From Spelaeicoccus albus (GTDB lineage Bacteria; Actinomycetota; Actinomycetes; Actinomycetales; Brevibacteriaceae), in contig NZ_JACBZP010000001.1 of the NCBI RefSeq assembly GCF_013409065.1, positions 2,108,001 through 2,172,000 on the forward strand: DNA of 64,000 bases, in the 5' to 3' direction. This document shows, piece by piece, positions 1 through 64,000 of this stretch. Numbering within the stretch: position 1 is the first letter of the stretch; each line of letters opens with the position of its first letter. A model generated the notes under the pieces. That model did no database searches, was not told the DNA's origin, and was given only the letters and a program-made list of their open reading frames with translations. The position numbers were made by a program, and so were the translations under genes.

Positions 1-2
1 TT

Positions 3-614
3 CGCAGGCATCAGCGGCGCGACCTCATGCTGTCCTACATTGCATTGAACGTCGGCGTCGTCGCCGTCACGATTGCCCTGAGCTCGGTCGAGGTCGGCAT
101 CGGACTCGGTATCGGATTGTTCGGGATTCTTTCGATAATCCGGCTGCGCTCCGATCAGATCACGCAACAGGAGATCGCCTACTACTTCGTGTCACTGGCG
201 CTCGGCTTGCTGGCGGGCTTGCGCCCCTCGCCGCTGTGGATCACGCCGGCGCTGTCGGCGCTGGTGCTGTTGGTGATGGTCGTGGTCGACAGTCCACGGG
301 TCGCGCCGCGCGCTCGTCGGCACTCACTCACCGTCGACCGCGCATTCCTCGACGAGGCGGCGCTGACGGCGCATACCGAACAGCTGCTGGGTGCGCACGT
401 GACGCGAATCGAAGTTTTGAGCGTCGACCTGGTCCGTGACGTCACGGTGATCGACGTCCGCTACCGACTCGCGGCCGGCCGGTCGGGCCGGCGGGCCGTC
501 GACAACTCGTCCGTCGAATCCCTGCCGGCAAATGCCCCGCGTACGATGCACGCTGCAGCAAATGTCGGGGTGGCCGCGAGCCGCCCGGTCCGCGGAACCG
601 AGCGGGTCTCCTGA
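3..614 (+). CDS. DUF4956 family membrane protein (5' end outside window)
   Basis: The reading frame is open to the window edge and the residues before the first Met (RRHQRRDL) look like the body of the family, so the true start lies upstream. The visible part has hydrophobic segments near the start, a conserved GLFGILSIIRLRSDQITQQE block typical of DUF4956 proteins, then further membrane segments and a soluble C-terminal tail. Its stop overlaps the start of the VTC-domain gene by one base (TGATG), indicating translational coupling. DUF4956 and VTC genes are often neighbours, sometimes with a CotH-like kinase gene, and a role in polyphosphate or an envelope polymer has been suspected. The function is not established; the family call is confident. 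Confidence 0.85.
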   Translation, partial: RRHQRRDLMLSYIALNVGVVAVTIALSSVEVGIGLGIGLFGILSIIRLRSDQITQQEIAYYFVSLALGLLAGLRPSPLWITPALSALVLLVMVVVDSPRVAPRARRHSLTVDRAFLDEAALTAHTEQLLGAHVTRIEVLSVDLVRDVTVIDVRYRLAAGRSGRRAVDNSSVESLPANAPRTMHAAANVGVAASRPVRGTERVS

Positions 615-1414
615 TGCCCGTTGTGCCGCCCCGGCCGACCCGACGTCCCGACACGTCCGGCCTGTATTCGGCAATGAGTTCGCTGCCGCCGATCTCGCTG
701 ACCGAGCTCAACGCGCAGGCCGAGTTGATGACGCGCGTCGACCGCAAATATTTCGTTCCGCGCGAGCTGTTCGTCGACCTGCTCGAACGGTCGGCAGGGC
801 AATTCCGCGCTCTTCAGATCGGCCGTACCCGGGTGTTCCGGTATAGGACCATCTACTTCGATACCCCGCAATTCGAATTCTTCCGGCAGCATGCGCAGGG
901 ACGTCGGCACCGGTTCAAGGTGCGTACGCGCACTTATTGCGAATCCGGCGACTGCCGTCTCGAAGTGAAGTCGAAAGGTTACCGGGATCGGACAGTGAAA
1001 CAGCGAATCGCACACGATCCGACACGCTCGGCAGCGCTCAGCCTCGGCGACCTGGACTTCATCGGTCGGATCACCGGCACGGATCCGACAGGCTTGCGAC
1101 CGGTGCTCGAAACGCTCTACCGCCGTGCGACTTTGTGTCACGACGATCAACGCGTCACGTGTGACATCGAATTGCAGAACACGGCCGGAAGTCTGGTGCA
1201 TGAGGGGCCGAGCGATGTGCTCGTCGAAACAAAGTCCTCCGGGTCGGCCGGGCCGCTCGATCTGCTGCTGCGATCTGCGGGCGTCCGGACGCACTCGGTC
1301 AGCAAATACTGCGTGGCGGCATCATTGCTTTATCCCGAATTGCCGCATAACAAGTGGAATCGGACGCTCAGCCGCTATTTCGGCGCCGAACCGCGGTACC
1401 AAACGGCAGCCTAG
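614..1414 (+). CDS. VTC domain-containing protein (polyphosphate polymerase-like)
   Basis: A 266-residue protein resembling the catalytic tunnel domain of yeast Vtc4, which makes polyphosphate from ATP. Visible family features are the early RVDRKYFVP block (about residues 38-46), the RTIYFDTPQFEFF segment, the RHRFKVRTRTY strand with clustered basic residues, LEVKSKGYRDRTVKQRI, and a late VETKSSG. These alternating Arg/Lys strands line the phosphate tunnel in characterised members. It is translationally coupled to the DUF4956 membrane protein, which could anchor it. Polymerase activity is inferred from fold; bacterial homologues beside DUF4956 are poorly characterised and could act on another substrate. 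Confidence 0.85.
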   Translation: MPVVPPRPTRRPDTSGLYSAMSSLPPISLTELNAQAELMTRVDRKYFVPRELFVDLLERSAGQFRALQIGRTRVFRYRTIYFDTPQFEFFRQHAQGRRHRFKVRTRTYCESGDCRLEVKSKGYRDRTVKQRIAHDPTRSAALSLGDLDFIGRITGTDPTGLRPVLETLYRRATLCHDDQRVTCDIELQNTAGSLVHEGPSDVLVETKSSGSAGPLDLLLRSAGVRTHSVSKYCVAASLLYPELPHNKWNRTLSRYFGAEPRYQTAA

Positions 1415-1471
1415 ACTTGCCGCCTCCCGGGAAGGGCAGGAGAGCAGAGAGGGCAACGGACCGGCGGACAG

Positions 1472-2044
1472 TCAGTGACCGAACGGGTCGGGATCGACGC
1501 CCGGCATCCAAGTCAGCCCCGGCACACCCCAGCCGTTGGCCTTGATCGTCTTTTTGGCCCGCTTCGCCCACCGGGCGTTCAACCTGTCGATATACAGCTT
1601 GCCGTCCAAATGGTCGTATTCGTGCTGCATGCATCGGGCAAACCAGTCCCTCGCCTCGATCTCGACCGGGGCGCCGTACTGGTCGACACCGTTCACGCGT
1701 GCCCAGTCGGCGCGTTTGAGCGGAAAATGCTCACCGGGGGCCGACAGACACCCCTCGGCCTCGTCATCCTTGTCCGGGGCCGTGCCCGGCACCTTCGACG
1801 TGGCTATGCGGGGATTGACGAAGACTCCGCGGCGCGGCGTGCCGTCGTCGGCTTGCATGTCGTAGACGAAGATACGTTTGCCGACGCCGATTTGGGGAGC
1901 GGCAAGCCCGACGCCGTTCGACGCGTCGAGGGTGTCGAACATATCCGCCACCAGCTGCTCCAAGTCGTCGTCGAAGGCTTCGACTTCGGCCGCGCGAGTG
2001 TGCAGGACGGGCTGCCCGAGGATCACGATCGGATGGATAGTCAC
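1472..2044 (-). CDS. def: Peptide deformylase
   Basis: Removes the N-formyl group from nascent proteins. All three family motifs are present: GVGLAAPQIG (residues 44-53 counted from the chosen start), EGCLS with the metal ligand Cys99, and HEYDH with metal ligands His141 and His145 and catalytic Glu142. The frame could be extended upstream to an ATG at 2152, but the extra 36 residues do not resemble deformylases. A GTG at 2044 begins VTIHPIVILGQPVLH, the usual family start, and gives 190 residues. A TAAGAT box lies 8 bases before that GTG, so the transcript may be leaderless. It is convergent with the VTC gene and divergent from cysK. Confidence 0.93.
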   Translation of the reverse strand: MTIHPIVILGQPVLHTRAAEVEAFDDDLEQLVADMFDTLDASNGVGLAAPQIGVGKRIFVYDMQADDGTPRRGVFVNPRIATSKVPGTAPDKDDEAEGCLSAPGEHFPLKRADWARVNGVDQYGAPVEIEARDWFARCMQHEYDHLDGKLYIDRLNARWAKRAKKTIKANGWGVPGLTWMPGVDPDPFGH

Positions 2045-2233
2045 GTTTGCAAATCTTAACTGGTCGGCTATATTCGAGGCAGGCGGCTTGCCCAGCCCGC
2101 TGAACAACCGGAATAAGACAATGCGGCGGATCGTTGCCGCTACATAGTGCAATCAACAGCTGAAGCCATTGGCTGGGTGATTTTCTTTTCGAGCTACACG
2201 AATAGATCAAACCCAAGCGCAGAGGTGAATGCA

Positions 2234-3163
2234 TTGCAGATTTACAACAACGTCTCCGAACTCGTCGGCCGGACCCCGCTTGTCCGCCTGAACAAGGTGA
2301 GCGAAGCCACCGGGGCGAACGTGATCGCCAAGCTCGAGTTCTACAACCCCGCGAACAGCGTCAAAGACCGCATCGGCGTGTCAATCATCGACGCCGCCGA
2401 GAAGTCCGGCCAGTTGAAGGCCGGCGGCGAGATCGTCGAAGCCACCAGCGGCAACACCGGAATCGCTCTGGCCATGGTCGGCGCGGCCCGCGGATACAAG
2501 GTCAAGCTGGCCATGCCCGAATCGGCAAGCAAGGAACGCCGCGCATTGTTGCGGGCATTCGGAGCCGAACTGGTGCTCACGCCGTCCGCCGAGGGCATGA
2601 AAGGCGCCGTCGAGAAGGCCGAACAGATCGGCGCCGACGAAGGAGCCGTCCTGGCTCGCCAGTTCGCCAATCAAGCCAACGTCGAAGTTCACCGCGCCAC
2701 CACCGGCCCGGAGATCTGGAACGACACCGACGGTCAGATCGACATCTTTGTGGCGGGTATCGGCACGGGCGGAACCATCACCGGAGCCGGTCAGTACCTG
2801 CGCAGCCAAAAGAGCGACGTCAAGATCGTGGCCGTCGAGCCCGCCGATTCGGCAATTTTGAACGGTAAGCCGGCCGGCAGCCACAAGATCCAGGGCCTGG
2901 GTGCGAACTTCATCCCCGAAATCCTGGACACGAACATCTACGACGAGGTCGTGGACGTGGAAAACGACGACGCGTTCCGTGTCGCCCGCGAAGTCGCCGC
3001 CGATGAAGGTGTGCTCGTCGGCATCTCTTCCGGTGCGGCCGTCTGGGCGGCGACTCAGGTGGCGTCCCGCCCCGAGAACGCCGGCAAGAACATCGTCGTG
3101 ATCATTCCGTCGTTTGGCGAGCGGTATCTCTCCACGCCCCTGTATGCCGGATTGATGGACTGA
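2234..3163 (+). CDS. cysK: Cysteine synthase A (O-acetylserine sulfhydrylase)
   Basis: Makes L-cysteine from O-acetylserine and sulfide with PLP. From the chosen start the PLP lysine is Lys44 (NSVKDR), followed by the phosphate-binding loop TSGNTG at 71-76 and the second glycine-rich loop GIGTGGTITG. The open frame runs back to 2147, but an AGAGGTGA ribosome site at 2221-2228 is spaced for a TTG at 2234. That start yields MQIYNNVSELVGRTPLVRLN, exactly the normal CysK N-terminus, and 309 residues. cysE follows after 3 bases, so the two form the usual cysteine operon. A GTG at 2225 is an alternative start adding three residues. Confidence 0.95.
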   Translation: MQIYNNVSELVGRTPLVRLNKVSEATGANVIAKLEFYNPANSVKDRIGVSIIDAAEKSGQLKAGGEIVEATSGNTGIALAMVGAARGYKVKLAMPESASKERRALLRAFGAELVLTPSAEGMKGAVEKAEQIGADEGAVLARQFANQANVEVHRATTGPEIWNDTDGQIDIFVAGIGTGGTITGAGQYLRSQKSDVKIVAVEPADSAILNGKPAGSHKIQGLGANFIPEILDTNIYDEVVDVENDDAFRVAREVAADEGVLVGISSGAAVWAATQVASRPENAGKNIVVIIPSFGERYLSTPLYAGLMD

Positions 3164-3166
3164 ACC

Positions 3167-3760
3167 ATGTCGCTCGTCTCTCGAATGCGAGAGGACCTGC
3201 AGACTGCTCGGCGCCGCGATCCGGCGGCGCCCGGCAATCTGGTCATGGTCCTCGGATATCCGGGCTTGCACGCCACCTGGGCGCATCGCGCGCAGCATTG
3301 GCTGTGGAACCGCCGAGGCGGTCGATCGGCCGCACGCCTGCTGTCCCAGGTCACGCGAGCAACCACCGGAGTGGAAATCCACCCTGCCGCCGTCATCGGA
3401 CGCCGCTTCTTCATCGATCACGCCATGGGTGTGGTCATTGGCGAGACGGCCGAGATCGGCGACGACGTGATGCTCTATCACGGCGTCACATTGGGCGGGC
3501 GGTCCATGGAGGCCGTCAAACGCCACCCGACGATTGAGGACGGCGTGACGATCGGCGCGGGCGCCAAGGTGCTCGGGCCCGTGGTCGTCGGCGCGGGTGC
3601 GCAAATTGGCGCCAACGCAGTGGTCGTCCACGACGTGCCGGCCGGCGCCATTGCGGTTGGTGTTCCGGCCAAGATCCGCGGTGACGCGAAGTCTCATCCG
3701 GAGCCGACGCAAGACAGCACCGTCGAATGGGAGCTTGCCGACCCGGCGCTCTGGATTTAA
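3167..3760 (+). CDS. cysE: Serine O-acetyltransferase
   Basis: Acetylates serine to give O-acetylserine, the substrate of the upstream CysK. The 197-residue protein is the short actinobacterial form, lacking most of the long N-terminal helical domain of the enterobacterial enzyme. It has the left-handed beta-helix hexapeptide repeats, the family signature GIGETAEIG-like (here [11 protein letters not shown]), the catalytic His in DHAMGVVIG, and HGVTLGGRS. The 3-base gap to cysK implies one transcript. No sulfur-regulator site could be recognised upstream. Confidence 0.93.
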
Positions 3761-3861
3761 CCGCCCCGCCGTCCAATTCACTGCGTAGTCCATGCCTACC
3801 CCTATGCCCATTTCCCGCCAAAGGCCGCATGGTCGCGCGCACGATCAATGAAAGGTAGACC

Positions 3862-5280
3862 GTGACGGTCGCAACCGAAACCGAATCAAAAAAGAAACTG
3901 CCGAAGTGGATGACGTCGTTCGGCGTCCAGGTCGTGACCGGCCTTGCGCTCGGCATCGTTGCCGGGCTCATCGCGGCAGCCATCGGAACCGGAGCCAATG
4001 GCGCCGACAATCCACTGACGAAAACTCTCGATGAAATCGGCAGCAATTATGTGATGCTGCTCAAAGCAGCGGTGATTCCGCTGATCATCACAGCGATCAT
4101 CTCGAGCATCGCCAATCTGCGGGAAGTGTCGAATGCGGCGCGCCTGGCCTGGAACACGCTGCTGTGGTTCGCGATCACGGCATGCATCGCCGTGTGCATC
4201 GGCATTGCTCTGGGCCTGACCATCCAGCCCGGCGAGCACGCCGGCGGCAACCTCCAAGCCGGTGCCGCAGACGCATCCGGGTCCTGGCTCGCGTTTCTGA
4301 CCGGACTCATTCCGGCGAACTTCCTCGGTCTGGAAGCACAGACCGAGGGCACCGGCGAAGCGATGAGCGTCGGAGTCGATTTCAACGTGCTGCAGGTGAT
4401 TGTGGTTGCCGGCGCGATCGGCATCGCCGCTCTCAAGGTCGGCGCAAAGGCCGATCTGTTTTTGAAGTTCAACGAATCGGCGCTGGCCATCGTGCAAAAA
4501 GTACTGTGGTGGATCATTCGATTGGCGCCCATTGGCACCTTCGGCCTCATCGGCAACGCCATCGCCACGTACGGAACGCCGACGCTGCGTTCGCTCGCCT
4601 GGTTCATCGTGGCCATCTACGCCGGTCTCGTGCTTGTGCTCTTCGTGGTCTACCCCGTGCTGATCAAGAGCCACGGCTTGTCCATCAAACAGTACTTTTC
4701 CGGCGTGTGGCCGGCCGTCCAGCTGGGCTTCGTCAGCCGGTCGTCGATCGGTACGCTGCCGTTGACGCAACGCGTGACCGAGCGCAACCTCGGAGTGCCG
4801 CGCGCGTATTCGGCGTTCGCCGTTCCCCTCGGCGCGACAACGAAAATGGACGGCTGCGCCGCCGTCTACCCGGCGCTGGCCTCAATCTTCGTTGCCCAGT
4901 TCTACGGCATCGATCTTTCACCGGTGCAGTACCTCTTGATAGTGCTGGTGTCGGTGGTGGGGTCGGCCGCGACAGCCGGCACGACCGGCTCGGTGGTGAT
5001 GCTCACGCTGACGCTGTCCACCCTCGGCCTGCCGCTCGGAGGCGTCGGACTGTTGCTGGCCATCGACCCGGTGCTGGACATGGGTCGCACCGCCATCAAC
5101 GTGGCGGGTCAAGCGCTCGTGCCCACGATCGTTGCCAAACGCCAAGGCATCCTCGATCACGAGCTGTACAACGCGCGGCGGAGCGGCATTCCGTTCGACA
5201 ACGGCGACTCCGACGAGCAGCTCTTGCCGAGCAGAGCGTTGACCCCGGCGACGGCACCGCAAGCAGCGAGCCGGCACTGA
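3862..5280 (+). CDS. Dicarboxylate/amino acid:cation symporter (DAACS family)
   Basis: A 472-residue secondary transporter of the GltP/DctA/GltPh fold, expected to co-transport an acidic amino acid or C4-dicarboxylate with H+ or Na+. Visible signatures are the serine-rich hairpin SRSSIGTLPLTQRV (HP1), the TTKMDG unwound segment corresponding to NMDG in TM7, and DMGRTAINVAGQ in TM8, where Arg and Asn contact substrate. The GTG start is supported by an AAAGG site at 3851-3855. The gene stands alone and ends at a strong palindromic terminator (5336-5363). The Arg in TM8 favours an acidic substrate; which one is unknown. Confidence 0.9.
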   Translation: MTVATETESKKKLPKWMTSFGVQVVTGLALGIVAGLIAAAIGTGANGADNPLTKTLDEIGSNYVMLLKAAVIPLIITAIISSIANLREVSNAARLAWNTLLWFAITACIAVCIGIALGLTIQPGEHAGGNLQAGAADASGSWLAFLTGLIPANFLGLEAQTEGTGEAMSVGVDFNVLQVIVVAGAIGIAALKVGAKADLFLKFNESALAIVQKVLWWIIRLAPIGTFGLIGNAIATYGTPTLRSLAWFIVAIYAGLVLVLFVVYPVLIKSHGLSIKQYFSGVWPAVQLGFVSRSSIGTLPLTQRVTERNLGVPRAYSAFAVPLGATTKMDGCAAVYPALASIFVAQFYGIDLSPVQYLLIVLVSVVGSAATAGTTGSVVMLTLTLSTLGLPLGGVGLLLAIDPVLDMGRTAINVAGQALVPTIVAKRQGILDHELYNARRSGIPFDNGDSDEQLLPSRALTPATAPQAASRH

Positions 5281-5335
5281 CCGGAACGCGCTGACCGACC
5301 GCAAGCCGGGGAGCGCGTGAGGGCGCCCCGTGAAG

Positions 5336-5363
5336 GCGCACCTGCCCGGCCGGGCAGGTGCGC
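5336..5363 (+). terminator. Perfect 28-bp palindrome, intrinsic terminator
   Basis: The 14-base arm GCGCACCTGCCCGG is followed at once by its exact reverse complement, and the palindrome is followed by TTT. It lies 55 bases after the symporter stop and 26 bases before the next start, so it most likely ends the symporter transcript. Confidence 0.8.
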
Positions 5364-5389
5364 TTTGTCACGGATGCGACAATTTTGCT

Positions 5390-6325
5390 ATGACAACTCT
5401 GGGATTACAGACCATAGCGGTGCCGAACGACGATATGCGCGATGCGCTGGCCGACCACGCCGGCGATCTCGAACTTGTCGTGTGGAACGGCGACATGGAC
5501 ATCACGGACGATATCCGGGGCCGCGTCGGGGGAGTCGTCCTGCCGTATATGCACGGCGGCACCACGTTGAAACACCTTCGCGACCTGCCCAGCCTGAAAT
5601 ACGTGCAAGGGCAGAGCACCGGCTACGACGGCGTGGTCGAGGCCGCGGGCGACGGCGTCACGGTCTGTAACGCGTCGGGGGTGCACGCGGCGTCAACGGC
5701 CGAGCTGGCCATCGGTCTGATTCTGGCCTCGCTGCGCGGCATCGACGACGCCGCCCGCGATATGCTCACCGAATCGTGGTCGCCGGCGCGCCGTCCGTCA
5801 CTCGTCGATCGTCGGGTCCTCTTGATCGGCGTCGGTGGCATCGGCGAGGAGATCGCGTTGCGGCTCGACCCGTTCGGCGTCGAATTGACGCGCGTGGGCA
5901 CTCGCGCACGTTCCGACCGGCGCGGCCCGGTGCACGGCACCGACGAGCTACCCGATCTGCTGCCGGACGCCGAGATCGTCATCCTGATGACGCCGCTGAC
6001 CGATACGACGCGCGGACTCGTCAATGCGGACTTCCTGGCACGGATGCGCGACGGCGCACTGCTCGTCAACCTTGCCCGAGGGCAGGTCGTCGACACCGAC
6101 GCGCTCGTTGCCGAACTGAGCATCGGGCGCATTTTCGCCGCTCTCGACGTCGTCGACCCCGAACCGCTGCCCGTCGGCCACGCCTTGTGGAAAGCGCCCG
6201 GCGCCCTCATCACGCCGCACGTCGGCGGCAACACGTCTGCTTTCGAACCGCGGATTGAAGCACTGATCGGTGATCAGTTGCGCCGCATCAACGCCGGCGA
6301 GCCGCTCAGCCACCAGGTGAACTGA
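5390..6325 (+). CDS. D-isomer specific 2-hydroxyacid dehydrogenase family protein
   Basis: NAD(P)-dependent dehydrogenase of the D-2-hydroxyacid family, 311 residues from the chosen ATG. The Rossmann loop is LLIGVGGIGEEIALRL, followed by LLVNLARGQVVDTDALV and the C-terminal DVVDPEPLPVGHALW and ITPHVGGNT segments, which supply the catalytic Arg, Glu/Asp and His. An upstream ATG at 5330 would lie before the palindromic terminator and is rejected. A GACAAT box at 5378-5383 is placed for a leaderless transcript starting at the ATG. The substrate cannot be told. It is translationally coupled (TGATG) to a MOSC-like gene. Confidence 0.88.
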   Translation: MTTLGLQTIAVPNDDMRDALADHAGDLELVVWNGDMDITDDIRGRVGGVVLPYMHGGTTLKHLRDLPSLKYVQGQSTGYDGVVEAAGDGVTVCNASGVHAASTAELAIGLILASLRGIDDAARDMLTESWSPARRPSLVDRRVLLIGVGGIGEEIALRLDPFGVELTRVGTRARSDRRGPVHGTDELPDLLPDAEIVILMTPLTDTTRGLVNADFLARMRDGALLVNLARGQVVDTDALVAELSIGRIFAALDVVDPEPLPVGHALWKAPGALITPHVGGNTSAFEPRIEALIGDQLRRINAGEPLSHQVN

Positions 6326-6927
6326 TGGCGAGCTACTCGATTGTCCGGCTGCAGGTGCAAACCGACAGGCTCAAGCCGGGATCGGCGCCGCACCGCTACT
6401 ATCACCCGGAGCGAATCCTCTCGGTGCCGGTGCTCGACGTGGGTCCGGACGGCGCGTCGGGCATCGGGCCGGACGGCCCCGTCGTCGACGTGCACAATCG
6501 AAATCACCCCCGCACGCGGGACCCCAAGGGCAAAGCCGGGCTGACGGTGCTGGGCACCGGCGATTACGAGCGGATCCGACGGCGATACGGACAGCACGTC
6601 ACCGACGGCATCGCGGGCGAATCAATCCTTGTCGACGCGCCCGACGGGCTTGCAGGCGGGCAGGGGGAGCGGGCGTGCGTCATCACGGCAAACGGTCCCA
6701 TCGAACTGCGGTCGGTGCGCGTGGCCGCGCCGTGCGTGGAGTTCTCCCGGTTCTGCCTGGGCGAAGAGATGTCCGACACCGTGTCCGCCGACGTCCGCGA
6801 GGCGCTGAAGTTCTTGGACGGCGGCATGCGCGGCTACCGCGCCGTCGCGTGTGCAGCGGGCAGCATCGCCGTTGGCGACAGTGTGGAGTTCTCACCGTCC
6901 GCCGACTCAGGGGATCTCTCCACGTAA
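6325..6927 (+). CDS. MOSC domain-like protein
   Basis: A 200-residue protein with features of the MOSC (molybdenum cofactor sulfurase C-terminal) fold: an early HNRNHPRTRDPKGKAGLTVL block, GIAGESILVDAP matching the usual GxxGENL segment, and the late PCVEFSRFCLG stretch carrying the Cys residue conserved in the family. Family members handle sulfur or the molybdenum cofactor or act as reductase domains; the physiological substrate here is unknown. The start overlaps the stop of the dehydrogenase by one base, so both are probably co-expressed. Confidence 0.75.
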   Translation: MASYSIVRLQVQTDRLKPGSAPHRYYHPERILSVPVLDVGPDGASGIGPDGPVVDVHNRNHPRTRDPKGKAGLTVLGTGDYERIRRRYGQHVTDGIAGESILVDAPDGLAGGQGERACVITANGPIELRSVRVAAPCVEFSRFCLGEEMSDTVSADVREALKFLDGGMRGYRAVACAAGSIAVGDSVEFSPSADSGDLST

Positions 6928-6977
6928 GACCGCCGTATCGAAATGCGGGCGCCTACCCGTGCCCCGGCGGGCCGTCC

Positions 6978-6983
6978 TAGACT
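6978..6983 (+). promoter_or_regulatory. -10 box of ilvD, probable leaderless start
   Basis: TAGACT ends 7 bases before the ilvD ATG at 6991, so transcription would begin at or next to the first codon. No ribosome site precedes this ATG, which supports leaderless expression. No convincing -35 box was found. Confidence 0.5.
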
Positions 6984-6990
6984 CGTAGCC

Positions 6991-8730
6991 ATGAGCGAGA
7001 ATGACGGTGCCCCAGCAGATCCCACCACCAGCGCCAACGGCGCGCCCGATATCAAACCGCGTTCGCGCGATGTCACGGACGGGCTGGAAAAGACCGCGGC
7101 GCGCGGTATGCTCCGGGCCGTCGGCATGGGCGACGACGACTGGGACAAGCCGCAAATCGGCGTCGGTTCGTCGTGGAACGAGATCACGCCGTGCAATATG
7201 TCTTTGGACCGGCTCGCCAAGGGCGTCAAGGACGGCGTCCACGAAGCCGGCGGGTACCCGCTGGAATTCGGCACCATTTCGGTGTCGGACGGCATCTCGA
7301 TGGGCCACGAGGGCATGCACTTCTCGCTGGTGTCGCGCGAGGTGATCACGGACTCGGTTGAAACCGTCATGAGCGCCGAACGCATGGACGGCTCGGTTCT
7401 TCTGGCCGGCTGCGACAAATCGATCCCCGGCATGCTGATGGCCGCCGCCCGTCTCGACCTGGCGAACGTGTTCTTGTACAACGGTTCCACCATGCCCGGC
7501 TACGCCAAGCTGTCCGACGGCACCGAGCGCGAGGTCACGATCATCGATGCGTTCGAGGCAGTCGGAGCGTGCCGTGCCGGACGCATGTCCATGGAGGACC
7601 TGACGTCCATCGAAAAGGCGATTTGCCCCGGCGAGGGCGCCTGCGGGGGCATGTACACGGCCAACACCATGGCCTCGGCCGCCGAAGCCATGGGCATGTC
7701 GATGCCGGGGTCGGCGGCCCCGCCGGCCATCAACAAGGCTCGCGATCAATTCGCCGTCGAGTCCGGCAAAGCAGTCGTCGGAATGCTCCGCCGCGGCCAC
7801 ACGGCCCGCGACATCATGACCAAGGAAGCGTTTGAAAACGCCATCGCCGTGGTCATGGCGTTCGGCGGTTCGACAAACGCCGTCCTGCACCTGATGGCCA
7901 TTGCCCACGAGGCCGAGGTCGACCTGCAGCTTGCCGACTTCGACAGGATCGGCAACAAGGTCCCCCATTTGGGCGATCTCAAGCCGTTCGGCCGGTACGT
8001 CATGAACGACGTCTACAAGATCGGCGGCGTGCCGGTCATCATGAAGGCGTTGCTGGACGCCGGGCTGCTCCACGGCGACTGCCTCACCGTCACCGGCAAG
8101 ACGGTTGCGGAGAACCTTGCCGAGGTGCGGCCGCCGGACCCCGACGGCAAGATCCTGCACGCCTTGAACAACCCGATCCATCCCACCGGCGGACTGACCA
8201 TCCTGCATGGCTCCCTGGCGCCCGGCGGCGCCGTCGTCAAGACCGCAGGCTTCGACTCGGCCGTCTTCGAGGGCACCGCGCGCGTGTTCGATCAAGAACA
8301 ACCTGCCATGGCCGCCGTCCTCGATGGTGAGATCAAAGCCGGCGACGTCATAGTCATCCGGTACGAGGGGCCCAAGGGCGGCCCGGGGATGCGCGAGATG
8401 CTGGCCATCACGGGCGCCATCAAGGGCGCCGGCCTGGGCGCCGACGTCCTGCTGCTCACCGATGGACGGTTCTCCGGCGGTACGACGGGCCTGTGCATCG
8501 GGCACGTGGCGCCCGAAGCCGTGGACGGCGGACCGATCGCCTTCGTCCGGGACGGCGACACCATCCGCGTCGACGTGGAGAACCGGACCCTCGACGTCCA
8601 TGTCGACGACGCGGAGCTGAAGGCGCGTGCGGAAGGCTGGGAGCCGTTGCCGCCCCGCTATACCAAGGGTGTGTTGGCCAAATACCGCAAACTTGTCGGG
8701 TCGGCGTCCGTCGGCGCGGTCTGCGGTTAG
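6991..8730 (+). CDS. ilvD: Dihydroxy-acid dehydratase
   Basis: Dehydrates 2,3-dihydroxyisovalerate and 2,3-dihydroxy-3-methylvalerate to the 2-keto acids, the third common step of valine and isoleucine synthesis. The 579-residue protein shows the Fe-S cluster cysteines in the [17 protein letters not shown] and [14 protein letters not shown] motifs, and the C-terminal [17 protein letters not shown] signature. The open frame extends to 6943, but ATG at 6991 fits the TAGACT box and family length. It is its own transcription unit, closed by a long hairpin, just upstream of ilvBNC. Confidence 0.96.
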
Positions 8731-8741
8731 CCGCCACGGTT

Positions 8742-8811
8742 GCAAAACGCCCCGCCGCGTATAGACCGCGCCGTCATGACGACGCGGTCTATACGCGGCG
8801 CCGCGTTTTGC
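8742..8811 (+). terminator. Long hairpin after ilvD
   Basis: GCAAAACGC (8742-8750) pairs with 8803-8811, and GCCGCGTATAGACCGCG (8754-8770) pairs with 8783-8799, giving 26 base pairs with a 3-by-3 internal bulge and a 12-base loop. There is no U-tract, so it may stop RNA polymerase by another means, or protect the 3' end of the ilvD mRNA. Confidence 0.6.
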
Positions 8812-8881
8812 GGAGTGGGGCCCGCGGGAATTGCCTGGACGTCCTACGAGATCCACGATGCGAGATGGGCCGGCCCGATTG

Positions 8882-8911
8882 TTGACATGATGCGGGGCCA
8901 CAGAGCACAGT
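8882..8911 (+). promoter_or_regulatory. Promoter of the ilvBNC operon
   Basis: TTGACA at 8882-8887 is a perfect -35 box. CACAGT at 8906-8911 after an 18-base spacer is the best -10 candidate, which puts the start point at or next to the leader-peptide ATG at 8918. The leader would then be translated without a ribosome site, as is common for actinobacterial leader peptides. The -10 match is only moderate. Confidence 0.6.
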
Positions 8912-8917
8912 GAAGAC

Positions 8918-8974
8918 ATGCAAAACGAGCTTCTTGTAGTAATTAGAAGGCGCGCGGTACACCACCGACGCTGA
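8918..8974 (+). CDS. ilvBNC leader peptide
   Basis: An 18-codon frame, [18 protein letters not shown], too short for ordinary gene finding. Five consecutive codons (8930-8944) specify Leu, Leu, Val, Val and Ile, the three products of the pathway that follows. It lies directly after a TTGACA promoter and is followed by a terminator hairpin at 8993-9028. This is the classical arrangement of ribosome-mediated attenuation, and a comparable leader is known before ilvB of Corynebacterium glutamicum. Starvation for any of the three amino acids should stall the ribosome here and permit read-through into ilvB. Confidence 0.85.
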
Positions 8975-9028
8975 CGTTACTACCGTCCCGCGCGCCCCTT
9001 TTGAGAAAAACTCGAAAGGGGCGTTTTT
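8949..9028 (+). promoter_or_regulatory. ilvBNC transcription attenuator (antiterminator and terminator)
   Basis: Terminator: the arm at 8993-9005 pairs with 9011-9023 around an AAAAA loop (one G-U pair), followed by five T at 9024-9028. Competing antiterminator: GGCGCGCGG (8949-8957) is exactly complementary to CCGCGCGCC (8988-8996), which uses up the base of the terminator arm. A ribosome stalled at the Leu or Val codons would leave 8949-8957 free to form the antiterminator. A ribosome reaching the stop codon at 8972 would keep the two segments apart and allow termination. Confidence 0.82.
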
Positions 9029-9119
9029 AGTGCCGGGGTCGCCACCCGGACCCGGCACGGCAGGCACCGAGCGAGATAGATCGAGCAACGCAAGATCAAC
9101 GAGCAAGCAGGAGATACCG

Positions 9120-10985
9120 ATGGTGACGCCAGACCAGCAGACGGGAGTGGCGCCCGCGCCGCGTCCCGCGGTCAAACCGGGTCCGCCGGGCGCACGCGCA
9201 GAGGCCGCGCCCGAAGAACTCACCGGAGCCGAAGCGATTGTCCGATCGCTCGAACTTCTCGGCGTCGACACGGTATTCGGCTTGCCGGGCGGCACGATCC
9301 TTCCGACGTACGACCCGCTGATGGACTCGACAAAGATCAGGCACATCCTGGTCCGGCACGAACAAGGCGCCGGTCACGCGGCCGAAGGGTACGCTACCGC
9401 CAGCGGACGAGTCGGCGTGTGCATGGCGACGTCCGGTCCGGGCGCGACCAACCTCATCACGGCCATCGCCAACGCACACATGGACTCGGTGCCGATCGTG
9501 GCGATCACGGGGCAGCAGCATTCGGCGTTGCTGGGCACCGACGCATTCCAAGAGGCGGACATCGTCGGCATGACCATGCCCGTGACCAAGCACAGCTTCT
9601 TGGTCAAGGACGCCGCCGACGTCCCGCAGGCGCTCGCGGCCGCCTTTGAAATCGCCGCGACGGGTCGACCCGGACCAGTCCTGGTCGACGTGACGAAGGA
9701 CGCCCAAACCACGCGGGTGCCTTTCCAATGGCCGATCGACCTCGACCTGCCCGGCTACCACCCCGTCACGAAGCCGCATTCGAAGCAGGTCCGTGAAGCG
9801 GCCCGGCTCGTGGCGGAGGCGAAGCGGCCCGTGTTCTACGTCGGCGGCGGCGTGGTGCGTGCCGGCGCCAACCGGCAGCTGCGCGAACTGGCCGAGCTGA
9901 CGAACATCCCGGTGACCACCACCTTGATGGCCAGGGGAGCGTTCCCCGATTCCCATCCGCTGCATCTGGGCATGCCCGGAATGCACGGCAGCGTTGCAGC
10001 GGTCACCGCCATTCAAAAAGCCGACGTGCTCATTTCGATCGGTGCCAGATTCGACGACCGGGTGACCGGCAAGCTCGATTCGTTCGCGCCGAACGCCACT
10101 GTCATTCACGCCGACATCGATCCGGCCGAGATCTCCAAGAACCGGATCGCCGACGTGCCGATCGTCGGCGACGCACGTGAGGTGATCGAAGAGCTCGGTG
10201 TCGAACTGTCGACCCACCACGCCGAGCAGCTGAAGCGCGAGCGGACGAAATGGTGGAAGTTCCTGGGCCGGCTGCTCGAGACGTACCCGCTGGGCTTCGA
10301 GGAACCGGACGACGGCACCTTGAGCCCGCAGTACGTCATCCAGCGCATCGGCGAGCTCGCCGGGCCGGAAGCCGTGTATGCGGCGGGCGTCGGCCAGCAC
10401 CAGATGTGGGCGAGCCAATTCATCGGCTATGAACGTCCGAACTCGTTCGTCAATTCGGGCGGCCTCGGCACAATGGGCTACGCCGTGCCGGCCGCCATGG
10501 GCGCCAAGGTCGGCCAGCCGGACCGGACGGTGTGGGCCATCGACGGCGACGGCTGCTTCCAGATGACCAATCAGGAACTCGCCACGTGCACCATCAACGA
10601 CATCCCGATCAAGGTAGCGGTCATCAATAACTCGTCGCTGGGGATGGTGCGGCAATGGCAGACGATGTTCTACTCGAGCCGCTATTCGAATACCGATCTC
10701 AACACCGGCACCGATACCGCGCATATTCCGGACTTCGTGAAACTCGCCGACGCGTACGGGGCCGCCGGACTGCGGTGCAGCCGGCCGGAAGACGTCGACA
10801 AGACGATCGAAGAGGCCATGAGCATCAACGATCGGCCCGTCGTCATCGACTTCGTCGTCCATCGTGACGCCATGGTGTGGCCAATGGTCGCGTCGGGCGT
10901 GAGCAATGATGAAATCCAGTACGCCACGGGCGTGCGGCCCAAGTTCGATGATGACGACGACGAGACGGGGGAAGAGCTGAAATGA
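9120..10985 (+). CDS. ilvB: Acetolactate synthase, catalytic subunit
   Basis: Condenses pyruvate with pyruvate or 2-ketobutyrate, the first common step of valine and isoleucine synthesis. The 621-residue protein has the catalytic Glu in [13 protein letters not shown], the FAD-binding middle domain, and the ThDP/Mg motif [15 protein letters not shown] ending in INNSS. An AGGAG site at 9108-9112 marks ATG 9120; the frame open to 9030 adds a Pro/Gly-rich stretch inside the leader and is rejected. The tail is unusually acidic ([13 protein letters not shown]). The stop overlaps the ilvN start by 4 bases (ATGA), so the two subunits are translationally coupled. Confidence 0.97.
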
Positions 10986-11494
10986 GCCGACATACGTTGT
11001 CAGTCCTGGTCGAGAACAAGCCGGGCGTCCTGGCCCGGATGACCGGACTGATCGCCCGCCGAGGATTCAATATCCATTCGCTCGCGGTCGGCGTCACCGA
11101 AGTTGACGAACTCTCGCGCATCACGGTGGTGGTTGACGTCGAGGACCTGCCGCTCGAACAAGTCACGAAGCAGCTCAATAAGCTCGTGAACGTGATCAAG
11201 ATCGTGGAACTCGAACAGGATTCGTCGGTGCGCCGGGCTCACGTCTTGTTCAAGGTCAAGGCGGATGCCGCCACTCGCAATTTGGTCTCGGAATCGGCGA
11301 CCTTGTTCCGCGCGCACATCGTGGACGTCGCCCCGGACGCCGTGACCGTCGAGGCCACCGGAGAACTGGAAAAGCTCGAGGCGCTCCAGCGCGTGCTCGA
11401 GCCCTTCGGCATCCGTGAAATCGTCCAGTCCGGAACCGTGGCCATTGGCCGCGGATCCAAATCGATCACCGACCGGGCTTTGCGGAGCGCGTGA
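10982..11494 (+). CDS. ilvN: Acetolactate synthase, regulatory subunit
   Basis: The 170-residue small subunit stimulates IlvB and confers feedback inhibition by valine. It begins with an ACT domain ([28 protein letters not shown]), which binds the effector, and ends with the ALS-ss C-terminal domain. The ATGA overlap with ilvB is usual. ilvC follows after 56 bases, on the same transcript. Confidence 0.96.
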
Positions 11495-11547
11495 CGCGGG
11501 GCGCCCGCCCCGCGGACAGATGTACACCCCTAGTAAAGGAGAAATGA

Positions 11548-12579
<1,032 letters not shown>

Positions 12580-12581
12580 CT

Positions 12582-12661
12582 GACGTTTCGCGGGGTGGTT
12601 TGTCCGCGGCGGGGTCGTTCTTATCACCCCGCGGCGGACAAACCACCCCGCGATTCACGTC
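12582..12661 (+). terminator. Long hairpin after ilvC
   Basis: A 19-base arm at 12589-12607 is perfectly repeated in inverse at 12634-12652. Further pairing lies inside (12609-12615 with 12626-12632) and outside (GACGT 12582-12586 with ACGTC 12657-12661). There is no U-tract. It probably marks the end of the ilvBNC transcript. Confidence 0.65.
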
Positions 12662-12728
12662 GGTCGCCGTCACCGGCGGCCTCTGCGAAAGCAGGAATGA
12701 ATACCGGCAGAGGGCTGCTGTACGGGAC

Positions 12729-13943
12729 GTGGAATCGACAAACGTACTCGACGGCCGGCGGCTGGCCGTAGTGGTGATTGGTGCCGGCCAGGCCGGGCTG
12801 TCGGCGGCCTACTATTTGGCTGCGCGCGGGCTGAGACCGTGGACCGATTTCGTCGTGCTGGACGCGAACGACGGCCCGGGAGGAGCCTGGCGGCACCGCT
12901 GGGACAGCCTGACACTCGGCCGTGTCCACGGCATCCACAAGCTGCCCGGAATGGACCTGGAGGGCCCCGATCGGGACGCGCCGGCAAATCGGACAGTGCC
13001 CCGCTATTACGGCGACTACGAGAGTCGGTTCGGTCTGCCGATTCTGCGCCCCGTGACAGTGACCGGTGTGGCAGCGGACGGCGACGGGTTCGCCGTCACC
13101 ACCGACGACGGACCGGTCGCGGCCGCGTCGGTCGTCAATGCGACAGGCACGTGGGACAGCCCCTACCGACCGCACTACCCGGGCGCCGAGCGTTTCGCCG
13201 GGCGGCAATTGCACACGCGTGAGTATCGTGACGCTGAGCAATTCCGCGGACAGCGGGTTCTCGTCGTCGGCGCCGGCACGTCGGCGCTTCAATTCATCCA
13301 GGAGCTCGACGCTCGCGGTGCCGACACGGTATGGGCCGCCCGGCGCACGCCGCAGTGGACGAGCCGGGCCTTTGACCGGGACTGGGGCCTGAACGTGGAA
13401 AGGGCTGTCTCTGCCCGCACCCGGGAGGGCCTTGCGCCCCTTTCGGTTTCGGCCGTGACGGGCATCCCGTTGACCGACCTCTATGTGCCGGATATTCGCC
13501 GCGGTCTGCTGGCGTGGCGCGGCCGGATTGAGCGGTTCGGAGCGCACACGGTCATTCTCGACGGACCGGGGCCGGACGGCGTGAGCCTTCCCGGCCAGGG
13601 CGAGGCACAAAAGATCATCGACCGCTCCATGGTCCGGGCGCTGCCGGGCCGGGCAGTCGGGTCCACAGCCTCGCAAGCCGACCGCCGATGGGAAGTGCCA
13701 ATCGATGCCGTGCTCTGGGCGACCGGGTTCCGCGCCCACCTGAGGCACCTCTCGCCATTGCAAATCCGCGAGCCCGGCGGCGGGATTCTGATGGCGGACG
13801 ACGGCGTGAGCGCAGTGCGGATGCCGGGCTTGTTCCTCGCCGGCTACGGTGCTTCGGCGTCGACGCTCGGTGCGACTCGTGCCGGCCGTAAGGCGGCAAT
13901 GGGGGCGCTGCGTTCCGTGCCGGAATCCGCCCCGGCCGGATGA
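12729..13943 (+). CDS. Flavin-containing monooxygenase-like NAD(P)/FAD oxidoreductase
   Basis: From the chosen start this is a 404-residue two-dinucleotide-domain flavoprotein. The first Rossmann motif VVVIGAGQAGLSAAYYLA binds FAD, GPGGAWRHRWDSLTL is typical of FMO/Baeyer-Villiger-like enzymes, and the second motif VLVVGAGTSALQFIQEL binds NADPH. A late ATGFRAHLRHLSPL matches the FMO-family ATG motif. The frame is open to 12528, overlapping ilvC and the hairpin, so GTG 12729 is preferred; no good ribosome site supports it. The substrate is unknown. It is convergent with the SnoaL-like gene. Confidence 0.82.
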   Translation: MESTNVLDGRRLAVVVIGAGQAGLSAAYYLAARGLRPWTDFVVLDANDGPGGAWRHRWDSLTLGRVHGIHKLPGMDLEGPDRDAPANRTVPRYYGDYESRFGLPILRPVTVTGVAADGDGFAVTTDDGPVAAASVVNATGTWDSPYRPHYPGAERFAGRQLHTREYRDAEQFRGQRVLVVGAGTSALQFIQELDARGADTVWAARRTPQWTSRAFDRDWGLNVERAVSARTREGLAPLSVSAVTGIPLTDLYVPDIRRGLLAWRGRIERFGAHTVILDGPGPDGVSLPGQGEAQKIIDRSMVRALPGRAVGSTASQADRRWEVPIDAVLWATGFRAHLRHLSPLQIREPGGGILMADDGVSAVRMPGLFLAGYGASASTLGATRAGRKAAMGALRSVPESAPAG

Positions 13944-13949
13944 GACCGA

Positions 13950-14336
13950 CTACGTGACGGTGGCGTGCGACATGAAGCTGGTGACTTGACGGATTTTGGC
14001 GTTCTTCCCATGGCCGTTGAAGCGAAAGAAATGCGCGAACGCCATCACGGTGCCATCGCCGCGGCGGATCGTGCCGTTTGCAGCGCAACCGGCACCGTGC
14101 GACAGAACGTTAGCCACTGTGAACGTCGTCGCCGACGGGTCGGACAATCGGTCCAGCACTACGCCCAACTGGTCCGTGCCGTAACTTGGACCGAATCCGA
14201 TAAGCTCCCACACGACGTCCTCGGTCAAAAACTGAAGCACTTCCTTGTGCGCGCCATTGGCCAAAAAGATCAGCAAGTCCGCGATCTGTCGTCTCTTTGG
14301 CGCGTTACCGCAATCGTCGTCAATCTCGATCTTCAC
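13950..14336 (-). CDS. SnoaL-like / NTF2-fold protein
   Basis: A 128-residue single-domain protein with the pattern of the SnoaL/limonene-epoxide-hydrolase-like NTF2 fold: an N-terminal helix, then FLTEDVVWELIGFGPSYG, a middle cone strand VANVLSHGAGCAANGTIRRGDGTVMAFAHFFRF, and a final strand ending in VTSFMSH. Such proteins are small isomerases, hydrolases or ligand binders. GTG at 14336 has a GGAGG site 8 bases upstream. No catalytic assignment is possible. The gene ends 6 bases from the convergent FMO-like gene. Confidence 0.72.
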   Translation of the reverse strand: MKIEIDDDCGNAPKRRQIADLLIFLANGAHKEVLQFLTEDVVWELIGFGPSYGTDQLGVVLDRLSDPSATTFTVANVLSHGAGCAANGTIRRGDGTVMAFAHFFRFNGHGKNAKIRQVTSFMSHATVT

Positions 14337-14387
14337 TGCCGATACCTCCAGCCGGCGATTTGCACTGATACATAGTAGGACGACGGC

Positions 14388-14540
14388 GCGTTCGCAGTTT
14401 CATCGGCGGCGGGCGAAGAGACGGTCTGCTTGTTCGACGTCGTCGAGCGCAAAATGGGAAGCATCGACGTACTGTTTGCCAACGCGGGAACGGGGGAGCC
14501 CGCCCAGCGAGTCCGGCGCCAATCACCTCGCCTCGATTGA
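14388..14540 (+). pseudogene. Remnant of a short-chain dehydrogenase/reductase gene
   Basis: Between the SnoaL-like gene and the hydroxyproline island, one frame reads AFAVSSAAGEETVCLFDVVE followed by RKMGSIDVLFANAGTGEPAQ, then diverges and stops at 14538. The IDVLFANAGTG segment is the NAG motif of SDR enzymes and the preceding helix fits as well, corresponding to about residues 55-95 of a 250-residue enzyme. The Rossmann start, the catalytic Tyr-x-x-x-Lys and the rest of the protein are missing. This looks like a decayed gene fragment. The remaining bases of 14337-14673 hold only the two flanking starts. Confidence 0.6.
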
Positions 14541-14673
14541 ACGGGCCCTCACTCTCGGGCGCGCGCGATCGGTACTATGTCACTGAATCGGCAATCGACG
14601 GCAGCGACACGGCATTGACATCTGCTTTGTCGACTTCCGCCGCGGGCAGTATCGACGGTGAAGGAAGCTCCCA

Positions 14674-15819
14674 TTGACGCAGGCAGTAGTCGTCGGCGCG
14701 GGTATTGTCGGCGCGGCCTGCGCCTACTACTTGTCGGCGGCGGGCATCGACGTGACGGTCGTCGACCGTGGGCAGATCGGCGCCGGCACGACAAGCCGCG
14801 GCGAGGGCAATATCCTCGTCTCGGACAAGGGCCCCGGGCCGGAACTGGAACTGATGCGCCTCAGCCGGACCCTCTGGCTCGACCTGGCCGGTGACGTCGG
14901 CGCGGCGGCCATCGAACTCGAGCGCAAGGGCGGTCTGGTCGTGGCAACGAGCCCGGCCGCCCTCGGCCCGCTGCACGAGTTTGCTGCTGCGCAAGCGGCC
15001 GCCGGCGTGCGAACCGTGGAGATCTCCCGCCCGACCGATTTCGAGCCGCATGTGGATCCGGGCCTGCCCGGCGGAGTTCTCTATCCCGAGGACATGCAGG
15101 TGCAACCGGTCCTTGCGGCGGCCCATTTGCTGGCCTCGGCGAGGCAGCGAGGTGCCCGCGTCATGCAACGCACTGCAGTCCACGGGGTGCGCACCGACTC
15201 GGGCGGCGCCGTGACGGGCATCGACACGTCGTCCGGGCCTTTGCGGGCCGACGTGATAGTCAACGCGGCAGGCACATGGGGCGGCGAGGTCGGCGAGGCT
15301 ATGGGCGCCGGCATTCCGGTACTACCGCGCAAGGGGTACGTGCTCGTCACCGAGCCGCTGCCGACAGTCGTCCGGCGCAAGGTCTATTCGGCGGACTATG
15401 TCGCGAACGTGTCCTCCTCGGATGCCGGGCTCGAAACGTCGTGCGTGGTCGAGGGCACCCGCGGCGGCACGGTGCTGATCGGCGCCAGCCGGCAGCGGGT
15501 CGGCTACGATACGACGATCGATGCGGAAGTCGTGTCCACACTGGCCCGGCAAGCCGTGACCCTGTTCCCCATGCTGAAGGCCGTCAACCTCATGCGCGTG
15601 TACTGCGGATTCCGTCCCTACTGTCCCGACCATCTGCCGGTGATCGGACCGGACCGACGGGTCCCGGGCGTTTACCACGCGTGCGGCCACGAAGGCGCCG
15701 GAGTCGGTTTGGCTCCCGCAACCGGCTACGCCGTCACCCGACAAATCCTCGGCCAACCGGTCGGCGCCCCGATGTCGAGCTTTTCACCGGATCGTTTTGT
15801 GGGCGGAGCCGCCGCATGA
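14674..15819 (+). CDS. FAD-dependent oxidoreductase, D-hydroxyproline dehydrogenase beta-like subunit
   Basis: A 381-residue DAO-family flavoprotein: VVVGAGIVGAACAYYLSAAG binds FAD at the N-terminus, and GHEGAGVGLAPATG near the C-terminus closes the flavin site. TTG at 14674 has a GAAGGAAG site 8-15 bases upstream. It is coupled by ATGA to a small 2Fe-2S protein and then a BFD-type FAD/NAD subunit. The same trio forms heteromeric D-hydroxyproline dehydrogenase (LhpB/LhpF/LhpE type) and hydrogen cyanide synthase HcnCAB. The deaminase and epimerase downstream favour D-hydroxyproline oxidation. This subunit would carry the substrate amine oxidation. Confidence 0.85.
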   Translation: MTQAVVVGAGIVGAACAYYLSAAGIDVTVVDRGQIGAGTTSRGEGNILVSDKGPGPELELMRLSRTLWLDLAGDVGAAAIELERKGGLVVATSPAALGPLHEFAAAQAAAGVRTVEISRPTDFEPHVDPGLPGGVLYPEDMQVQPVLAAAHLLASARQRGARVMQRTAVHGVRTDSGGAVTGIDTSSGPLRADVIVNAAGTWGGEVGEAMGAGIPVLPRKGYVLVTEPLPTVVRRKVYSADYVANVSSSDAGLETSCVVEGTRGGTVLIGASRQRVGYDTTIDAEVVSTLARQAVTLFPMLKAVNLMRVYCGFRPYCPDHLPVIGPDRRVPGVYHACGHEGAGVGLAPATGYAVTRQILGQPVGAPMSSFSPDRFVGGAAA

Positions 15820-16079
15820 GCCGGCTGACCGTCGACGGAGAGCCGTTGGAATTCCGCCCCGGACAAACCGTCGGCGCCGCCCTGATGGCTGCCGGCATCC
15901 TGTCGTGGCGGCGCACCACCCACCGCGGCGCACCCCGCGGCTTGTTTTGCGGCATCGGCGTCTGCTTCGACTGCCTGGTGACGGTGGACGACGTCCCGAA
16001 CCAGCGCGCTTGCCTCACCCCGGCGCGGGAGGGCATGCGTATCCGCACTCAAGAGGGGACCGGCCATGACCAGCTATGA
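15816..16079 (+). CDS. (2Fe-2S)-binding small subunit of the amine dehydrogenase
   Basis: An 87-residue ferredoxin-like protein with cysteines at 45, 50, 53 and 66, the C-x4-C-x2-C-x12-C spacing of plant-type 2Fe-2S clusters as in HcnA-like subunits. It overlaps the beta subunit by 4 bases and the alpha subunit by 14 bases, so all three subunits are translationally coupled. It should pass electrons between the two flavin subunits. Confidence 0.88.
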   Translation: MSRLTVDGEPLEFRPGQTVGAALMAAGILSWRRTTHRGAPRGLFCGIGVCFDCLVTVDDVPNQRACLTPAREGMRIRTQEGTGHDQL

Positions 16080-17553
16080 CCCGACCGGCTATGACCCGGC
16101 CGGCAATGACCCGGCCGGCTATGACCTGGCGGTGATCGGCGGCGGACCTGCCGGAATGGCTGCGGCCGCCACTGCGACGCGAGGCGGCCTGCGCGTCGCG
16201 CTGATCGATGCCGGCCCCGGCCTCGGCGGCCAATTCTGGCGGCAACCCGCACCGAACGAAGACGCAACGGCATTTGGCGAAGCGGACGCCGCCGGCTATC
16301 ACCACGATCTCGCGACGTTCCGCCGCCTGCGCGGCGAGATCTTCCGGGCCCGCGCCGATGCGCGCCTGGAATTATTCAGCGGTCACCACGTCTGGACGGC
16401 AGCGTGCGGACCGGGCGGCGTGCGGATCCGGGCCGTCGACAAGCTTTCCGAGCCCGGCCGCGATATCGAACGGATAGTGAGCGCGGACGCCGTCGTGCTG
16501 GCACCGGGAGCCTACGACAGGCAAGTGCCGTTTCCCGGGTGGGATCTGCCCGGCGTGATGACGGCCGGCGGTCTGCAAGCGCTGTTGAAAGCGGGCGGCG
16601 TGGCTGCCGGTCCGCGCGTGGCCGTCGGCGGCACCGGACCCTTCCTGCTGCCCGTCGCCGCCGGACTGGCAATGGCCGGCAGCCATGTGGTTGGCGTGTT
16701 CGAGGCGAGCGCGACGACGGCGTGGACGCGCCATGCCGGCGCCGCCCTGGCCAACCCGGGCAACCTCGCCGAAGGGGCCGGATACGCCGCCGCGCTTGCC
16801 CGCTATCGCGTGCCGTACCGGCAGCGGTCGATGATTGTGGCGGCGCACGGCACGGAACACGTCGAATCGGTGTCGGTGGCGGGCTTGCGCCCGGACGGAC
16901 ACGTCGACACTGCGTCCGTTCGCACGATCGACGTGGACGCCGTGGGCGTCGGGTGGGGGTTCACGCCGTCGCTGGAACTGCCCATGACCCTCGGGTGCGA
17001 GGTGTCGGACGGCGACGACGGCTCGCTTGCCGTGGTGGTCGACGCGGATCAACGATCCAGCGTCGCCGGCGTGTACGTCGCCGGAGAGGCGTGCGGTATC
17101 GGGGGAGCGGCACTCGCCGTGGCCGAGGGCGAGACGGCGGGTCGGACGGCGTGCCGCGACGCCGGTCTCGAGGCCGATCCGAGCCCGGCCGCCGCGCGCA
17201 CCATCCGGCGTCGGCGGCGGTTCGCCCGCGCCATGGCGGTGGCGCATCCGGTTCCGCCGGCCTGGCAGGACGTGCTTGAACCGTCGACCATCGTGTGCCG
17301 GTGCGAAGAAGTGGACGCGGAAGCCGTCGACGACGCCTGCCGGAACCACGGCGCCACCGATGCCCGCGGGGTCAAGGAACTGAACCGGGCCGGCATGGGG
17401 TGGTGCCAGGGACGCACTTGCGGTTACGCCGTCGACTGCTTGGCCGCCCGCGCGGCCGGCATTCCCATGACACCGCAACCCGCTCCGCGACCGGTGGCCG
17501 CGCCCCTCACCCTCGGAGCACTCGCAGCCGATGATGCCGGGCCGGACCATTGA
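16066..17553 (+). CDS. FAD/NAD(P) oxidoreductase with BFD-like 2Fe-2S domain, alpha-like subunit
   Basis: A 495-residue pyridine nucleotide-disulfide-type flavoprotein: GGGPAG at residues 25-30 is the FAD loop, GGTGPFLLPVAAGLAMAG is the second dinucleotide loop, and Cys411, 413, 447 and 452 (C-R-C ... C-x4-C) form a bacterioferritin-associated-ferredoxin-like cluster site. This is the alpha/E subunit of heteromeric D-hydroxyproline dehydrogenase and the HcnB-like family. The N-terminus contains the peptide repeat YDPTG-YDPAG-NDPAG-YD, encoded by 15-base tandem repeats and absent from the core family, so it is probably a recent slippage product. Confidence 0.85.
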   Translation: MTSYDPTGYDPAGNDPAGYDLAVIGGGPAGMAAAATATRGGLRVALIDAGPGLGGQFWRQPAPNEDATAFGEADAAGYHHDLATFRRLRGEIFRARADARLELFSGHHVWTAACGPGGVRIRAVDKLSEPGRDIERIVSADAVVLAPGAYDRQVPFPGWDLPGVMTAGGLQALLKAGGVAAGPRVAVGGTGPFLLPVAAGLAMAGSHVVGVFEASATTAWTRHAGAALANPGNLAEGAGYAAALARYRVPYRQRSMIVAAHGTEHVESVSVAGLRPDGHVDTASVRTIDVDAVGVGWGFTPSLELPMTLGCEVSDGDDGSLAVVVDADQRSSVAGVYVAGEACGIGGAALAVAEGETAGRTACRDAGLEADPSPAAARTIRRRRRFARAMAVAHPVPPAWQDVLEPSTIVCRCEEVDAEAVDDACRNHGATDARGVKELNRAGMGWCQGRTCGYAVDCLAARAAGIPMTPQPAPRPVAAPLTLGALAADDAGPDH

Positions 17554-17567
17554 CACGCTGCCGCCGA

Positions 17568-17578
17568 TAGTGCAATGT
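17568..17578 (+). promoter_or_regulatory. Candidate regulator site, copy 1 (TAGTGCAATGT)
   Basis: The 11-mer TAGTGCAATGT here, before the deaminase gene, recurs exactly at 19667-19677 before the ABC transporter genes. It overlaps an AT-rich TAATATTTTA stretch that may be a -10 region. A GntR-family regulator is encoded at the end of the same island, which makes these two sites candidate operators. Confidence 0.4.
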
Positions 17579-17675
17579 AATATTTTACTGCTGGGACGCC
17601 GGTCCCGCCGCCGCGCGCCGACGGGTTCCGTTCGGAGCGTGGCCGGAGAACTGCCGAAGTGCGAAGGAGCACGCG

Positions 17676-18566
17676 ATGTCGAACCGGAAACCATGGCATG
17701 GAGTGCTCGTTGCCGCGAGCCTGCCGTTCAATGACGATTTGAGCCTCGATCTGGGCGCCTACGCGGACAACGTGGCGTGGCTGGCCGAGGCGGGGTGTGA
17801 CGGCGTGTCGCCGAACGGATCGCTGGGGGAGTACCAGTCGCTCACGACGGCGGAACGCGATGCCGTCGTCGAAACGGCAGTGAACGCGGCACCGGAGGGA
17901 TTCACGGTCATGCCGGGCGTCGGCGCGTACGGCGGGCTCGAATCGAAGCGCCATGCGCAGGCCGCCAAAGACCTTGGATGCCAGGCCGTGATGGCATTGC
18001 CGCCGAACGCCTACCATGCGGACGAACGATCGGTGCTGAAGCATTTCGAACTGATCGCCGACGTCGGCTTGCCCGTGACCGCGTACAACAACCCGATCGA
18101 CACCAAGGTCGACCTGACGCCGTCCCTGCTCGCCAAGCTCAGCGCCGAAGGCTTCATCGTGGGCGTCAAGGAGTTCTCCGGCGACGTCCGGCGTTGCTAC
18201 GAAGTCAGCGAGCTGGCTCCGGAACTCGATCTCATGATCGGCACCGACGACACCGTTCTCGAAGTCGCGATCGCCGGCGCCAAGGGGTGGGTCTCGGGGT
18301 TCCCGCAGGTATTCCCTGCCGAATGCCTGGCCCTGTACAACGCCGCGATCGCCGGCGATCTTGCCACAGCCGTGCCGCTATACCGCCGGCTGCACGCAGC
18401 ACTGCGCTGGGACTCCAAGCCCGAATTCATCCAAGCCATCAAACTCGGCCAGGACATGATCGGTCGCAAGGGCGGGGTGTGCCGGCCGCCCCGGCAACCG
18501 CTGCTGCCGGGCGACGAGAAGCACGTGCGCTCCGCAATCGAGACGGCGCTGGGCCGGGCTGCGTAA
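17676..18566 (+). CDS. DHDPS-family protein, probable pyrroline-4-hydroxy-2-carboxylate deaminase
   Basis: A 296-residue (beta/alpha)8 lyase of the dihydrodipicolinate synthase family. The Schiff-base lysine is Lys165 in GVKEFSGD, the catalytic tyrosine is Tyr137 in AYNNP, and the substrate loop is NGSLGEYQSLT. Between D-hydroxyproline dehydrogenase genes and a hydroxyproline-epimerase gene, the expected reaction is conversion of 1-pyrroline-4-hydroxy-2-carboxylate to 2-oxoglutarate semialdehyde and ammonia. A GAAGGAG site precedes the ATG. The true DHDPS role is unlikely in this context. The next gene starts immediately after the stop. Confidence 0.83.
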   Translation: MSNRKPWHGVLVAASLPFNDDLSLDLGAYADNVAWLAEAGCDGVSPNGSLGEYQSLTTAERDAVVETAVNAAPEGFTVMPGVGAYGGLESKRHAQAAKDLGCQAVMALPPNAYHADERSVLKHFELIADVGLPVTAYNNPIDTKVDLTPSLLAKLSAEGFIVGVKEFSGDVRRCYEVSELAPELDLMIGTDDTVLEVAIAGAKGWVSGFPQVFPAECLALYNAAIAGDLATAVPLYRRLHAALRWDSKPEFIQAIKLGQDMIGRKGGVCRPPRQPLLPGDEKHVRSAIETALGRAA

Positions 18567-19568
18567 ATGCGCGCGCGTCGCGTTTTCCACGCCGTCGATT
18601 CGCACACCGAGGGTATGCCGACGCGCGTCATCACGGGCGGCGTCGGCACGCTGCCGGGCGACACGATGTTCGAGCGGCGCCGGGCATTCCTGGCCGATCA
18701 CGACGACGTCCGCACGCTTCTCATGTACGAACCCCGGGGGCACGCGTCGATGTCGGGGGCCATTCTGCAGCCGCCGACACGTCCGGACGCCGATTTCGGC
18801 GTCCTCTTCATCGAGGTCTCCGGATGCTTGCCGATGTGCGGCCACGGAACAATCGGTGTGGCAACCGTGCTTGTCGAAACCGGGATGGTCGAAGTCACCG
18901 AGCCGGAGACCGTGATCCGTCTGGACACGCCGGCCGGACTCGTCACCGCTACGGTGCACGTCGACAACGGTGCGGCGAAAGCCGTGACCATCGAAAACGT
19001 GCCCTCGTACTTGCATGCGCGGGACCAGACGGTCGACGCGGAAGGCTTCGGGCCGGTTCGCTACGACATCGCCTACGGCGGAAATTTTTATGCGTTTGTC
19101 GAGTTGGACGATCTCGGGATCGAGTTCTCCCGCGCCAATAAGGACGCCATGCTCACGGCCGGCCTGGCCATCATGGACGCCGTCAACCGACAGAATCCCG
19201 TCGTGCATCCGCTGAACCCCGAGATCGACGTCTGCCACCACGTCTATCTCGCCGCGCCGGGGTCGACGGCCACGCACTCCCGCCACGCCATGGCGATCCA
19301 CCCGGGGTGGTTCGACAGGTCGCCGTGCGGCACCGGCACGAGCGCCCGGATGGCACAGCTGTGGTCACGCGGCTCGCTCGTGCCGGGCGCGGACTTCATC
19401 AATGAATCGTTCATCGGCAGCCGCTTCACCGGCCGTATCAGCCGGACCACGACCGTCGGATCATACGACGGCATCGTCCCGACCGTCACCGGCCGCGCCT
19501 GGATCACCGGCACCGCCCAGTACATGCTCGATCCATCCGACCCCTTCCCGGACGGTTTTTTGCTGTGA
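18567..19568 (+). CDS. Proline racemase family protein, probable 4-hydroxyproline 2-epimerase
   Basis: A 333-residue cofactor-independent epimerase. Both catalytic cysteines are present: Cys91 in MCGHGT and Cys254 in SPCGTG, the pair that gives racemase or epimerase rather than dehydratase activity. It starts directly after the deaminase stop. In the trans-4-hydroxy-L-proline route this enzyme makes cis-4-hydroxy-D-proline, the substrate of the dehydrogenase encoded upstream. Proline racemase cannot be excluded from sequence, but the neighbourhood argues strongly for hydroxyproline. Confidence 0.87.
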   Translation: MRARRVFHAVDSHTEGMPTRVITGGVGTLPGDTMFERRRAFLADHDDVRTLLMYEPRGHASMSGAILQPPTRPDADFGVLFIEVSGCLPMCGHGTIGVATVLVETGMVEVTEPETVIRLDTPAGLVTATVHVDNGAAKAVTIENVPSYLHARDQTVDAEGFGPVRYDIAYGGNFYAFVELDDLGIEFSRANKDAMLTAGLAIMDAVNRQNPVVHPLNPEIDVCHHVYLAAPGSTATHSRHAMAIHPGWFDRSPCGTGTSARMAQLWSRGSLVPGADFINESFIGSRFTGRISRTTTVGSYDGIVPTVTGRAWITGTAQYMLDPSDPFPDGFLL

Positions 19569-19666
19569 GACCCGACCGCGACGGTACGCGAATGCGTATC
19601 GCTATGTCACGGTTTGGAAACAACACCCGCGGCGGGGTAGTAACGGCGGTTCGGCTCGTGCATTGT

Positions 19667-19677
19667 TAGTGCAATGT
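19667..19677 (+). promoter_or_regulatory. Candidate regulator site, copy 2 (TAGTGCAATGT)
   Basis: Exact repeat of the 11-mer at 17568-17578, lying 104 bases before the binding-protein gene. Here it is part of an inverted repeat, CATTG at 19661-19665 and CAATG at 19672-19676 with six bases between, consistent with a dimeric regulator. The 212 bases between the epimerase and the binding-protein gene hold no other recognisable feature. Confidence 0.45.
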
Positions 19678-19780
19678 CACACAGCGCTCGAGCGGGATGA
19701 ACGAGCCCGCGTCGACGGCCCGGACCAAAGGCGGCCCCGGTCGACAGAGGTGAAGGAACCGAAGGAAAACGGAGATAACA

Positions 19781-20947
19781 ATGACGTTAAGAAAAGTTGG
19801 ATTCGGCGGTTTAGCCCTGGCGGCCGCGCTGGCGCTGGGCGTCAGCGGCTGCGGCGGCGGGGGCCTGACCTCGGGGTCGGACAAGAGCAGCGACGACTCG
19901 GCCGGGCCCATCAAACTGGGCATGGTCGCTCCGACGTCGGGCAGCTCGGCAGCAATCGGACCGTATATGAAAAACGGCGCAAAGCTGGCGATCGACGAGA
20001 TCAATAAAAAGGGCGGCGTGGACGGCCGCAAACTCAAACTTGTCGTCGAGGACGGTGCGTGCGATCCGAAAACAGCCGCCGCGGCTGCCTCGAAACTTGT
20101 CACGGCCAAGGTGACGATGTCGGTCGGCGGCTACTGCTCCGGCGCCACCCTGCCGACGCTCAGCATCTTCAACAAGGCGAAGATCCCGATGCTGATCCCG
20201 GCCGCCAACTCGAACGACCTGGTGGATCAGAAATTGCCCAACGTCTTCCTGGTCAACGGCACCGGCACCCAACAAGCCGCGGCAGCCGTCAAACAAATGA
20301 AGAAGCAGGGCGTCAAATCCGTTGCCTTGATCGACGACAACACGTCGTATTCGAAGGACATCACGACAAAGACCGCCGAAGACGTCAAATCCGATAAGTC
20401 GCTGAAGGTCGTCAGCAAGCAGTCGGTCACGGCCGGCGAATCCGACTATTCGGCGGCCGTCACGGCGGCGTTGAAGAACCACCCGGACTTCATCTATTGG
20501 ACCGGTTACTACCAAGAGGGCGGCTTGCTCATCAAGCAGTTCCGGCAGGCAGGGTACAACAAGACGATCATGGTGGCCGACGGCTCGGTCGACACGAAGC
20601 TGATCGACATCGCCGGTAAGAAGAACGCGCAAGGCGTCCTGGCCACTATGACGCAAACGCCGCAGACCATCCCGGGCGGCGACAAGTGGGTGGCGAAGTA
20701 CAAGAAGCAGTTCAATTCCGACCCCGGACCGTATTCGACCCAGTCGTACGACGCCGTGCGGATCGCCGCCAAGGCGATGACTGACGCGAAATCGACGCAG
20801 TCGGACAAGATCATCGACGCACTCGAGAACATCGACGGATTCAAGATCTTTTCCGGACCGCTCAAGTTCACGCCGCAGCACACGCTGACGTCGGGCGGCT
20901 TCGAGATCCTGATCGTCAAGGGCACCAAGCTCGTACTCGACAGCTAG
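19781..20947 (+). CDS. ABC transporter substrate-binding lipoprotein (LIV/Peripla_BP_6 type)
   Basis: A 388-residue extracellular binding protein. The N-terminus is a lipoprotein signal: basic MTLRKVG, a hydrophobic stretch, then a lipobox-like VSGC with Cys at about residue 24 followed by Gly and Ser residues. The mature part starts with IKLGMVAPTSGSSAAIGPYM, the type I fold of LivK-like proteins. It opens the importer operon (two permeases, two ATPases) inside the hydroxyproline island, so hydroxyproline or a related imino acid is the likely ligand rather than leucine. Confidence 0.9.
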   Translation: MTLRKVGFGGLALAAALALGVSGCGGGGLTSGSDKSSDDSAGPIKLGMVAPTSGSSAAIGPYMKNGAKLAIDEINKKGGVDGRKLKLVVEDGACDPKTAAAAASKLVTAKVTMSVGGYCSGATLPTLSIFNKAKIPMLIPAANSNDLVDQKLPNVFLVNGTGTQQAAAAVKQMKKQGVKSVALIDDNTSYSKDITTKTAEDVKSDKSLKVVSKQSVTAGESDYSAAVTAALKNHPDFIYWTGYYQEGGLLIKQFRQAGYNKTIMVADGSVDTKLIDIAGKKNAQGVLATMTQTPQTIPGGDKWVAKYKKQFNSDPGPYSTQSYDAVRIAAKAMTDAKSTQSDKIIDALENIDGFKIFSGPLKFTPQHTLTSGGFEILIVKGTKLVLDS

Positions 20948-21010
20948 CGTCCGGTACCGTGCCGCACCGCCTTAAGCGGCGCGGCACGGTATCCACGGCC
21001 GAGGAGGGCC

Positions 21011-21916
21011 ATGGATCATCTCGTCCAGCTCGTCTTGAACGGATTGTTCGTCGGGTCGTTCTATGCGCTTGTCGCGCTTGGCTACTCGATGGTGTACGGC
21101 ATCATCAAACTGCTCAACTTCGCACACGGCGACATTTACATGCTCGGGGCGTTCGCCGGATTCGCCATCCTCACGTTCGGAGGCGGCGCTCTCGGCGGCG
21201 GCAGCTCACTGCTCACCCTCGTCATCGTCATGATCATGGCTATGGTGTTGACCGGTTCTGCCGGCCTGGTGCTCGAACGCGTGGCCTACCGGCCGCTGCG
21301 CGGGTCGCCGCGGCTGACAGTCCTCATCACCGCGGTGGGCGCCAGCTTCGCCCTCGAGTACGGTATTGCGCTGTGGGCAGGCCCGAACCCGGAGGTCTAT
21401 CCGGTTCAGCTCAAGAGCACGACAGTGCACCTGCTGGGCGCTCGGATCACGATCAACCAGCTGGTCATGATGGCCATCGCCGTCGTGCTGATGATCGGGC
21501 TCGACCTGATCATCGCCAAAACGCGGTCGGGCCGTGCCATGCGGGCCATATCGCAAGATCCGAAAGCGTGCCTCTACATGGGCATCAACGTCGACCGGGT
21601 CATCTCGTACACGTTCTTCATCGGGTCGGCTCTCGCCGGCGCGGCTGGAGTGATGGCCGGAGCGTATTACGGCAAGATCGACTTCCTGATGGGATTCATC
21701 ATCGGACTCAAAGCATTCACGGCCGCCGTGATCGGCGGAATCGGCAATGTGCGCGGCGCGGTCCTCGGCGGCGTCCTGCTCGGCCTGCTCGAATCGTTCG
21801 GCACCGCGTTCTTGGGCAGCGAATGGCGCGACGTGTTCGCGTTCGGTTTCCTGATCGCGTTCCTGACGGTCAAGCCCACGGGGCTTCTCGGCGAAAAAGT
21901 GACGGAGCGTGTGTGA
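21011..21916 (+). CDS. LIV-type ABC transporter permease (LivH family)
   Basis: A 301-residue membrane protein with about eight hydrophobic segments. Family landmarks are FYALVALGYSMVYGIIKLLNFAHGD near the N-terminus and the cytoplasmic loop MRAISQDPKACLYMGINVDR, which contacts the ATPases. A GAGGAGG site precedes the ATG. The stop overlaps the next permease gene by one base. The evidence for hydroxyproline as cargo is the surrounding catabolic genes. Confidence 0.93.
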   Translation: MDHLVQLVLNGLFVGSFYALVALGYSMVYGIIKLLNFAHGDIYMLGAFAGFAILTFGGGALGGGSSLLTLVIVMIMAMVLTGSAGLVLERVAYRPLRGSPRLTVLITAVGASFALEYGIALWAGPNPEVYPVQLKSTTVHLLGARITINQLVMMAIAVVLMIGLDLIIAKTRSGRAMRAISQDPKACLYMGINVDRVISYTFFIGSALAGAAGVMAGAYYGKIDFLMGFIIGLKAFTAAVIGGIGNVRGAVLGGVLLGLLESFGTAFLGSEWRDVFAFGFLIAFLTVKPTGLLGEKVTERV

Positions 21917-23046
21917 TGAGCGAGAACAAGGGCTCCGACTTCGTCGCGGCAGTGGAATCGCGCGGAAAATCGGTCAAGGGCGATATCGGCTCCGGGCTGC
22001 CGGCCGGCGGCAGTGACGGGGGAGCACCCGGCGGCCGGGCACGCGGGCCGGGCGCGGCGTCCCGCTTCGTCTCGAGCCCGTGGTTCGGAGGCACCGTCAT
22101 GGTCTTGGCGATCCTGGTGCCGTTCATCGACTCGTCGTCCTACACGATTCGAGTGTCGACTGACGCGCTCATCTTCGTCATGCTCGCCGTCGGACTCAAC
22201 ATCGTCGTCGGCTACTGCGGGCTCCTCGACCTGGGGTACGCGGCCTTTTTCGCCATCGGTGCGTACACGTCGGGCATTTTGTCCACCACTTTCGGCTGGC
22301 CGATCATTGCGACGATTCCGGCAGTGATCGCGGCGGCAGTCGTCGCCGGACTCGTCATCGGCGGGCCGACCCTGCGGCTGCGCAGCGACTATTTGGCGAT
22401 CGTGACGTTGGGATTTGGCGAGATCATCCGGATCACCGCCAACAATCTGGATTTCACCGGCGGGCCGAACGGTGTGTTCGGCATTCCGGACTTCGGCGAT
22501 TTCGGGCTGCGGCCGGATGTCGCAATCTACTTCGTCACAGTCGTCATCGTCGGCATCGCCGTCTTGGCGTCCGCCCGGCTGGGGCGCAGCCGGCTCGGCC
22601 GGGCCTGGCGATTCGTCCGTGAGGACGAGGACGCCGCCGAAGCGATGGGCATCCACACCTACAAGGTCAAATTCGCGGCGTACATCGGCGGCGCGATCTT
22701 CGGCGGCATCGCCGGCGTGCTGTTCGCCGTCCACCAGACCGCAATCTCGCCGATGAGCTTCACGTTCCTGTGGTCGGCGCTCATCTTGATGGCCGTCGTC
22801 CTGGGCGGGATGGGGTCCGTGCCCGGAGTCGTGATCGGCGCCGTCATCATTTCGCTACTGCCCGAGCTTTTGCGCGGCATCGGCAATTGGCGGTATTTCG
22901 CCTTCGGCGTGCTGTTGATAGTGATGATGGTCTTCCGCCCGCAAGGGATCTGGCCGGCCAGAAGCGCCGAGCGGACGTCCAGGATCGAAAGGAAGCGCGC
23001 CAAACGGGCACGGGCGGAGGTCAGCCATGACGACGCCACTTCTTGA
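21916..23046 (+). CDS. LIV-type ABC transporter permease (LivM family)
   Basis: A 376-residue second permease. The first 45 or so residues are a polar, Gly-rich extension before the membrane domain; then come NIVVGYCGLLDLGYAAFFAIGAY and the EDEDAAEAMGIHTYKVK coupling loop typical of LivM. The frame is open far upstream, but ATG 21916 overlaps the LivH stop (TGATG) and gives the normal protein. The gene overlaps the following ATPase gene by 20 bases. Confidence 0.92.
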   Translation: MSENKGSDFVAAVESRGKSVKGDIGSGLPAGGSDGGAPGGRARGPGAASRFVSSPWFGGTVMVLAILVPFIDSSSYTIRVSTDALIFVMLAVGLNIVVGYCGLLDLGYAAFFAIGAYTSGILSTTFGWPIIATIPAVIAAAVVAGLVIGGPTLRLRSDYLAIVTLGFGEIIRITANNLDFTGGPNGVFGIPDFGDFGLRPDVAIYFVTVVIVGIAVLASARLGRSRLGRAWRFVREDEDAAEAMGIHTYKVKFAAYIGGAIFGGIAGVLFAVHQTAISPMSFTFLWSALILMAVVLGGMGSVPGVVIGAVIISLLPELLRGIGNWRYFAFGVLLIVMMVFRPQGIWPARSAERTSRIERKRAKRARAEVSHDDATS

Positions 23047-23842
23047 GGTCCGGAACCTGCAAGTCCGGTTCGGCGGCGTGCAGGCAGTCAGCGGCCTGTC
23101 GTTCGACGTGTACGAAGGCGATGTCCTGTCGGTGATCGGCCCGAACGGGGCAGGCAAGACGAGCGCTTTCAACGCCGTCACCGGCTTTTACCGTCCCAGC
23201 GCCGGTACCGTGCGCTTCGAAGGCGAATCGATCGCCGGACGGCGGCCGGCCCGCATTGCAGCGCGCGGCGTGGCCCGCACGTTCCAGAACCTGCGCCTCT
23301 TCGGTGAGCTGACGGTACTCGACAACGTGCGCGCCGGCATGCACGTGCGCATCAAACAAAGCGCGCTGGACGCCGTCCTGCACACGCCGCGCTACCACCG
23401 TTCCGAACAGCGGGCCACCGACGAGGCGCACACATGGCTCGACTTCGTGGGTCTGCGCTCGGATCGCGCCTGGGAAGTGCGCAATCTGCCGTACGGCGAG
23501 CAACGGCTCGTGGAAATAGCCCGCGCGCTGGCCCGCGAACCCAAGATGCTCCTGCTCGATGAGCCGGCCGCCGGGCTGAACTACGGCGAAAAAGAACGAC
23601 TGCTCGACCTATTGCGCCGCATTTCCGAAATCGGCATCGCCGTTGTCCTGATCGAGCACGATATGGGGCTGGTCATGGAAGTCTCGCATCGAATCGTCGT
23701 ACTCAACTTCGGCAAGGAGATCGCCGAGGGAACGCCGGCCGAGATCCGCACCAATGAAAAGGTCATCGAAGCCTATCTCGGGGCCGAGGACGAGGAAGCC
23801 CGGCACGAGGCAGAGGAGATCGCCGAGGAGGGGCGCGCATGA
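23027..23842 (+). CDS. LIV-type ABC transporter ATP-binding protein (LivG family)
   Basis: A 271-residue ATPase. Walker A is GPNGAGKT near residue 40, and the Walker B region reads MLLLDEPAAGLNYGEK, where NYGEK replaces the usual N..E of LivG proteins. The signature motif is degenerate (LPYGEQRLVEIARAL), which is normal for LivG, where LSYGxQRxLEIARAL is common. It is coupled to LivM and LivF genes by overlaps. Confidence 0.93.
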   Translation: MTTPLLEVRNLQVRFGGVQAVSGLSFDVYEGDVLSVIGPNGAGKTSAFNAVTGFYRPSAGTVRFEGESIAGRRPARIAARGVARTFQNLRLFGELTVLDNVRAGMHVRIKQSALDAVLHTPRYHRSEQRATDEAHTWLDFVGLRSDRAWEVRNLPYGEQRLVEIARALAREPKMLLLDEPAAGLNYGEKERLLDLLRRISEIGIAVVLIEHDMGLVMEVSHRIVVLNFGKEIAEGTPAEIRTNEKVIEAYLGAEDEEARHEAEEIAEEGRA

Positions 23843-24552
23843 CGAACGTTCTGGAAATCGACAGCCTGTACGTCAATTACGGCAAAGTCGAGGCGCTCAC
23901 CGATCTGACCATCAGCGTCGGCCAAGGCGAGATCGTGTCGCTGCTCGGCAACAACGGGGCGGGAAAATCGAGTACGCTCGCCGCGGTTTCCGGCGTCGTC
24001 AGGCCCCGATCGGGGACTATCACCGCATTTGGCGACGACATCACGACCATGACGCCGTGGCGCATCGTCGAGCGCGGCGTCGTCCACGTGCCGGAGGGCC
24101 GGCGGATCTTTTCCAGGCTGACGGTGCACGAAAATCTGCTGATCGGCGGCTACAGCGTCAAGGATTCGTCGCTGATCGACCGGCGGATCGGCGAAGTCTA
24201 CGAGCTACTCCCGCGCCTTGCCGAGCGGCGTACTCAGGCCGGCGGCACACTCTCGGGCGGCGAACAACAGATGCTGGCCATCGGCCGCGCCATGGTGACC
24301 GGCCCGAAACTTCTCATGCTCGACGAGCCGTCGATGGGACTGGCGCCGATCATCGTGGCCCAAGTGATGGAGGCCATCCGTACCATCAACACGGGCGGAA
24401 CCGCCGTCCTACTCATCGAACAAAACGCCAGGTCCGCCCTCAAAGTCGCGCACCGCGGGTACGTCATCGATTCCGGGCACGTGACATTGGAAGGATCCTC
24501 GGAGCTGTTGCGGGCCGACTCCCGCGTGATCGACGCCTACCTGGGAAAATGA
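23839..24552 (+). CDS. LIV-type ABC transporter ATP-binding protein (LivF family)
   Basis: The second ATPase, 237 residues: Walker A GNNGAGKSS, signature LSGGEQQMLAIGRAM, Walker B LLMLDEPSMGLAPI. It completes a five-part importer of binding protein, two permeases and two ATPases. It overlaps its upstream neighbour by 4 bases, and its stop overlaps the next gene, a racemase-family enzyme, by 4 bases, which ties transport and catabolism to one transcript. Confidence 0.93.
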   Translation: MTNVLEIDSLYVNYGKVEALTDLTISVGQGEIVSLLGNNGAGKSSTLAAVSGVVRPRSGTITAFGDDITTMTPWRIVERGVVHVPEGRRIFSRLTVHENLLIGGYSVKDSSLIDRRIGEVYELLPRLAERRTQAGGTLSGGEQQMLAIGRAMVTGPKLLMLDEPSMGLAPIIVAQVMEAIRTINTGGTAVLLIEQNARSALKVAHRGYVIDSGHVTLEGSSELLRADSRVIDAYLGK

Positions 24553-25619
24553 CTGTCATGCCGGTCGCGGAATTCGCCACAGTCGATTACCACACGGGCG
24601 GAGAACCGTTCCGCATCGTGATGCCGGTCGCCGGGGCCGGCGGCAACGCCGTCGCCGACGTATTGAGCGGGCGGGCCGGGCACACCACAGTTGCCGAACG
24701 CCGGATGGCGGCAATCGCGTCGCCCGAGGTGCAGCGCGTCCGGCGGATCCTGTGCTCGGAGCCGCGCGGCCACGCGGACATGTACGGCGGCTTCCTCACG
24801 CCGCCGGATGACGCGGGCGCCGACTTCGGGGTGTTGTTCTGGCACAAGGACGGCTTTTCGACGGCGTGCGGGCACGGCACCATCGCGTTGGGCACCTGGG
24901 CAGTGGAATCGGGCCGGGTACGCGCCGATCCGGACGGCGACACCGATGTCGTGATCGACGTCCCCTCCGGGCGGGTCACGGCCCGGGTGACGTGCGCCGG
25001 CGGCCGCGTCGATTCGGCCGCGTTCTTAGGCGTATCGAGCTGGGTCGCCGACCGGCGGGTGCCGCTCGTGCTTCCGGGGCGCACGGTGGAGGTCGACATC
25101 GCGTACGCGGGAGCCTTTTACGCGAGCCTTCCCGCGTCCGCGCTCGACCTGACGGTGGAACCGGCACGGTACGCCGATCTGGTCGACGCCGGACGGCGCA
25201 TCAAACACGCGGCGGATACGCACCCGGCCGCACGGCATCCTTCCGACGACCGTCTGTCCGGCATCTACGGCACGATCCTCTACGACGAGGCGGCCGGTGC
25301 GACGGCCGCCGGGGCTGCGGTTCGCCAACGCAATCTCACCGTCTTTGCCGACGGCCAGGCGGACCGGTCGCCCTGCGGCTCGGGGACGTGTGCCCGGATG
25401 GCCCTGCTCGCCGCCTCCGGTACGCTGACCATGTCGAATTCCCTGATCCATACCTCGATAGTCGGTAGCACGTTCACCGGGCGGATTCGCGGCTTCACCA
25501 GCGAGTTCGGCAACGACGCGGTAGTGCCCGAAGTGACGGGCAGCGCATACCGGACGGGACGGTCGACCTTCGTCGTCGACGACCGGGACGAGCTCGCGGA
25601 AGGATTTGTGCTCAGATGA
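24549..25619 (+). CDS. Proline racemase family protein, possible trans-3-hydroxy-L-proline dehydratase
   Basis: A 356-residue paralogue of the epimerase upstream. The second catalytic residue is Cys276 (SPCGSGT). The first is Cys107 (TACGHGT), where characterised trans-3-hydroxyproline dehydratases usually carry Thr or Ser. The following gene encodes an ornithine-cyclodeaminase-family protein of the kind that reduces 1-pyrroline-2-carboxylate, the dehydratase product, so gene order favours dehydratase while the active site favours epimerase. It is translationally coupled on both sides by ATGA overlaps. Confidence 0.7.
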   Translation: MTVMPVAEFATVDYHTGGEPFRIVMPVAGAGGNAVADVLSGRAGHTTVAERRMAAIASPEVQRVRRILCSEPRGHADMYGGFLTPPDDAGADFGVLFWHKDGFSTACGHGTIALGTWAVESGRVRADPDGDTDVVIDVPSGRVTARVTCAGGRVDSAAFLGVSSWVADRRVPLVLPGRTVEVDIAYAGAFYASLPASALDLTVEPARYADLVDAGRRIKHAADTHPAARHPSDDRLSGIYGTILYDEAAGATAAGAAVRQRNLTVFADGQADRSPCGSGTCARMALLAASGTLTMSNSLIHTSIVGSTFTGRIRGFTSEFGNDAVVPEVTGSAYRTGRSTFVVDDRDELAEGFVLR

Positions 25620-26572
25620 TTCCCTGGATCACGGCGGAACAAGTGGCGCGCACGGTGTCTCCGGCCGAAGCGGTCGACGCGCTGACCACTGCACTACGCG
25701 CCGGACTCGACCCCGCCGCCGACCCGGCGCGCGCCGTCGTCGAAGTGCGCAGCGGCAGCATCCTGTTCATGCCCTCGGATGCCGGCGACCATGCCGGCGT
25801 CAAGCTCGCCACAGTGGCCCCGGACAATCCGGACAAATCGCTGCCCCGGATCCAAGGACTCTACGTTCTGCTCGACTCGGCGACGCTGGCGCCGCAGGCA
25901 GTGATCGATGGTGCGGCACTCACGACCCTGCGCACGCCGGCCGTGTCGGTCGCCGCGGTCGCCGACGTGCTGCGGCACCGGTTCGATTCCGCGATCGAGG
26001 TGGTGCTCTTCGGCGTCGGACCTCAAGCTGCCGGGCACATTCGTGCGCTTGAAACGGTCGCGCCCATCGCCGGAGTGACGATCGCCGTGCGAGCACCCGG
26101 ACGCTCCGCATCGATCGCGGCCGAACTCGAATCGCGCGGCATCGCGGTGCGCGAAGTCGCGTCGGGCACCGCCACGGCCGATGACGCGGTCGCCGGCGCG
26201 GACGTCGTCATCGCAGCGACGACGGCGCGCGAGCCGCTCTTCGACGGGGCGCGCGTCGGTGCGGGCGCCGTGGTGATGGCCGTCGGATCGCACGAGCCCG
26301 ATGCACGTGAGCTCGATTCCACGGTGATGGGACGAGCCCGCGTCATCGTCGAATCGCGTGAGTCCGCCATGCGGGAATGCGGCGACGTCGTGATGGCTGT
26401 TCGTGACGGCGCGTTGGACGGCGACTCGCTGCTGCCGATGGACGCCGTTGTCGCGGGGCGAGCGGTCATCGGCGATGGGGCGCCGGTGGTGTTCAAGGGA
26501 TCCGGAATGGCTTGGGAGGACCTCGTCATCGGATCGACGGTTTTCGACAAGACCATCGAGGGCACGCGTTGA
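25616..26572 (+). CDS. Ornithine cyclodeaminase family protein, probable 1-pyrroline-2-carboxylate reductase
   Basis: A 318-residue NAD(P)-dependent enzyme of the OCD/mu-crystallin family. Visible features are VKLATVAPDNPDKSLPRIQG in the N-terminal domain, LFGVGPQAAGHIRAL as the Rossmann loop, and VMAVGSHEPDARELD late in the fold. Members beside a trans-3-hydroxyproline dehydratase (LhpI type) reduce 1-pyrroline-2-carboxylate to L-proline; other members make alanine or proline from different imines. The start overlaps the racemase-family stop by 4 bases. Confidence 0.8.
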   Translation: MIPWITAEQVARTVSPAEAVDALTTALRAGLDPAADPARAVVEVRSGSILFMPSDAGDHAGVKLATVAPDNPDKSLPRIQGLYVLLDSATLAPQAVIDGAALTTLRTPAVSVAAVADVLRHRFDSAIEVVLFGVGPQAAGHIRALETVAPIAGVTIAVRAPGRSASIAAELESRGIAVREVASGTATADDAVAGADVVIAATTAREPLFDGARVGAGAVVMAVGSHEPDARELDSTVMGRARVIVESRESAMRECGDVVMAVRDGALDGDSLLPMDAVVAGRAVIGDGAPVVFKGSGMAWEDLVIGSTVFDKTIEGTR

Positions 26573-27291
26573 CCGGGCACCCGCCGGACGCCGGACAGGC
26601 GGACGCGACGGACCCCGCCGACCAGCTCGATCTGCCGAGTTTCGACGGCCGCACGAGCTTGCGCCAGCAGGTCGGCGACGCATTGCGCGCGCTGCTCATT
26701 TCCGGCCGAATGCGTCCCGGAGTGCTCTATTCGGCGCCCAAACTCGCGGCTCGCTTCGGAGTTTCGGCCACGCCGGTGCGCGAAGCAATGCTCGATCTGG
26801 TGGGTGAGGGCCTGGTGGAAGTGGTGCGGAACAAGGGGTTCCGGGTCACCGGCATGACGGGGCATGAACTCGACTGTTTGGCCGAGTTGCGCGCCATGAT
26901 CGAGATTCCGGCCATGGCCGCGGTCGCCGAAGAATGCACTGGCGCCGTCGCCGAAGCAGTCGAAGCGCTGCGGCCGAGAGCGCGTGCGATTTGCGCGTCG
27001 GCGCGCAGAAAGGACTTGGTCGGCTACCTGGAGGCCGACACCCGTTTCCATCTGGACTTCCTCGCGCTGCACGGTAACGACCATCTCGTCGAGGTGGTGC
27101 GTGATCTGCGGTCGCGCTCGCGGCTGTACGGCCTCGATGCCCTGGCCGACGCCGGGACTCTCGGTGATCTGGCCGGCGATCACGAGGAAATGGTCGACGT
27201 GGCATTGGCACGACGCCCGGAGCGGATGCGTGAGGTGATGAGCCGTCATATCGGCCTGGTCCGGTCGACCTGGGCCGGGGACGCCGGATAG
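26569..27291 (+). CDS. GntR family transcriptional regulator (FCD type)
   Basis: A 240-residue regulator with an N-terminal winged helix (SLRQQVGDALRALLISGRM, then LAARFGVSATPVREAM) and an all-helical FCD ligand domain. The FCD metal ligands are suggested by EADTRFHLDF and the later HEEMVDVA and SRHIG histidines. It starts at a TTG overlapping the preceding stop (TTGA), which gives a sensible N-terminus; the ATG at 26512 lies deep in the upstream gene. It is the last gene of the island and the likely local regulator, perhaps responding to a hydroxyproline catabolite. Confidence 0.88.
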   Translation: MTGHPPDAGQADATDPADQLDLPSFDGRTSLRQQVGDALRALLISGRMRPGVLYSAPKLAARFGVSATPVREAMLDLVGEGLVEVVRNKGFRVTGMTGHELDCLAELRAMIEIPAMAAVAEECTGAVAEAVEALRPRARAICASARRKDLVGYLEADTRFHLDFLALHGNDHLVEVVRDLRSRSRLYGLDALADAGTLGDLAGDHEEMVDVALARRPERMREVMSRHIGLVRSTWAGDAG

Positions 27292-27359
27292 TCCGCCGCG
27301 ATTTCCCCCCGGCTTGCGCCCCTCGACCCCGTCCGCCCTGCCTTGATCACCGTGGCCCG

Positions 27360-27453
27360 CCGAGTGGTGGCGAATGGCTGCCTACCCTCGCCGAGTGGTG
27401 GCGAATGGCTGCAAAATCTCCGATTTTGCAGCCATTCGCCACCACTCGGCGAG
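27360..27453. repeat. Palindromic intergenic repeat, copy A (half-site plus 32-bp perfect hairpin)
   Basis: Half-site 27360-27380 (CCGAGTGGTGGCGAATGGCT plus G), a 10-base spacer, then a perfect 32-bp stem: 27387-27418 pairs with 27422-27453 around the loop TCC. It lies between the convergent GntR and permease genes, where it could terminate both transcripts. Three more copies occur at 41967, 44219 and 46664. The remaining bases of this intergenic region show nothing else. Confidence 0.9.
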
Positions 27454-27484
27454 CCGGCCCGGCGTCCGGACGGCGCGAAGCGCC

Positions 27485-29953
27485 TTAATCCATGCTCATC
27501 CCTTCGACGGGCGTGAGCTTGGTGGCCCGACGGGCCGGCAGGATCGAGGCGATGAGCCCGGCCAACACGGCCACTGCGAGAACGATTCCGAACTGGCCCC
27601 AGGGAATCACCAGCAGAGTCGGAAGGTCCGAGGAGCTCGTGATGGCACCGGTGCCGGCCCAGCCGTAGAACACGCCGAACCCGATTCCCAGCAGCGCCGC
27701 GACTGCCGCGACCAAAATGGACTCGAGCCCGAGCATTCCGCGCAGCTGCCCCTTCGTCAGTCCCATCGCCCGCAGCAAAGCCGACTCGCGGCGCCGTTCC
27801 ATCACGGACAAGGCGAGGGTGTTGCCGACACCGACCAGGGCGATGACCACTGCAATCGCCAGCAAACCAACGACGACGAGCATCATGGTGCTGATGACCT
27901 GACCGTACGCCGCCCGCTCGGCCGCGCCGCCGCTGACATTCGCATCCGGGACGTCCTTGGTGATCGAGGACGACATGTCCTGAATGTCGGACGCCGAGAG
28001 CGACGGGTCGATTCTCAGCCACACCTGGGTGGCCGGAGCATCGGCGTCCATCGCGTGCAGCGTGCCGGCCGTGACGAGCGCCGAACCGTCCGGTGCCTGA
28101 GATTTGACGTCGACCGTCAGATCGCGCTGTTCCGGGCCGACGGGAACCGAATCGCCGTCCTGCACGTGCAGCTGTTCGGCGGTGCCGGGATTCACGATGA
28201 CCTGCGAGTTGCCGGGGGTCAGCTTGTCCGAGTGCACGACCCGGTCGAGCGTGCCGGTCTCCAGCCCGAGAAGCGTCAGATGCGAATCGCCGACCTTTTG
28301 CCGGTCGCCGTGCACCACTGTCGAATCCCGGACATGGTCGGCACCGCGGATCGATGCGGTCTGCGCCGCGGTCATTCCGTGATCGGTTGACACGATCAAG
28401 TCGACCGGCCGCTTGTCGTTGACTTCGCTGACGAGTGAACCGCGCACCGATGTGGCACCGACCATCACCGTCGTGACGAGAGTGACGCCGATCAGCAGGG
28501 CCGCCGCCGTGGTGGCGGTGCGGCCGGGGTTGCGGATCGCGTTGGCCGCGGCCAAGCGACCCGGCACGCCGGTGAACGCGATGAGCGAGCCGACACCTCG
28601 GACCGCGAGCGGCACGAGAAGCGATGAGGCGAGTAACACGCCGACAAAGCAAATGACGCCGCCCGGCAATCCCGCTGCAAGACCCGCCCCGAGAGCGCCG
28701 GCTACCAGGAGAGCCGAACCGCCGGCGATCAACACCGCGGCAATACAAAGCCGGACCACGCCGGCATGCGACGATGCGGGGACGGAATCGACCGGCCGCA
28801 TTGCCGCCACGGGGCGCACCTTGGTGGCCCGGCGCGCCGGCATCATGGCGGCGACCATTGTGACGACGACGCCCGCGACGATCCCGATGGCGATATGGGC
28901 GATATTCGGCGACGGGGCGGTGAGGCCGATACCCGTCGAACCGGTGCTGGACAGCGCGGCGACCCCGGCCGCCAGACCGTAGCCGGCCAGCACGCCGATC
29001 ACGGACGCAAGGAAGCCAGTAGTGAACGCCTCCGTGTAGACCGACCGGCGCACTTGCGATTTCGACGCGCCGACGCAGCGGAGCAGAGCGAGCTCGCGGG
29101 TGCGTTGGGCGACGAGCACCGCGAACGTGTTCGCAATGACGATGGCGGCCACGAAGAGGGAAATCGTGGCAAAAACGAGCACGACCATTGTCAGCAGATC
29201 GCTGTTGCCCGTGACTTGTTTGACCGAAGCGTCCAGCGCTTGGTCGTGAGTTTGCACGCTTGCATCAAGCCCGGCCTTGTCGAGCGCGTGCGAGACGGAT
29301 GCGGACACCGCGGAATCCGACGCGCCGTCCGAGGCGACGAGGATGCCGTTCACCGCGGGATCCCGGTCGAGACTGGACCGCCCGGCGTCCGTCATCGTCG
29401 CCGTCACCATTCCGGCGCTCAACACGGAGCCCGCGTTTTCGGTAATGCCGGAGACCGTGACCCGCACCGGCGTCTCATTCACAGATTGCGCACGCCGATC
29501 GATTGTCGTCTTCATCACCGTGATGGTGCTTCCGACCTTGGCGTGGAAGTTCGCGGCCGACGATTTATCCAGCGTGATTTGTTTCGGCGTGGAGGGCCAG
29601 GTGCCGGATTCGAGCTTTTGCCACCGGAGTTCCTTGTCCGGCAAGGAGGTGATTTCGGCATTGGTGCGCTGCCCGTCGATCCGGGCGCCAACGTAACTTT
29701 GCCGGACGGCGTCGGCGGCTTTCACGTGATCGGCTCCGCGGACGGCGGCCAGATCCTTGGCCGGCCGGTCGCCCTTCACTTGCACGGAAGCGTGTTCGAG
29801 CGGCGCGGCCACGGCCGTCGCTATCGTCTTGTTGAACGATGCGGACAAGGCCAATGTGCCGACCACGAAGCCGACCGACAGAATGATGGCGATCGACGAG
29901 GCGATGAGACGCGGGGCGCCCGCGCGGATTTGCGCCCAGGTGGCGGTTTTCAT
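27485..29953 (-). CDS. ABC transporter permease, MacB/FtsX type with two FtsX domains
   Basis: An 822-residue membrane protein. It starts with one transmembrane helix (SIAIILSVGFVVGTLALSASF), then a long extracytoplasmic domain, three helices ending near an ATKVRPVAAMRPVD block, a second block of helices and extracytoplasmic domain, and a final FtsX domain ending ATKLTPVEGMSMD. Both FtsX copies carry the cytoplasmic ALLRCVGASK or ALLRAMGLTK coupling helix. This layout is typical of actinobacterial lipoprotein or peptide exporters. Coupled by a 4-base overlap to its ATPase. Confidence 0.9.
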   Translation of the reverse strand: MKTATWAQIRAGAPRLIASSIAIILSVGFVVGTLALSASFNKTIATAVAAPLEHASVQVKGDRPAKDLAAVRGADHVKAADAVRQSYVGARIDGQRTNAEITSLPDKELRWQKLESGTWPSTPKQITLDKSSAANFHAKVGSTITVMKTTIDRRAQSVNETPVRVTVSGITENAGSVLSAGMVTATMTDAGRSSLDRDPAVNGILVASDGASDSAVSASVSHALDKAGLDASVQTHDQALDASVKQVTGNSDLLTMVVLVFATISLFVAAIVIANTFAVLVAQRTRELALLRCVGASKSQVRRSVYTEAFTTGFLASVIGVLAGYGLAAGVAALSSTGSTGIGLTAPSPNIAHIAIGIVAGVVVTMVAAMMPARRATKVRPVAAMRPVDSVPASSHAGVVRLCIAAVLIAGGSALLVAGALGAGLAAGLPGGVICFVGVLLASSLLVPLAVRGVGSLIAFTGVPGRLAAANAIRNPGRTATTAAALLIGVTLVTTVMVGATSVRGSLVSEVNDKRPVDLIVSTDHGMTAAQTASIRGADHVRDSTVVHGDRQKVGDSHLTLLGLETGTLDRVVHSDKLTPGNSQVIVNPGTAEQLHVQDGDSVPVGPEQRDLTVDVKSQAPDGSALVTAGTLHAMDADAPATQVWLRIDPSLSASDIQDMSSSITKDVPDANVSGGAAERAAYGQVISTMMLVVVGLLAIAVVIALVGVGNTLALSVMERRRESALLRAMGLTKGQLRGMLGLESILVAAVAALLGIGFGVFYGWAGTGAITSSSDLPTLLVIPWGQFGIVLAVAVLAGLIASILPARRATKLTPVEGMSMD

Positions 29954-30792
29954 CGGGAGACCGCCTCCTCATCGGTACGGCCGAGACGGCGGAGCGCTTC
30001 GATGACGTCGTCCTCGGACGGGGAGGAGATGTCGCCGGCGATCCGACCGTCGGCAAGCATGACCACGCGGTCGGCGTACGAAGCGGCCACGGGATCGTGA
30101 GTGACCATGATGACCGTTTGGGACAGCTCGCGCACGCTGCGGCGGAGCAGTCCGAGAACCTCGGCGCCGGAGTTCGAATCGAGATTGCCCGTCGGTTCGT
30201 CGCCAAATATGACATCCGGCCGGCTGAGCAGCGCCCGGGCTACTGCAACGCGTTGCTGCTGGCCGCCGGAAAGCTCATGAGGCTTGTGCTTCAACCGCGG
30301 TTCCAGACCGAGGATCGACACGACCTGGTCCATCCAGGCCCGGTCGGGCTTCCGGGAAGCCAGTTCGAGAGGCAGCAGCATGTTTTGCTTGGCCGTGAGC
30401 GTCGGCACCAGATTGAACGCTTGGAACACGAAGCCGACGCGGTCGCGACGAAGCCGGGTGAGCTGCTTGTCGCCCAGTCGCGTGATCTCGGTGCCGCCAA
30501 GGTAGACCGAACCGCTGCTGGCCGAATCGAGCCCGGCCAAGCAGTGCATCAGCGTGGACTTACCGGAGCCGGACGGGCCCATGATGGCTGTGAACTTTCC
30601 GCGTTCAAAGCCGACGGATACGGCGTCGAGCGCGGTCACCGCCGTTTCGCGGCTCCCGTACTTCTTGGTCAGCGCGATGGCCGAGACGGCGGCCAGGGCG
30701 TCCGGCGACGTGCCGGGAATCGCTGCCGCGGAAGTATCGTTTTCCGGGTCGGAGGCGCTCAAGCCGCCATAGGTGCGGGCCGAGAAGTTCAT
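29950..30792 (-). CDS. ABC transporter ATP-binding protein (MacB/LolD type)
   Basis: A 280-residue ATPase: Walker A GPSGSGKST at residues 72-80, signature LSGGQ at 174-178, Walker B VIFGDEPTGNLD at 194-205. A nonconserved 35-residue N-terminal extension precedes the domain. A CGAAAGG ribosome site lies just upstream of the ATG. With the overlapping permease gene it forms a complete exporter. It lies 203 bases downstream of the response regulator gene, on the same strand, which suggests control by that two-component system. Confidence 0.92.
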   Translation of the reverse strand: MNFSARTYGGLSASDPENDTSAAAIPGTSPDALAAVSAIALTKKYGSRETAVTALDAVSVGFERGKFTAIMGPSGSGKSTLMHCLAGLDSASSGSVYLGGTEITRLGDKQLTRLRRDRVGFVFQAFNLVPTLTAKQNMLLPLELASRKPDRAWMDQVVSILGLEPRLKHKPHELSGGQQQRVAVARALLSRPDVIFGDEPTGNLDSNSGAEVLGLLRRSVRELSQTVIMVTHDPVAASYADRVVMLADGRIAGDISSPSEDDVIEALRRLGRTDEEAVSR

Positions 30793-30995
30793 TGTTGACC
30801 TTTCGTAACGGACGGGGATCGGGATGTCGTATTCGACGTTATTGGTTTCCCGATCCTTCCGCGTCGGCCCGAAAGGCGAACCTGACCGGCCCGGCGTACG
30901 ACCTCGGTATGACCCAAGCCCCGCCGAGCATCCACCCGCACGCGTCCTGCGGAACCCGGGCCCGCGGTCCGATGCGTGGAGCGCCGCAAGCGCGG

Positions 30996-31697
30996 CTACT
31001 CGCCGGGGACGACGAGCCGCGTTTCGTATGCCACGACGACGGCCTGCACCCGGTCACGCACGTCAAGCTTGGACAGAATCCGCCCGACATGTGTCTTCAC
31101 GGTGGCCTCGGACAGATAGAACTTGGCGGCGATCTCGCCGTTCGACAAGCCGTGCGCCATTTCTCGTAAGACTTCCTGCTCCCTGTGGGTCAGCGCGCCG
31201 AGTCGGCCCGGGCCGTCGTCCGGCGCAGCATCGACGACGAGCATGGGCGCCACATGATCGAGCAGCCGACGCGTCGTCGACGGCGCGATCACCGCGTCGC
31301 CGCTGTGCACCGTGCGAATCGCGGCCAGCAGATCCTCCGGCTGAGCGTCTTTGAGCAGGAATCCGCTGGCTCCGGCCTTGATGGCGGCAAGCGCGTATTC
31401 ATCGAGGTCGAAGGTGGTGAGCATGACGATCCGCGCCTCGTGCATGCGGCCGGATTCCTGCTCGGCCAGCAGACGCTTCGTTGTCTCGATACCGTCGAGC
31501 CTGGGCATCCTGACGTCCATGAGCACGACGTCGGCGGAAATGGCGAGCAGCTTTTGCACCGCATCGACGCCGTCCGCCGCCTCGGCGACCACCTCGAGGT
31601 CCGGCTGCGAGTCGATCACCATCCGGAAGCCCGTCCGCAGCAGTTCCTGGTCGTCGACGAGCGCCACGCGAATGGGGGAGTTCGATGATGAAGTCAT
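30996..31697 (-). CDS. Response regulator, NarL/FixJ family
   Basis: A 233-residue regulator with an N-terminal receiver domain (acidic pair in VALVDDQELL, phosphoacceptor Asp61 in LMDVRMPRLDG, conserved Thr in MLTTFD, Lys in LLKDAQ) and a LuxR-type helix-turn-helix (LTHREQEVLREMAHGLSNGEIAAKFYLSEATVKTHV in register). Its start overlaps the histidine kinase stop by 4 bases. It likely controls the adjacent ABC exporter. Confidence 0.94.
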   Translation of the reverse strand: MTSSSNSPIRVALVDDQELLRTGFRMVIDSQPDLEVVAEAADGVDAVQKLLAISADVVLMDVRMPRLDGIETTKRLLAEQESGRMHEARIVMLTTFDLDEYALAAIKAGASGFLLKDAQPEDLLAAIRTVHSGDAVIAPSTTRRLLDHVAPMLVVDAAPDDGPGRLGALTHREQEVLREMAHGLSNGEIAAKFYLSEATVKTHVGRILSKLDVRDRVQAVVVAYETRLVVPGE

Positions 31698-32938
31698 GAG
31701 GATCCTTGATGGTAGGGGCCGTGCTGGTACGGGAAGTAGGCGTGCACCGCGAAGCCGCCGCCCGGCGACGGGCCGGCCGTGACGTCACCGCCGTACAGCG
31801 AGGCGCGTTCGTTCATACCGCGGATCCCGCTGCCGAGCCCGTCGGTCTGATCGGCGCCGGCGCCGCGTCCGTCGTCGCGCACCCGCACCTCGACGCCTGC
31901 CGGTCCATACGAGATGCGCACGTGCGCCCGCGCATTCGGCCCGCCGTGTTTCATGGTGTTCGTCAGACTTTCTTGGACGATCCGGTAGATCGCGAGCTCG
32001 GCGCCCGTCGGCAACGGCCGCGGCGGACCGGTCTGTTCGAGCGAAGCCGGGAGGCCGGTCCGGTCGATCGTCGACACCAGCGACGGCACGTCGGCCAGCG
32101 TCGGCTGCGGCCGGACGTCGGCGTCGTCGTCGCCGCTGCGCAGCACCCCGAGAAGTCTGCGCATGTCGGCAAGCGCCGACCGTCCCGTGTCCGAAATGGT
32201 CCCCAGGGCGCGCCTGGCCGCGTCCGCATCGGCCGCGGCGGCATACCGGCCGCCGTCCGCCTGGGCGATCATGACCGACAGCGAATGCGCGACGACGTCG
32301 TGCATCTCTCGGGCGATCCTTGCGCGTTCGGCGCTGGCGGCCAGTCGGGTCTCCTGCTCGCGCTCGATCTCGAGACGGCGGTTTCGATCGGCAAGGTCAA
32401 GCATTTGACGGCGGCGGACGCTCGTCAAATCGCCCAGCAACCACGCAATCAACACGATTGCCGCGCAGATGGAGGCGATCAGCACGCTGCCGATGATGAC
32501 GTCGAACGCCAGGCTCGAGATCGAAGGCGGCCGGCGTATGAGCGTGGGCAGGTATTGGCGGATCGGCAGCAACAGGCTGCCGATCAACGCGGTCGTCAGG
32601 CCGGCTCGGGCCGCCCAGCGCGGGCCGTAGGCCGCGAGCGCGTAGACCGACATGGGCACTGCGACGATCGGCAGGTTCGGAAACACGCCGGCCGTCAGGT
32701 ACGCGATGGCGAACAGGGCCACGCCGGCGCTGGAGAGCACCGGCCGGGTTCGTCGCCAGGCCAGCGGAATCAGCATGCCGATGCCGGTGATTTCCGCGGC
32801 AACTACCGAATTTCGGGTGCTGGACGCCTGCGCCGTCAGAAAAAGCAGCGAGACAAGGATCAGCGGGACCGTCATGAGCGCGTCGATGACGAACGGATGT
32901 TCACGCACCCACCGGTACGCCTGGTGTCGCCTCCCCAT
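31694..32938 (-). CDS. Sensor histidine kinase, HisKA_3 (NarX/LiaS-like) family
   Basis: A 414-residue membrane kinase. Five or six hydrophobic segments in the first 170 residues form a sensor without a large extracellular domain. The phosphorylated His is His213 in EMHDVVAHSLSVM (HisKA_3 type), and the ATPase domain has ESLTNTMKHGG (N box) and GLGSGIRGMNERASL (G box). A TACAGT box 8 bases before the ATG suggests a leaderless transcript. Its gene is divergent from the Eis-like acetyltransferase. Confidence 0.92.
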   Translation of the reverse strand: MGRRHQAYRWVREHPFVIDALMTVPLILVSLLFLTAQASSTRNSVVAAEITGIGMLIPLAWRRTRPVLSSAGVALFAIAYLTAGVFPNLPIVAVPMSVYALAAYGPRWAARAGLTTALIGSLLLPIRQYLPTLIRRPPSISSLAFDVIIGSVLIASICAAIVLIAWLLGDLTSVRRRQMLDLADRNRRLEIEREQETRLAASAERARIAREMHDVVAHSLSVMIAQADGGRYAAAADADAARRALGTISDTGRSALADMRRLLGVLRSGDDDADVRPQPTLADVPSLVSTIDRTGLPASLEQTGPPRPLPTGAELAIYRIVQESLTNTMKHGGPNARAHVRISYGPAGVEVRVRDDGRGAGADQTDGLGSGIRGMNERASLYGGDVTAGPSPGGGFAVHAYFPYQHGPYHQGSS

Positions 32939-33075
32939 ACTGCACGACTGTATCGACTTGCCGGCCCGTCGTCGTCATCCCGCCGGCTGAGCCGAGCCGG
33001 AGCGCCGTCCTCCTTGCGTGGGATGGGCGGCCGGCCCGCGCGGATATTCCGGTCGACCGTGCTAATCCGTGCCGG

Positions 33076-33081
33076 TAGAGT
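33076..33081 (+). promoter_or_regulatory. -10 box of the Eis-like gene, probable leaderless start
   Basis: TAGAGT ends 6 bases before the GTG start at 33088; TCGACC at 33053-33058 with a 17-base spacer is a possible -35 box. There is no ribosome site. Confidence 0.5.
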
Positions 33082-33087
33082 TGAGCG

Positions 33088-34368
33088 GTGACCACATCTC
33101 GGTATGAATTCAAAAACTTCACGGCACGACTCGACGGCGACAAGCCGGACGACGCGACGGGGCACTGGATCGACGCCGTCAGTCTGGGCTTCCACGACCG
33201 TAAGCCGACGGACGCCACGAAGGCCGTCCACATCCGGCGGGGCGCGGCCGACGGCAAGACGATGACCGGAGCCTACGACACGCGGGCTCCGGCGGAAGCC
33301 ATGCCCGGCCCCGTCGGCACCTTCGTCGGCTACGACAAGACGCTCAACGTCGGCGGCGCCTTGTTGCCGGCGTACTTGATCAGCGCCGTCACGGTTCGGC
33401 CCACCCACCGGCGCAACGGACTGCTGCGGCGCATGATGACCGACGGCCTGGCCGGGGCCGCCGAGGCCGGCACGCCGATCGCCGCCCTCACGGCCAGCGA
33501 GGGCACCATTTACCGCCGGTTCGGTTTCGGCTGCGCCGTCAACAAGAAGACGATGACCGTCGACACGACCCCGCGCTTCGGCATGCTCGTTCCCGCGCCC
33601 GGCAGCGTGGAGATCGTGGACGCCGGCAAGCTGCGTGAGATCGGGCCGGCCGTGTTCGACGACTATCACCGTGTGCAGATCGGGTCGGTCGGTCGGCAGG
33701 GCGAATACGCCGATATCATCTCCGGCGATCTCGGCGAGAACGGCGAGCCCGATCCGGCCGTGCGGGCCGCAGTGCACTACGACGACGCCGGCGTCATCGA
33801 CGGATACGTCAGCTACAAGTTCGCGGGCTGGGGCCAAACGCCGGGGACTATCGACCTGATCGATCTGATAGCGCTGAACCCCGGCGCTTACCGGGGGCTG
33901 TGGGAATTCCTGGGCAGCATCGACCTGGTGACGCGGATCAAGATCCCCGGCGCGCTCGGCGACGATCTGCTCGCCGCCAGCCTTGTCGATGCGCGCACCG
34001 TCAATGTCACCGAAGACCGCGACCACCTGTGGTTGCGGATCCTCGACACCGCCGCCTGCCTGGAAGCCCGTGACTACGACGCGGACGGCCGGCTGACTTT
34101 CCGGGTCGACGACTCGCTTGGCTACGCCGCCGGCACGTACCTACTCGAAGTGGCCGGCGGCCGCGGGACCGTGACGAAGGAGCCGGACGACGCGCCGTCC
34201 GACTTCAAGCTGGATGTCGCGGACCTCTCCGCGATCTATCTGGGCGCCGTGTCCCCGCTGACGCTGATCGATGCGGGCCGGATCACCGCCGCGAGCCGGG
34301 ATGTCGCCACCACACTGCGCGCCGTGTTCGCGCCCGGCGGCAGTGTGTGGTGTACTACCGAGTTCTAG
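33088..34368 (+). CDS. GNAT family N-acetyltransferase, Eis-like
   Basis: A 426-residue protein with the three-part plan of mycobacterial Eis: an N-terminal GNAT domain with the acetyl-CoA loop TVRPTHRRNGLLRRMM, a second GNAT-like domain, and a C-terminal sterol-carrier-like domain. The last residue is Phe (WCTTEF), which in Eis supplies its carboxylate to catalysis. Eis proteins acetylate amines, including aminoglycosides and lysine side chains; the natural substrate here is unknown. Alone in its transcription unit, followed by a hairpin. Confidence 0.87.
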   Translation: MTTSRYEFKNFTARLDGDKPDDATGHWIDAVSLGFHDRKPTDATKAVHIRRGAADGKTMTGAYDTRAPAEAMPGPVGTFVGYDKTLNVGGALLPAYLISAVTVRPTHRRNGLLRRMMTDGLAGAAEAGTPIAALTASEGTIYRRFGFGCAVNKKTMTVDTTPRFGMLVPAPGSVEIVDAGKLREIGPAVFDDYHRVQIGSVGRQGEYADIISGDLGENGEPDPAVRAAVHYDDAGVIDGYVSYKFAGWGQTPGTIDLIDLIALNPGAYRGLWEFLGSIDLVTRIKIPGALGDDLLAASLVDARTVNVTEDRDHLWLRILDTAACLEARDYDADGRLTFRVDDSLGYAAGTYLLEVAGGRGTVTKEPDDAPSDFKLDVADLSAIYLGAVSPLTLIDAGRITAASRDVATTLRAVFAPGGSVWCTTEF

Positions 34369-34382
34369 CCCGCTCCCATCCC

Positions 34383-34408
34383 CGTAAAACGCGGCGCGGC
34401 GTTTTACG
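34383..34408 (+). terminator. Hairpin after the Eis-like gene
   Basis: CGTAAAACGC (34383-34392) and GCGTTTTACG (34399-34408) pair perfectly around a 6-base loop, 14 bases after the stop. No U-tract follows. Confidence 0.55.
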
Positions 34409-34486
34409 CACGGGCTCTGTGATTTGTCTCACCAACTGGCATAGCGTGGAGGAGACGGACATCGCAGCATTCGGAAGGCAACGTTC

Positions 34487-36052
34487 ATGACAACCGCCAA
34501 CGCGCACATCGCATCAATCGTCAATGGCGCCCAGGCCGACGCCGGGGCGAAGGAGTTCGTCTCGCGCAATCCGGCACGCACGTCGGACGTCGTGGCAACC
34601 GTGTCGCTGTCCGGCCCCGACACGCTTGTCAACGCCGCACGGGTCGCCCGCACGGCGCAGCGCACGTGGGCCGAGGTTCCGGCGCCGGTCCGAGGCACCG
34701 TGATCGCCGCATTCAGCCGGCTGATGAAGGCCAACAAGGAACGGTTGGCGCGCATCGTCACGCGGGAAATCGGCAAGCCGTATGCCGAGAGCCTTGGCGA
34801 AGTACAAGAGGTCATCGACACCGCCGACTACTTCCTGGGCGAGGGGCGACGGCTGTACGGCCAGACGGTGCCCAGCGAAATGCCCGACAAGCAACTTTTC
34901 ACGTTCCGCGTGCCCGTCGGCGTGGCTACCATCGTCACGGCCGGCAACTTCCCGGTCGCGGTGCCGTCGTGGTACATAGTGCCGGCCCTTGTCACAGGCA
35001 ATGCGATCGTGTGGAAGCCCGCCGAATACGCCGCTGAGTGCGCCAGAGCGTTCACCGAGATCGCGTGGCGCGCCGGAGTTCCGAAGGACGTGCTGCAACT
35101 CGTGTACGCCGACGGCAACGACACCTATGCCGGGTTGGAAGCGGCGTTGGACGCGGGCCTTGTCGACAAAATCGGATTCACCGGGTCGAGCGTCGTCGGG
35201 CACGCGATCGGTGAACTGGCCGGTCGGCATCTGCAGGTTCCCTGCCTCGAGCTCGGCGGCAAGAACCCGCAGGTGGTCGCGCCGGACGCCGATCTGGATC
35301 TGGCCGTCGACGGTGCGCTCTTCGGCGGGTTCGGCACCGCCGGTCAGCGCTGCACTTCGCTGGGCACCCTGATCGTGCACAGGTCCGTCTACGATGAATT
35401 CGTCGCCAAGTTCCGCACGGCAGTGGAAGACGCAGTGATCGGCGATCCCACCGAAGGCGTGCTGTACGGGCCCATGCTGGATCAGAAGTTCGCCGATCAC
35501 TTTGAGGACATTCTCGGGTGGATCCAGCCGCACCACACCGTGATCGGGTCGACCGGCACCGGCCGCATCACCGCCGACAATCCGCGCGCGAATTTCGTCG
35601 GCGACCCGGACGAGGGCGTGTTCTACCACCCGGTCATCCTCACCGGCGTGCGGCAAGACGACGCAGTGTTCACCGAGGAGACGTTCGGACCGCTTGTCGG
35701 CGTTGTCGCCTACGATGACTTCGACGAGGCAATCGCGTTGGCCAACCGATCCGGTTACGGTCTGTCGGCATCCGTGTACACGAATGACCCGGCGACGGCC
35801 TTCCGGTTCCGGTCCGGGGTCTCGGCCGGCATGGTCAGCGTCAACAACTCGACGTCCGGCGCCGAGGCCCATCTGCCGTTCGGCGGCAACGGCCGCTCGG
35901 GCAACGGCAGCAGGCAGTCCGGGCTCTGGGTGCTCGACCAGTTCACGAAGTGGCAGTCGATGAACTGGGACTTCTCCGGCACCTTGCAAAAGGCCCAAAT
36001 GGACGTCGTGCCGACAATCGGGCCCGAGCTCGACTACTTGTTGCCCGAGTAG
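34487..36052 (+). CDS. Aldehyde dehydrogenase family protein
   Basis: A 521-residue NAD(P)-dependent aldehyde dehydrogenase. The catalytic cysteine is in FGTAGQRCTSLGTL, the general base Glu in CLELGGKNPQ, and the cofactor loop in GFTGSSVVG. The GTAGQRCT motif is closer to ALDH7-type enzymes than to typical semialdehyde dehydrogenases. The next gene, 34 bases on, encodes a sarcosine-oxidase-like flavoenzyme, so the pair may oxidise an amine and then the resulting aldehyde. It is also the only candidate in the window for the 2-oxoglutarate semialdehyde dehydrogenase that the hydroxyproline island lacks; this is speculative. Confidence 0.9.
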   Translation: MTTANAHIASIVNGAQADAGAKEFVSRNPARTSDVVATVSLSGPDTLVNAARVARTAQRTWAEVPAPVRGTVIAAFSRLMKANKERLARIVTREIGKPYAESLGEVQEVIDTADYFLGEGRRLYGQTVPSEMPDKQLFTFRVPVGVATIVTAGNFPVAVPSWYIVPALVTGNAIVWKPAEYAAECARAFTEIAWRAGVPKDVLQLVYADGNDTYAGLEAALDAGLVDKIGFTGSSVVGHAIGELAGRHLQVPCLELGGKNPQVVAPDADLDLAVDGALFGGFGTAGQRCTSLGTLIVHRSVYDEFVAKFRTAVEDAVIGDPTEGVLYGPMLDQKFADHFEDILGWIQPHHTVIGSTGTGRITADNPRANFVGDPDEGVFYHPVILTGVRQDDAVFTEETFGPLVGVVAYDDFDEAIALANRSGYGLSASVYTNDPATAFRFRSGVSAGMVSVNNSTSGAEAHLPFGGNGRSGNGSRQSGLWVLDQFTKWQSMNWDFSGTLQKAQMDVVPTIGPELDYLLPE

Positions 36053-36086
36053 CGACGAATCGGAACGAGCCTGCGAGGGGGCTGGA

Positions 36087-37241
36087 ATGACTGTCGAACT
36101 GCCGGACCGGGCCGATGTCGTGATCGTCGGCGGGGGAGCGATGGGGACGTCGTCCGCGTTCCACCTGGCCGAAGCGGGCGTGCGCGTGGTGGTGATCGAG
36201 CGTGACGAGATCGCGTCCGGATCGACAAGTAAAGCCGCAGGGGGAGTGCGCGCCCAGTTTTCCGACCCGGTCAATATCGAACTCGGTGCGCGCAGTCTTG
36301 CCGCGTTCGAGAATTTCGCCGTCCGCCCGGGCGCGGAAATCGACTTGCGCCGACACGGCTATTTGTTCCTGCTCGACGACGACGCCGATCTCGACGCGTT
36401 CACCGAAAGCGTCCGCTTGCAAAATTCTCGTGGCGTGCCCTCGCGGATCATCGACGTGGACGAGGCCGCCCGGTTGTGCCCGATCGTGGCGCGGGACGGC
36501 CTGGTCGGCGGCGCGTATTCACCGACTGACGGACACTGCACCCCGGAAGCCGTGGCGCAAGGCTACGCGGCCGGTGCCCGCAGGAACGGCGCGGCGATCG
36601 TGCAGCATTGCACCGTCAGCGACGTGCTCGTCGAAGGGGGCGCGGTTGCCGGCGTCGTCACCGACAGAGGAACGGTGCACGCCCCGGCGGTCCTCTGCGC
36701 GGCCGGCGCCTGGTCGGCTGCCGTCGGCGCCATGGCCGGCGTCGAGCTGCCCGTGGTGCCGAAACGTCGACAGGTCATCGTCACCGAGCCGATGCCGGAG
36801 CTGCCGCCCAATCTGCCCATGACGATCGATTTCGGCGCGACGTTCTACTTCCATCCGGAAGGCGACGGTTTGCTTATCGGCCTCTCGGATCCGGACGAGT
36901 CGACGGGATTCCACCTCGAGCGCACCGAACGGTGGATGGACCTCGTGGCCGAGGCGATCGCGTACCGCACGCCGTCCCTGCAATCGGTGGGTATCCGGAC
37001 CGGATGGGCTGGACTGTATGAAGAAACTCCCGACCAGAACGCGCTCATCGGCACGGCCGGCGACGTACCGGGCTTTTACTACGCGACCGGATTTTCCGGA
37101 CACGGGTTTCTGCAAAGTCCGGCGGTCGGCGAGGTCATGCGCGATCTGTATCTCGGACGCCGTCCGGCCATCGATGTGAGCGGGCTGGCGGTCTCGCGGT
37201 TTGCGGGCACCGGCGCCCGGCCCGAAAAGAACTGCGTTTAG
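36087..37241 (+). CDS. FAD-dependent amine oxidoreductase (DAO/sarcosine oxidase beta-like)
   Basis: A 384-residue flavoprotein. VVIVGGGAMGTSSAFHLAEAGV is the FAD loop, ERDEIASGSTSKAAGGVR binds flavin, and GFSGHGFLQSPAVGEVM near the end is the family C-terminal signature. It resembles sarcosine oxidase beta and related secondary-amine oxidases. With the aldehyde dehydrogenase gene it forms a two-gene unit for amine catabolism; the substrate is not known. Confidence 0.87.
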   Translation: MTVELPDRADVVIVGGGAMGTSSAFHLAEAGVRVVVIERDEIASGSTSKAAGGVRAQFSDPVNIELGARSLAAFENFAVRPGAEIDLRRHGYLFLLDDDADLDAFTESVRLQNSRGVPSRIIDVDEAARLCPIVARDGLVGGAYSPTDGHCTPEAVAQGYAAGARRNGAAIVQHCTVSDVLVEGGAVAGVVTDRGTVHAPAVLCAAGAWSAAVGAMAGVELPVVPKRRQVIVTEPMPELPPNLPMTIDFGATFYFHPEGDGLLIGLSDPDESTGFHLERTERWMDLVAEAIAYRTPSLQSVGIRTGWAGLYEETPDQNALIGTAGDVPGFYYATGFSGHGFLQSPAVGEVMRDLYLGRRPAIDVSGLAVSRFAGTGARPEKNCV

Positions 37242-37248
37242 CTCCGCC

Positions 37249-37926
37249 CTAACACTCTGCGCCGCCGACCGCGACGATGTCGTCGGACGCGTCCAGCGAG
37301 GCGCGCACGACCCGGGCAAGGCCGCGCGCCGCGTCCTCGGCGCGCATGTCCGGCGAGCTCGGCACGTGTACGAAACCCCCGCGCAGGCGGAGGTTTCGGG
37401 TGGCGATCAGATGCATCAATCGGTAGAAGACGTGATTGCACGCGAAGGTGCCTGCCGTTTGGGAGATTCCGGCCGGAACCCCGGCAGCGCGAACGGCCGC
37501 CGCTGCCGCCTTGATCGGCAAAGTGGAGAAATATGCGGCGGGCGCACCCGCGATCACGGGCCGATCGATCGGCTGCCGTCCGGCGTTGTCGGGGATGCGC
37601 GCATCGTCGATGTTGATCGCCACCCGCTCCACCGACAGCTCCGCGCGGCCGGCGGCCTCGCCGACGCAGACGACGACGTCGGGCCGATGGTCGTCGATCA
37701 GGTCGGCCAGCACGTCGCCGCACGTTCCGAACTCACACGGCAGTTCCGCGCCGATCAGTTCCGGGCCGATCAGGTCTCCGCCGACCAGGTCGCCGCCGAC
37801 CCGCCCGGAATCGCCGGCTTCGGCGCGGCCGGTCAGCATGCGCACCGCTTGCCACGACGGGTTGACCGACTTGCCGTCGAACGGTTCGAATCCGGTAAGA
37901 AGCACTGTGGGAACTTTGCGGGTCAC
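37249..37926 (-). CDS. pcp: Pyrrolidone-carboxylate peptidase (pyroglutamyl peptidase I)
   Basis: Removes N-terminal pyroglutamate from peptides. The catalytic triad is visible: Glu in CVGEAAGR, Cys in GTFACNHVFY and His in GGFVHVP. The start is GTG at 37926, with CACGAT 7 bases upstream. Between the first helix and the next strand lies an expanded segment reading GGDLVGGDLIGPELIGAELP, encoded by 15-base tandem repeats (37750-37802) and not part of the family core. The gene is convergent with the amine oxidoreductase and divergent from serA. Confidence 0.93.
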   Translation of the reverse strand: MTRKVPTVLLTGFEPFDGKSVNPSWQAVRMLTGRAEAGDSGRVGGDLVGGDLIGPELIGAELPCEFGTCGDVLADLIDDHRPDVVVCVGEAAGRAELSVERVAINIDDARIPDNAGRQPIDRPVIAGAPAAYFSTLPIKAAAAAVRAAGVPAGISQTAGTFACNHVFYRLMHLIATRNLRLRGGFVHVPSSPDMRAEDAARGLARVVRASLDASDDIVAVGGAEC

Positions 37927-37969
37927 GTTCCAAATCGTGGACCTTCGTGAACCAATTCACAAGCCGCCG

Positions 37970-37975
37970 TAAAAT
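37970..37975 (+). promoter_or_regulatory. -10 box candidate of serA
   Basis: TAAAAT lies 75 bases before the serA start. Just upstream, GTGAACCAATTCAC (37947-37960) is an inverted repeat with 5-base arms overlapping the -35 position, possibly an operator between pcp and serA. Confidence 0.4.
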
Positions 37976-38049
37976 CTGCAGTACGCCCACTTTGCCGTCC
38001 GGGCACGCCTGCCGGCAGTATTCCAGAGCCCACGGAAGGACAATTCCAC

Positions 38050-39639
38050 GTGTCGCAACCCGTCGTCCTCATTGCAGAAGAGCTTTCGCCGGCCACCATC
38101 GACGCCCTCGGACCGGAGTTCGAGATCCGTCGCGTGGACGGCTCGTCCCGTTCCGACCTGCTCGCTGCGCTGCCGGATGTCGACGCCGTCCTGATCCGGT
38201 CGGCCACCGCCATGGACGCCGAAGCCATTGCGGCCGCCCCGAAGCTCAAGGTGATCGCGCGCGCCGGCGTCGGCTTGGACAACGTGGACGTGCCGGCGGC
38301 CACGGACGCCGGCGTCATGGTCGTCAATGCGCCGACGTCGAACATCATCTCGGCCGCCGAACTCACCATGGCGCACATCCTCGCGTCCGCCCGCAACGTT
38401 GGCGCCGGCAACACGTCGTTGAAAAACGGTGAATGGAAGCGTTCCAAATACACGGGCGTCGAGCTGTTCGACAAGACGCTGGGCATCGTCGGACTCGGAC
38501 GAATCGGCGCACTCGTCACGGCGCGCGCCGCATCGTTCGGCATGCATGTCGTGGCCTACGACCCGTACATCTCGGCCGCGCGAGCGTCGCAGATGGGCGT
38601 GCAGCTGCTCGAACTCGACGAGTTGCTGCAGACGGCCGACTTCATCACGGTGCATATGCCCAAGACCCCCGAAACCATCGGGCTCATCGGTGCGGACGCG
38701 TTGACCAAAGTGAAGCCGACTGCCCGCATCATCAACGTGGCACGGGGCGGAATCGTCGATGAAGAGGCTTTGGCGGCCGCGGTCGCCGAGGGCAGGGTCG
38801 GCGGCGCCGGCATCGACGTGTTCGCGGCCGAGCCCACTACGTCGTCGCCGCTGTTCGAGCACGACAGCGTCGTTGTCACCCCGCACCTGGGGGCCTCCAC
38901 GCATGAGGCGCAGGAAAAGGCGGGCGTCTCGGTCGCCAAGTCCGTGCGGCTGGCGCTGGCCGGTGAGATAGTGCCGGACGCCGTCAATGTGGCAGGCGGG
39001 GTCATCGATGAGGACGTGCGTCCCGGCATACCGCTGATCGAGCGGCTCGGCCGCACCGTGACGGCGCTGGCCGGGCGGGGAGTGACGGCTCTCGACGTGG
39101 AGGTGCACGGCGAAATCTCCTCGCTCGACGTCAGCGCGCTGAAGCTTGCCGCGCTCAAGGGCCTGTTCAGCGATGTCGTGTCTGAGCAAGTGTCGTACGT
39201 CAACGCCGGTGTGTTGGCCGAGCGGCACGGCGTCGAAGTCCGGTTGCTCGCGGACGGCGAGTCGGAGGCGTTCCGCAATGTGCTGACGCTCCGTGCGGCC
39301 TTGCCGGACGGAGGTCAGATCTCGGTCTCGGGCACGCTGACCGGGCCCAAACAGATCCAAAAGCTGATCGGCGTGAACGGCTTCGACCTGGAGATCGGGT
39401 TGAGCGATCACTTGTTGATCTTCGAATATCAGGACAAGCCCGGAGTCATCGGGCGCCTGGGCAATGCGCTCGGCTCGGTCGACATCAACATCGCCGGTAT
39501 GCAGGTGGCACGGGACGTCGAAGGCGGTAGTGCCTTGAGCGTGCTTGCCGTCGACGGCCAGGTGTCGCCGGATTTGATCGCCGACCTGGGTCGGGAAATC
39601 GGCGCCGATAGGGCTACCGCCGTCAATTTGGAAGAATAG
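38050..39639 (+). CDS. serA: D-3-phosphoglycerate dehydrogenase, long ACT-domain form
   Basis: First step of serine synthesis from 3-phosphoglycerate. The 529-residue protein is the long mycobacterial type: catalytic domains (GLGRIGALVTARAASFGM Rossmann loop, ARIINVARGGIVDEEAL, and the His of TPHLGAST), an intervening regulatory domain, and a C-terminal ACT domain (LIFEYQDKPGVIGRLGNALGSVDINIAGM in register) that binds serine. The GTG start has AAGGAC 8-13 bases upstream. leuB follows after 56 bases with its own promoter. Confidence 0.96.
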   Translation: MSQPVVLIAEELSPATIDALGPEFEIRRVDGSSRSDLLAALPDVDAVLIRSATAMDAEAIAAAPKLKVIARAGVGLDNVDVPAATDAGVMVVNAPTSNIISAAELTMAHILASARNVGAGNTSLKNGEWKRSKYTGVELFDKTLGIVGLGRIGALVTARAASFGMHVVAYDPYISAARASQMGVQLLELDELLQTADFITVHMPKTPETIGLIGADALTKVKPTARIINVARGGIVDEEALAAAVAEGRVGGAGIDVFAAEPTTSSPLFEHDSVVVTPHLGASTHEAQEKAGVSVAKSVRLALAGEIVPDAVNVAGGVIDEDVRPGIPLIERLGRTVTALAGRGVTALDVEVHGEISSLDVSALKLAALKGLFSDVVSEQVSYVNAGVLAERHGVEVRLLADGESEAFRNVLTLRAALPDGGQISVSGTLTGPKQIQKLIGVNGFDLEIGLSDHLLIFEYQDKPGVIGRLGNALGSVDINIAGMQVARDVEGGSALSVLAVDGQVSPDLIADLGREIGADRATAVNLEE

Positions 39640-39683
39640 TATCGGAGTTTGAGATTCGGATGCCGCCATGCGAGATCAGGTCG

Positions 39684-39689
39684 TAGGGT
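39684..39689 (+). promoter_or_regulatory. -10 box of leuB, probable leaderless start
   Basis: TAGGGT ends 6 bases before the leuB ATG at 39696, and no ribosome site is present, so the transcript probably begins at the start codon. Confidence 0.45.
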
Positions 39690-39695
39690 GTCGTC

Positions 39696-40748
39696 ATGGC
39701 ACGCGAATTCTCAATTGCAGTAATAGCCGGCGACGGAATCGGCCCGGAAGTCGTCCCCGAGGGACTCAAGGTCTTGAAGGCCGCGGCGGACGCCGCCGGT
39801 GGGGCCGCGTTCAATCTCACCCATTACGATTTGGGCGGCAAACACTGGCGTGAAACCGGTGAAGCGCTCACGGATGAGACCCTCGAGGAACTGCGCGGCT
39901 ACGACGCCATCTTCTTTGGCGCGGTCGGTGATCCTGCAGTTCCGTCGGGCGTGCTCGAGCGCGGACTGCTGTTGAAGATGCGCTTTGCCTTCGAGCACTA
40001 TGTGAACCTGCGCCCGACCAAGCTGCTTCCCGGCGTCGCCAGTCCGCTGGCGAACCCCGGTGATATCGACTTCGTCGTCGTCCGTGAAGGAACCGAGGGC
40101 CCGTACTCCGGCCAGGGCGGATACCTGCGGTACGGCACCGAGCACGAGGTCGCCACCGAGGTCAGCGTCAATACGGCGTTCGGCGTCGAACGCGTCGTCC
40201 GAGATGCGTTCGCCCGTGCCCAAACCCGTCGCAAGAAGCTGACGTATGTGCACAAGCACAATGTCATGCAATACGCGGGGCACCTGTGGCGGCGAGTTGT
40301 GGAAAAGGTTGCGCCGGAATTCCCGGACGTCGAATTCGACTACCTGCACACCGATGCCTGCACCATCTACATGGTCACCGATCCGTCCCGGTTCGACGTG
40401 ATAGTCACCGACAACCTGTTCGGCGACATCATCACGGACCTGGCTGCGGCGGTCACCGGCGGAATCGGGTTGGCCGCCAGCGGCAATATCAATCCCGACC
40501 GGACGTCGCCGTCGCTGTTCGAGCCGATCCACGGCTCGGCCCCCGATATCGCCGGGCAGGGCAAGGCCGATCCGACCGCCACCGTGCTCTCGGCCGCGCT
40601 CATGGCCGAGCATCTCGGTCTGAACGATATTGCCGCAAGGATTCAGACAGCCGTCGAGGGCGACCTGGCCGTGCGCGGGTCGGGCGTGCGAACCACGTCC
40701 GAAATCGGCGACGCGCTGGCGGCAGCCGCGGCCGCGTCAGTAAAGTGA
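39696..40748 (+). CDS. leuB: 3-isopropylmalate dehydrogenase
   Basis: Oxidatively decarboxylates 3-isopropylmalate in leucine synthesis, and 3-methylmalate in the citramalate route to 2-ketobutyrate. The 350-residue actinobacterial form has the N-terminal [16 protein letters not shown], the metal and substrate loop [26 protein letters not shown], and the cofactor segment [24 protein letters not shown]. It is followed by ilvE at 91 bases, perhaps on the same transcript. Confidence 0.96.
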
Positions 40749-40839
40749 AGCCCGAGAAACTGATCTTCGGGGTCGGCGCCGTCGCCGGCCCGGCGAACAA
40801 CGACAGGCGAGCCCGACCAGCTCGAGAAGGAGTGTAGCG

Positions 40840-41937
40840 ATGAGTTCGCAGTTCACCATCGTCAAGAATGTGCAGCCGACGGCTGACGCGGTGCGCGATG
40901 CGATTTTGGGAAATCCCGGGTTCGGCAGCTACTTCAGCGATCACATGGCGCATATGCGCTGGACCGCGGACGGCGGCTGGGAAGACGGCAGGATCGAACC
41001 GTACGGAAAGATCGTGCTCGACCCTGCCGCCGCCGTCTTCCACTACGCTCAGGAGATCTTCGAAGGCGCCAAGGCCTACCGGCACGCCGATGGATCGGTC
41101 TGGGGCTTCCGTCCGGAAAAGAATGCGGCACGCTTCCGCAAATCGGCCGAACGGTTGGCACTGCCGCAGCTGGACGACGAGCACTTCCTCGAATCGCTGC
41201 GCGCCCTGGTGAGCATCGACGCCGCGTGGGTGCCGACTCCGCAGAACGACGCCGACGAGTCGAGTCTGTACTTGCGGCCGTTCATGATCGCCTCGGAGAC
41301 GTTCCTGGGCGTGCGCTCGTCCCGTGAAGTGGACTACTACGTGATCGCTTCGCCGGCGGGCGCGTACTTCGGCGGGGCCGTCAAGCCCGTCAAGATCTGG
41401 CTTTCGCGCGACTACAACCGTGCCGGGCCGGGCGGAACCGGTGCGGCCAAATGCGGCGGCAATTACGCGGCGTCCTTGGCCCCGACGAACGAAGCGGTTG
41501 CCAACGGGTGTCAGCAGGTCGCATTCCTGGACGCCGTCGAAGGCAAGTACCTTCAAGAACTCGGCGGCATGAACATCGTCCTGGTATTCGCCGATGGGCG
41601 CGTCGTGACGCCGAAGCTCTCCGACTCCATCCTCGAAGGCGTCACCCGGTCGGCCATTCTGCAGCTTGCCGCCGATGCCGGATACACGCCGGAAGAGCGG
41701 GACATCTCGATTGACGAATGGCGCGAGGGCGCGGCCGGCGGGGAGATCACCGAGGCCTTTGCGTGCGGCACGGCCGCCGTCGTGACGCCGATCGGCGAGT
41801 TGGTCAGCGACAATGAACGCATCACGCACAACACCGAAAAGCCCGGCCCGGTTGCCGCAGCCCTGCGGAAGCAGTTGCTCGACATCCAGTACGGGCGCGT
41901 CGAAGACACGCATGGCTGGCTGACCAGGCTGGCCTGA
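40840..41937 (+). CDS. ilvE: Branched-chain amino acid aminotransferase
   Basis: PLP-dependent transaminase for the last step of leucine, isoleucine and valine synthesis. The 365-residue protein is class IIb of fold IV: PLP lysine in GTGAAKCGGNYAASL, then FLDAVEGKYLQELGGMNI and the phosphate-binding GTAAVVTPIGEL. AAGGAG stands 8 bases before the ATG. A palindromic repeat follows 30 bases after the stop. Confidence 0.96.
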   Translation: MSSQFTIVKNVQPTADAVRDAILGNPGFGSYFSDHMAHMRWTADGGWEDGRIEPYGKIVLDPAAAVFHYAQEIFEGAKAYRHADGSVWGFRPEKNAARFRKSAERLALPQLDDEHFLESLRALVSIDAAWVPTPQNDADESSLYLRPFMIASETFLGVRSSREVDYYVIASPAGAYFGGAVKPVKIWLSRDYNRAGPGGTGAAKCGGNYAASLAPTNEAVANGCQQVAFLDAVEGKYLQELGGMNIVLVFADGRVVTPKLSDSILEGVTRSAILQLAADAGYTPEERDISIDEWREGAAGGEITEAFACGTAAVVTPIGELVSDNERITHNTEKPGPVAAALRKQLLDIQYGRVEDTHGWLTRLA

Positions 41938-41966
41938 CTCCGGGCTCCTTCCGACCCGCGGCCGCG

Positions 41967-42056
41967 CCGAGTGGCGGCGAATGGCTGCCCCGGCTCCTCG
42001 AGTGGCGGCGAATGGCTGCGAAATCGACGATTTCGCAGCCATTCGCCGCCACTCGG
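41967..42056. repeat. Palindromic intergenic repeat, copy B
   Basis: Half-site 41967-41987, a 10-base spacer, then a perfect 27-bp stem (41999-42025 with 42029-42055, loop GAC) closed by a T-G pair. Compared with copy A, it has GGCGG with CCGCC instead of GGTGG with CCACC, and GCGAAATC with GATTTCGC instead of GCAAAATC with GATTTTGC, both compensatory. It follows the ilvE stop and may end that transcript. Confidence 0.9.
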
Positions 42057-42083
42057 CGGTTGGCTGCCGAAAAATCCCGACAA

Positions 42084-42149
42084 TTAGAAACTATTGCGTT
42101 TCTTAAAACCGCGGCGTACTCTCAAATAAGAAACTATTTAGATTCTTAT
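42084..42149 (+). promoter_or_regulatory. Promoter and two TetR-type operators of the MFS exporter
   Basis: Two 23-base sites, at 42084-42106 and 42127-42149, match at 18 of 23 positions around AGAAACTATT and TTCTTA. The second lies in a perfect 12-base inverted repeat (CTCAAATAAGAA at 42121-42132, complement at 42143-42154). A promoter fits between them: TTGCGT at 42094-42099, a 17-base spacer and TACTCT at 42117-42122. The first site covers the -35 box and the second the start point. The TetR gene directly follows the transporter. Confidence 0.7.
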
Positions 42150-42165
42150 TTGAGAGGCGCTTTGC

Positions 42166-43608
42166 ATGAACTCTGATACGGACGTCGTCGGCGAGGCAAG
42201 CGGGGACAAGTTGCCTGCATCGGCCCGCAATGCACTGATGGCCCTGGTGATCGGCGGAATCGCGGCGATCCTGGATTCGACGATCGTGACGATCGCCATC
42301 CATCGGCTGTCGGTCGCGCTGAATTCCCCGACTGCCACTATCCAGTGGGTGACAACCGCCTACCTCCTGGCATTGTCGGTGGCTATCCCGTTAAGCGGTT
42401 GGGCGCAGGCCCACTTTGGCGGAAAGCGTGCCTGGATGTTGGCGCTGCTCGTTTTCGTCGTGTTCTCGGCCGCGTGCGCCGGAGCCTGGAGCGATACGAG
42501 CCTGATCATGTTCCGCGTCTTCCAGGGATTCGGTGCAGGGTTGATCATGCCCCTGATGCAGACCATGGCCATGCAGGCAGTCGGTAATGCCAGCAGCAAG
42601 GTGATGAGTAAGGCAGTTGCCGCCATCGGCGTGGCTGCCGCCGTCGGCCCGATCGTCGGGCCCGTCCTCGGCGGCGTCGTGCTGAACTGGCTGAATTGGC
42701 GGTGGATGTTCCTCATCAACGTTCCGCTGGTGGCAGTCGGCCTCGTCCTTGCGTACAAGTTCTTGGCCGCCGACACGCCCGTGCGCGGAAGAGCCGTGGC
42801 TCGTCTCGACGTCATAGGCTTGATCTTTTTGGCCCCGGCGCTTGCGGGTATCCTGCTCGGGCTGTCGAACGTTGCCTCGGACGGCGGCGCCGGCGGGGCT
42901 GACGTACTCATCCCGCTACTTGGCGGCTTAGCCTTCCTTGCCGCCTTCGTTGCCTGGGGGCTGCGTCAGCGTGAGAGGGCGCTAGTCGACATCACGTTGC
43001 TGCGCTTGCGATCGTTGTCGACGGCATCCGCGATATTGTTCACCGCCGGGGCCACGCTGTACGCCGGAATGTTCTTGTTGCCGCTCTATTTTCAAGATCT
43101 GCGCGGCGACAGCGTGCTGGTTGCCGCCTTGCTGTTGATTCCCCAAGGTGTCGGCGCACTGCTGTCGCGTGTTGTCGCGGCCAAGCTGACCCCGCGAGTC
43201 GGGGCGCGACTCGTCACGATCGCGGCGTTCGCCGTGGCCACGGCCGGCACCGTGCCGTTCGCGCTGGCGGACGCGAATACGAACGTGTGGTGGCTCTGCG
43301 TCGTCCTGTTCGTGCGTGGCTTCGGCGTGGGAGCTATCCTCATCCCGCCCATGATGACCGCCTATGCGGACGTCAGTCGTGAGCAGATGCCGCACGCGAC
43401 GATGACGACGCGCATCACTCAGCAAGTAGGAGCCTCGTTTGCCGTGGCAATCGTCGCGGTCGTGCTGCAGAAGCTGGTGGCCGGCGGCGCGACGTCCGGC
43501 TTCCAAGGCGCGTTCTGGTGGACTGTCGGAATCTCCTTGGTAGCACTCATCCCGGCGCTCGCCCTCCGTCGTGAGACGCTCAAGGAAGGAGCAACGACCA
43601 AGGGGTAG
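42166..43608 (+). CDS. MFS drug exporter, DHA2 (14-TM) family
   Basis: A 480-residue transporter with about 14 hydrophobic segments. Motif A is GWAQAHFGGKRAW in the loop after the second helix, motif C-like GPIVGPVLGGVVLNWLNWRWMF marks the antiporters, and the N-terminus DSTIVTIAIHRL matches the D1 motif. It is likely a proton-coupled multidrug or compound exporter. Two operator-like repeats lie before it and a TetR gene starts 2 bases after its stop, so substrate-induced derepression is the expected control. Confidence 0.9.
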   Translation: MNSDTDVVGEASGDKLPASARNALMALVIGGIAAILDSTIVTIAIHRLSVALNSPTATIQWVTTAYLLALSVAIPLSGWAQAHFGGKRAWMLALLVFVVFSAACAGAWSDTSLIMFRVFQGFGAGLIMPLMQTMAMQAVGNASSKVMSKAVAAIGVAAAVGPIVGPVLGGVVLNWLNWRWMFLINVPLVAVGLVLAYKFLAADTPVRGRAVARLDVIGLIFLAPALAGILLGLSNVASDGGAGGADVLIPLLGGLAFLAAFVAWGLRQRERALVDITLLRLRSLSTASAILFTAGATLYAGMFLLPLYFQDLRGDSVLVAALLLIPQGVGALLSRVVAAKLTPRVGARLVTIAAFAVATAGTVPFALADANTNVWWLCVVLFVRGFGVGAILIPPMMTAYADVSREQMPHATMTTRITQQVGASFAVAIVAVVLQKLVAGGATSGFQGAFWWTVGISLVALIPALALRRETLKEGATTKG

Positions 43609-43610
43609 GC

Positions 43611-44198
43611 ATGAGTGAGCAAACGAAGACGCGGCGTCGCGGCAAGGAATTGGAGGCGGCAATTCTGGACGCCGCGTGGGATCAGCTCGTGGCGGACGGA
43701 TACGACCGCTTCACGATCGACGCGGTTGCCGAGCGGGCGCAAACGAGTAAGCCCGTGCTGTACCGCCGATGGAGCACACGGCAAGACTTGCTGCGCGCGG
43801 TCATCCGCCGCCGCGGCACCGTGAACGCCGCGCCGATTCCCGACGAAGGTTCGTTACGCGAAGACCTGCTCGCCCTGCTGCGCTTTTCGAACTCGAGCAA
43901 CGGCAGCATGGCGGCGCTCATGACAACGCTGGTATCGAGCCATTTCGGCGACATCGGCATGACGCCCGTGGAGTTGCGCGCCGAAATGTTCACCGAACGC
44001 TCATCGTCCCTCGAGCCGGTGCTCACGCGGGCCGTCCGGCGAGGAGAGATCGACGCGGCCAAGCTCACGCCGCGAATCGCCGACCTGCCGTACGCGCTGT
44101 TGCGGCACGAATACCTGATGACCTTTGCGTGCGTCCCGGACGAGACTCTCCTGGAGATCGTCGACGACATCTTCCTCCCGCTGGTTCGGCCGAACTGA
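43611..44198 (+). CDS. TetR/AcrR family transcriptional regulator
   Basis: A 195-residue regulator: an N-terminal TetR helix-turn-helix (FTIDAVAERAQTSKPVLYRRW) and a TetR_C-type ligand domain. It begins 2 bases after the MFS stop in the same orientation and probably represses the operon, including itself, through the paired repeats before the transporter. The inducer is unknown. Confidence 0.92.
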   Translation: MSEQTKTRRRGKELEAAILDAAWDQLVADGYDRFTIDAVAERAQTSKPVLYRRWSTRQDLLRAVIRRRGTVNAAPIPDEGSLREDLLALLRFSNSSNGSMAALMTTLVSSHFGDIGMTPVELRAEMFTERSSSLEPVLTRAVRRGEIDAAKLTPRIADLPYALLRHEYLMTFACVPDETLLEIVDDIFLPLVRPN

Positions 44199-44218
44199 GC
44201 CTTCCCGAAGCCTCCCCG

Positions 44219-44309
44219 CCGAGTGGTGGCGAATGGCTGTCCGACCCTGTCGAGTGGTGGCGAATGGCTGCGAAATCGCTGATTTCGCAGCCATTCGCCA
44301 CCACTCGAC
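44219..44309. repeat. Palindromic intergenic repeat, copy C
   Basis: Half-site 44219-44239, a 10-base spacer, then a perfect 29-bp stem (44249-44277 with 44281-44309, loop GCT). Near the base it has TCGAG with CTCGA where copy A has CCGAG with CTCGG, another compensatory change. It follows the TetR stop by 20 bases. Confidence 0.9.
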
Positions 44310-44346
44310 CAAGGGGAAATGCCACATCCTTTTCCCAATGTGGGCG

Positions 44347-44352
44347 TATGCT
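44347..44352 (+). promoter_or_regulatory. -10 box of the APC permease gene, probable leaderless start
   Basis: TATGCT ends 7 bases before the GTG at 44360. Its second to fourth bases are also the alternative ATG at 44348, so that ATG is unlikely to be used. Confidence 0.45.
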
Positions 44353-44359
44353 GTGGCCC

Positions 44360-45817
44360 GTGAGTACGGATGACGATGCCGCGCAGCTGGCCGCCTTGGG
44401 CTATGAGAGCCGTTTCACCCGCAAAATGAACGTGTGGGAGAACTTCTCCCTGGGGTTCACCTATTTGTCACCGGTTGTTGGCGTGTATTCGACCTTCGCC
44501 ATCTCGTTCATGGTCGGCGGGCCGACACTGATCTGGTCGATTCTCGTTGCCGGAGTCGGACAGTTGCTTGTGTCCTTGGTGTTCGGCGAAGTGGTTGCTC
44601 AATACCCGGTAGCGGGCGGCGTATACCCGTGGGCGCGGCGGCTCGTGGGGCGCCGGTGGGCGTGGTTGACCGGCTGGATCTACGGATGGGCGCTGTTGGC
44701 GACAGTGGCCAGCGTGTCCACGGGCGCAGGCACGTTCATCGCGTACTTGTTCGGATTCACGAGCACGCGCACAACCGTCGTCCTTGTCGCCACCGGCCTC
44801 ATGCTCATCGCTTATCTGATCAACTTGGGCGGCACGAAGACTCTCTCCCGCGTTGCCATGGTCGGATTCATCGCCGAACTCGTGGGCGCGCTGTTCGTCG
44901 GCATCTGGCTCTTGGTGTTTGAGCACCACCAGAGTTGGAGCGTCTTCTTCCATCAATTCGGGGCCGCCGGCGCCAGCGGTCACAGCGCGGCGGCCGGCTT
45001 CCTGGCCGCCAGCCTCACCGGCCTCTACCTGTTTTACGGATTTGAAGCCTGCGGCGATGTGGCCGAAGAGGTCCCGGATCCCGGACGACGCATCCCGCCG
45101 TCCATGCGCCGGACCATCTACGTGGGCGGATTCGCAGCAATACTCGTCACTGCTGCACTGATCTTGTCGCAAAAGAACTTCAGCTTGATCATTTCCGGCA
45201 AGGACGCCGATCCGATCACGTCGACGTTGGAGAGCGTGTTCGGCATCGCCATGGCAAAGGTCATCATCGTGATCGTGTTGATCAGCTTCCTCTCGTGCGT
45301 GTTGAGCCTGCAAGCGGCGGCAAGTCGGCTCATCTACTCGTACGCGCGCGACACGATGGTGTTCGGCAGCAAGACTCTGTCGAAGTTCTCGGACAGGCTT
45401 CGCATTCCGCCGGTCGCCTTGGCAATCGCCGGAATCGTGCCGGCGTTGATAGTGCTGATTGCCGAGCTGATCTCGGAAAACGCGTTGGCACGAGTCATTT
45501 CGTTTGCGTCCGTTGGGATTTATATCGCCTTCCAGATGGTTGTGCTGGCCGCGTTGATCGCCCGCGCTCGGGGCTGGAAGCCGACCGGTAAATTCCGCCT
45601 GGGCAGGTGGGCTTGGCCGGTCAACATTGCGGCCCTCGTGTACGGGGTCGCCGGGGCGACGAACTTGGCCTGGCCCCGTGGTGAGGCGTTCGCCGACCGG
45701 TGGAGCGTCCTGATCGGCTGCGGCGTCATCATCGTTGCCGGACTGGTGTACATGACTGTAGGACGACCGCATACGCGAAGCGATGTCGGCGCCGGCGATG
45801 CCGTCCGGCGGCGGTGA
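44360..45817 (+). CDS. APC superfamily amino acid permease
   Basis: A 485-residue permease with about 12 hydrophobic segments, resembling the ACT/GABA-permease-like group. MNVWENFSLGFTYLSPVVGVYSTF is the first helix region, and GGPTLIWSILVAGVGQ with EVVAQYPVAGGVYPWARRL forms the conserved substrate region. FYGFEACGDVAEEVPDPGRRIP is the typical helix 6 and loop. The frame is open far upstream, through the tetR gene, but GTG 44360 gives the family N-terminus and fits the TATGCT box. The substrate is unknown. Confidence 0.88.
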   Translation: MSTDDDAAQLAALGYESRFTRKMNVWENFSLGFTYLSPVVGVYSTFAISFMVGGPTLIWSILVAGVGQLLVSLVFGEVVAQYPVAGGVYPWARRLVGRRWAWLTGWIYGWALLATVASVSTGAGTFIAYLFGFTSTRTTVVLVATGLMLIAYLINLGGTKTLSRVAMVGFIAELVGALFVGIWLLVFEHHQSWSVFFHQFGAAGASGHSAAAGFLAASLTGLYLFYGFEACGDVAEEVPDPGRRIPPSMRRTIYVGGFAAILVTAALILSQKNFSLIISGKDADPITSTLESVFGIAMAKVIIVIVLISFLSCVLSLQAAASRLIYSYARDTMVFGSKTLSKFSDRLRIPPVALAIAGIVPALIVLIAELISENALARVISFASVGIYIAFQMVVLAALIARARGWKPTGKFRLGRWAWPVNIAALVYGVAGATNLAWPRGEAFADRWSVLIGCGVIIVAGLVYMTVGRPHTRSDVGAGDAVRRR

Positions 45818-45829
45818 AGCGCTAGTCCC

Positions 45830-46144
45830 ATGAGCACCCCTTCGAGACCCGCCGGCAAACCAATCGTCGTGTGGGACGCCGTCGTCTCGGGTGCGCTGTT
45901 CGTGGTGCTCCTCGTCGAGCTGGTCCTCATGGCTGGTCGGTTGACTCCGGACGGCGTCCGATTGTTGGCAAATCCTGTCGCCTATGTCGGCCTCGCCATC
46001 GCGGCCGTGGCAGCGGTGATTGTGATCGTCCGGGTGCGGCGGCGCCGTCTCGCGTTCTGGGTCGTGCTGATCTTCGTCGTGGCGGTTCCGATCGTGACGA
46101 TCGGCATCACGGTGCTCATCTTGCTCGTGGCGTTCGGTCCTTGA
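45830..46144 (+). CDS. Small membrane protein (paralogue 1)
   Basis: A 104-residue protein with three hydrophobic helices, beginning KPIVVWDAVVSGALFVVLLVELV. The next gene encodes a related protein with KPVIAWDAAVSGALFVALIVEQV at the same position, so the two come from a tandem duplication. It starts 12 bases after the permease stop and may be co-transcribed. No known family was recognised and no function can be assigned. Confidence 0.7.
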   Translation: MSTPSRPAGKPIVVWDAVVSGALFVVLLVELVLMAGRLTPDGVRLLANPVAYVGLAIAAVAAVIVIVRVRRRRLAFWVVLIFVVAVPIVTIGITVLILLVAFGP

Positions 46145-46196
46145 ATTGATTGCTGATCGGCAATAGGAAAGAAGGCGCCGGGTGCCAGTGAAGGGC

Positions 46197-46202
46197 TACT
46201 AT
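46197..46202 (+). promoter_or_regulatory. -10 box of the second small membrane protein gene
   Basis: TACTAT ends 8 bases before the GTG at 46211. No ribosome site is visible, so the transcript may be leaderless. Confidence 0.4.
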
Positions 46203-46210
46203 TAGTCGCC

Positions 46211-46618
46211 GTGAGTACCCCCTCGAGCCCCGACCGGCATCCCACCGATCCGGACGATCCTACTGGGCCGGCCATCCCGACTGGGCCGGAGGACGGCACC
46301 GAGCCCTCGGGCACCGGGGAAAAGCCGGTTATCGCGTGGGACGCCGCCGTGTCGGGTGCTCTCTTCGTGGCCCTCATCGTCGAGCAGGTCAAGCTTGTGC
46401 AGCGGATCACGCCGCCCACCGACTATTGGCTGCAGCAACCTTATACCGTCGCCAGCGGATTCCTCGTCTTTTTTGCGGCGGCGCTGACCTTAGTGCGAAT
46501 CAAGCTCCGACGCCTCAGCTACTGGATCATGTTGATCTCCCTGGCCGCGGTGCCGCTTGCCGTTGTGCTGTTCACGGCCTTGTACCTCCTGGGGAAGTAC
46601 AATCCGCCCCCGGAGTAG
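46211..46618 (+). CDS. Small membrane protein (paralogue 2)
   Basis: A 135-residue paralogue of the preceding protein with a longer polar N-terminus rich in Pro, Asp and Thr (about 35 residues) and three hydrophobic helices after WDAAVSGALF. The charged motif RIKLRRLSYWI before the third helix matches RVRRRRLAFWV in paralogue 1. It has its own -10-like box. Function unknown. Confidence 0.7.
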   Translation: MSTPSSPDRHPTDPDDPTGPAIPTGPEDGTEPSGTGEKPVIAWDAAVSGALFVALIVEQVKLVQRITPPTDYWLQQPYTVASGFLVFFAAALTLVRIKLRRLSYWIMLISLAAVPLAVVLFTALYLLGKYNPPPE

Positions 46619-46663
46619 CGACCATCGAGCATGAAAGCACCGAGGCGAACGGTCCTCAGTCGT

Positions 46664-46755
46664 TGCCGAGTGGTGGTGAATGGCTGCGAAATCGCCGATT
46701 TCGCAGCCATTCACCACCACTCGGCGAGGGCGGACAGCCATTCGCCGCCACTCGG
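46664..46755. repeat. Palindromic intergenic repeat, copy D (inverted)
   Basis: A perfect 29-bp stem (46665-46693 with 46697-46725, loop GCC), then a 10-base spacer and an inverted half-site at 46735-46755. The whole element is therefore in the opposite orientation to copies A to C. It has GGTGGTGAAT with ATTCACCACC, a further compensatory pair. The 482 bases between 46619 and 47100 contain this repeat and the cimA leader. Confidence 0.9.
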
Positions 46756-46843
46756 CGAAGCGAAAACGGGTGGAAAGTAGGACGTCCACGCGTGCCCGGA
46801 TTATGAGATGCCTCTGGGAATGCGGGCTCCGGGCTGGTTCAAT

Positions 46844-46879
46844 ATGGGTATGGCTCACATCACGGTCATTATCAGCTGA
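46844..46879 (+). CDS. cimA leader peptide
   Basis: An 11-codon frame, MGMAHITVIIS (or 9 codons from the second ATG at 46850), too short for routine gene calling. Three of its last six codons are Ile and one is Val. A -10-like TTCAAT at 46838-46843 would place the start point at the second ATG, so it may be leaderless. It is followed by a paired region and a strong terminator 222 bases before cimA, the committed enzyme of a route to isoleucine. The ribosome should stall here when charged tRNA-Ile is scarce. Confidence 0.78.
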   Translation: MGMAHITVIIS

Positions 46880-46948
46880 CGCACGCGCCGGGTCTTGAAC
46901 AGACCTCGCCACGTGCGTCAACCCTTCGCTGCCCGCGAAGGGTTTTTT
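46877..46948 (+). promoter_or_regulatory. cimA transcription attenuator
   Basis: Terminator: ACCCTTCGC (46921-46929) pairs with GCGAAGGGT (46935-46943), extended by A46920-T46944, followed by a T run to 46948. Upstream, TGACGCACG (46877-46885), starting at the leader stop, is exactly complementary to CGTGCGTCA (46912-46920), and GGTCT/AGACC forms a small inner hairpin. An alternative pairing of GCG..GGGT (46885-46893) with the first terminator arm could act as antiterminator. The terminator is clear; the switching partner is less certain than at ilvB. Confidence 0.75.
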
Positions 46949-47100
46949 GTTTGGCGGAACAGTTTTCCAAGGAACAGTGTGAAAGAACTTTGCTCGGCAA
47001 GGCGCACCACCGGGACACCACCGCAGCGCCGCCCGCGACACAATCGCGAGTCGGGCAATCGGCAGTCGCAGTACAACGCAGCAATGGAACGGATAGTCCG

Positions 47101-48720
47101 ATGAGCAATTCGGTGCACGTATACGACACCACCCTGCGCGACGGCGCACAGCAGGAGGGCCTGAACCTGTCGATTGCCGACAAGATGACCATCGCCGGAC
47201 TGCTGGACGAATTGGCAGTCGATTTCATTGAGGGCGGCTGGCCGGGTGCCATCCCCAAGGACACCGAATTCTTTGCCCGCGCGAACGAACTTGAACTGGC
47301 TCATTCGACGCTCGCGGCATTCGGATCGACTCGCAAACCCGGCGTCGCGGTCGAGGACGACGAACAGGTCGCCGCGTTGCTGGCCGCCGGCACTCCCGTC
47401 GTGACGCTTGTCGCCAAGAGTCACGTCGGCCACGTCGAGCGCGCGCTGCGCACCACGCCGTCCGAGAATCTCGCCATGATCACCGACACGATCCGGTACT
47501 TGAGCGCCAACGGACGGCGCGTGTTTTTGGACGCAGAGCATTTTTTCGACTCGTTCGCCACGTCACGGACCTATGCGCTGGACGTCGTCGCCGCGGCCGA
47601 CGAGGCCGGCGCCGAGGTGGTTGCGCTGTGCGACACCAACGGCGGCATGCTCCCGAGTCGCGTGCGTGAGGCCGTGGACGCCGTCAAGCTCGCGGTGCCC
47701 GGCGCCCGGCTGGGCATGCACGCCCATAACGACACGGGGTGCGCGGTCGCCAATTCGATTGCGGCAGTCGAGGCCGGCGCCACGCACGTGCAGGGAACCA
47801 TCAACGGCTACGGTGAGCGCACCGGCAATGCCGACGTGCTGACCGTCGCCCTCAATTTGGACTTGAAACTCGGTCTCGGCACGCTTCCCGAACACTCCCG
47901 CGCCGAAGCCAGCCGGATCGCCCATGCCATCAGCGAGCACACCAACATCCCGGCGGGCGCTCGCCAGCCGTACGTCGGATCGAGCGCCTTTGCGCACAAG
48001 GCCGGGCTGCACGCCTCGGCGATCCGCGTCGATCCGGATCTCTACCAGCACATCGATCCCCGCGCGGTCGGCAATGACATGCGCATGCTCATTTCGGATA
48101 TGGCCGGACGGGCGTCGATCGAGTTGAAGGGTAAGGAACTCGGCTTCGACCTGGCCGGCGATGCCGAGTTGCTGGGCCGTGTCGCGACACGGGTGAAGGA
48201 ACTGGAATCGCGCGGTTACACGTTCGACGCCGCCGACGCCTCGTTCGAGCTGTTGCTGCGTGAAGAGCTCGGCGGTCGTCCGCACTTTTTCGATGTGGTC
48301 AATTGGCGCACCATCATCCTGGCGGCCGAGACCAGCGTCGACGGCGAGGTCGACACCGCCGAAGCGACAGTCAAGGTGCGCATCGACGGCAAAAAGACGA
48401 TCGCCACGTGCGAAGGCAACGGCCCGGTGAACGCGCTCGACAAGGCGCTACGGCAGGTGCTCGAAGGAGCCTACCCGCAGCTTGCCGCAGTCAATCTGGT
48501 CGACTACAAGGTGCGTATTCTCGACTCGGCTTCCGGCACGGACGCCGTCACGCGCGTGCTGATCGAATCGACGGACGGCGCAGCGAGCTGGACGACCGTC
48601 GGTGTCGCCGCGAACGTCGTCGAGGCCAGTTGGGTCGCTTTGCTCGATTCATTGGTGTACTATCTGGCCGCCCGCTCGGACGCCGTGCCGGCACCGGTGC
48701 CGGTGGGCGCCCACGCCTAA
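47101..48720 (+). CDS. cimA: Citramalate synthase
   Basis: Condenses acetyl-CoA with pyruvate to citramalate, giving 2-ketobutyrate for isoleucine without threonine deaminase. The 539-residue protein starts VYDTTLRDGAQQEG (metal-binding Asp in LRDG) and has FIEGGWPGAIPKDTEFF, typical of the CimA family rather than LeuA. HAHNDTGCAVANS holds the metal-binding histidines, and a C-terminal LeuA-like regulatory domain is present. The frame is open to 46951, but the extra 50 residues overlap the terminator region and are not conserved-looking, so ATG 47101 is chosen. Controlled by an Ile-rich leader. Confidence 0.93.
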   Translation: MSNSVHVYDTTLRDGAQQEGLNLSIADKMTIAGLLDELAVDFIEGGWPGAIPKDTEFFARANELELAHSTLAAFGSTRKPGVAVEDDEQVAALLAAGTPVVTLVAKSHVGHVERALRTTPSENLAMITDTIRYLSANGRRVFLDAEHFFDSFATSRTYALDVVAAADEAGAEVVALCDTNGGMLPSRVREAVDAVKLAVPGARLGMHAHNDTGCAVANSIAAVEAGATHVQGTINGYGERTGNADVLTVALNLDLKLGLGTLPEHSRAEASRIAHAISEHTNIPAGARQPYVGSSAFAHKAGLHASAIRVDPDLYQHIDPRAVGNDMRMLISDMAGRASIELKGKELGFDLAGDAELLGRVATRVKELESRGYTFDAADASFELLLREELGGRPHFFDVVNWRTIILAAETSVDGEVDTAEATVKVRIDGKKTIATCEGNGPVNALDKALRQVLEGAYPQLAAVNLVDYKVRILDSASGTDAVTRVLIESTDGAASWTTVGVAANVVEASWVALLDSLVYYLAARSDAVPAPVPVGAHA

Positions 48721-48788
48721 GGCGCCCACGCCCGAAGGGGCCGGGGCCGCTGCCCGGCCGCCGGACGTCGTCGAGCACCGCCGGGAGA

Positions 48789-49694
48789 TCAGGCGGTAAG
48801 GGCCGCCGCGACTGCAGTGATTTGCGGGGGATGAACTCGGCAGCATCCGCCGATCAGGCGTGCGCCGGCGTCTCGCCATGCCGGCGCGAACCGTGGGTCG
48901 TATCGTGGCCGGCCGGTCCAACGCCGGGCCGTCGCGTCCCAGCTCTCGCCGCTGTTGGGGTAGACGATGACGGGTTTGCCGCTGCATTCGCCGGCCAAGG
49001 CGATCACGTCGGTCAGACCGACCGGATCGCAGCAGTTGACGCCAACCGCGACTACGCCGTCGACGTCGCGGGCCGCAGCGAACGCGTCCTCGAGCGGTTG
49101 TCCGGCGGCAGTGCGTCCGTCGCGAATCGTATAGCTGAGCCAAGCAGGCTTATCGGATTCCTCGATCAGGCCGATCAACGCCTCGGCCTCGTCGATGTCC
49201 GGGATCGTTTCGCAGGCCAGTACGTCGGGGTCGGCCGATGCGAGAACCTCGAATTCCGCTCGGTGCCGCGCGCGGAGGCGTTCGACGCTCAGGCCGTAGC
49301 GACCCGCGTACTCCGCGCCTCCGGTCAGCCTGGCACCGTACGGCCCGATGGAGGCGGCTATCCACAGCGGCCGATCGTCGTCCTGATGCTCGGACCGGAA
49401 CGCGGCACGCGCGTGATCGGCCACGCGCACGCTGCGACGCATCATCTCCTCGGCAAACGGGCGCGTCATGCCCGCAGCCGCGAAGCCGGCAAAGCTCGCC
49501 TGATAGCTGGCCGTCACGGCCACTTCGGCCCCTGCGCTGAAGAAGTCGCGGTGGGCCTGCTCGATCGCGCTCGGCGCCTGCGCGAGCAACGACGCCGACC
49601 ACAACGCCGTCGACACGTCGTACCCTTCCGATTCCAAATACGTGGACAGCCCGCCGTCCACGATGATCGGAGAATGCGCCGGCCGATCGAACAT
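48789..49694 (-). CDS. mmuM: Homocysteine S-methyltransferase
   Basis: Transfers a methyl group from S-methylmethionine or S-adenosylmethionine to homocysteine, giving methionine. The 301-residue protein starts IIVDGGLSTYLESEGYD and has the zinc ligands in VGVNCCDP and IGGCCRVHPP near the C-terminus. The cobalamin- and folate-dependent domains of MetH are absent. CAAACT 6 bases before the ATG may be a leaderless -10 box. It is convergent with cimA, and its neighbours do not indicate the methyl donor. Confidence 0.92.
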   Translation of the reverse strand: MFDRPAHSPIIVDGGLSTYLESEGYDVSTALWSASLLAQAPSAIEQAHRDFFSAGAEVAVTASYQASFAGFAAAGMTRPFAEEMMRRSVRVADHARAAFRSEHQDDDRPLWIAASIGPYGARLTGGAEYAGRYGLSVERLRARHRAEFEVLASADPDVLACETIPDIDEAEALIGLIEESDKPAWLSYTIRDGRTAAGQPLEDAFAAARDVDGVVAVGVNCCDPVGLTDVIALAGECSGKPVIVYPNSGESWDATARRWTGRPRYDPRFAPAWRDAGARLIGGCCRVHPPQITAVAAALTA

Positions 49695-49804
49695 CTCACC
49701 AGTTTGCCACTAACGCATGAGTGGCCGGGGGCATAAAGTTGAGGTTTGAACTGATCGACGCGCGGCCACGACACCCGCGCGAGAGCAAACGGGGGAGCGA
49801 CATC

Positions 49805-50854
49805 ATGCACGGAGAGTACAAGGTCTCCGGAGGAAAGCTCGTAGTCATCGATGTGGAAGTCGACAACGGCACACTCCGGGACGTGTCGGTCAGCGGCGAC
49901 TTCTTCTTAGAACCGGCGGCCGCGCTCGAGGCGATCAACGCGTCGCTCGACGGCCTCAGCGCGTCAAGCGATCCGGAAACGTTCACGGACGCCGTCCGCG
50001 GGGCATTGCCGCCCGACGCCGTGCTTACCGGATTCTCGCCCGCTGCGGTCACCGTCGCGCTCAGCCGCGCGCTCGGCCAGGCCACCGACTGGAGCGAATA
50101 CGACTGGCAGCTGATCCACGGCCCGGTGCTCACGACGGCGCAAAACGTCGCGTTGGACGAGGTCCTCAGCCAGCAGGTCGCGGCCGGCAAGCGTCTGCCC
50201 ACGCTTCGGCTGTGGGAATGGGACGACCGGGCCGTCGTGATCGGGTCGTTCCAGTCGCTGCGCAACGAGGTGAACATGCCGGAGGCCCGCCGGCATGACG
50301 TCGAGATCGTCCGGCGCATCTCGGGCGGAGGCGCCATGTTCATGGAGGGCGGCAACTGCATCACGTATTCGCTGTACCTGCCGGCCGAACTCGTCGCCGG
50401 GCTGTCATTCGTCGACGCGTATTCGTTCCTCGACGACTGGGTGCTTGCGGCGCTTGCCGAGATCGGCGTCAAGGCCTGGTACGTGCCCATCAACGACATC
50501 ACCTCGGAACACGGCAAGATCGGCGGCGCCGCGCAAAAACGGTTCGGATCGGGCACCGTGCTGCACCACGTGACGATGTCGTACGACATTGACGCCGACA
50601 AGATGACCGACGTGCTGCGCGTCGGCAAGGAAAAGATGTCCGACAAGGGCCACACCAGCGCCAAGAAGCGCGTCGACCCGCTGCGCCGGCAGACCGGGAT
50701 GTCGCGCGCCGACATCATCGACGTCATGATCGCCACGTTCAAGAACCGCTACGGGCTGACGACCAGCGCTATCACCGACGAGGAGCTCGCATTGGCCGAC
50801 GAGCGCGTGGCAGCCAAATTCGCAGCGCCGGAGTGGCTTGAACGCGTGCCCTGA
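49805..50854 (+). CDS. Lipoate-protein ligase A family protein with N-terminal accessory domain
   Basis: A 349-residue protein. Residues 1-90 or so resemble the small lipoate ligase C-terminal (accessory) domain, here placed in front. The rest is the biotin/lipoate ligase A/B catalytic domain: RRISGGGAMFMEGGNCITYSL is the lipoyl-AMP loop and EHGKIGGAAQKR carries the catalytic Lys. It should attach lipoate or octanoate to 2-oxoacid dehydrogenase or glycine cleavage proteins. ATG 49805 with GGGGGAG upstream is preferred to 49721, which adds an unlike leader. Confidence 0.88.
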   Translation: MHGEYKVSGGKLVVIDVEVDNGTLRDVSVSGDFFLEPAAALEAINASLDGLSASSDPETFTDAVRGALPPDAVLTGFSPAAVTVALSRALGQATDWSEYDWQLIHGPVLTTAQNVALDEVLSQQVAAGKRLPTLRLWEWDDRAVVIGSFQSLRNEVNMPEARRHDVEIVRRISGGGAMFMEGGNCITYSLYLPAELVAGLSFVDAYSFLDDWVLAALAEIGVKAWYVPINDITSEHGKIGGAAQKRFGSGTVLHHVTMSYDIDADKMTDVLRVGKEKMSDKGHTSAKKRVDPLRRQTGMSRADIIDVMIATFKNRYGLTTSAITDEELALADERVAAKFAAPEWLERVP

Positions 50855-50902
50855 CGGCGCCCGCGGCACGGCAACGACGGTGCATCCGGCACACTGGAAG
50901 AC

Positions 50903-52003
50903 GTGAATTCCTCCGGCTCCGCCAATGCCTCCGCCAATTCCGCCGCCGACCGCGCCTGGTCCGCCGAAGCCGTGCGCAAGGTGCTTGCCGACGCCAACCG
51001 ATCGGCCGATACTCACCTGCACGTCGTCGATCTGCCCGCCGACTGGGGAATCGACCTCTACTTGAAAGACGAGTCGGTGCACCCGACCGGCTCGCTCAAA
51101 CACCGGCTGGCGCGGTCGCTCTTCCTGTACGCGCTCGTGGGCGGGAAGCTCCGGCAGGGCAGCACCGTCATCGAAGCGACAAGCGGCAATACCGCGGTGT
51201 CCGAAGCGTATTTTGCGCGCATGCTCGGGCTGCCCTTCGTCGCCGTGATGCCGTCGGGCACGTCCCCGGGAAAGATCGCGCACATCGAATCGTTCGGCGG
51301 TCGTTGCCATTTCGTGAATTCGCCGTCCGAGGTCTACGCGGAAGCCGAACGTCTTGCCGAGTCCACCGGCGGGCACTACCTCGACCAGTTCACGTACGCC
51401 GAGCGGGCCACGGACTGGCGCGGCAACAACAACATTGCCGAATCAATTTACGCTCAGCTGGACTTGGAGCGCTATCCCGTCCCGCACACCATCGTCGTGG
51501 CGGCCGGCACCGGCGGAACGTCGTCGACTATCGGCCGCTATATTCGCTACCGCAGGCACGATACCCGGCTCCTCGTGGCCGACCCCGAGAACTCCTCGTA
51601 CTACCCGGCGTGGCAAGCCGGCGACGTCTCCATCGCCACCGGCAAGCCGTCGCGCATTGAAGGCATCGGGCGCCCGCGCGTCGAGCCAAGCTTCATTCCC
51701 ACGCTGATCGACGACATGATCCAGGTTCCGGACGCCGCGTCGATTGCGGCCACGCGGCACTTGGCCGACGTGTACGGCCGGGTCGCGGGCGGCTCGACCG
51801 GTACCGCGATGTGGGGAGTCTGGACGACTATCGCGGGCATGTTGGAGCGCGGCGAGACCGGCAGCATCGTCACGCTGCTCTGCGATCGCGGCGAGCTGTA
51901 TTCCGACACCTATTACGACGACGCCTGGCTGGAGCGCAACGGCCTCGACATCGCTCCGTACCGTCGGCGCATTGAAGCGCTCCTGGCCACCGGGTCGTGG
52001 TGA
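50903..52003 (+). CDS. PLP-dependent cysteine synthase-fold protein, Cds1-like
   Basis: A 366-residue fold II PLP enzyme: Schiff-base Lys in [14 protein letters not shown], phosphate loop [15 protein letters not shown], second loop [15 protein letters not shown], and a late [10 protein letters not shown]. It is not a close copy of the CysK at 2.2 kb and looks like the Cds1 group of mycobacteria, which degrades cysteine to pyruvate, sulfide and ammonia. Cysteine breakdown is therefore a likely but unproven role. The GTG start has CACACT 8 bases upstream, consistent with a leaderless transcript. Confidence 0.85.
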
Positions 52004-52051
52004 CGGGCTGCCGACGGTCCACTGCGCGTACGCTATCGTCAATACCGTCGA

Positions 52052-52059
52052 AATCGATT
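52052..52059 (+). promoter_or_regulatory. Candidate LacI-family operator before the LacI gene
   Basis: AATCGATT is a perfect 8-base palindrome with a central CG, as is usual for LacI-family sites, and lies 115 bases before the regulator start, with TCGA flanks. Autoregulation is plausible; the match is short. Confidence 0.3.
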
Positions 52060-52173
52060 ACTGATACGTCGATGTAGCGTAAAGACCGAAGCGCCACCGT
52101 TCGCGGGCCACGGGCTCCTGCCGTGCCGTCCGTGCGGCCGGGCGCGGCGGCTCGAAACGAGGGGACCGTCCGG

Positions 52174-53169
52174 ATGGTCAAGATCAGGGACGTCGCTCTG
52201 CACGCCGGAGTGAGCGTTGCGACGGTGTCGCGCGCGCTCAACAACTACTCGACTGTCGCCCCGGAGCTCGTCAGCCGGGTGCGCGACTCGGCCGAGAAGC
52301 TCGGGTACCGGCCGAACGCGCTGGCCCGCAGTCTGCGCCGCCAAACAACCCGCGTGTGGTCGTTGATCGTGACCGATATCGACAACCCCTTTTACACTGC
52401 ACTGGCCCGGGGAGTCGAGGACATCGCCCGCGACAGCGGCTATTCCGTACTGCTGTGCAATTCGGACGAGGACGCCGTCCGCGAGCGTGATTACCTGCAG
52501 GTCGCCGAGCAGGAACAGGCTGCCGGCGTCATCATCGCGCCGAGCGGGCGCGACACCGACGTGTCGCGGCTCATTGCCGCCCGCATCCCCATCGTCGCCA
52601 TCGACCGGACCATGACGGCCGACGTCGACATCGTGCGCACCAACTCGGGGCTCGCCGCGCGGGCCGCGACCGAGCATCTGCTTGCCGCGGGCTGGCGGCA
52701 TCCGGCATGCATCACGGGGCCCGCCGATTCCGAGACCGCCGAGGATCGTTATCGCGGCTACCGCGAAGCGGCCCTGGCCGCCGGCGTCGAGCCGTTGGCC
52801 CGGCACGTGCCGTTCCACTCGGACGGCGGTACCGAGGCGGTGGCCGAGCTGTTGGGTGAGGACGATCCGCCCGATTCGTTCTTTGTGGCAAATTCGGTGC
52901 TGGCCCTCGGAGTGCTGGACGAACTTCGCCGCCGCAAGGTCGCAGTGGGGGCGGACGTCGGGCTGGTCATGTTCGACGAGGCGCCGTGGGCACCACTGCT
53001 GTCCCCGGCCATCACCGTGCTCACGCAGCCGGCCTACGATATCGGGGCCGAGGCGGCTCGGCTGCTTGTCGCGCGAATCGGCGCGCCCGAGGGTGCGCCC
53101 CACGGGCCGAAGGAAATCGTGTTGCCCACGACGCTCGTCGTGCGCGAAAGCTCACAGCGTGCGGTCTAG
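52174..53169 (+). CDS. LacI family transcriptional regulator
   Basis: A 331-residue regulator: N-terminal helix-turn-helix IRDVALHAGVSVATVSRALN with the hinge helix PNALARSLRR, then a periplasmic-binding-like sugar domain (SLIVTDIDNPFYTALARGVED). ATG 52174, with GAGGGG upstream, gives the standard LacI start; the frame open to 52123 adds unrelated residues. No sugar catabolic genes are near, so its targets are unknown. The stop shares the palindrome CTAG with the stop of the convergent gene. Confidence 0.9.
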   Translation: MVKIRDVALHAGVSVATVSRALNNYSTVAPELVSRVRDSAEKLGYRPNALARSLRRQTTRVWSLIVTDIDNPFYTALARGVEDIARDSGYSVLLCNSDEDAVRERDYLQVAEQEQAAGVIIAPSGRDTDVSRLIAARIPIVAIDRTMTADVDIVRTNSGLAARAATEHLLAAGWRHPACITGPADSETAEDRYRGYREAALAAGVEPLARHVPFHSDGGTEAVAELLGEDDPPDSFFVANSVLALGVLDELRRRKVAVGADVGLVMFDEAPWAPLLSPAITVLTQPAYDIGAEAARLLVARIGAPEGAPHGPKEIVLPTTLVVRESSQRAV

Positions 53170-54098
53170 GACGTCGTCCCGGAAGGCGTCGGGCCCGCCG
53201 GCTGCTCGGCGACCCCGCCGGCGAACTCGTCGGCAAGGGCCTCGGCCGGGGCCAGTGCAGTGACGAGCCTGTCGCGCAGTTCGTTGCCGCGGCGAGCGAA
53301 TCCGCGTTGAGCCGCAACGTACTGGGCCTTGCCGGCCGGGGTCTCGACGGGCACCGCCGTATACCCCCAGGCCGACAAGTCGTACGGCGCCGCGCGCATG
53401 TCGAGCACGCGAATGTCGCGAGCCAGCTCGAAAGCGTCCAGCAGCAGATTACCGGGAACCAGCGGGCCGAGCTTGGTCGCCCATTTGTAGATGTCCATCC
53501 CGGCGTGCAGGCAGCCGGGCTGTTCCAAGTCCGGTGCCGACCGGCGAGTCGGCGCGAGCTCGTTCCGGGGCACGGCGTCCGGCGTAAAGAAACGGAACGC
53601 GTCGAAATGCGTGCACGAAATACGGCTCGACTCGACGACCCGGTCGGTCTCGTCCGCGCCGAGCCGCAAGGGAATCGGATGCCGGGTGCCGTGCTTGTCG
53701 CTGCGGTAGACCATTGCCCATTCGTGCATCCCGAAACAGCCGAACCGGCCGGGCCGGCCCGCCGTCCGGCGCAATAGGTCGGCGATATACCGCACGGCTG
53801 ATCCGCGCTCGCGCACAAACGCTGCGATGTCGACCTCGGCGTCGTCGGTGCGGCCGACGGGCCGGTACCACCGCCACGAGGCGCGTTCGCCGGCGCCGGC
53901 CAGAACGACGCCGGCGCCGGGATGCCATCGCCGCAACTGGGCGGGGCGGTACGGGTAGTACGTGTACAAGAAATCGTCGACCGGTTCGGTCAGGCCGCGG
54001 GCCGTGCGGTCGCGGCGCGCACGGGTGAGCTCATTGGCGCGCTCGGCGTGTGCATCGGCGCGGCACCGCCAATCGGCGGCGTTCAGGAATTCGCCCAT
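53166..54098 (-). CDS. Conserved actinobacterial protein (family annotated as 3-methyladenine DNA glycosylase)
   Basis: A 310-residue soluble protein. Recognisable blocks are EPVDDFLYTYYPYRPAQLRRWHPGAGVVL near the N-terminus, RFGCFGMHEWAMVYRS in the middle, THFDAFRFFTPDAVPRN, and QPGCLHAGMDIYKWATKLGPLVPGNLLLDAFELA. This pattern belongs to an actinobacterial family that databases often label 3-methyladenine DNA glycosylase, but no recognised glycosylase active site can be pointed to, so the function is open. ATG 54098 is chosen because the alternative at 54167 adds an Arg/Pro-rich stretch unlike the family. Confidence 0.65.
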   Translation of the reverse strand: MGEFLNAADWRCRADAHAERANELTRARRDRTARGLTEPVDDFLYTYYPYRPAQLRRWHPGAGVVLAGAGERASWRWYRPVGRTDDAEVDIAAFVRERGSAVRYIADLLRRTAGRPGRFGCFGMHEWAMVYRSDKHGTRHPIPLRLGADETDRVVESSRISCTHFDAFRFFTPDAVPRNELAPTRRSAPDLEQPGCLHAGMDIYKWATKLGPLVPGNLLLDAFELARDIRVLDMRAAPYDLSAWGYTAVPVETPAGKAQYVAAQRGFARRGNELRDRLVTALAPAEALADEFAGGVAEQPAGPTPSGTTS

Positions 54099-54153
54099 CC
54101 GTCCAGGGTAGGGCGGCGGCCGCGCCGGTCGCCAGCCACGGGCCCGGCCGCCG

Positions 54154-54351
54154 TCAGCGCTCGACAAGGAAGTGCCAGCCGGCCCACCACCAGAACACCA
54201 CGAGCACGACGGCGGCGGACCTGCTTGCCAGCACCCGCTTCATCAATGCCGGAAACGATGCCAGCGCGCGCCCGGCCGCGCCCCAAACGGCTATGACGAT
54301 GACGGCTGCAGCGCAAAGCGCAAATCCGGCGATCGTCGAATCGCGCATCAT
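54154..54351 (-). CDS. Small membrane protein, DUF6186-like
   Basis: A 65-residue protein with two hydrophobic helices (STIAGFALCAAAVIVIAVW and AAVVLVVFWWWAGWHFLV) and a Trp-rich C-terminus typical of a small actinobacterial family. It overlaps the upstream membrane protein gene by 4 bases (ATGA), so the two are co-expressed. Function unknown. Confidence 0.72.
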   Translation of the reverse strand: MMRDSTIAGFALCAAAVIVIAVWGAAGRALASFPALMKRVLASRSAAVVLVVFWWWAGWHFLVER

Positions 54352-54920
54352 GGTCGTCGCCTCCAACGCAGCAGACAATATCCGAGCGCTACCCAGCAAA
54401 CAACGAATGCCGCGCGCGCCGGCGGCGGATTCAGCGCCGGATCGACCAGGTCCGAGATCGAGGGATGCCGGTAATCGCCGGACGGCGACACTTCCAGTAG
54501 GTATGTCGTGAGCTCCCAGAGAGCCGCGGCCAGACCGACGCATGCCCAGGCCCAGCCGGCCCGAACCATCGGTGCACCGGACTCGGGCGTGAACCCGGCG
54601 GCGCGCCGCGGCCAGACCGCCACGACGACCGGCAGGCCGATCACGAAAACCAGCACGGCGTCCGCTATTGAATATCGGGCGGACGCTCCGCCGGCGACGC
54701 CCGCGGCCACCGCAACGACGGCACACCACGGCCACGGCGGAACGCCGGGGTCGACCCGGACCTCGGCCGAGCGCGGCAACAGGCCGTCCGCGACCAGCGC
54801 GGCCCCGACGGCGAGGAATACGGCGCCGTCCAACGGTGCGCCGCGGTACAGATGGAAGCAGCCGGTCACGATGACTATCAAGGTGGCCGGGGTCAGAGTT
54901 CTGAGCCAGCGCGTCGACAT
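54348..54920 (-). CDS. Conserved membrane protein
   Basis: A 190-residue protein with about five or six hydrophobic helices and a basic C-terminus (CLLRWRRRP). It lies directly upstream of, and overlaps, the DUF6186-like gene, a pairing seen in other actinobacteria. ATG 54920 is preferred to 54983, which adds a basic stretch. A domain of unknown function is likely; nothing more can be said from sequence. Confidence 0.7.
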   Translation of the reverse strand: MSTRWLRTLTPATLIVIVTGCFHLYRGAPLDGAVFLAVGAALVADGLLPRSAEVRVDPGVPPWPWCAVVAVAAGVAGGASARYSIADAVLVFVIGLPVVVAVWPRRAAGFTPESGAPMVRAGWAWACVGLAAALWELTTYLLEVSPSGDYRHPSISDLVDPALNPPPARAAFVVCWVALGYCLLRWRRRP

Positions 54921-55008
54921 CCTGGACTCAATATAGAACCAGTTGAGGCGGATCGGCCGACTGAACCGTTTTGCGCTACGCAAACGCCTGCGAACCGCAG
55001 ACGTCGCG

Positions 55009-55014
55009 TACCCT
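55009..55014 (+). promoter_or_regulatory. -10 box of the FAH-family gene, probable leaderless start
   Basis: TACCCT ends 7 bases before the GTG at 55022; the GTG begins the normal family N-terminus and has no ribosome site. Confidence 0.45.
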
Positions 55015-55021
55015 GGAACAC

Positions 55022-55801
55022 GTGCGTATTGCGAGATTCATCTTGGACGACGAACCCCACTACGGCGTCGTGGAAGGCGACCCGGACGACGCGGCCGAAC
55101 TCGTCGTCCTCAGCGGCGATCCCTTCTTTTCGCCGGCCCAGCCGACCGGCCGGCGGGTGCCGGCCGACGACGTCCGGCTCCTGGCGCCCATCATCCCGCG
55201 CTCAAAGGTGGTCGGAATCGGCAGGAACTACGCCGACCACGCCGCCGAGCTCGGCAATGAGGTGCCTGCCGAACCGCTCATGTTCTTCAAGCCGAACACC
55301 GCCGTGATCGGCCCGGACGACCCGATCCGGCTGCCGGCCGTCAGCGAATACGTCAGCTACGAGGTCGAACTGGCAGTCGTCATCTCCCGTATCGGCAAGA
55401 ACGTCCCCGTCGACAAGGCGGACGACCACATCCTCGGCTACACGATCGCCAATGACGTCACGCTACGCGATTTGCAAAAGTCCGACGGCCAATGGTCCCG
55501 GGCCAAGGGATTCGATACGTCGTGCCCGATCGGGCCGTGGATCGAGACCGAACTGGACGTCAGCGATCTCGGCATCCGCTCGTGGGTGGACGACGAGCTC
55601 AAACAGGACGGTCGCACGTCCCAACTCGTGCACGGCATTCCCGAGCTGATCTCGTACGTGTCCGAGACCATCACCTTGCTGCCCGGCGATATCATCCTGA
55701 CCGGTACGCCGGCCGGGGTCGGACAGATCACCGACGGGCAACGCGTCACGCTCGAAATCGAACGGATCGGCCGGATGAGCAACCCCGTCCTCGACGCTTA
55801 A
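55022..55801 (+). CDS. Fumarylacetoacetate hydrolase family protein
   Basis: A 259-residue member of the FAH superfamily, which cleaves or isomerises 2-oxo or acylpyruvate compounds. VVGIGRNYADHAAELG holds the catalytic loop, SYEVELAVVI the acidic metal ligands, GYTIANDVTLRDLQ the next ligand, and GDIILTGTPAGVG the phosphate-like loop. Acylpyruvase or oxaloacetate-related activity is common in actinobacterial members just before gltX. The stop lies 45 bases before gltX, so both may be co-transcribed. Confidence 0.88.
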   Translation: MRIARFILDDEPHYGVVEGDPDDAAELVVLSGDPFFSPAQPTGRRVPADDVRLLAPIIPRSKVVGIGRNYADHAAELGNEVPAEPLMFFKPNTAVIGPDDPIRLPAVSEYVSYEVELAVVISRIGKNVPVDKADDHILGYTIANDVTLRDLQKSDGQWSRAKGFDTSCPIGPWIETELDVSDLGIRSWVDDELKQDGRTSQLVHGIPELISYVSETITLLPGDIILTGTPAGVGQITDGQRVTLEIERIGRMSNPVLDA

Positions 55802-55846
55802 GACTCACTCTTGACAACACACCTGCTAAGGAATCACACCTAAAAA

Positions 55847-57319
55847 ATGTCTGACGTACGCGTACGTTTTTGCCCGTCGCCCACCGGAACCCCGCATGTC
55901 GGAATGGTCCGGTCGGCCTTGTTCAACTGGGCCTACGCCCGGCACACCGGCGGTAAGTTCGTTTTCCGAGTCGAAGACACCGATGCCGCACGCGACTCCG
56001 AAGAGAGCTTCGGCCAAGTCGTTGACGCGCTCCGCTGGCTTGGTCTCGACTGGGACGAAGGCATCGAGGTCGGCGGCCCGAACGAGCCGTACCGGCAATC
56101 GCAGCGCAGCGACATCTACGCCGACGTCATTGCCAAACTGACCGAAGCCGGGCACGTGTACGAGTCGTTCTCGACGGCGGCCGAGGTCGAAGAGCGCCAT
56201 CGGCAGGCGGGTCGCGACCCAAAGCTCGGTTACGACGGCCATGACCGCGACCTGACCGACGCCGACAAGGCCGCATTGCGGGCGGAAGGCCGCGAACCGG
56301 TCCTGCGAGTGCGAATGCCCGACCGCGACATCGTGCTCGAGGACCTCGTGCGCGGTACCATCACGTTCCCGGCCGGATCCGTACCGGACTTCGTTGTCGT
56401 CCGGGCGAACGGGAAGCCGCTCTACACGCTCGTCAACCCCGTCGACGACGCCCTCATGGGCATCACGCACGTGCTGCGCGGCGAGGACATCCTCTCGTCG
56501 ACGCCACGCCAGATAGTGCTGTACGAGGCGTTGAAGGACATCGGCGTGGCCGCGCGAACTCCGCAATTCGGGCACTTGCCGTTCGTGATGGGCCAGGGCA
56601 ACAAGAAGCTGTCCAAGCGCGACCCCGAATCGAATCTCTTCGTCCACCGGGACAGAGGCTTCCTGCCCGAGGGCCTCGTGAACTATCTGGCATTGCTCGG
56701 CTGGTCGATCGGCCCGGATCGCGACGTCTTCAGCGCCCGGGAGCTCGTCGAAGCCTTCGACATCCGCGACGTCAACCCGAACCCGGCCCGCTTTGACCAA
56801 AAGAAGGCCGAAGCCATCAACGCCGCACATGTCCGGCGGCTCGAGCCGGCGGACTTCCGTCAACGGCTATTGCCGTATCTGCGGGCCGCAGGTCTGGTGG
56901 GCGACGAGCTGACGAGCCGGCAGGACGCCGTCCTGACGGCCGCTGCGCCGCTTGTGCAAGAACGCATGACGCTGCTGGGGGAGGCGCCCGGCATGCTCGG
57001 GTTCCTGTTCACGGACGATGATGCGCTCACGATTGACGACGACGCTCTCAAGGGGCTGAAGGACAACGCAGGCGAGGTCCTGGCCCGATCGATCGACGTG
57101 TTGTCGGAGGCGAGCGATTGGAAGGCGGACGATCTGCAGTCTTCGCTCAAGGCAGTGCTTGTCGAAGAGCTCGGCATCAAGCCTCGGCTCGCCTTCACGC
57201 CGTTGCGCACGGCGGTGACCGGACGCCGCGTTTCGCCGCCTCTTTTTGAATCGATGGAGATCCTCGGGAAGGAATCGTCGCTGGCTCGGCTGCGCTCGCT
57301 GGCCGAGCGCCTGGGATAA
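55847..57319 (+). CDS. gltX: Glutamate--tRNA ligase
   Basis: A 490-residue class I synthetase. The HIGH-type motif is [11 protein letters not shown], and the KMSKS-type motif is [10 protein letters not shown]. In bacteria of this kind it often charges both tRNA-Glu and tRNA-Gln, the latter then being amidated; the two tRNA genes directly downstream fit such a role. The ribosome site is weak (CACACCTAAAAA). Confidence 0.96.
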
Positions 57320-57328
57320 GCCCTCGTT

Positions 57329-57358
57329 TTGGCACGCACGGCGTCAATCTAGTAGAGT
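57329..57358 (+). promoter_or_regulatory. Promoter of the tRNA-Gln/tRNA-Glu unit
   Basis: TTGGCA (57329-57334), an 18-base spacer and TAGAGT (57353-57358) lie 92 bases before the first tRNA. Confidence 0.55.
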
Positions 57359-57449
57359 CGTCTGTCGGTACTGCTGCTGAGGACGGGCCACTTCGCGAGA
57401 GCGGAGGCGCACCGAATCGGCCCCTGGACGGGCAAGCGGCGGACTACTT

Positions 57450-57521
57450 TGGGGTATGGTGTAATTGGCAACACAGCGGTTTCTGGTACCGTCGTTCTAG
57501 GTTCGAGTCCTGGTACCCCAG
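57450..57521 (+). tRNA. tRNA-Gln (anticodon CTG)
   Basis: A 72-base cloverleaf: the acceptor TGGGGTA (57450-57456) pairs with TACCCCA (57514-57520), discriminator G57521. The anticodon stem GCGGT/ACCGT-like encloses the loop TTCTGGT, with anticodon CTG; the T-arm has GGTTCGAGTCC. CCA is not encoded. Confidence 0.95.
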
Positions 57522-57590
57522 CTCACGGAATTTCCGTGGGTATTGCCGTGTCAAAACGGTTGTGCGAAACCCGGCTCGCAAGAGCCATCG

Positions 57591-57663
57591 GCCCCCGTCG
57601 TCTAGTGGCCTAGGACGCCGCCCTCTCAAGGCGGTAACGGCAGTTCGAATCTGCTCGGGGGTA
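57591..57663 (+). tRNA. tRNA-Glu (anticodon CTC)
   Basis: The acceptor GCCCCCG (57591-57597) pairs with CGGGGGT (57656-57662), including a first G-U pair, discriminator A57663, and CCA is encoded at 57664-57666. The anticodon stem CCGCC/GGCGG encloses CTCTCAA, anticodon CTC; the T-arm contains AGTTCGAATCT. Confidence 0.95.
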
Positions 57664-57774
57664 CCATCGTGAAACTTTGCTCTTCCCGTTAATTCCCGCT
57701 CGGATTCCGTGCGCTTACCAACCCGCCCGGCCGCCCGGCATGGAACTGTTGGGGGCCCACGCGGAGCGGAGCGA

Positions 57775-58179
57775 TCACGAACGGTCGCGCCACTCCCGGG
57801 CCAGGATGCTCATCAAAATCTCGTCATGGAATTCGCCGTCGTGGAATACCGTCTCGCGTCGACGTCCTTCGCGCGTGAAGCCGGTCTTTTCGTAGGTCCG
57901 AATAGCACGGGTGTTGAATGCCCAGACCGAAAGATCGATCCGGTTGAGGCCGAACTCCAAAAAGCCGTAGCGAACGATGGTGCTCACCGCATCGGCGCCG
58001 TACCCGAGACCGACATGGTCGGGGCCGAGCATGACGCCGAGCGTTGCGGCGCGAATCACCGGGTTGACGCCGTAAAACGCAACATGGCCGATGAGATCGT
58101 CGCCGCCGAGCGGCGACACGGCGAAGCCGACTCCGGTCGAGTCGGCGTTGGCGCTCCACGCCCGCAAGGTGTCGGCCAT
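57775..58179 (-). pseudogene. 5'-truncated GNAT acetyltransferase (RimJ/RimL-like)
   Basis: The frame encodes only the C-terminal 134 residues of a RimJ-type acetyltransferase: GHVAFYGVNP..AATLGVMLGPDHVGLGYGADAV carries the acetyl-CoA loop region, and RIDLSVWAFNTRAIRTYEKTGF the typical final helices. The first strand and helices, about 50 residues, are missing. The frame upstream enters an inverted-repeat element at 58187 and then the antisense of the IclR gene. The ATG at 58179 could still make a short product, but the acceptor part of the fold is gone, so the gene is probably inactive. Confidence 0.62.
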
Positions 58180-58186
58180 CCCGCCG

Positions 58187-58263
58187 TTCCGCGTAGGTGT
58201 AGTTTTCCGCGTAGGCGTATGGCGCGATGTACGCCCACGCGGAACACCGAGACCCACGCGGAA
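58187..58263. repeat. Nested inverted-repeat element at the broken end of the GNAT gene
   Basis: TTCCGCGTAGG occurs directly at 58187-58197 and 58205-58215 and in inverse form (CCCACGCGGAA) at 58234-58244 and 58253-58263. The inner pair (58205-58219 with 58230-58244) forms a 15-bp stem with one mismatch and a 10-base loop. The plan of an extra half-site beside a palindrome recalls the four-copy family elsewhere, but the sequence is unrelated. It lies between the truncated GNAT gene and the IclR stop. Confidence 0.65.
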
Positions 58264-58277
58264 CCCGGGCGGGCCGG

Positions 58278-58991
58278 CTAGTTCTTGGCCAGAGCGTCGG
58301 TGAGCAGTGCTGCGGCGTTGATGACGCTGGGGGCGTGCAGGCGCCCGGGCTGCCGGGTCAGCCGCTCGATCGGGCCCGAGATGGACACTGCCGCGACGAC
58401 GCGTCCGCTCGGTCCGCGCACGGGCGCCGATACGGATGCCACGCCGGCTTCGCGTTCGCCAAGGCTCTGCGCCCAACCACGCCGCCGGACGCCGGAGAGC
58501 ACTGTGGCGGTGAACCGGGCTCCGCGAAGCCCCATGTGCAGGCGGTCGGGCTCTTCCCACGCCAGCAGGATCTGCGCGGCCGAGCCCGCCAGCATGCTCA
58601 AAGAGGCGCCGACGGGGATCGAATCACGAAGGCCCATCGGGCGTTCGGCGGCAGCAACGCACACGCGCATATCGCCCTGCCGCCGGTAGAGCTGGGTGCT
58701 TTCCGACGTGCGATCGCGCAAACTCGCCAACACCGGGCCGGCGCTGGCCAACAGTCGGTCCTCGCCGGCGGCAACGGAAAGCTCGGACAGCCGGGGGCCG
58801 AGCACGAAGCGGCCCTGCATGTCCCGAGTGACGAGACGATGGTGTTCCAGTGCGACGGCCAAGCGGTGCGCGGTCGGCCGGGCAAGGTTCGTCGTCGTCA
58901 CAAGCTCGGCAAGACTTGACGGGCCCGACTCCAAAGCGGAAAGAACCGTTGCGACCTTATCGATGACGCCGACGCCACTAGAATTGTCCAT
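58278..58991 (-). CDS. IclR family transcriptional regulator (NdgR/LtbR-like)
   Basis: A 237-residue regulator: N-terminal winged helix ([41 protein letters not shown] in register) and a C-terminal ligand domain with the conserved SGPIERLT. It is divergent from leuC, the standard position of NdgR (Streptomyces) and LtbR (Corynebacterium), which control leuCD and other amino acid genes. ATG 58991 gives the normal length; the frame open to 60422 is antisense to leuC. An inverted repeat lies between the two starts. Confidence 0.92.
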
Positions 58992-59001
58992 AGGACGATA
59001 T

Positions 59002-59025
59002 TGCAGTCTCAATTCGTGAGATGCA
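59002..59025 (+). promoter_or_regulatory. IclR-type operator between the IclR gene and leuC
   Basis: The 24-base interval reads TGCA-G-TCTCA-ATTCG-TGAGA-TGCA; TCTCA and TGAGA are inverted around five bases and both ends are TGCA. The TCTCA..TGAGA core resembles known leuCD operators of NdgR/LtbR. It lies 11 bases before the IclR start and 66 before leuC, suited to control of both. Confidence 0.75.
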
Positions 59026-59090
59026 AATCCAGTCCCACCAGTGGTGTCCTTAATCTGAAGGACAACAGCAGTATCAGCTTGGAGGAAATG

Positions 59091-60518
59091 ATGGGGCAGA
59101 CACTCGCCGAGAAGGTGTGGAACGCGCACGCTGTGCGTCACGGAGAAGACGGAGCTCCGGACACGCTGTACATCGACCTTCACCTCATTCACGAGGTCAC
59201 GAGTCCGCAAGCGTTCGAAGGCCTGCGACTGGCCGGGCGCACGGTCCGGCGTCCGGATCTGACGATCGCGACCGAGGACCACAACACGCCGACAGTGGAC
59301 ATCGACAAGCCGATCGCCGATCTGACGTCTCGCACGCAAATCGAGACCTTGCGCGCCAACGCCGAGGAGTTCGGCGTCCGAATCCATTCCCTGGGCGACC
59401 CCGAACAGGGCATCGTGCACGTGGTTGGCCCGCAGCTGGGCCTCACTCAGCCGGGAATGACCGTCGTCTGCGGCGACTCGCACACCTCGACACACGGGGC
59501 ATTCGGCGCCCTGGCGTTCGGTATCGGCACGTCCGAGGTCGAACACGTGCTTGCCACTCAAACCCTGTCCTTGGCGCCGTTCAAGACCATGTCCATCCTG
59601 ATCGAAGGCGAGCTGCCCGAGGGGTCCTCCGCCAAGGACATCATCTTGGCGGTCATCGCGAAGATCGGCACCGGCGGCGGACAAGGCTACGTGCTCGAAT
59701 ACCGCGGCAAGGCAATCGAGAACCTCAGCATGGAAGCCCGCATGACGATCTGCAATATGTCGATCGAAGCGGGCGCCCGCGCCGGGATGATCGCCCCCGA
59801 CGAGACGACGTTCGAGTACGTCAAGGGCCGCGACCACGCCCCGAAAGGCGCCGACTGGGACGATGCCGTCGACTACTGGCGCACGCTGCGCACCGACGAC
59901 GACGCCGTGTTCGACGCCGAGGTGGTGTTGCAGGCCGAAGAAATCCAGCCGTACGTCACCTGGGGCACCAATCCCGGCCAGGGGCTGCCGTTGTCGGGCA
60001 GCGTCCCCGATCCGGAGAGTTTTGCCGATGAATCGGCTCGCATCGGCGCCGAGAACGCGCTGAAATACATGGATCTCGAACCCGGCACCAAGCTGAAGGA
60101 CATCGCCGTCGACACCGTCTTCCTGGGATCGTGCACCAACGGTCGCATCGAGGATCTGCGCGCGGCGGCCGACGTGATCAAGGGCCGGACCAAGGCGGAC
60201 GGCGTGCGCCTCATGGTGGTGCCCGGGTCGGCCCGGGTCCGATTGCAGGCCGAGGCCGAAGGCCTCGACAAAGTATTCAAGGAGTTCGGCGCCGAATGGC
60301 GGTTCGCTGGCTGCTCGATGTGCCTGGGCATGAATCCGGATCAGCTGAAGCCCGGCGAGCGTGCCGCCTCGACGTCCAACCGCAACTTCGAAGGCAGACA
60401 AGGCAAAGGCGGTCGCACGCACCTGGTCAGTCCGCTGGTCGCGGCCGCCACGGCCGTGCGAGGCACCTTGTCCTCGCCCGCCGACCTGGAACCGGTCGCC
60501 GAACCGGCCGCCGTATAA
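59091..60518 (+). CDS. leuC: 3-isopropylmalate dehydratase, large subunit
   Basis: Isomerises 2-isopropylmalate to 3-isopropylmalate and, in the citramalate route, citramalate to 3-methylmalate. The 475-residue aconitase-fold protein has [25 protein letters not shown] and the three cluster cysteines in FLGSCTNGR and [16 protein letters not shown] site at 59081-59085 suits ATG 59091 better than ATG 59088; the frame open to 59001 overlaps the operator. leuD follows after 35 bases. Confidence 0.96.
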
Positions 60519-60553
60519 CGCACTGTCAGTCTTCCGAAGGGAATGCTCACGAC

Positions 60554-61162
60554 ATGATGGAAAAAATCACCACCCACACAGGCATTGGCGTCCCGCTACG
60601 GCGCAGCAACGTCGACACCGACCAGATCATCCCGGCCGTCTACCTCAAACGGGTCTCCCGTACCGGGTTCGAGGACGCGCTGTTCCACGCGTGGCGGCAA
60701 AACGACGACTTCGTCCTCAACCAGGAGCCGTACCGGAACGGTTCGGTACTCGTGGCCGGAAGCGATTTCGGCACCGGGTCGTCCAGGGAGCACGCCGTCT
60801 GGGCACTCAAGGACTACGGATTCAAGGCCGTCTTGTCGTCGCGGTTCGCCGACATCTTCCGGGGGAACTCGGGCAAGCAAGGGCTTGTGGCCGCTCAAGT
60901 GGCTCAAGACGACATCGAACTGATCTGGAAGATCCTGGAAAATCATCCGGGGACCGAAATCACCGTCGACCTCGAAGCCAAGACCGTGCACTGCGACACG
61001 TTGACGGTGCCGTTCGGCATCGACGACTACACCAGATGGCGCCTTTTGGAAGGTCTCGACGACATCGGACTGACCTTGCGCCACGAGGACGACATCAGCG
61101 AATTCGAAACACACCGCGCGGCGTGGCGCCCGAAAACGCTTTCGGGCACGGATCTTCGGTAG
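60554..61162 (+). CDS. leuD: 3-isopropylmalate dehydratase, small subunit
   Basis: The 202-residue swivelling domain that completes the LeuCD enzyme: [20 protein letters not shown] at the N-terminus and [17 protein letters not shown] with the conserved substrate-binding serine and arginine. Two adjacent ATGs (60554 and 60557) are possible starts, with GAAGGGA at 60535-60541. It belongs to the leuC transcript; murA follows at 42 bases. Confidence 0.96.
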
Positions 61163-61204
61163 AGTTAGCTCCCGGCGGCCCGTGGGTCGTCCGGGAAGGA
61201 CTGA

Positions 61205-62527
61205 ATGATGTTAACCGTCGCAGGGGGTCGCCCCCTTCAGGGTGAAGTGAGCGTCCGCGGAGCCAAGAACCTGGTGCCGAAAGCGATGGTCGCGGCCATC
61301 CTGGGCTCCGAACCGAGTGTATTGCGCAATGTGCCGGCAATCCGTGACGTGGACGTCGTCCGCGGTCTGCTGAGCCTGCACGGAGTCGAGGTCACGAGCG
61401 GGCCGGACGCCGGGAATCAGGACGGCGAGCTTGTCCTCGACCCGCGCAACGTCGAGTCGGCACACGTGGCCGACATCGGCATGCACGCCGGATCCAGCCG
61501 TATCCCCATCTTGTTTTGCGGTCCGCTGCTGCACCGGCTCGGGGAGGCCTTCATTCCGGATCTCGGCGGTTGCCGCATCGGCGACCGTCCCATCAACTAC
61601 CACCTGGACGTGCTGCGCAGCTTTGGCGCAGTCGTCGACAAACTCGACTCCGGGATCCATATCCATACGTCCGGCCGTCTGCAAGGCACGAAAGTCAAAT
61701 TGCCGTACCCGTCCGTCGGCGCAACCGAACAGGTGCTGTTGACCGCAGTGTGCGCCGAGGGCGTGACGGAGCTTTCCGGCGCGGCGATCGAGCCGGAGAT
61801 CATGGACCTGATCGCGATCTTGCAAAAGATGGGCGCCATCATCAGCGTCGACACCGACCGGGTCATCCGGATCGACGGAGTCGAACGACTGGGCGGATAC
61901 GTCCATCGGGCACTCTCCGACCGGATCGAGACGGCATCCTGGGCAAGTGCGGCGCTGGCAACGAACGGCGAGATCTACGTGCGCGGGGCCACTCAGCCGG
62001 AAATGATGACGTTCCTCAACGTGTTCCGCCGCATCGGCGGGGAGTTCGAGATCGACGAGAACGGGATCAAGTTCTCCCACCCCGGGTACGATTTGAACTC
62101 GCTGGTACTCGAGACCGATGTCCATCCCGGCTTCATGACCGACTGGCAGCAACCCCTCGTCGTCGCGCTGACGCAGGCCGGGGGTCTGTCGATCATCCAC
62201 GAGACCGTCTACGAGAACAGGTTCGGGTTCACCGACGCGCTCCGGGACATGGGCGCCGTCATCCAGGTGTACCGCGAATGTCTGGGCGGCACGCCGTGCC
62301 GGTTCGGGCAAAGCAATTTCAACCATTCCGCGGTGGTCTCCGGACCGACCAAGCTGCAAGGCGGGTCAATCGTGGTGCCCGATCTGCGGGGCGGTTTCAG
62401 CCACTTGATCGCTGCGTTGGCCGCGGACGGCGAATCAAAAGTTGAAGGAATCGAGTTGATCAACCGCGGGTACGAGAACTTCATGGGCAAGCTCGGCGCG
62501 CTCGGCGCGGACGTCACCCTGGTATGA
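61205..62527 (+). CDS. murA: UDP-N-acetylglucosamine 1-carboxyvinyltransferase
   Basis: First committed step of peptidoglycan synthesis: transfers enolpyruvate from PEP to UDP-GlcNAc. The 440-residue protein has SVRGAKNLVPKA at the start and the fosfomycin-target cysteine in DLGGCRIGDRPINYH, so fosfomycin sensitivity of the enzyme is expected. The internal pseudosymmetric repeats of the EPSP-synthase fold are visible (GATEQVLLTA, ALATNGEIYV). The placement after leuD and before plsC is a conserved actinobacterial order. It overlaps plsC by 4 bases. Confidence 0.95.
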   Translation: MMLTVAGGRPLQGEVSVRGAKNLVPKAMVAAILGSEPSVLRNVPAIRDVDVVRGLLSLHGVEVTSGPDAGNQDGELVLDPRNVESAHVADIGMHAGSSRIPILFCGPLLHRLGEAFIPDLGGCRIGDRPINYHLDVLRSFGAVVDKLDSGIHIHTSGRLQGTKVKLPYPSVGATEQVLLTAVCAEGVTELSGAAIEPEIMDLIAILQKMGAIISVDTDRVIRIDGVERLGGYVHRALSDRIETASWASAALATNGEIYVRGATQPEMMTFLNVFRRIGGEFEIDENGIKFSHPGYDLNSLVLETDVHPGFMTDWQQPLVVALTQAGGLSIIHETVYENRFGFTDALRDMGAVIQVYRECLGGTPCRFGQSNFNHSAVVSGPTKLQGGSIVVPDLRGGFSHLIAALAADGESKVEGIELINRGYENFMGKLGALGADVTLV

Positions 62528-63243
62528 GCGTGACTTCTTCGGCTCCCGGTGACGACGCCGGCGTCAACCTCCTGGCCAACACGTTGCGCCCCGTCATGAA
62601 CATGCTGGCCGGGCACGACTGGGCCGGCGCGCACAACGTGCCGCCGACCGGCCCGGTGATCGTTTGCCCCAATCACATCAGCCATCTCGACCCGATAGTG
62701 GTCGGTCACTATTTGTACAACAACGGGCGCTCGCCGTACTTCTTGACCAAATCGGGGCTGTTCCGCTTCGGCCCGGCCGGGTGGGCGTTGCGCCGCGCCG
62801 GGCAGATCCCGGTCATGCGGGGGACCGACCAGGCATCACACTCGCTCGGCTATGCGACTGAGGCGCTGGAGGCCGGCAAACTCGTTGTCGTCTACCCCGA
62901 GGGCACGCTGACTCGTGATCCGAATCTGTGGCCCATGCGCGGCAAGACCGGCGCGGCCCGGCTGGCCCTGGAAACCGGGGCACCCGTCATCCCCATCGCT
63001 CATTGGGGAATTCAAGAGGTGCTCGGCCCCTACAAGAAGATCCCGAAGTTGTTGCCGCGCCGGCGCGTGCAAGTGCTGACCGGGCCGCCGATAGACTTGT
63101 CACGCTTTGCCGAACGATCGGCCGACGTCGCGACGCTCCACGAGATCACCGACGTCATACAAGCCGGTACCGTGGACTTACTGGCCAAGCTGCGAGGGGA
63201 GACCCCGCCCGAACGACTGTATGCAGGGGGAGAAAAATCGTGA
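62524..63243 (+). CDS. plsC: 1-acyl-sn-glycerol-3-phosphate acyltransferase
   Basis: A 239-residue acyltransferase of phospholipid synthesis. The catalytic NHISHLD motif (H-x4-D), the [11 protein letters not shown] block, the [13 protein letters not shown] motif and VIPIAHWG are all present in order. It overlaps murA by ATGA and gpsA by GTGA, so cell wall and phospholipid genes are translationally linked here. Confidence 0.92.
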
Positions 63244-64000
63244 CACGTCAGGCACCACGCGTCGCCGTTCTGGCAGCCGGCAGCTGGGGGACGACGTTCG
63301 CGAAAGTGGTGGCGGACGCCGGCCACGACGTGACGCTCTGGGCCCGCCGGCAGGAGGTTGCCGAGGAGATCAATCAGCGGCACCGTAATACCGACTATTT
63401 GCCCGATATTGACCTGCCCGAATCGATCCGCGCCACCAGCGACATCGACAAGGCATTGGACGGCGCCGAGCTCGTCGTGCTGTCCATCCCGGCCCAGTCG
63501 GTGCGGGAGCGCCTTGGCGAATGGCGCGAGAAACTACCGAAGGACGCCGTCCTGGTCTCCTTGATGAAGGGCGTCGAACGCGGCACGCATATGCGCATGA
63601 GTCAGGTCATCGCCGAGGTAACCGGATGGCCGGACGACCGGATCGGCGTCGTCTCGGGACCGAACCTGGCCATGGAGATCGCGGGCGGCCAGCCGACAGC
63701 GACCGTTGTGGCGTCGACAAGTCAGCAAACTGCCGAACTGCTGGCGCACGTGTCGGCCGGATCGTACTTCCGGCCCTACACGAACACGGACGTCGTCGGC
63801 GTCGAGTTCGGCGGAGCCGTCAAGAACGTGATCGCCTTGGCCACCGGAATGGCCGAGGGGCGCGGGCTCGGGGACAATTCGAAGGCCTCCATCATCACCC
63901 GCGGGCTTGCCGAGACCACCCGCCTGGCCGCAGCGTTCGGCGCCGACCCGCAAACGATGTCGGGACTGGCCGGCCTCGGCGACCTGGTCGCCACCTGTGC
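63240..64000 (+). CDS. gpsA: Glycerol-3-phosphate dehydrogenase (NAD(P)+), partial
   Basis: Makes sn-glycerol 3-phosphate, the substrate of the acyltransferases. GTG 63240 overlaps the plsC stop. The visible 253 residues have [20 protein letters not shown] (the usual GxGxWGT loop with Ala for the first Gly), [21 protein letters not shown], and [22 protein letters not shown] with the catalytic lysine. The frame runs off the window before the end of the C-terminal domain. Confidence 0.95.

Follow-up and report, generated by a model that had tools for sequence, protein, structure and literature searches.

The window analysed here is a stretch of 64,000 nucleotides of the Spelaeicoccus albus genome (contig NZ_JACBZP010000001.1, positions 2,108,001 to 2,172,000 of the forward strand), and all coordinates are counted from its first letter. 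The genome has a size of 4.03 Mb, is a single contig, and contains one cimA gene. The cimA product, citramalate synthase, catalyses the first step of isoleucine synthesis by the threonine-independent route. The gene had been named cimA in a preliminary description of the locus, and a TIGR00977 score of 641 bits, above the 450-bit cut-off, bears this name out. Its start codon is ATG47101; an alternative start at TTG46951 would give a 589-aa ORF but was not adopted, since the homology begins near ATG47101. Upstream, an ORF on the same strand ends at 46618. A compact element consisting of a 9-codon ORF, a 9-bp stem, and a terminator occupies positions 46850–46948, upstream of cimA. The features of the locus are as follows.

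46835..46843, + strand: putative extended −10 element, TGG-TTCAAT (inferred from relatives)
46850..46879, + strand: leader ORF, ATG GCT CAC ATC ACG GTC ATT ATC AGC TGA, encoding MAHITVIIS (sequence; isoleucine codons conserved in relatives)
46877..46920, + strand: stem 1, the proposed antiterminator (fold, covariation)
46920..46948, + strand: intrinsic terminator (terminator scan, fold, conserved in relatives)
46859..46950, + strand: match of covariance model R1 (cimA leader), 51 bits
47101..48720, + strand: cimA, citramalate synthase, 539 aa (TIGR00977 and ORF)

The leader ORF contains three isoleucine codons (46859–46861, 46868–46870, and 46871–46873) and ends with the TGA stop codon at 46877–46879; an alternative start at ATG46844 would add MG to the peptide. 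Stem 1 consists of 9 bp formed between TGACGCACG (46877–46885) and CGTGCGTCA (46912–46920), and its 5′ arm begins exactly at the leader stop codon. The terminator has a 10-bp stem at 46920–46944, AACCCTTCGC-TGCCC-GCGAAGGGTT, and six T residues at 46943–46948. Base 46920 is common to both structures, which thus abut and have no long stretch to compete for. The sequence, the fold, and the terminator scan agree with the preliminary description, which had placed here a leader peptide ending in Ile-Thr-Val-Ile-Ile-Ser, a perfect 9-bp pairing starting at the leader stop codon, and a terminator hairpin with a T run; the distance of 222 bases to cimA given there is correct when counted from the leader stop codon, and the cimA start lies 152 bases past the T run. 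The fold of the 107-nt leader had an energy of −48.2 kcal/mol (z = −4.3), and none of 200 shuffled sequences folded as well. The R1 match at the window leader, which is itself one of the 40 training sequences of the model, was the sole match in the host genome at E values up to 0.01. No Rfam covariance model matched the cimA leader of the window or those of 13 relatives at E values up to 0.5, and the element therefore does not qualify as a T-box riboswitch.

A simple sigma-70 scan near the window leader returned no site, and the extended −10 element emerged only after alignment of the relatives. In 117 of 121 cimA leaders, an in-frame start codon follows the end of an extended −10 hexamer (TGn-CAnnnT) at a distance of 6–8 nt. 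The search specified A at position 2 and T at position 6 of the hexamer; the upstream TG, which carried a minor scoring bonus, is present at 88%/84%. The hexamer of the window, TTCAAT, is identical to TATAAT at four of six positions and has T instead of A at position 2. It is followed after 6 nt by ATG46850, and ATG46844 falls in the spacer between promoter and start. The preliminary description had left the leader at 11 or 9 codons; because the extended −10 spacing of the relatives favours a start at ATG46850, the 9-codon reading is preferred. The transcript would then have a putative 5′ end at about 46850. The conservation of the extended −10 element beside the leader ORF argues for transcription from there and not from a site after 46948, and its position 6–8 nt before the start codon in the relatives suggests that the leader mRNA is probably leaderless. 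Leaderless mRNAs have been reported for leader peptides of S. lividans (PMC8079986). No clear −35 consensus was found in the cimA leaders of the relatives; their promoters show a strong extended −10 (GTGG-CAnnnT-G) and G-rich positions approximately 31–33 nt upstream of the hexamer.

Conservation of the element was examined in 181 cimA regions: 80 loci from public genomes, 20 relatives, 80 regions from class-wide sampling, and the window. The scan was codon-agnostic: a region qualified if a stem ended −3 to +4 nt from a terminator and an ORF had its stop codon near that stem. The layout was found in 134 of the 181 upstream regions and was absent from 47 by the same scan, the sensitivity of which is incomplete (of the five genomes of the class with a TIGR00973 leuA, it gave the layout in none, whereas the covariance model had detected one). 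At least two isoleucine codons were present among the five codons before the stem at 121 of the 181 loci, which are phylogenetically related, so that the counts do not represent independent events. In 900 dinucleotide shuffles of the cimA upstream regions, the layout turned up 17 times, in no case with as many as two isoleucine codons. Homologues that keep the hairpin and lose the isoleucine codons, named in the preliminary description as evidence against an attenuator, are nearly absent, since 133 of the 134 layout loci have at least one isoleucine in this stretch and one has none. Among the 121 leaders, exactly one codon separates the last isoleucine codon from the stem in 110, and the gap between the stem and the terminator is 0–1 nt in 104.

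Stem 1 also shows covariation. In an alignment of 40 leaders, 10 of the 14 consensus pairs exhibited double changes, and the double-change cells numbered 68 compared with 19.5 in shuffles. The cells of stem 1 were paired in 93.8% of cases against 82.7% in shuffled alignments, and in at most 59% when the partners were slid by 1–3 columns. The leaders occur in two forms, in which the stop codon lies either at the stem base (IIIx-stop) or 10–16 nt inside the stem; an example of the latter is MIIGSRRAGPQ-stop in family f21 (6–11-Mb genomes), where the distance from isoleucine to the stem is unchanged. A genome of the same family as the window (G003), with a cimA 84% identical, has the same layout and the peptide VMHTTAISIT-stop. 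The rare codon ATT accounts for 133 of 295 isoleucine codons in the cimA leaders against 51 of 1539 in sampled cimA genes, and this excess suggests selection for slow decoding.

The R1 model was built from 40 cimA leaders, all of them isoleucine-bearing; the codon-agnostic scan is independent of that training. Applied to 297 genomes of the class, 231 of which possess cimA, the model gave matches in 187. Among the matches listed, 92 of the 93 checkable ones (those in a genome whose cimA position was also listed) are on the cimA strand, directly ahead of the gene at a distance of 28–235 nt. In a phylum-wide draw of 296 genomes, some of them from the same class, matches were found in 42; several of those in other classes (G108, G134, G145, G220, G263, and G326) lie, by their coordinates, just upstream of cimA. 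The predicted cimA switch occurs in much of the phylum Actinomycetota. In the family to which the window belongs (f1), a close cimA was found in one of 48 other genomes searched, and this scarcity suggests either that the main genus lost the gene or that two side genera acquired it.

A module of the same build, composed of control codons, one further codon, TAG, a stem, and an abutting terminator, also precedes other genes. Before ilvB the control codons are, for example, CTC GTA CTT ATT (LVLI) or CTC GTC GTC GTT (LVVV), and before leuA they are CTG CTT CTC or CTG CTC CTT. The window itself contains a sister leader before ilvB.

8918..8974, + strand: leader ORF of ilvB (sequence)
8949..9028, + strand: ilvB candidate attenuator, with stem 1 at 8949–8960 paired with 8985–8996, and a terminator at 8994–9022 followed by a T run
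9219–10916: ilvB (TIGR00118, 758 bits)

Stem 1 and the terminator of this ilvB leader overlap by 3 nt. The leader carries the LVVI codons also present in that of M. tuberculosis ilvB1. Counted over the five residues that precede the stem, the codon-agnostic scan gave 305 Ile, 54 Leu, and 41 Val at cimA, and 24 Val, 20 Leu, and 6 Ile at ilvB. As read from these sequences, the putative control codons follow the pathway: Leu, Val, and Ile at ilvB, Leu at leuA, and Ile at cimA.

The preliminary description had proposed an isoleucine-leader attenuator of cimA, and the comparison (121 of 181 loci, 0 of 900 shuffles, and covariation) strongly supports this proposal. We consider it highly probable that the element controls cimA by ribosome-mediated transcription attenuation and senses charged isoleucine tRNA. 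In the proposed mechanism, transcription would begin at ATG46850 or immediately beside it, with a ribosome trailing the RNA polymerase through the 9-codon leader. When isoleucyl-tRNA is scarce, the ribosome would stall on the isoleucine codons, the last of which is one codon away from stem 1. This stem would then form ahead of the ribosome and block the terminator in the RNA exit channel, allowing transcription of cimA. When isoleucyl-tRNA is plentiful, the ribosome would reach the stop codon and cover the 5′ arm of stem 1, so that the terminator would form and transcription would end near 46948. The blocking would come about because the stem 1 helix, lying against the terminator, keeps the lowest pairs of the latter from closing inside the RNA exit channel.

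Ribosome-occlusion folding was carried out on the 121 cimA leaders with three footprint sizes. With the A-site on the first isoleucine codon, at least five pairs of stem 1 were kept in 118–121 of the 121 loci; with the A-site on the stop codon, fewer than five were kept in 121 of 121, with medians of 0–0.3. Since stem 1 is kept in the former state and lost in the latter, the model indicates that the position of the ribosome can report the isoleucine supply through whether stem 1 is formed. A biosynthetic gene must be expressed more strongly under starvation, and stem 1 is thus expected to counteract termination. Folding with and without a ribosome had been named in the preliminary description as a check. 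In the models, stem 1 depends on the ribosome, but in equilibrium folding stem 1 and the terminator are compatible and the terminator probability is approximately 0.97 in every ribosome state; the switch is therefore not visible from thermodynamics. An alternative antiterminator, pairing the leader with the 5′ arm of the terminator, was tried and rejected, since it reached −6.8 kcal/mol against −8.1 kcal/mol in shuffled sequences and is thus weaker. Because stem 1 barely overlaps the terminator, antitermination is probably steric or kinetic. With the overlap too small and no other antiterminator supported, a clash in the exit channel is the remaining option. An LVVI-bearing ilvB leader from the same class (L179), in which the same kind of stem directly abuts the terminator, lends support to this step by analogy; LVVI is the codon set on which, as mutation showed, the M. 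tuberculosis ilvB1 attenuator depends (PMC13236596).

The same attenuator could operate with stem 1 in another role, as a pausing or synchronising hairpin or as a stabiliser of the terminator by stacking, termination being controlled otherwise, e.g., by ribosome distance or Rho. The adjacency of stem 1 and the terminator and their compatibility in the fold fit such a role. However, feedback logic calls for something that suppresses termination during starvation; among the conserved structures found, stem 1 alone forms or not according to the ribosome position; and the 3-nt overlap in the ilvB leader of the window favours competition. We therefore regard this role of stem 1 as unlikely and prefer its assignment as the antiterminator.

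Sensing of the general branched-chain supply, or of a slow-down of translation, rather than of isoleucine specifically would be in keeping with the valine codon of the window leader and with the fact that many relatives have a Leu or Val codon four positions ahead of the stem. The second and third codons before the stem, however, are Ile in 111 and 116 of the 121 cimA leaders, respectively, whereas ilvB leaders favour Val and Leu, and so broad a sensor appears improbable. Still less probable is a leader that works on translation or binds a regulatory protein instead of acting via transcription termination. A protein-binding role was once proposed for the LEU element of leuA, but in the cimA leader of the window a T run follows a strong intrinsic terminator 152 nt before the cimA start codon, the ribosome-binding site of cimA is outside the stem and the terminator, and codon identity tracks the pathway. 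That the terminator merely ends the upstream gene, whose ORF stops on the same strand about 300 nt away, and that the short ORF is a product of chance can practically be dismissed, as the isoleucine codons, spacing, and covariation are conserved across many families, the whole-genome model matches stand before cimA, and the layout with two or more isoleucine codons was never reproduced by shuffles.

The attenuator reading of the cimA leader can be placed among known systems. In enterobacterial trp, his, and ilv attenuators, the antiterminator occupies one arm of the terminator. As in those attenuators, control codons of the cimA leader would couple the ribosome position to an intrinsic terminator, but the cimA stem shares at most a few nucleotides with the terminator or lies 0–1 nt apart from it. 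The window shows one shared base and no alternative antiterminator, and hence no arm competition of the trp type. The cimA leader is thus trp-like in its proposed action but is not classed as a trp attenuator, since the defining overlap is absent.

Attenuation of ilvB in Actinobacteria is already known (PMC1262725, PMC13236596). Leader peptides are also known upstream of leuA, trp, leuS, and other genes. In M. tuberculosis, starvation turns the ilvB1 genes on, and replacement of LVVI by AAAA in the leader abolished induction (PMC13236596). In S. coelicolor, mutations of the ilvB leader codons were without effect (cited in PMC1262725), a result that, by analogy, counts against the attenuator reading of the cimA leader. 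The ilvB leaders of M. tuberculosis (PMC13236596) and of Corynebacterium, Mycobacterium, and Streptomyces (PMC1262725, PMC8079986) share with the cimA leader a short ORF with branched-chain codons, a stem, and a terminator. The cimA leader differs from them in its target, in control codons that are almost only Ile, and in its short ORF, which in most relatives stops at the stem base. The LEU element upstream of leuA likewise has end-product codons and belongs to the same phylum, but it lacks an obvious terminator and its pairing involves the ribosome-binding site (PMC1262725), in contrast to the strong terminator of the cimA leader; protein binding was proposed for it since mutations of the leucine codons did not change regulation. 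The T-box before actinobacterial ileS (PMC1262725) responds to the charging of isoleucine tRNA, as proposed for the cimA leader, but binds the tRNA directly and without a leader ORF.

The cimA leader has an end-product codon cluster that shuffling did not yield, an intrinsic terminator between the leader ORF and the structural gene, and, after the control codons, a stem that a ribosome could open according to the covariation and the occlusion model. Judged from these sequence features, it is a predicted actinobacterial ilvB-type branched-chain attenuator with a new target, and a widespread one. No cimA attenuator was found in the literature searched (subscription journals being mostly outside the search), in Rfam, or in the 2005 survey, nor does the published list of eight S. 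lividans leader peptides contain one for cimA, in line with the preliminary description, which knew of none. What goes beyond that description is the phylum-wide occurrence of the element, the sister ilvB leader in the window, and the scant overlap of stem and terminator, which sets the antitermination step apart from the trp-type scheme, in which the two overlap.

We further propose that one compact module (a leaderless mini-ORF, control codons, one spacer codon, and a stem abutting a terminator) is reused across Actinomycetota at cimA, ilvB, leuA, and perhaps ilvA/leuB with its codons exchanged, and that its stem blocks termination by a steric or kinetic clash in the RNA exit channel and not by arm capture; for this joint proposal we see the balance as even. 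If the abutting stem is the antiterminator, the attenuator is simpler than the textbook one. The cimA leader offers a specific, testable circuit for threonine-independent isoleucine synthesis in an industrially and medically important phylum, and the matched series of leaders (Ile at cimA, Leu at leuA, and Leu/Val/Ile at ilvB) could serve to relate codon identity, rare codons, and spacing to function. It may also aid annotation by revealing hidden leader peptides before cimA, e.g., in large Streptomyces-like genomes.

Several further occurrences of the module were observed. An LLLT-stop module precedes leuA of the TIGR00973 type at L147 (G497:C27) and L305 (G129:C182), and differs from the described actinobacterial LEU element in that the latter is terminator-less. 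At L149 (G589:C781), a module with ATG GCC ATT ACG TAG stands before a threonine-dehydratase-like gene, which suggests attenuation of the other route to 2-oxobutyrate. At L320 (G209:C9), a VIIIE-stop leader precedes a 3-isopropylmalate dehydrogenase gene approximately 2 kb upstream of cimA, and the two genes perhaps form one operon for isoleucine synthesis by the citramalate route. At L307 (G117:C156), CTT CTC GTC GTC GTT ACC TAG and an abutting stem precede a gene for a 205-aa protein that, by eye, looks like an isochorismatase-type hydrolase, an unexpected target.

The window also contains a family of palindromic repeats, GAGTGGTGGTGAATGGCTGCG and its variants, with 11 matches where none is expected by chance. 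The copies lie in four places, the first of which is just upstream of the cimA leader.

46644–46758: palindromic repeat copies
27362–27447: palindromic repeat copies
41969–42054: palindromic repeat copies
44221–44306: palindromic repeat copies

The family looks like a REP-like element.
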